Source: an uncultured Clostridia bacterium (GTDB lineage: Bacteria; Bacillota; Clostridia; Christensenellales; CALWSW01). From it: a stretch of DNA of 15,047 bases. The position numbers were made by a program, and so were the translations under genes. Numbering within the stretch: the first letter of the stretch is position 1; each line of letters starts with the position of its first letter. The DNA lies in assembly GCA_937874755.1 (NCBI GenBank), contig CALNBC010000145.1, positions 1 through 15,047 on the forward strand, in the 5' to 3' direction. A model generated the notes under the pieces. That model was not told the origin of the DNA and did no database searches. It was given only the letters and a program-made list of their open reading frames with translations. Below are positions 1 through 15,047 of the stretch, piece after piece.

Positions 1-55
1 TTCAGGTCCGTATGAAGGTTCCTTCATGCAGGTTCAAGTCCTGTTTCCCGCACCA
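1..55 (+). tRNA. tRNA-Leu (probably CAG anticodon), 3' part only
   Basis: Seen: a T arm (stem GCAGG 28-32, loop TTCAAGT 33-39, stem CCTGT 40-44), the 3' acceptor strand TTCCCGC (45-51), discriminator A52 and an encoded CCA (53-55). Before it lies a long variable arm (ATGAAG 12-17 pairing with CTTCAT 22-27), which marks a class II tRNA (Leu, Ser or bacterial Tyr). If t2 is U33 the anticodon is CAG with G37, which fits leucine. The 5' half lies outside the window, so the D arm and the anticodon-stem pairing cannot be checked. Confidence 0.85.
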
Positions 56-60
56 AACAC

Positions 61-90
61 AAAGCCTCGATAACTCGGGGTTTTTTATTT
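61..90 (+). terminator. Rho-independent terminator of the tRNA transcript
   Basis: AAAGCCTCG (61-69) pairs with CGGGGTTTT (76-84) through a six-base loop, with two G-T wobbles, and runs into a T-rich tract (81-90). It begins five bases after the CCA end, as expected for the end of a tRNA unit. Confidence 0.8.
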
Positions 91-195
91 TTCCTAGATA
101 TTTAGAGGGTTTGATGGGTTTCATTGTTTGCGCATATCTTACAAACATTACCCCATTATTACATACATTTTAACTTTGGGTTGTGCTTATTTAAT

Positions 196-231
196 AAAAA
201 ACCTCAGGGAACAGAATTGCTCCGGTTCCTG
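196..231 (-). terminator. Probable terminator of the minus-strand zinc-ribbon gene
   Basis: Read on the minus strand, CAGGAAC (231-225) pairs with GTTCCCTG (212-205) with one bulged base, and six T residues follow three bases later (201-196). This is the only hairpin downstream of the gene ending at 355 that has a T tract in the right place. It lies about 125 bases past the stop codon, with two other hairpins in between. Confidence 0.5.
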
Positions 232-240
232 TACTTTGAA

Positions 241-268
241 AGAAGTCGATTCAGAAAAATCGACTTCT
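241..268. repeat. Perfect 11-bp inverted repeat
   Basis: AGAAGTCGATT (241-251) and AATCGACTTCT (258-268) are exact reverse complements around a six-base loop. Neither strand has a T tract after it, so it is not a standard terminator. It could belong to a dispersed intergenic palindrome family or be an RNA processing or stability element. Confidence 0.6.
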
Positions 269-314
269 CAACCTCTTAAATAAAACCTCAACATTTGGGA
301 CTTTTTTGGTAGGC

Positions 315-344
315 TCGGGCGAGGAGCCGTAGCTCCTCGTCCGA
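315..344. repeat. 13-bp GC-rich hairpin just after a stop codon
   Basis: TCGGGCGAGGAGC (315-327) pairs with GCTCCTCGTCCGA (332-344), with one G-T wobble and a four-base loop. It starts 10 bases past the stop of the minus-strand gene ending at 355. The nearby homopolymer (302-307) is A-rich on the gene's own strand, so this is not a canonical terminator. It may block 3' exonucleases or be part of a mobile palindromic repeat. Confidence 0.55.
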
Positions 345-354
345 ATCACACATT

Positions 355-864
355 TTACCTTATAACGGTGAACTTGCCTATCACCGGAAGCGGTTTCATC
401 TGACCACTTGCGGCATTTACTATTCCGATTATGCAAAGTGCTACAACTACAAGCCAAGTAAGTCCAAATATGGTCGTGAGCACACTCCACAGACCCCATG
501 AGCCCGAGTTGAGCAATATAGAAGCAAGTATCGAAGTGATAATCCAATACACCACGCCGTATGCCAGCGAAGCAATAAACAGCACCGTTCCCTGGTTGGT
601 GTGATATTTTACGAAAGGCGACGTGTTGTGAGCGCCTGTGATAAGCGGTATGAAAAAGATAATGTAGGCCAATATTGCCATCGTTTTATTGGCCTGAGCG
701 TCTGCTTCGTTAGTCTGAGTTCTAACGGGCTGCTGGTATGTCGGTCGATACTCATTTTGGGCATTGGATGCGCTTGTGGTGTTCGCATCGAGCACTTGCC
801 CGCACGACGGACAGAACTTTACTCCGTCCTTGACCTGTTCCCCACATTTCCCACAGTATGCCAT
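355..864 (-). CDS. Zinc-ribbon protein with DUF4870-like membrane domain
   Basis: A 169-residue protein. The N terminus is a classic zinc ribbon (C4-x2-C7 and C18-x2-C21). A polar Ser/Gln/Asn/Thr-rich linker follows (about 25-60), then three hydrophobic segments at about 62-77, 94-118 and 125-152. The loop KYHTNQGTVLF (86-96) resembles the FHxxQ-type signature of DUF4870/Tic20-like small membrane proteins. The ribbon would face the cytoplasm and probably mediates protein contact rather than catalysis. The start is an ATG with a strong GAGGAGG site about eight bases upstream. It is the last gene of the cysteine-rich cluster but has its own promoter candidate (914-937), so it may be transcribed separately. 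The molecular function is unknown. Confidence 0.85.
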   Translation of the reverse strand: MAYCGKCGEQVKDGVKFCPSCGQVLDANTTSASNAQNEYRPTYQQPVRTQTNEADAQANKTMAILAYIIFFIPLITGAHNTSPFVKYHTNQGTVLFIASLAYGVVYWIITSILASILLNSGSWGLWSVLTTIFGLTWLVVVALCIIGIVNAASGQMKPLPVIGKFTVIR

Positions 865-913
865 AGTTAATTCCTCCTCGTTATGATATCGTCAAAAGCC
901 TCTTTTACGTCAG

Positions 914-940
914 ATTATAGATTTTTTTACGGGTCACTTT
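914..940 (-). promoter_or_regulatory. Promoter candidate upstream of the zinc-ribbon membrane gene
   Basis: On the minus strand a perfect TATAAT (919-914) lies about 50 bases upstream of the start codon at 864. No TTGACA-like box is found at 16-18 bases. Instead AAAGTGACC (940-932) lies 12 bases upstream of the -10. The same word occurs 13 bases upstream of a TATAAC box before the gene starting at 4131, which suggests shared control. Confidence 0.5.
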
Positions 941-964
941 TGCTGATTGCTCGGTTGGTTTGCA

Positions 965-1903
965 TTAATGTTCATTCATGAATTTCAGTAATCCCTGTTT
1001 CCAGCGTTCGGGTGAAGAGTGAATCACCCGGCCGCTAAAGCAGCTGCGGATGAACTGCAGGGAGGTGTTGCGATTTACCGCCATTGCATACTCGGAGTAC
1101 TCGGGTTTCCTTAACTCAGTATCGCTGAGGCGTATCACCTCGCGCTTGAATGCAACTGCTTCTATTGCGCGGTTGAATGACCGGGTAAAGTGTTCAAAAC
1201 TGCCCTCAAAGCGATAGATGAATGTGGCAGCGGACTCATTCTCGGCCACTGCGAATTCCAGCGCAGCAATCCCTCCTTTAATGTTGGGTGCAAGAATCCA
1301 GACCATGTTGTTTGCTTCCGTTTCATCGCCTGCCTTTTTGCTCGCATCGTCAGTCGCCGCTTCTGTTTCTTCAAGGGTCTCGTTATTCTCGTTTTTATCA
1401 GGATTGTCTATTATCGATCCTCTCCCAAAGTTTTGCCTGATACCTACGCAAATCTGCTCCGTGGCGCAGACAGTTTTCAGTACGGAGTAGCTTTCCGCCG
1501 CCCCGCTATCGTCGATTTTTGCCTCCAGCACTCTAGCAAATGATGGCGCAACTGCCGATAGCGAGCCCATTGAGGCTAATATACCAAACGGCATCAGCTT
1601 TGCGATAGTTGCGACTTGCGCAATTCCCAAGGAAGCATCTAAGGCTTTCACCTCGTCTAAGGCCTGCTTCCTAATGGCGTGAAGACGCCTAGTCAGTGCA
1701 TCATCAAAAGGCTCGGTATCGTAACCCAATTTCGAGAAGGTATAGCTTTCACTAATATCCAGGTGAAGAGTATGGGTGAAAGCGCCTCTCTCAATGGCGG
1801 TGACAAAGCAGAGCGGCACTCTGCGCGCTTGTGTGTTTGGGGGTAGAAATACAATGCAATCCTCGTAAACCTCGATGGGCGACACCTTTGAAAGTAATGC
1901 CAT
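965..1903 (-). CDS. Uncharacterised tandem-domain protein, C-terminal part (downstream of a frameshift)
   Basis: 312 codons from an ATG at 1903 that has no convincing ribosome site. Residues 7-83 carry a domain that repeats the one encoded just upstream in another frame. The clearest match is LGYDTEPFDDAL here against LGNDCEPFFDEL there, both followed by an RK-x-AL helix. After it come a hydrophobic stretch (about 92-125), an acidic low-complexity linker (about 166-198) and a unique C-terminal domain starting near MVWILAP and ending in FMNEH. I infer that this is the 3' part of one gene of about 418 codons that also includes 1791-2222. A single extra A at 1887-1889 would explain the break. 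The repeated domain has a strand-rich pattern that could be PH-like, but I do not recognise the family. Confidence 0.65.
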   Translation of the reverse strand: MALLSKVSPIEVYEDCIVFLPPNTQARRVPLCFVTAIERGAFTHTLHLDISESYTFSKLGYDTEPFDDALTRRLHAIRKQALDEVKALDASLGIAQVATIAKLMPFGILASMGSLSAVAPSFARVLEAKIDDSGAAESYSVLKTVCATEQICVGIRQNFGRGSIIDNPDKNENNETLEETEAATDDASKKAGDETEANNMVWILAPNIKGGIAALEFAVAENESAATFIYRFEGSFEHFTRSFNRAIEAVAFKREVIRLSDTELRKPEYSEYAMAVNRNTSLQFIRSCFSGRVIHSSPERWKQGLLKFMNEH

Positions 1904-2222
1904 TTTCCGTAAAGCTATACTCTCCCTTGGTCGACAGAAAAGGCGAACCGCTCACAAACAGCGCTTTGCGCACTTTTTTATTATAGGCAGAGTATAGCTC
2001 GTCGAAAAAAGGTTCACAGTCATTCCCAAGCCACTCGACGGTATACTTGCCCACCTCGGTAGTGATATTTACAGCGTAATTCTTTATTTCAAGTAAGTTT
2101 ACGTCGGCATAAGGGATGTGATACGCATCCAAAGGCGAAATAATGGCAAGCCCATCTTCCTCTACACAAAGCGTTACTTCTCCGTTTATTTGAGTTGAAC
2201 TGATTTTACCCGAGTATTCCAA
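1791..2222 (-). CDS. Uncharacterised tandem-domain protein, N-terminal part (frameshifted at its 3' end)
   Basis: 143 codons from a TTG start (2222-2220) with an AGGAGG site at 2240-2235, 12 bases upstream. No ATG or GTG in this frame is better placed. Residues 1 to about 112 look genuine and contain one copy of a strand-rich domain (about 13-88) ending in LGNDCEPFFDEL and RKAL. The last 31 residues, after K112 (codon 1889-1887), overlap the next reading frame and look like out-of-frame read-through. Moving to the +1 frame at that AAA codon continues smoothly into the second domain copy, in the gene spanning 965-1903. The gene follows the multi-zinc protein gene by 30 bases, so it is in the same operon. 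Function unknown. Confidence 0.6.
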   Translation of the reverse strand: MEYSGKISSTQINGEVTLCVEEDGLAIISPLDAYHIPYADVNLLEIKNYAVNITTEVGKYTVEWLGNDCEPFFDELYSAYNKKVRKALFVSGSPFLSTKGEYSFTENGITFKGVAHRGLRGLHCISTPKHTSAQSAALLCHRH

Positions 2223-2252
2223 TGAAACTGCGCACCTCCTTCCACGACGAAA

Positions 2253-3011
2253 TTAATCGAGTTTGGTTCCGCAACCTCCGCAGAACTTGGTACCAGGAGG
2301 GTTGTCTTCCCCACATCCAGGACATTTGCTGTCGGATTTTTTGGCATTCATAGGGTTTCCGCAGTTGTTGCAGAAGCGAACCCCCTGGGCGTTTTTGGCT
2401 CCGCAGCTTGCGCATGTGCTCAACTCAAGAGAAGCGCCGCAGTTGTTACAAAATTTGCCGTTTCCTGCAGGCTTACCGCAAGCAGGGCAGGTGGTAGTCT
2501 TGCTCTCGATCTTCCCTTTCCACACTGTTGCAGTCTCTCCAGCCTCTTCAATGTTGCGCCTCATGGCATCGGCGCGCGCCTTTGCGACATATACTTCCTG
2601 CCTAGGCGCACATTCGTCGCACAAGCCTTCGTCATCATTGTAGCAAACATCACAAACATAATGATGGCAGGAATGGCAACGGTGAAAGTGCTGCTGTGAT
2701 TCGTTCTGTGACTGCTCGAATGCCTTTTCATGTTCTTTTTGCCATTCTGGGCTCATCTCCTCAAACCGTTCAGAAAGTATGCTCCCGCCGCGTTCAGCGG
2801 CGTAACCCAAGCTGGACAGCCGTCCGCCCAAAAAACTACCTAGAAGCCCTGCTCCGGCGGATATGCCGCGCAACCCTTTCTTCTTCTTATAGGTTTCCGA
2901 TTCGATAAAGCTGGATTTATATCCGTCCTGGCAATTGTCGCAGTAAAAGGTAAATTGGAAACCGGCTTCAGTGGAATTGTCCTCATAATTCCTGGTGAAT
3001 GACTTGAGCAT
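2253..3011 (-). CDS. Multi-zinc protein: treble-cysteine domain plus three zinc ribbons
   Basis: A 252-residue cysteine-rich protein. Residues 24-27 form an isolated C-x2-C knuckle. A Gly-rich, partly hydrophobic stretch follows (about 47-72), then a charged helix (about 82-108). Next is a dense metal site with C112, C115, C120, C123, C131 and C134 in the pattern HFxRCxxC...VCDxCYN...CxxCAPR. A second helix leads to three consecutive zinc ribbons (C175/C178-C188/C191, C200/C203-C214/C217, C230/C233-C244/C247). The 24-27 knuckle and the 108-137 domain recur as almost the whole of the small protein encoded at 3856-4131. The start is an ATG preceded by GGGGGAGG at eight bases. It is likely a cytoplasmic scaffold or adaptor. 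No catalytic motif is visible and the function is unknown. Confidence 0.8.
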   Translation of the reverse strand: MLKSFTRNYEDNSTEAGFQFTFYCDNCQDGYKSSFIESETYKKKKGLRGISAGAGLLGSFLGGRLSSLGYAAERGGSILSERFEEMSPEWQKEHEKAFEQSQNESQQHFHRCHSCHHYVCDVCYNDDEGLCDECAPRQEVYVAKARADAMRRNIEEAGETATVWKGKIESKTTTCPACGKPAGNGKFCNNCGASLELSTCASCGAKNAQGVRFCNNCGNPMNAKKSDSKCPGCGEDNPPGTKFCGGCGTKLD

Positions 3012-3028
3012 TCGTTAATCCTCCCCCT

Positions 3029-3364
3029 CTATCGCTGATTTGTTAGCTTTTTCCCGCAGGCGGTGCACTTCGTGTTCTCGAAGAACTGTAGTTCGCCGCA
3101 ACGCCTGTTGCCGCACTTTATCATCAATCCCGCGCCGCACTGCTCGCAGCGCTCATCCACAAAGGTTCGACCCAAGCACGAGGGACAAACTACATACAGT
3201 GAACGACCGCACCCTGCGCAAACCACTTCATCCTTTTCGATGGAGCGAAGGCAGGTCGGGCATAGATACCCGAAGGGACTTCTGCTCGCGCATTTTGGAC
3301 ACAACCGCGAGTCCCTGTCGATGAATTCCCCGCAATGCAAGCAGGGTTGTTTGTATGTCGCCAT
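3029..3364 (-). CDS. Four-zinc-ribbon protein
   Basis: A 111-residue protein made almost entirely of zinc ribbons: C8/C11 with C22/C25, C35/C38 with C49/C52, C60/C63 with C73/C76, and C84/C89 with C100/C103. All sixteen cysteines pair into four sites. The last site has a four-residue gap in its first knuckle. The sequences between the knuckles are short, so there is no room for an enzymatic domain. The ATG follows a GGGGGG-type ribosome site and lies only three bases past the upstream gene's stop, showing tight operon coupling. The gene downstream starts 17 bases after its end. It resembles double zinc-ribbon proteins found in many Bacillota. A protein-binding role is likely but not shown. 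Confidence 0.8.
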   Translation of the reverse strand: MATYKQPCLHCGEFIDRDSRLCPKCASRSPFGYLCPTCLRSIEKDEVVCAGCGRSLYVVCPSCLGRTFVDERCEQCGAGLMIKCGNRRCGELQFFENTKCTACGKKLTNQR

Positions 3365-3367
3365 GAA

Positions 3368-3841
3368 TTATCCCCCCTGTTTCGTTCCGCATTCACCGCA
3401 AAAACGTGTTCCCGATTCAAGCTCTGCACCGCAATTACTGCAGTGCGGCTTTGCCACTGCTCCCAGTTTGGTTCCGCATTCCTGGCAGAATTTTGTGCCT
3501 TCAGGGTTCTGATAATCGCAATTCGGGCATCTGCTCTGAGCTTCTATTGCTGCCTTTGCGGCTTCATCTGCTTTCTTTTCTTCGTCCATACCCGCTATTT
3601 TCTTCTTGATGGACTCTATATTGCTCCTGATTAGCTGAAGCTTCTCGTATTGGGAGTATGTTGAAGGGTCACGCTCATACGCCTGCCGCCCTATTTCGGC
3701 AAAAAGTTCGGTTTCCTGCTTTTCGAGGTCGGATAGCTCGGTTTGTGCATTGATCATGATTACGTCTGGGTCATCTTGGGGCATAAAGCCCGAAAGTCCT
3801 TTCATAAAATCGCCAAGTCCGTTGAATAAATTGTTTGCCAT
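3368..3841 (-). CDS. Coiled-coil protein with two C-terminal zinc ribbons
   Basis: 157 residues. The N-terminal 30 are mixed Gly/Phe/Met-rich, which could be an amphipathic membrane-contact segment. Residues about 30-103 are predicted here by eye to be a long charged coiled coil (heptad-like Leu/Ile spacing, with runs of Glu, Lys and Ala). Two zinc ribbons follow at C105/C108-C119/C122 and C134/C137-C148/C151. The ATG follows GGGGAGAAA. The gene is 14 bases downstream of the small treble-cysteine gene and three bases upstream of the four-ribbon gene. The arrangement suits a multimerising scaffold that displays zinc ribbons. No enzyme motif is seen. Confidence 0.75.
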   Translation of the reverse strand: MANNLFNGLGDFMKGLSGFMPQDDPDVIMINAQTELSDLEKQETELFAEIGRQAYERDPSTYSQYEKLQLIRSNIESIKKKIAGMDEEKKADEAAKAAIEAQSRCPNCDYQNPEGTKFCQECGTKLGAVAKPHCSNCGAELESGTRFCGECGTKQGG

Positions 3842-3855
3842 TTGTGTTTCTCCCC

Positions 3856-4131
3856 TTAGTTGTTATTTCCGACGCGTGGCGCGCAGTCTTCGCATACCAT
3901 CTCGTCCTCATTGTAATGCCAGTCGCAAACCCACCTTTTGCACTGATAACAGCGGTTGAAATGGTTTCTGCCTTCGTTTGCTGCGAGTTTGAATGCCTCG
4001 TCAGCCGAGGCGGCGCTAATCCTGCCTGTAACAAAAGTGTTTTCACATATCCCGCAACAAAACTTGAAGCGGAAGTAGCCGTCCTCGCTCGTCATTATAT
4101 ATTTGGCTGTAAATTCGGGTATTATGGGCAT
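3856..4131 (-). CDS. Small treble-cysteine protein, stand-alone version of the domain in the 2253-3011 gene
   Basis: 91 residues, first gene of the minus-strand cluster. Residues 22-29 read FKFCCGIC, a metal knuckle like FTFYCDNC in the larger protein. Residues 58-86 carry HFNRCYQC, VCDWHYN and CEDCAPR (C61, C64, C69, H72, C80, C83), closely matching HFHRCHSC, VCDVCYN and CDECAPR of the larger one. H72 replaces a cysteine of the larger protein and could still bind zinc. The ATG has a GAGG site six bases upstream and a promoter candidate at about 45-65 bases. The two proteins are clearly paralogous in this region, and this one lacks the ribbon tail. Function unknown. Confidence 0.75.
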   Translation of the reverse strand: MPIIPEFTAKYIMTSEDGYFRFKFCCGICENTFVTGRISAASADEAFKLAANEGRNHFNRCYQCKRWVCDWHYNEDEMVCEDCAPRVGNNN

Positions 4132-4175
4132 ATACGCCTCACATTTCTACTCGTATTAGCATATCTCTGCTAGCT

Positions 4176-4204
4176 GTTATATTGACGATTCACTGGTCAC
4201 TTTC
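4176..4204 (-). promoter_or_regulatory. Promoter candidate for the zinc-ribbon operon
   Basis: On the minus strand TATAAC (4181-4176) lies about 45 bases upstream of the start codon at 4131. AAAGTGACC (4203-4195) lies 13 bases upstream of that. The same pair of elements, at nearly the same distance, precedes the gene starting at 864. There is no standard TTGACA box at the usual distance. Confidence 0.45.
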
Positions 4205-4307
4205 TTGCCTGCATATATTCCAACATTTTGAAAAATAAGCTATTATAAACTAGATGGGTAATTATGGCGTTTCTTAATATCAGCATAGTATTGTGCAGCA
4301 CGAAAGT

Positions 4308-4389
4308 AATCACCCCGAAAGGGTGATTTTGGAAAGAATTCTGCATTTGCGGGTGTTTTTTAGGGTGATTTTGCAGATTGGACGATACT
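4308..4389 (+). promoter_or_regulatory. Hairpin, repeated GGGTG(A/T)TTTT boxes and weak -10 upstream of the lipoprotein gene
   Basis: AATCACCC (4308-4315) and GGGTGATT (4321-4328) form an 8-bp inverted repeat with a five-base loop, followed by TT. The box GGGTGATTTT at 4321 recurs as GGGTGTTTTT at 4351 and GGGTGATTTT at 4363. A weak -10-like GATACT lies at 4384-4389 and has no -35 box, so the boxes at 4351 and 4363 would sit where an activator binds. I infer a binding site for the regulator encoded two genes downstream. The hairpin alone could also be a weak terminator. Confidence 0.4.
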
Positions 4390-4419
4390 GAGCGAAAACA
4401 AACCGCCGGAGGATTTCAT

Positions 4420-5781
4420 ATGAAAAAGCAAATCCCGTTAGTAACATTTCTCTGTATACTGTCATTTGCCCTATTGGGGTGCAATAATTTTTCGTACGGA
4501 CTTGACCCCGGCGAGCCTGTAACGATTACGATGTGGCACAATTACGGGGGTCAAATGAAGGACACGATGGACGAACTCATCACCGAGTTCAACAACACCG
4601 TCGGAGCGGAAAGCGGCATAACCATAAACGTTACCTCCATTCAGTCATCGAAGGACCAGAACGATAAATTAGCCATGATAGCTTCTGGCGACCCAGGAGC
4701 CCCCGAAATGCCCGACATTGCCACGGCTTACCCTTCTATGGCGCTTACTTTGTCCGAGGCCGACCTTCTGGCTTCGCTTGACGAGCACTTTACCAAACAG
4801 GAGTTATCCTCTTATATCGAGCAATTCGTCGAAGAAGGCAGGCTAAGTGATGGGAAGCTATATGTGTTTCCAGTCTCCAAATCAACCGAAGCACTTTTCG
4901 TGAACAAGACACTCTTCGATCGTTTTTCCGAAGCGACAGGCACTACGCTTGACAGCCTTTCCACCTTCGAGGGAATTGCTCGTGCTGCCGAAAAATACTA
5001 CGAGTGGACAGACTCCATTACCCCCAGCATTACTAACGATGGGAAAACTTTTTTTACGGCCGATTCCTGGTTCAACATAGCTCAGGCAGGAACAGCGCAA
5101 CTTGGTAGCGAATTTGTAGAAATGGACAGCTTAAACATGGATTCTTCAAGCTATAAAAGGATTTGGGATTTTTCGGTACTGCCTGCGCTAAATGGCGCTT
5201 ATGCTGTTATGGACGGCTATTCCTCCGAACTTTCCAAAACAGGTGAAATAATCTGCTCTATCGGTTCCACAGCGGGGATACTCTTTTACGGCGATACTAT
5301 TATCTATCCCGATAACACAAAGGAAAGTGTAGAGTTCGACGTATTACCTTATCCCGTTTTCGAAGGCGGAGAGAAAGTAGCACTCCAGCGCGGCGCGGGT
5401 ATGGTCGTTGCAAAATCCACTGCGCAAAAGGAATATGCAGCTTCAGTTTTTTTGAAATGGTTTACCAGCCCCGAACAGAATATGCGATTTGTATCGTCCA
5501 CAGGCTATTTGCCCGTCACCAAAGAAGCATTTGAACAGAAAATGTCTGAAGAGATTGAGTCTATAGAGAACCCATCTGTCAAGAAACTGCTGGAAACCGC
5601 AACATTTATGTATGAGAATTACTCCTTCATAATCGCTCCTAATGCAGAGAATTTCTCGTCGCTTTCCGGCGATTACGAAAGTGGCATAAAGCAGGTTATG
5701 CGTGACGGGCGACAAAAGGTGTTGGACGGTGGCGACGTAGGCTTTATCGGGAATGAACTTTACGACACCTTTCTACATTGA
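4420..5781 (+). CDS. Extracellular solute-binding lipoprotein (family 1 type)
   Basis: 453 residues from the ATG at 4420, chosen because GGAGGA (4408-4413) sits six bases upstream and a lipoprotein signal follows at once: KK, a hydrophobic core and lipobox LLGC with C21 as the lipidated residue. The mature part begins like family 1 ABC solute-binding proteins (VTITMWHNYGG). Later it has SKSTEALFVNKTLFD and near the C terminus FLKWFTSP and TGYLPVTKEAFE, all typical of the CUT1/glycerol-phosphate/maltose class. It should be anchored outside the cytoplasmic membrane and bind a small solute such as a sugar or polyol. There is no permease or ATPase gene next to it. Instead a membrane LuxR-type regulator starts 39 bases downstream, so a sensing role is more likely than transport. 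The ligand cannot be read from the sequence. Confidence 0.88.
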   Translation: MKKQIPLVTFLCILSFALLGCNNFSYGLDPGEPVTITMWHNYGGQMKDTMDELITEFNNTVGAESGITINVTSIQSSKDQNDKLAMIASGDPGAPEMPDIATAYPSMALTLSEADLLASLDEHFTKQELSSYIEQFVEEGRLSDGKLYVFPVSKSTEALFVNKTLFDRFSEATGTTLDSLSTFEGIARAAEKYYEWTDSITPSITNDGKTFFTADSWFNIAQAGTAQLGSEFVEMDSLNMDSSSYKRIWDFSVLPALNGAYAVMDGYSSELSKTGEIICSIGSTAGILFYGDTIIYPDNTKESVEFDVLPYPVFEGGEKVALQRGAGMVVAKSTAQKEYAASVFLKWFTSPEQNMRFVSSTGYLPVTKEAFEQKMSEEIESIENPSVKKLLETATFMYENYSFIIAPNAENFSSLSGDYESGIKQVMRDGRQKVLDGGDVGFIGNELYDTFLH

Positions 5782-5820
5782 TTGGCAAGAACTAGGGAAA
5801 ACGGTAAGAAGGTTGAGACA

Positions 5821-7467
5821 ATGATACAGCGTAATGGCATACCGGAAACGTTGACAAAAGAAGTATTCTTAGGCAGACAAGGCTTTTCGCTGCAACTACG
5901 CCTTTTTACGTTCTTCATCGTCTTTATTGCGGCTATCATGCTTACACTGTTGCTGATACTGTCTTTAACGGGAGTTTTTTCCTTCGGGCTTACTGAAAGT
6001 AGGATTTACCTAGAAAACGAACTTAACCACATTTCTGAAAGCGTTCAAAACGGTTATGGAACTCTTTCTTTGGAAGGGGTTTCTTTATCCGAAAAAATAT
6101 CTTACAAAATTGAAGCAGAATTGAAGGAATACAGACTATCCCCTTCCGCGCTTAAAGAGAATTCCAACCTTATTGAGCCTGTTTTGCGCAGTTGCCTCGA
6201 CACTTTACTCGCTGCTTTGGAGAAAAATGCCGCTAGCGCCGTTTTCGCAGTACTTGATACAACCGTAAATCCAAACCTTAGCGGCTCAGAAAACTCACGC
6301 GCCGGGCTGTTCATGCGAAATATGGAACCCAACGCGATCAACCGCACAAACCCCTCCATTCAATACATGAGGGGTCCTATCTCTATTGCTAGAGAGCGCG
6401 GAATACGGGTGCTCCCACAATGGGAGATGGAATTCACAGTTCAGCCTGGGGACTTTTTTTATACAACTATAGATGGCGCAAAACAAAACGACGCTCTTTC
6501 CCGACTATACTATTGGAGCGCTAAGGCTGTGCTCGAGGGCGATTACGAAGAGGCCATGCTTCTTTGCGTTCCATTGATAGCGTCTGACAATACGGTGCTT
6601 GGGGTCTGTGGTTTTGAAGTGAATTCCATGCTGTTCAAATTAAAAAATACTCCTTATAATATAAAATCCAAAAGGTATTTTTCTATACTCTGCCCTATTA
6701 GCGACGGCACGTTGGACACTTCTAGAGCACTGTTTGCTGGCAATTTCGATAAAGATGCCTTCACAGAGGGAAGTGCGCTCACGATACAGCCACAAAGCGG
6801 CGATATTGCCACCTTTGTATCCTCCGACGGATCGCGATTTTCCGGCTTGTATAGGGAAATTGCACTTTATCCGAAGGACTCTGCGAACAGCGGCGAACTA
6901 TGGGCGGTAGCCGTAATGCTACCAGAGATAGAGCTTAACGAATACGTGCTGAGCCGAAATATCCCAATGCTCCTATTGCTTGTGTTTCTTCTCGTATTGA
7001 GCATTGGCTCGGCTTCTTTTATCAGCCGTCGCTACCTTGCGCCTGTTCTCCGGAGCATCGATAACATCAAGGCGCAAGGGCTTTCTGAGTATATCAAGAC
7101 CAACATCCGCGAAATAGACGACCTTTTCGCCTTTCTCGCGGAAAAGGATGCCGCAAACAGCGACAAAAAACCTGCTCAGAGCGCATCCGAAACAGACAGT
7201 GTTGCGCCGAACGCTGATGCGAGCGCCATAGTACTCGAGTTTTCCCAGAAGCTAGAAACACTGTCCCGCGCGGAACGGGCGGTGTTCAACCTGTATGTAC
7301 AGGGTTACGATGCCCAGGAGATTGCAAAACTTCTCTGCCTTTCCATAAACACAATTAAGACGCATAACAAGCGCATCTATTACAAGCTCGGCGTTAACTC
7401 GCGAAAGGAACTCATGGGATACCTTCGCAAAATGCGGGAAAAAGGGTACGACGTGCCTATAGAATAG
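5821..7467 (+). CDS. Membrane-anchored sensor with cytoplasmic LuxR-type HTH
   Basis: 548 residues from the ATG at 5821, with AGAAGG eight bases upstream. A TTG at 5782 is in frame but has no ribosome site. TM1 spans about 28-52. A large extracytoplasmic region (about 53-378) has the size and position of a double-Cache sensor, although I see no diagnostic motif. TM2 is at about 383-401. A short HAMP-like linker follows (about 402-442, with PVLRSIDNI and EIDDLFAFLAEKD), then an Ala/Ser-rich tether. The C-terminal LuxR/GerE helix-turn-helix (about 478-540) contains LSRAERAVFNLYVQGY, EIAKLLCLS and NTIKTHNKRIYYKLGV. There is no kinase, receiver or cyclase domain, so it would be a one-component regulator acting from the membrane. 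Co-transcription with the lipoprotein gene suggests that the loaded lipoprotein is its input. Confidence 0.85.
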   Translation: MIQRNGIPETLTKEVFLGRQGFSLQLRLFTFFIVFIAAIMLTLLLILSLTGVFSFGLTESRIYLENELNHISESVQNGYGTLSLEGVSLSEKISYKIEAELKEYRLSPSALKENSNLIEPVLRSCLDTLLAALEKNAASAVFAVLDTTVNPNLSGSENSRAGLFMRNMEPNAINRTNPSIQYMRGPISIARERGIRVLPQWEMEFTVQPGDFFYTTIDGAKQNDALSRLYYWSAKAVLEGDYEEAMLLCVPLIASDNTVLGVCGFEVNSMLFKLKNTPYNIKSKRYFSILCPISDGTLDTSRALFAGNFDKDAFTEGSALTIQPQSGDIATFVSSDGSRFSGLYREIALYPKDSANSGELWAVAVMLPEIELNEYVLSRNIPMLLLLVFLLVLSIGSASFISRRYLAPVLRSIDNIKAQGLSEYIKTNIREIDDLFAFLAEKDAANSDKKPAQSASETDSVAPNADASAIVLEFSQKLETLSRAERAVFNLYVQGYDAQEIAKLLCLSINTIKTHNKRIYYKLGVNSRKELMGYLRKMREKGYDVPIE

Positions 7468-7494
7468 AGCAAAGTAGCCACGTATCCATCGTGC

Positions 7495-7539
7495 AAAAAG
7501 CGGCAGATTCCTAAAGGAAAAACTTTAGGAATCTGCCGC
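7495..7539 (-). terminator. Strong rho-independent terminator of the dhaL-dhaK operon
   Basis: A perfect 17-bp stem (7500-7516 with 7523-7539) and a six-base loop. On the minus strand it is followed directly by five T residues (7499-7495). It lies 60 bases past the dhaK stop. The regulator gene on the plus strand ends at 7467, so the stem also separates two convergent genes, although it has no T tract on the plus strand. Confidence 0.85.
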
Positions 7540-7598
7540 AGAGTGGAGGTTGAAGTTAATCGTACGCCAATAGACGATAAAGTGGGAATACGCCTTGG

Positions 7599-8591
7599 TT
7601 AGAACACATGGATGGCGCACTCTGCAGGATCGTTGAGATACGTTTCAATTTCGTCATCCAGCTTGAGCAATGTGAGGGAGAAGCCCTGCATCTCGAGGCT
7701 GGTGCAGTAGTTGCCAACGTAGTTGTGAACGACAGTCAATCCCTTCTCTTCGCACTTCTTTGCCGCTTCGCCATAGAGAAGGTACAGCTCGCTGATGGGT
7801 GTGCCACCCATGCCGTTGACCATGACCGCTACACGGTCGCCGGATGCAAAGGGTAAATCCTCATAAATGGCGGTGAAAAGCTCTTCCATTATGTCTTTGG
7901 CGGGTCTGTACTTGTCGCGCCTGCGACCGGGTTCACCGTGGATGCCTATGCCGATTTCAATCTCGTCGTCGGCCAAGGTGAAGAGCGGGGTTCCCTTGGC
8001 GGGCGGGATGCATCCGGTCAGCGCCATACCCATAGAGCGCACATTGGCGTTCACCTTTTTACCCACTGCTACTACTTCTTCGAGGTTCTTGCCACGCTCG
8101 GCAGCTGCTGCGCAGCACTTAATCACAAAGAAGTTGCCTGCCACGCCACGGCGACCTACAGTATATGTGCTGTTCTGGACGGATACGTCGTCATCCACTA
8201 TTACGACGCCGATTTTGATGCCCTCGGCTTCCGCCATCTCGCGCCCCATGTCCCAACTCATGCGGTCGCCCTGGTAGTTATTGATTATGTGCAGCACGCC
8301 AGCATCGTTGGCAATGAGTTTGGTGCACTCATAAACATAGTCCATAGGGGGGGCGGCAAAAACATTGCCTGGGCAGGCTGCGTCCAACATACCCTTGCCT
8401 ACGCACATGATGTGTGCGGGCTCGTGGCCGGAACCTGAACCTTGCATGATTGCAACTTTGTTTGCGGGTATGTCGTTCCGGGCGAGGATGTTGTACTCGG
8501 GCTTGTAAATGTACTTGCCGGGGTTTGCCAAGCTGATTCCTTCGATCATTTCTTTTACGAAGTTTGCCGGATCGTTGAGAAATTTCTTCAT
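7599..8591 (-). CDS. dhaK: Dihydroxyacetone kinase subunit DhaK
   Basis: 330 residues from the ATG at 8591, with AAGGAG upstream. The open frame extends 37 codons further, but that part has no ribosome site and no family similarity. DhaK binds dihydroxyacetone covalently through a histidine for phosphorylation by the DhaL-bound nucleotide. Seen: GSGSGHEPAH (51-60, with H56 of the substrate site), GIGIHGEPGRRR with H218 as the expected hemiaminal-forming histidine, and VNGMGGTP near the C terminus. Full length for the family. It lies 133 bases downstream of dhaL, the reverse of the common dhaK-dhaL order. Close relatives phosphorylate other short ketoses such as erythrulose, so the exact substrate is open. 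Confidence 0.93.
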   Translation of the reverse strand: MKKFLNDPANFVKEMIEGISLANPGKYIYKPEYNILARNDIPANKVAIMQGSGSGHEPAHIMCVGKGMLDAACPGNVFAAPPMDYVYECTKLIANDAGVLHIINNYQGDRMSWDMGREMAEAEGIKIGVVIVDDDVSVQNSTYTVGRRGVAGNFFVIKCCAAAAERGKNLEEVVAVGKKVNANVRSMGMALTGCIPPAKGTPLFTLADDEIEIGIGIHGEPGRRRDKYRPAKDIMEELFTAIYEDLPFASGDRVAVMVNGMGGTPISELYLLYGEAAKKCEEKGLTVVHNYVGNYCTSLEMQGFSLTLLKLDDEIETYLNDPAECAIHVF

Positions 8592-8724
8592 TGTTAGTTG
8601 TTGCTCCTTTCTGGTCTTAGCAGCGGTTTGATGTGTTTTTAATTGCAGTATCCGGACGGGTGGGAGAGTAACCCGCCAAATAAAATCGCATGGCAAAAGC
8701 AAGTTGTTATGACTGTGCTGTTTT

Positions 8725-9357
8725 TTACTTCAGCGCCGCTTCTATCGCCTTCATCATTTCGCCCACGGCTACGATACCCGGATCGTAGGTGTTCGCGCTG
8801 CGTTCGCCGGTAAAAGACTGACGGCCGCGCATGGCCACCCAAGGCTTTGATATTTCGCGCATTTCGTATGCTGCATTCGCTGCTTTGTTCAGCGTGGTCG
8901 CCATATCATCTCCAGCGGCAAGGGAAGCTTCATTGCTCTTTAATATAGCATCGAGGGCGTCGAGCAGAGTCTTGTCGCCAAGTTTGGCTCCACCCCTTTG
9001 CATAATGCCTTCGATCGCAGACTTTAGACCTTCTATTACTTCCTCTAAAGTCGCTTCCGTTTTGCCGCGGAGTTTCATCCCCATGCGCATAAAAAGAGTG
9101 CCCCACACCGGACCAGAACAGCCGCCAACATTGGAAGTAATGGCGGTTGCACATTTCAGGAGCGTTGCGCCTATGGATGATTTGTCAAATTCGTCCCAGC
9201 CATCCTCGATAGCCCTGAAGCCTGTGGCTAGCGAAGTGCCAAAGTCACCATCGCCCATGACCCCGTCTAGTTCGGAGAACCACTGCTCGTTGTCTATTGC
9301 GGTTTTAGCCATAGTTCTGACGACGGTTTCTGTCTGGGATTGCGAGAAAACTACCAT
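8725..9357 (-). CDS. dhaL: Dihydroxyacetone kinase subunit DhaL
   Basis: 210 residues, the usual DhaL length. DhaL carries the Mg-ADP/ATP that is the phosphoryl donor to the ketose held in DhaK. Seen: LDGVMGDGDFGTSLATGF (30-47), where the aspartates of the DGVMGDGD stretch bind the two Mg ions; the glycine-rich SNVGGCSGPVWGTLF; GDKTLLDAL; and RGRQSFTGERS near the C terminus. The ATG at 9357 follows GGGAGG at about ten bases. It is the first gene of a two-gene operon. A phosphotransferase-dependent system would need a DhaM to recharge the ADP. None is visible, so it is either encoded elsewhere or the pair uses ATP directly. Confidence 0.93.
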   Translation of the reverse strand: MVVFSQSQTETVVRTMAKTAIDNEQWFSELDGVMGDGDFGTSLATGFRAIEDGWDEFDKSSIGATLLKCATAITSNVGGCSGPVWGTLFMRMGMKLRGKTEATLEEVIEGLKSAIEGIMQRGGAKLGDKTLLDALDAILKSNEASLAAGDDMATTLNKAANAAYEMREISKPWVAMRGRQSFTGERSANTYDPGIVAVGEMMKAIEAALK

Positions 9358-9594
9358 GATTTATCTACCTCCCTCGTTTTAGACTCGACACCATGACGGT
9401 CTTTGCGCATAAAAAACGAAGCAACCTATACGGTAGGGAGTCTGTCATATGATTATGTATTTAATCGCTATCTACTATCAATATGATAACGATATACAAC
9501 AAGTTACGTAATGGGGGTAAATATAAGGCGAAGTTCAGATATAATCTTGTATATACTTGTATGATTGTTCCAACTCTTAATATTTATTAAACAT

Positions 9595-9624
9595 ATTATA
9601 GCATTCCGAGTCCTGTTTAGTCAA
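9595..9624 (-). promoter_or_regulatory. Sigma-A-type promoter for dhaL-dhaK
   Basis: On the minus strand TTGACT (9624-9619), an 18-base spacer and TATAAT (9600-9595). This is the best consensus match between the divergent genes. It implies a leader of about 230 bases before dhaL. That leader contains repeats of TTGTAT (near 9500 and 9550) and the palindrome GTATATAC (9549-9556), possible regulator sites but not recognised ones. Confidence 0.6.
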
Positions 9625-9716
9625 CACAATTCATTGTCGTATTTAATCATAGGGCGATGAATTACTAACAATATCAATGGTACGACGCATCAAAAAACAT
9701 TTGTTCTGCAACCCGC

Positions 9717-9759
9717 AAAACCAGATCCCCGTAGCCATCATTTACGGAGATCTTGTTTT
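9717..9759. terminator. Isolated long hairpin, possible bidirectional terminator
   Basis: AAAACCAGATCCCCGTA (9717-9733) pairs with TACGGAGATCTTGTTTT (9743-9759): 17 positions with two mismatches, a nine-base loop, A-rich on the left and T-rich on the right. The shape is that of a bidirectional terminator. It lies between two divergent genes, where nothing recognised needs terminating. The rest of the gene-free stretch 9358-9826 is AT-rich, with only the dha promoter and leader identified. Confidence 0.5.
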
Positions 9760-9826
9760 AAGAGTGTCTTACTATTTTCAACTGGGTAATGTATAGTGTA
9801 AACAACAACATGAGGAGGTGTTTATA

Positions 9827-10147
9827 ATGCTGGAAAAAACTTATACGTATACGCTTGAAGATGCAAAGAAAATTGAGAAGCTAATAGACGACGACCCTGT
9901 CTTGATCAACCATATAGTACTTCCTAAAGGCGATGGATTGCCTGAACATTATTCCAACTCTAACGTATACCTGATTATCGTCAGAGGGCAAATCAACTTA
10001 AAGCTTGAAGAACAAGAACAGCAAACCTATGACCGGGGCAATATAGTCAATATACCTTACAATACAAAAATGAACATCAAGAATCTACGCGACGATATAC
10101 TTGAATTCTTCGTAGTCAAAGTGCCCAATCCAAAGCATTATAAGTAA
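9827..10147 (+). CDS. Small cupin-domain protein
   Basis: 106 residues from the ATG at 9827, with AGGAGG (9813-9818) eight bases upstream. A GTG at 9818 is in frame but overlaps that ribosome site. The order of short strands matches a single-domain cupin: LPEHYSNSNVYLIIVRGQINLKLEE (about 44-68) is the first cupin motif and DRGNIVNIPYNTKMNIKN the second. Of the usual metal ligands only one histidine (in PEHY) remains in motif 1, and motif 2 has lost its histidine, so metal binding is doubtful. It is a monocistronic gene, convergent with the cysteine peptidase homologue. A role in binding a small molecule or in regulation is possible; no substrate can be named. Confidence 0.75.
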   Translation: MLEKTYTYTLEDAKKIEKLIDDDPVLINHIVLPKGDGLPEHYSNSNVYLIIVRGQINLKLEEQEQQTYDRGNIVNIPYNTKMNIKNLRDDILEFFVVKVPNPKHYK

Positions 10148-10155
10148 TTCCCATC

Positions 10156-10191
10156 AATGCAACCAACCATATCCATGGTTAATAATGCATT
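10156..10191. repeat. Nested inverted repeat between convergent genes
   Basis: AACCAT (10165-10170) pairs with ATGGTT (10175-10180) inside AATGCA (10156-10161) and TGCATT (10186-10191). This gives two stacked 6-bp stems with a small internal loop. It fills most of the 48-base gap between the stop codons. It could act as a weak shared terminator, but there is no T tract on either side. Confidence 0.35.
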
Positions 10192-10195
10192 AAAC

Positions 10196-10846
10196 TTATT
10201 CCACCGAAGCTGGATCCCTATGAAGAAGAAAATAGGCAAACCCGCCTCCTAGTGCGGTGGTATTCAGCCAGAGGGCAAGGTCTATTTCTTTGACTTTGCC
10301 CTCGTCGCATATAGTGGCGATTGCATACCCCTCCTCTAGAGCGAAGCGCAACCCCACCACAGTTACCCAATGCCAAGAATCCAAAGCTTGTTCTTCACCG
10401 TTGCTCAGATTCAAGAATGCAACGGGTGTTTCGTCGTAAATGCCATCCACAACGAAGTCTATAACCTTTTCCAGTGGCGGTCGTTTAGATTTACGTTTGG
10501 AAATATCGAGTGAGTAGCAGTCGAGCTCAAGTCCGTGGGCTACTGCGTATCTTCTGACTTTGCTTAAGAAAACCTCTGTGCTGCTGATACCGTCCCAGCC
10601 TGGAGTGATATATTCCCACACTTCCTCCATCAAAAGTAGCATCTCCTCTTTGCTGTAATGCACCGATTCTTGGGATTTGCGCTGCTGATAATAGAGTATA
10701 TTTGCAGCAGTAGACGGCCCGCAGCCCGCTTTCCTTTGCCATTCGTCGGCGAACCATTCCTGATTGCTGCCGCAGTGTTCGCAGTTTGCGGTTTCATCTC
10801 GCACCTTAAGTAGATTTGTGTCGGATAGAGTGATTTTTCGCTCCAT
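10196..10846 (-). CDS. Papain-like cysteine peptidase homologue (C39-like fold)
   Basis: 216 residues. GCGPSTAAN (41-49) places a candidate nucleophile C42 at the start of a helix, as in C39/papain-like enzymes. SWHWVTVVG (157-165) supplies H159 at the start of a strand, and ICDEGKVKEIDL supplies D181. The order Cys-His-Asp and the spacing fit the fold. There is no signal peptide or membrane segment, so it is probably cytoplasmic, unlike many C39 peptidases. An extra C22-x2-C25 lies near the N terminus. The ATG follows GGAGGA at seven bases. The gene stands alone downstream of the ars terminator. It could be a protease, a transglutaminase-like or peptide-bond-forming enzyme; there is no substrate clue nearby. 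Confidence 0.65.
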   Translation of the reverse strand: MERKITLSDTNLLKVRDETANCEHCGSNQEWFADEWQRKAGCGPSTAANILYYQQRKSQESVHYSKEEMLLLMEEVWEYITPGWDGISSTEVFLSKVRRYAVAHGLELDCYSLDISKRKSKRPPLEKVIDFVVDGIYDETPVAFLNLSNGEEQALDSWHWVTVVGLRFALEEGYAIATICDEGKVKEIDLALWLNTTALGGGFAYFLLHRDPASVE

Positions 10847-10940
10847 GTTGGATCCTCCGTGGGGTCAATGCTGTATATCAAATTAGGCGATATCCCCGTT
10901 TTGAGTATTGTGTTATATCATATATGGATATAAGGCGAAC

Positions 10941-10976
10941 AAAAGCGGCGAGCTGCTAGAGCACATCGCCGCTTTT
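10941..10976 (-). terminator. Terminator of the ars operon
   Basis: A perfect 11-bp stem, AAAAGCGGCGA (10941-10951) with TCGCCGCTTTT (10966-10976), lies about 50 bases past the arsA stop. On the minus strand the stem ends in TTTT and then G and TT. The symmetrical A and T ends mean it could work in both directions. Confidence 0.75.
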
Positions 10977-11028
10977 TAGGAAATTAATGGCTTAAATACA
11001 GACGGCTAAACGGCGTTATCAGAGAACT

Positions 11029-12747
11029 TTACTCAGCGTCTTCCGCCCTCCAACCGATTACAGCGAATTTGCCGTCGGTGTGCTCATCAACCTTGTTAAT
11101 CCATTCTATCTCATTGCTAGCTTTTGCTGCAAGCATGCGGTTGTTCGTGTCTGTACGATATAAGGAAGCGTTTATAATCCACCACTTTGCATTAATTCCA
11201 GCGCGTTGCAAGTCTTCTTCAAGGCGCTTAGCTTCATATACGGGAGTCGCTTCCGCCAGAGTGACGATTATGACCTCAGTCTCGTCTGTGTTGCGCAGCC
11301 TAGGCAGCAGCTTTTTCACCGCTTCGGGGATTTCGCCGCCCTGAGTGCGCTGCACCTCTTTGTGATAACTCTGAGTCGAATCCAAAAGGAGTAGCGTGTG
11401 CCCTGTAGGCGCGGTATCGATGACGACCGTCTCGCTCTCTGCCTTTTCGACTATTTGTGTGAAAGCCCTGAATACGGCGATTTCCTGAGTGCAGGGAGAG
11501 CGCAAATCCTCTTCTATATAAGCAATGTCGTCCTCGGACATGGTTTCCCGCGCCTTTGAGAGAACTTCTTCCTGGTACTTCCTAAGCTCCGCCTCTTCGT
11601 CTATACGGCTCATTCCAATGCCGCTAGACTCGCCTATCGCAAAATTCGCGTTACCGGCAGGGTCGGTGGTGGCAAGATGCACTTTTGCGCCTTTGGCGGA
11701 TAGCCCAAGGGCAATAGCAGCGGCGACGGAGGTTTTACCTACTCCACCCTTCCCCATAGTAAAGATGACCTTCTTTTTGGATTTGTACAAGTCATCTATA
11801 ACGTCCTGAAGCTGCAGAATAGTTTGCGCCCGAACTTTTTCGTCCTGTAGCACATAATCGTCCGACGTGAGCAGCGCGCGCACGTTTTCTATACCGGTAA
11901 CATTATAAGCCCTAAAGGGAATCTGGTATGTCTTCAGCCCCTTAAGCTCTTCTGGCATTGCGTCAAGTGCATTTTGCTGTTTCTCAAAGAATGACTTTGA
12001 AACAGCGTCATCATAGTCCGCCAGCATGCCGTTGATTATAAATGCCTGGTTGTTCACACCTATATCCGCAAGCTCCAGTGACGCTCGAGCAGCTTCTTTG
12101 AGGGGCGCTTCTTCGGGGCGCGAAACTAGTACGAGTGTTGTCAGCTCACCGTCCGAAAGGGTTTCGACGGCGCCTTTGTAAACTTGCTTCTTGCTTTCCA
12201 GACCAGAGAGCTGACCCAAGCAGGATGCACCGTGCGTATTTTCGCTTATGAAGTTGCTCCAGGCAGAAGGCAGTTGCAGCATGCGCAGAGTATGGCCGGT
12301 AGGTGCTGTGTCGAAAATAATGTGATCGTACTCCTCTTGGACATCCTCGTCGGTAATGAAGTGCGAGAACTCGTTGAAAGCGGCTATTTCGACGGTGCAG
12401 GAACCGGAAAGCTGTTCTTCCATGTTATTTAGTACCGCTTCGGGCAGCTTGCCGCGATAGGGCGAAAGTACGCTTTCCCTGTATTCGGCGGCAGACTGCA
12501 TAGGGTCAAGATTAGCGACGACGAGGTTCGGCACTTCTTTGATGGCTGTATTTTTATTTGTGAGTTCTATGCCGAAAACATCCTGCAAGTTCGAGGCGGG
12601 ATCTGTGCTTACCAAAAGCACCTTTTTTCCGTTATCTGCAAGGCTGACAGCTGTGGCGCAGGCTGCCGACGTCTTGCCTACTCCACCTTTGCCTGTGAAA
12701 AATAGGTATTTCGTAAGCCTTACGGCTTGTGGGTTGAAATGTTCCAA
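11029..12747 (-). CDS. arsA: Arsenite/antimonite-stimulated ATPase ArsA, double-domain form
   Basis: 572 residues from a TTG (12747-12745) with GGAGGAC seven bases upstream. ArsA is the cytoplasmic ATPase that powers arsenite efflux through a membrane pump. Two homologous halves are seen. Each has a P-loop, GKGGVGKTS at 19-27 and 332-340, and a DTAPTGHTL signal motif at about 146-154 and 444-452. The three metalloid-binding cysteines of the family have clear counterparts: C117 (in SGSCTVEIA), C176 (in GASCLGQLSG) and C419 (in RSPCTQEIA). Length and layout are complete. It is the last gene of the operon, 48 bases after arsD. No arsB or acr3 pump gene is visible, so its membrane partner must lie elsewhere. 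Confidence 0.95.
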   Translation of the reverse strand: MEHFNPQAVRLTKYLFFTGKGGVGKTSAACATAVSLADNGKKVLLVSTDPASNLQDVFGIELTNKNTAIKEVPNLVVANLDPMQSAAEYRESVLSPYRGKLPEAVLNNMEEQLSGSCTVEIAAFNEFSHFITDEDVQEEYDHIIFDTAPTGHTLRMLQLPSAWSNFISENTHGASCLGQLSGLESKKQVYKGAVETLSDGELTTLVLVSRPEEAPLKEAARASLELADIGVNNQAFIINGMLADYDDAVSKSFFEKQQNALDAMPEELKGLKTYQIPFRAYNVTGIENVRALLTSDDYVLQDEKVRAQTILQLQDVIDDLYKSKKKVIFTMGKGGVGKTSVAAAIALGLSAKGAKVHLATTDPAGNANFAIGESSGIGMSRIDEEAELRKYQEEVLSKARETMSEDDIAYIEEDLRSPCTQEIAVFRAFTQIVEKAESETVVIDTAPTGHTLLLLDSTQSYHKEVQRTQGGEIPEAVKKLLPRLRNTDETEVIIVTLAEATPVYEAKRLEEDLQRAGINAKWWIINASLYRTDTNNRMLAAKASNEIEWINKVDEHTDGKFAVIGWRAEDAE

Positions 12748-12795
12748 TATTAAGTCCTCCGAATTATAAGATGCCGATGTTGTTTGTGACCATGT

Positions 12796-13188
12796 TCAGC
12801 AGCAGTTACCCCCAGAACAATTGCAACCGCCTGATTTTTTAACGTTGAACCTCATGGCTTTCGGCTTGGCACTGATGTAATTCACTGGAATGTTGAATAG
12901 CTTCGACAACTCATCGTTAGTGGGGTATCTTCCCTTTATCCAGATTTCGCCGTCGATCACCGTAATCGGCAGACCTTCTACTCCGGAAGAGTTGATAAAT
13001 TCGTTGGCTGTCTTGTTGGTTACAAACTCTTGCGGAGCGCTGTTAAGATTATAACGTTCTATCACAATGCCTCTATTTTTTAGGTTGTTGACAACTGTAG
13101 ATATCCTGAGAAGCTCGGGGTCAACTCCGACTCCGCAAAGCCCGGTTGGGCAGCACATGGCAGGTTCATAGATAGCTATTTTTTTCAT
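12796..13188 (-). CDS. arsD: Arsenic metallochaperone ArsD
   Basis: 130 residues from the ATG at 13188, chosen because AAGGAG (13203-13198) lies nine bases upstream and MKKIAIYEPAMCCPTGLCG is the standard ArsD start. A longer frame to 13263 adds 25 unconserved residues. ArsD receives trivalent arsenic or antimony and passes it to ArsA. Seen: C12, C13 and C18, the conserved metal triad, then a thioredoxin-like body with LPITVIDGEIWIKGRYP (about 75-91). The C-terminal tail has C122-x-C124 and the pair C129-C130, comparable with the extra vicinal cysteines of plasmid R773 ArsD. The gene lies between arsR and arsA, as expected. Confidence 0.94.
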   Translation of the reverse strand: MKKIAIYEPAMCCPTGLCGVGVDPELLRISTVVNNLKNRGIVIERYNLNSAPQEFVTNKTANEFINSSGVEGLPITVIDGEIWIKGRYPTNDELSKLFNIPVNYISAKPKAMRFNVKKSGGCNCSGGNCC

Positions 13189-13289
13189 AGATAGAATCTC
13201 CTTAATATATTTATTGTCAACCTTGGGCTGTTTAAGCGATGTTGCATGCCGAAAATCAGGCATTCGGTGCTTATTTGCCTGCGCTCTTA

Positions 13290-13637
13290 TCAGTGCGGTT
13301 TACCCTTACTGATGCACAATTCCTGTGGTTTATGTCCACTTTTTTCTTTGATGTCCTCATTATACGTAGGCAGGTTCTTCAATCGGCTTACAAGATACTC
13401 CCATAGTTCCTTGTTTTCTTGAATAAAAGTGCTGCTTATTTTGTAATAAGTCCATTGTGCGATCTTATTGCTTTCTAGTATTCCGCACTTTTTCAAAGCG
13501 GACAGGTGCCGCGAGGTATTGGACTGCGTCAGGTTTAGGGATGCTTCTATTTCGCAGACGCACAACTCTCCCTGAAGCAGTAGCGATAATATGCGCAGCC
13601 TGCTTTCCTCAGACAATGCCTTGAAAATCTCGACCAT
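13290..13637 (-). CDS. arsR: ArsR-family metalloregulatory repressor
   Basis: 115 residues forming a winged helix-turn-helix: an N-terminal helix (FKALSEESRLRILSLL), recognition region LTQSNTSRHLSALKKCGIL (about 36-54) and a wing near KIAQWTYYKI. The metal-sensing motif ELCVCEI, with C26 and C28 at the start of the DNA-binding helix, matches the arsenite-binding ELCVCDL of ArsR proteins. ArsR represses its own operon until As(III) or Sb(III) binds. The ATG follows a GAGGTGGAG ribosome site. The promoter and a palindromic operator are found about 140-190 bases upstream. It is the first gene of arsR-arsD-arsA, 101 bases before arsD. Confidence 0.93.
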   Translation of the reverse strand: MVEIFKALSEESRLRILSLLLQGELCVCEIEASLNLTQSNTSRHLSALKKCGILESNKIAQWTYYKISSTFIQENKELWEYLVSRLKNLPTYNEDIKEKSGHKPQELCISKGKPH

Positions 13638-13655
13638 AGCTCCACCTCTCTCATG

Positions 13656-13707
13656 CGCTCATAGGAATACGCTCATATAATATGCTTTTGCTCAGCCATT
13701 GTTACAA
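13656..13707 (-). promoter_or_regulatory. Possible second ars promoter with direct repeats
   Basis: On the minus strand TTGTAA (13707-13702), a 19-base spacer and TATTAT (13682-13677), then TATGAGCG twice (13677-13670 and 13663-13656), 14 bases apart. The TATGAGC word is also in the main operator. The long spacer makes this promoter uncertain. The repeats may be a secondary ArsR site. Confidence 0.35.
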
Positions 13708-13770
13708 GGCGTTTGAGGTCGAACATTCGCGTCGAATGTACAATACCGCTTATGTATCCATGTAGTCTTA

Positions 13771-13834
13771 ATGAGCATATGAGCATTTACTCATATTGTA
13801 CGCATTCAAAAACCATTTGTCAATGGCTTTTGAA
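13771..13834 (-). promoter_or_regulatory. ars promoter and ArsR operator, overlapping an upstream terminator hairpin
   Basis: On the minus strand TTGACA (13823-13818), exactly 17 bases, and TACAAT (13800-13795): a near-consensus promoter. Overlapping the -10 and the likely start point is a palindrome, ATATGAG (13777-13783), six bases, CTCATAT (13790-13796), the expected form for an ArsR/SmtB-family operator. ATGAGCAT also occurs twice in tandem (13771, 13779). The -35 box overlaps the loop and one arm of a hairpin (13805-13817 with 13822-13834, one mismatch, T-rich on the minus strand) that probably terminates the oxidoreductase transcript. Confidence 0.75.
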
Positions 13835-13842
13835 AATCTTGT

Positions 13843-15047
13843 TTATTTTTTATTGTGGGTTTTGCTGTACTGAGTGTACCCACCCGAGAGATTAAACACC
13901 TGTGAAAAGCCTTTGTTGATAAGTATATTCTGCACTGCGTTCCCAGTGATGCCCTTGTTGCAGTAGGCGACGATTGCGGTTTCTTTATCCAGTATATCCG
14001 CAACGTTCCTAAGCTTCTCCTGGGAGATACTCTCGGCGGTATTGATATGGTTCTTGTTGTACTGCGCAGTTACCCGTGAATCGATCAATTTGTATGGCTC
14101 TCCTGATTGCATAAGCGAGTCCAATTCTTGTGCCGTTATGAGCTGCCTACCTTTTTGAATTGCATTATGTAGTATCATGCCGGTGTACATCACCGGATCT
14201 TTGGTCGTCGAGAACGGCGGAGCGTAACCCAAATCAAGGTGGAACAGGTCTTCTACATTCGCCTTAAAGGTTATGGCGGTTACAAACACGTCCAGCCTTT
14301 TGTCGACCCCGTCCTCCCCTACTATTTGGACTCCCAGCAGCCTGCCGCTATTTTTATCCGCTATGCCCTTTATTATCATTTCCTTGCCATTCATGTATTC
14401 TGGCTTGCTGGGCTTAATGTTGTGGCAGATTGCTACATCGTAGCCCTGCTCCTTGGCTTCGCGCTCAGAAAGCCCCGTCTGTCCTACGGCTAAATCGAAC
14501 ACCTTGAATATTCCGGTACCTAGAACACCCTTGAATTCCAAATCACCGCCCGTTACACAGTCGCCGGCGATTCTGCCTGTTTTATTGGCGGTGGAGCCCA
14601 ACGGACGGTAGACTGGCTTTCCTGTGATAACATGGAAATGCTCGATGCAGTCCCCGCAGGCATATATATCAGGTATGTTGGTCTCCATCCTTGAGTTGAC
14701 CTTGATTGCGCCTGCAACGCCTAATTCTATTCCGGCGGCAGCGGCCAGCTCGGTATTGGGGCGTACACCTGTAGAGAGCACCACAATTTCGGCTTTTATC
14801 TCTTCGCCATCCTCTAGCAATACCAAATCTTTTGTAATCTCCACGACAGAAGCCCCAGTCAATACAGTCACGCCGTTCTTTTTAATGTGCTCCTCAACAT
14901 GAACTGCCATATCGCTATCCAATCCTGGAGTGACTTGTGGCAGTCTTTCCAACAGTGTTACTTCGATGCCTAGATTTTTAAGGTTTTCGCAGACCTCGAG
15001 ACCTATAAACCCCGTGCCTACGATAGCCGCAGTGTGGGGATGATTAT
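13843..15047 (-). CDS. Pyridine nucleotide-disulfide oxidoreductase with C-terminal rhodanese domain (5' partial)
   Basis: 400 codons are visible and the frame is open to the window edge. An internal TTG at 14952 is not the start, because the NAD(P)H-binding motif IVGTGFIGLE lies upstream of it. About 150 N-terminal residues, with the FAD-binding fold and the redox cysteine, are missing. Seen in order: the NAD(P)H domain, STGVRPN, the second FAD motif IYACGDC, the dimerisation domain with YAPPFSTTKDPV typical of CoA-disulfide reductases, and a rhodanese domain (last about 100 residues) with putative active cysteine in CNKGITG. The usual arginine of the rhodanese loop appears to be absent. The family includes CoA-disulfide reductases and NADH oxidase/polysulfide reductases. 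Next to ars genes it may supply thiol or sulfur redox chemistry. Confidence 0.88.
   Translation of the reverse strand, partial: NHPHTAAIVGTGFIGLEVCENLKNLGIEVTLLERLPQVTPGLDSDMAVHVEEHIKKNGVTVLTGASVVEITKDLVLLEDGEEIKAEIVVLSTGVRPNTELAAAAGIELGVAGAIKVNSRMETNIPDIYACGDCIEHFHVITGKPVYRPLGSTANKTGRIAGDCVTGGDLEFKGVLGTGIFKVFDLAVGQTGLSEREAKEQGYDVAICHNIKPSKPEYMNGKEMIIKGIADKNSGRLLGVQIVGEDGVDKRLDVFVTAITFKANVEDLFHLDLGYAPPFSTTKDPVMYTGMILHNAIQKGRQLITAQELDSLMQSGEPYKLIDSRVTAQYNKNHINTAESISQEKLRNVADILDKETAIVAYCNKGITGNAVQNILINKGFSQVFNLSGGYTQYSKTHNKK

Follow-up and report, generated by a model that had tools for sequence, protein, structure and literature searches.

A gene for a solute-binding lipoprotein (SBP) is followed directly by a gene for a membrane protein with a LuxR-type helix-turn-helix (HTH) in a 15,047-nucleotide stretch of DNA from an uncultured Clostridia bacterium (hereafter, the window). 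The first-pass annotation of this DNA noted the pair and saw no transporter gene, and both points were borne out: coordinates and Pfam confirmed the order SBP, 39 nt, regulator, and there was no transporter among the 9 + 3 proteins of the window scanned with Pfam. To which protein, then, does the SBP present its ligand, and which genes does the regulator control?

The two genes and their conservation

The SBP (453 aa ORF) matched PF13416 (E 1.1e-33) and PF01547 (E 1.4e-12), and a lipobox-like LLGC was read in its sequence at residues 17-20. Its nearest structures were dinucleotide, cyclic maltosyl-maltose, UgpB and MalE-type binders. At 11-21% identity these are too distant to name one ligand.

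The ORF of the regulator opens at 5782, and the likely start is the ATG at 5821 (residue 14), 39 nt beyond the SBP stop; the database form is 548 aa long. An AlphaFold2 model placed one helix at about residues 37-62 and a long helix starting at 382 (numbering of the joint model minus 454). The model and a fold search identified a dCache fold between the two helices, as the first-pass annotation had guessed for the outer region, and the sensor domain is extracytoplasmic, lying between transmembrane (TM) helices as in a receptor. The closest folds were ligand-bound chemoreceptor domains. The GerE domain scored 45.9 bits against a curated cut-off of 23.5 in Pfam, which places the protein among LuxR/GerE HTH proteins. 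The helices, the outer domain and the HTH of the proposed TM-outer region-TM-HAMP-like-LuxR architecture were therefore confirmed, whereas no HAMP domain matched in Pfam at E <= 0.1. What was found C-terminal to TM2 was a conserved stretch, KTxIxEIDDLxxFL, and "HAMP-like" is our reading of it. Residues 458-477, between the TM2 region and the HTH, formed a low-confidence linker (pLDDT < 50).

A joint AlphaFold2 model of the SBP and the regulator (pTM 0.74; 70 rows, 18 read through) suggests a defined arrangement of the two proteins, although the chain link may bias it. A fold search with this joint model had only SBP rows among the matches listed and has no bearing on the interface. Coordinates are collected in Table 1. 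Elsewhere in the window lies an arsenic-type gene set (11029-14952, minus strand), in which a small regulator resembling ArsR and a double ATPase resembling ArsA were recognized by reading.

Table 1. Features of the window.
Feature	Position	Strand	Remarks
Zinc-ribbon + DUF4870-like membrane protein	355..864	-	PF13240 E 2.7e-8; DUF4870 E 0.0018, below its cut-off
Zinc-ribbon protein ZR252	2253..3011	-	PF13240 E 8.8e-13; third operon gene in L223, L224
Double zinc-ribbon protein ZR111	3029..3364	-	PF12773 E 5.1e-10; second operon gene in L223, L224
Zinc-ribbon protein ZR157	3368..3841	-	PF13240 E 4.2e-15; relatives follow operators in L223, L224, L246
Divergent ZR91 gene, CxxC-rich small protein	3856..4131	-	predicted first target; relatives follow operators in L240, L248
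Possible -10 box TATGCT	4282..4287	-	4/6, weak; at conserved offset
Candidate operator palindrome AATCACCC-N5-GGGTGATT	4308..4328	.	0 mismatches; relatives mostly N3
Degenerate direct half-site GGGTGTTT	4351..4358	+	12 nt before next half-site, as in relatives
Direct half-site GGGTGATT	4363..4370	+	exact match
Solute-binding lipoprotein (SBP)	4420..5781	+	proposed ligand-binding subunit
TM-dCache-TM-HAMP-like-LuxR(GerE) regulator	5821..7467	+	"HAMP-like" by reading
dCache sensor domain	5959..6969	+	regulator residues 60-396
GerE/LuxR helix-turn-helix	7258..7416	+	residues 493-545; PF00196 E 4.3e-12
ArsD	12796-13263	-	PF06953 E 6.4e-44
Disulphide reductase with rhodanese domain	13843-14952	-	Pfam

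To examine whether the two genes belong together, we considered the loci of related regulators. A protein search yielded 173 relatives at E <= 0.001, the best 120 of which were listed. A scan of species genomes (tblastn, E <= 1e-3) gave 367 places, with patterns in the HTH, so that some may share the HTH alone; the 80 places that match most of the regulator were kept and, with L003 from the same order, made up 81 loci. The SBP lay directly upstream of the regulator in 75 of these 81, the adjacency expected of SBP-dependent receptors, and the conserved pairing on which the first-pass annotation had staked its reading was thus found. Five of the six exceptions were contig ends, which fell just 113-523 nt before the match; the sixth, L093, truly has no SBP and its regulator is intact.

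The sensor was present in 44 of 391 genomes of the class, and 40 stretches were taken for 50 sensor rows. In 35 of the 40 the SBP was directly upstream (28 of 32 without the 8 that repeat the DNA of earlier loci, which means that the class sample is not independent). Three exceptions were contig ends (L139, L159 and L166), and L165 and L171 were without an SBP. At E <= 1e-20 no SBP was found in G340, G373 (83% complete) or the genome of L093. The regulator frame was broken in L165 and L171, two of the three cases without an SBP, as if the genes were mutually dependent; assembly errors are possible. A simple ORF caller placed a divergent gene upstream in 50 of 61 loci and a convergent gene downstream in 42 of 60. 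Records titled Treponema or Spirochaetaceae (L031, L036 and L037) also contained close relatives of the pair, through inter-phylum transfer or as misbinned contigs.

No importer permease was among the neighbour families listed (the best 25 of 35 for 61 upstream neighbours and the best 25 of 85 for 60 downstream neighbours), in agreement with the earlier expectation that ABC permeases would not recur beside the SBP, and an importer role for the SBP was considered less likely on this basis. Queries for permeases and ABC ATPases matched at 12 of 82 loci, a count that overstates permeases because the query set included ABC ATPases. One locus (L057) has an ABC transporter gene directly upstream, and the source genome has 13 BPD_transp_1 places outside the window.

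The same SBP and sensor were also found with GGDEF-EAL or GGDEF outputs and, at one locus each, with a hybrid kinase (L147) and with GGDEF + kinase + receiver (L142). In trees of 45 pairs, from which those whose SBP was short or absent were excluded, the HTH type formed one side of a branch (sensor, 100/99; SBP, 100/98). The SBP and the sensor thus travel together while the output varies, and this is the main argument that the SBP is a subunit of the receptor, as it appears to be.

A candidate operator and its promoter geometry

We enumerated dyads and words upstream of the SBP in 64 loci, those in which the SBP was complete and was preceded by more than 150 nt. The word AATCACCC was present in 51 of the 64 upstream regions, compared with 11 for the commonest 8-mer of one shuffle. 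The palindrome AATCACCC-N3-GGGTGATT (<= 3 mismatches) was detected at 51 of the 64 SBPs when the 300 nt before the SBP ORF and its first 60 nt were scanned; base shuffles gave 0.2 per 64. Among the loci that carry it are those of the cultivable Petroclostridium sp. X23 (L086, 1 mismatch) and Yanshouia hominis (L050, 2 mismatches). Further, it is often accompanied by two direct GGGTGATT half-sites, at about +34 and +46 and 12 nt apart; the half-site layout was analysed in 48 of 49 sites, near-copies having been removed.

The palindrome was found at none of the 13 GGDEF-type pairs, nor at the kinase pair, and was present at 8 of a second set of 19 HTH pairs. Among the HTH pairs unused in motif discovery, only 4 of 13 had it near the SBP (L157, L158, L162 and L164). 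The six most divergent HTH pairs were without it, and three that were compared differ in the recognition helix: NTLKFHN (L134), NTLKYHN (L170) and NTLRFHN (L150) versus NTIKTHN. These three should possess operators of their own. Two further misses have the site elsewhere, in L156 inside an over-extended ORF start and in L163 downstream of the regulator, ahead of a small CxxC-rich gene.

Genomes carried one to six copies (23 genomes, mostly picked for a known site), and the reversed control occurred in one. In the class sample, 18 of the 20 genomes that have a close regulator contained the palindrome, versus 12 of the 371 others (Fisher 3e-21), where "close" means E <= 2.1e-117, a cut set post hoc, and some of the 20 also fed motif discovery; the count was 18 of 32 when every HTH-type genome of the sample was included. 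The motif tracks the HTH type and not the SBP-sensor. In L258, a site with one mismatch (at about 2028) precedes a DUF6591-like lipoprotein gene, with a -10 box of only 4/6; no regulator was detected in that genome.

Of the 49 sites beside SBP genes, 36 distinct ones have a -10 box with at least 5/6 matches on the divergent strand, starting at -26 (29 sites) or -27 (7 sites); on the SBP strand no position was shared by more than 5 of the 49. If transcription starts about 7 nt past the -10 box, a start that we infer, the palindrome would be centred near -42, the class II position. The lux box sits at -42.5. Sites in 33 further stretches showed the same layout: 30 of 34 (L245, L247 and L248 excluded) had a -10 box at the same offset and an ORF of at least 80 aa starting 29-219 nt beyond. 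Without the pair's own promoter regions (L216 and L220) the count was 28 of 32; several of these sites are orthologous in related genomes and are therefore not independent events. In genomes without the regulator the layout was present at only 1 of 14 sites. A conserved operator in an activator-like geometry fits direct action on these promoters.

Genes downstream of the candidate operator

A ZR157-ZR111-ZR252-DUF4870-like operon follows the operator in L223 and L224. Elsewhere the operator is followed by ZR157 (L246), a ZR91-like gene (L240), AIM24 (L225), a DUF4870-like gene (L216), an AraC-type regulator (a Pfam match in L208, with similar genes in L209 and L244) or a 1312-aa exported protein (L215); the targets in L221 and L222 fall outside any theme. 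A simple pattern detected a lipobox-like motif in 13 of 30 operator-linked genes, and many of the products are thus lipoproteins. Within 5 kb on the divergent side of 60 pair loci, 33 had zinc-ribbon, DUF4870-like, DUF6591-like or AIM24 genes, 12 had a BTAD regulator instead, and 15 had neither, although in one of the 15 (L057) the zinc-ribbon operon follows the regulator. L022, L023, L024, L027 and L028 have a BTAD/TPR regulator on the divergent side of the pair, with a CsgG-like gene and a membrane protein beyond. In that subgroup the target may therefore itself be a regulator.

No N3 palindrome with <= 3 mismatches was found within the window, and we therefore sought the N5 form. The best N3 site in the source genome had 2 mismatches (C263), and the reversed control gave one site at <= 3. 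The N5 palindrome upstream of the SBP gene is the genome's sole N5 site with < 3 mismatches; in a shuffle test, 6 of 200 shuffles reached <= 3 mismatches. A consensus promoter scan performed at chance level and missed the TATGCT box. Because the N5 spacing is unusual and the -10 box weak, the case for the window copy is weaker than that for the family. A terminator-like hairpin was called at 4340-4353, overlapping the half-site region, and another half-site, at 1022-1029, is intragenic and could be a chance match.

The first-pass annotation had suggested the nearby dhaLK operon as a target. This candidate was dropped: of 60 loci, only that of the window itself has dhaK/L, and there was no exact half-site near the dhaLK promoter. 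The predicted target is instead the divergent zinc-ribbon run from 4131 down to 355, whose first product, ZR91, had no Pfam match. Relatives of this run of small minus-strand genes travel with AIM24, DUF4870-like and DUF6591-like genes.

Proposed mechanism and alternatives

We propose, with a probability of about 0.7, that the pair is a one-component transmembrane signalling system whose ligand-binding subunit is a separate protein, and that it acts as a class II activator of a few small operons. Outside the membrane, the SBP would bind a small molecule and dock on the dCache domain; to judge by the fold class of the SBP, the ligand may be a sugar, a nucleotide or a glycerol-phosphate compound. 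The change would pass via TM2 and the HAMP-like linker and switch the LuxR-type HTH. Still membrane-anchored, the HTH would bind AATCACCC-N3-GGGTGATT with its tandem half-sites and would act as a class II activator where the promoter -35 region overlaps the palindrome. The targets would be a few small operons of zinc-ribbon, DUF4870-like, AIM24 and lipoprotein genes, in the window the divergent run.

Alternatively, the dCache domain may itself bind the signal, the SBP being an accessory that raises sensitivity or feeds an importer encoded elsewhere. dCache domains often bind ligands directly, as their closest folds here do, the regulator of L093 is intact without an SBP, and the BPD_transp_1 places elsewhere in the genome could serve an importer. 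However, an accessory role sits poorly with near-fixed adjacency across three output kinds, and a feeding role with the lack of a recurrent permease among the listed neighbour families; we regard this explanation as unlikely. Membrane-held regulators can also act via regulated proteolysis, and the low-confidence linker between the TM2 region and the HTH could be where a soluble HTH part is released. Yet neither a protease site nor a linked protease was seen, and the stretch after TM2 is conserved, as expected for a linker that passes a signal, so that release from the membrane appears quite improbable.

The regulator might instead repress at the same operator, since the palindrome overlaps the -35 region and binding could block polymerase. 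The predicted centre near -42, the further half-sites upstream and the poor -35 are activator-like, although the start is itself predicted, and repression seems a poor prospect, on a par with proteolysis. That the motif serves some other, unlinked regulator or forms an RNA hairpin, its place beside the pair being accidental, is very unlikely. The palindrome can fold as a hairpin, one resembling a terminator was called in the window, and 12 of the 371 genomes that lack a close regulator carry the site; against this, regularly spaced direct half-sites suit protein-DNA contact, the motif goes with the HTH type rather than with the SBP-sensor, and sites in genomes without the regulator mostly do not have the promoter layout. 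We thus retain the membrane-tethered activator with its SBP subunit as the preferred reading.

Several known systems come close to this arrangement. In NspS-MbaA, a periplasmic polyamine-binding SBP signals through a membrane c-di-GMP receptor, and the window pair has GGDEF-EAL cousins; the output there is c-di-GMP turnover, in contrast to a DNA-binding domain in the same protein here. XylFII-LytS is a clostridial SBP-kinase pair, but has a two-component output. CadC/ToxR-type proteins are membrane-integrated one-component transcription activators; unlike the window regulator, they have an N-terminal winged helix and one TM helix, and they are not known to have an SBP lipoprotein. In CuaD-CuaS-CuaR of Ruminiclostridium cellulolyticum, an acylated SBP binds the outer part of an adjacently encoded sensor, but this sensor is a histidine kinase with a separate response regulator and controls the importer of the same sugar (PMC10384115). 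Membrane LuxR-type proteins are less unusual than the first-pass annotation stated, although its basic observation stands: DadR, HcdR and CadR of Eggerthella lenta carry a C-terminal LuxR-type HTH on a membrane protein and activate transcription, and they have an N-terminal domain of 10-12 TM helices, no dCache and, in the accessible part of that paper, no mention of an SBP partner (PMC9734109). The window regulator has only two long membrane-type helices. A 2022 survey of SBP-activated receptors, in the portion available, names chemoreceptors, sensor kinases, c-di-GMP enzymes and Ser/Thr kinases, and a membrane-anchored transcription factor is absent from that list (PMC9602780); SBP-type domains inside c-di-GMP proteins are treated in another paper (PMC8846402). 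Our literature search, which reached few subscription papers, found no description of an SBP-dCache-LuxR system.

We consider it fairly probable that these loci represent a widespread, so far undescribed class, in which the dCache domain receives the ligand from a lipoprotein SBP and directly controls a LuxR-type activator tethered to the membrane; this activator would have a palindromic operator of its own and a small envelope/zinc-ribbon regulon. As part of this whole-class reading, the HTH-type pairs are rather likely to be related to SBP-dCache-GGDEF/EAL receptors via output-domain exchange. If this is true, the pair would be a new receptor class, in which a single protein connects an extracellular binding protein with a promoter, and it would occur in many Bacillota, most of them uncultured. 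Further, a candidate operator and regulator would be assigned to zinc-ribbon, DUF4870-like, AIM24 and lipoprotein genes that are conserved but have no known role, so that these genes, and the signal too, could be put to the test.
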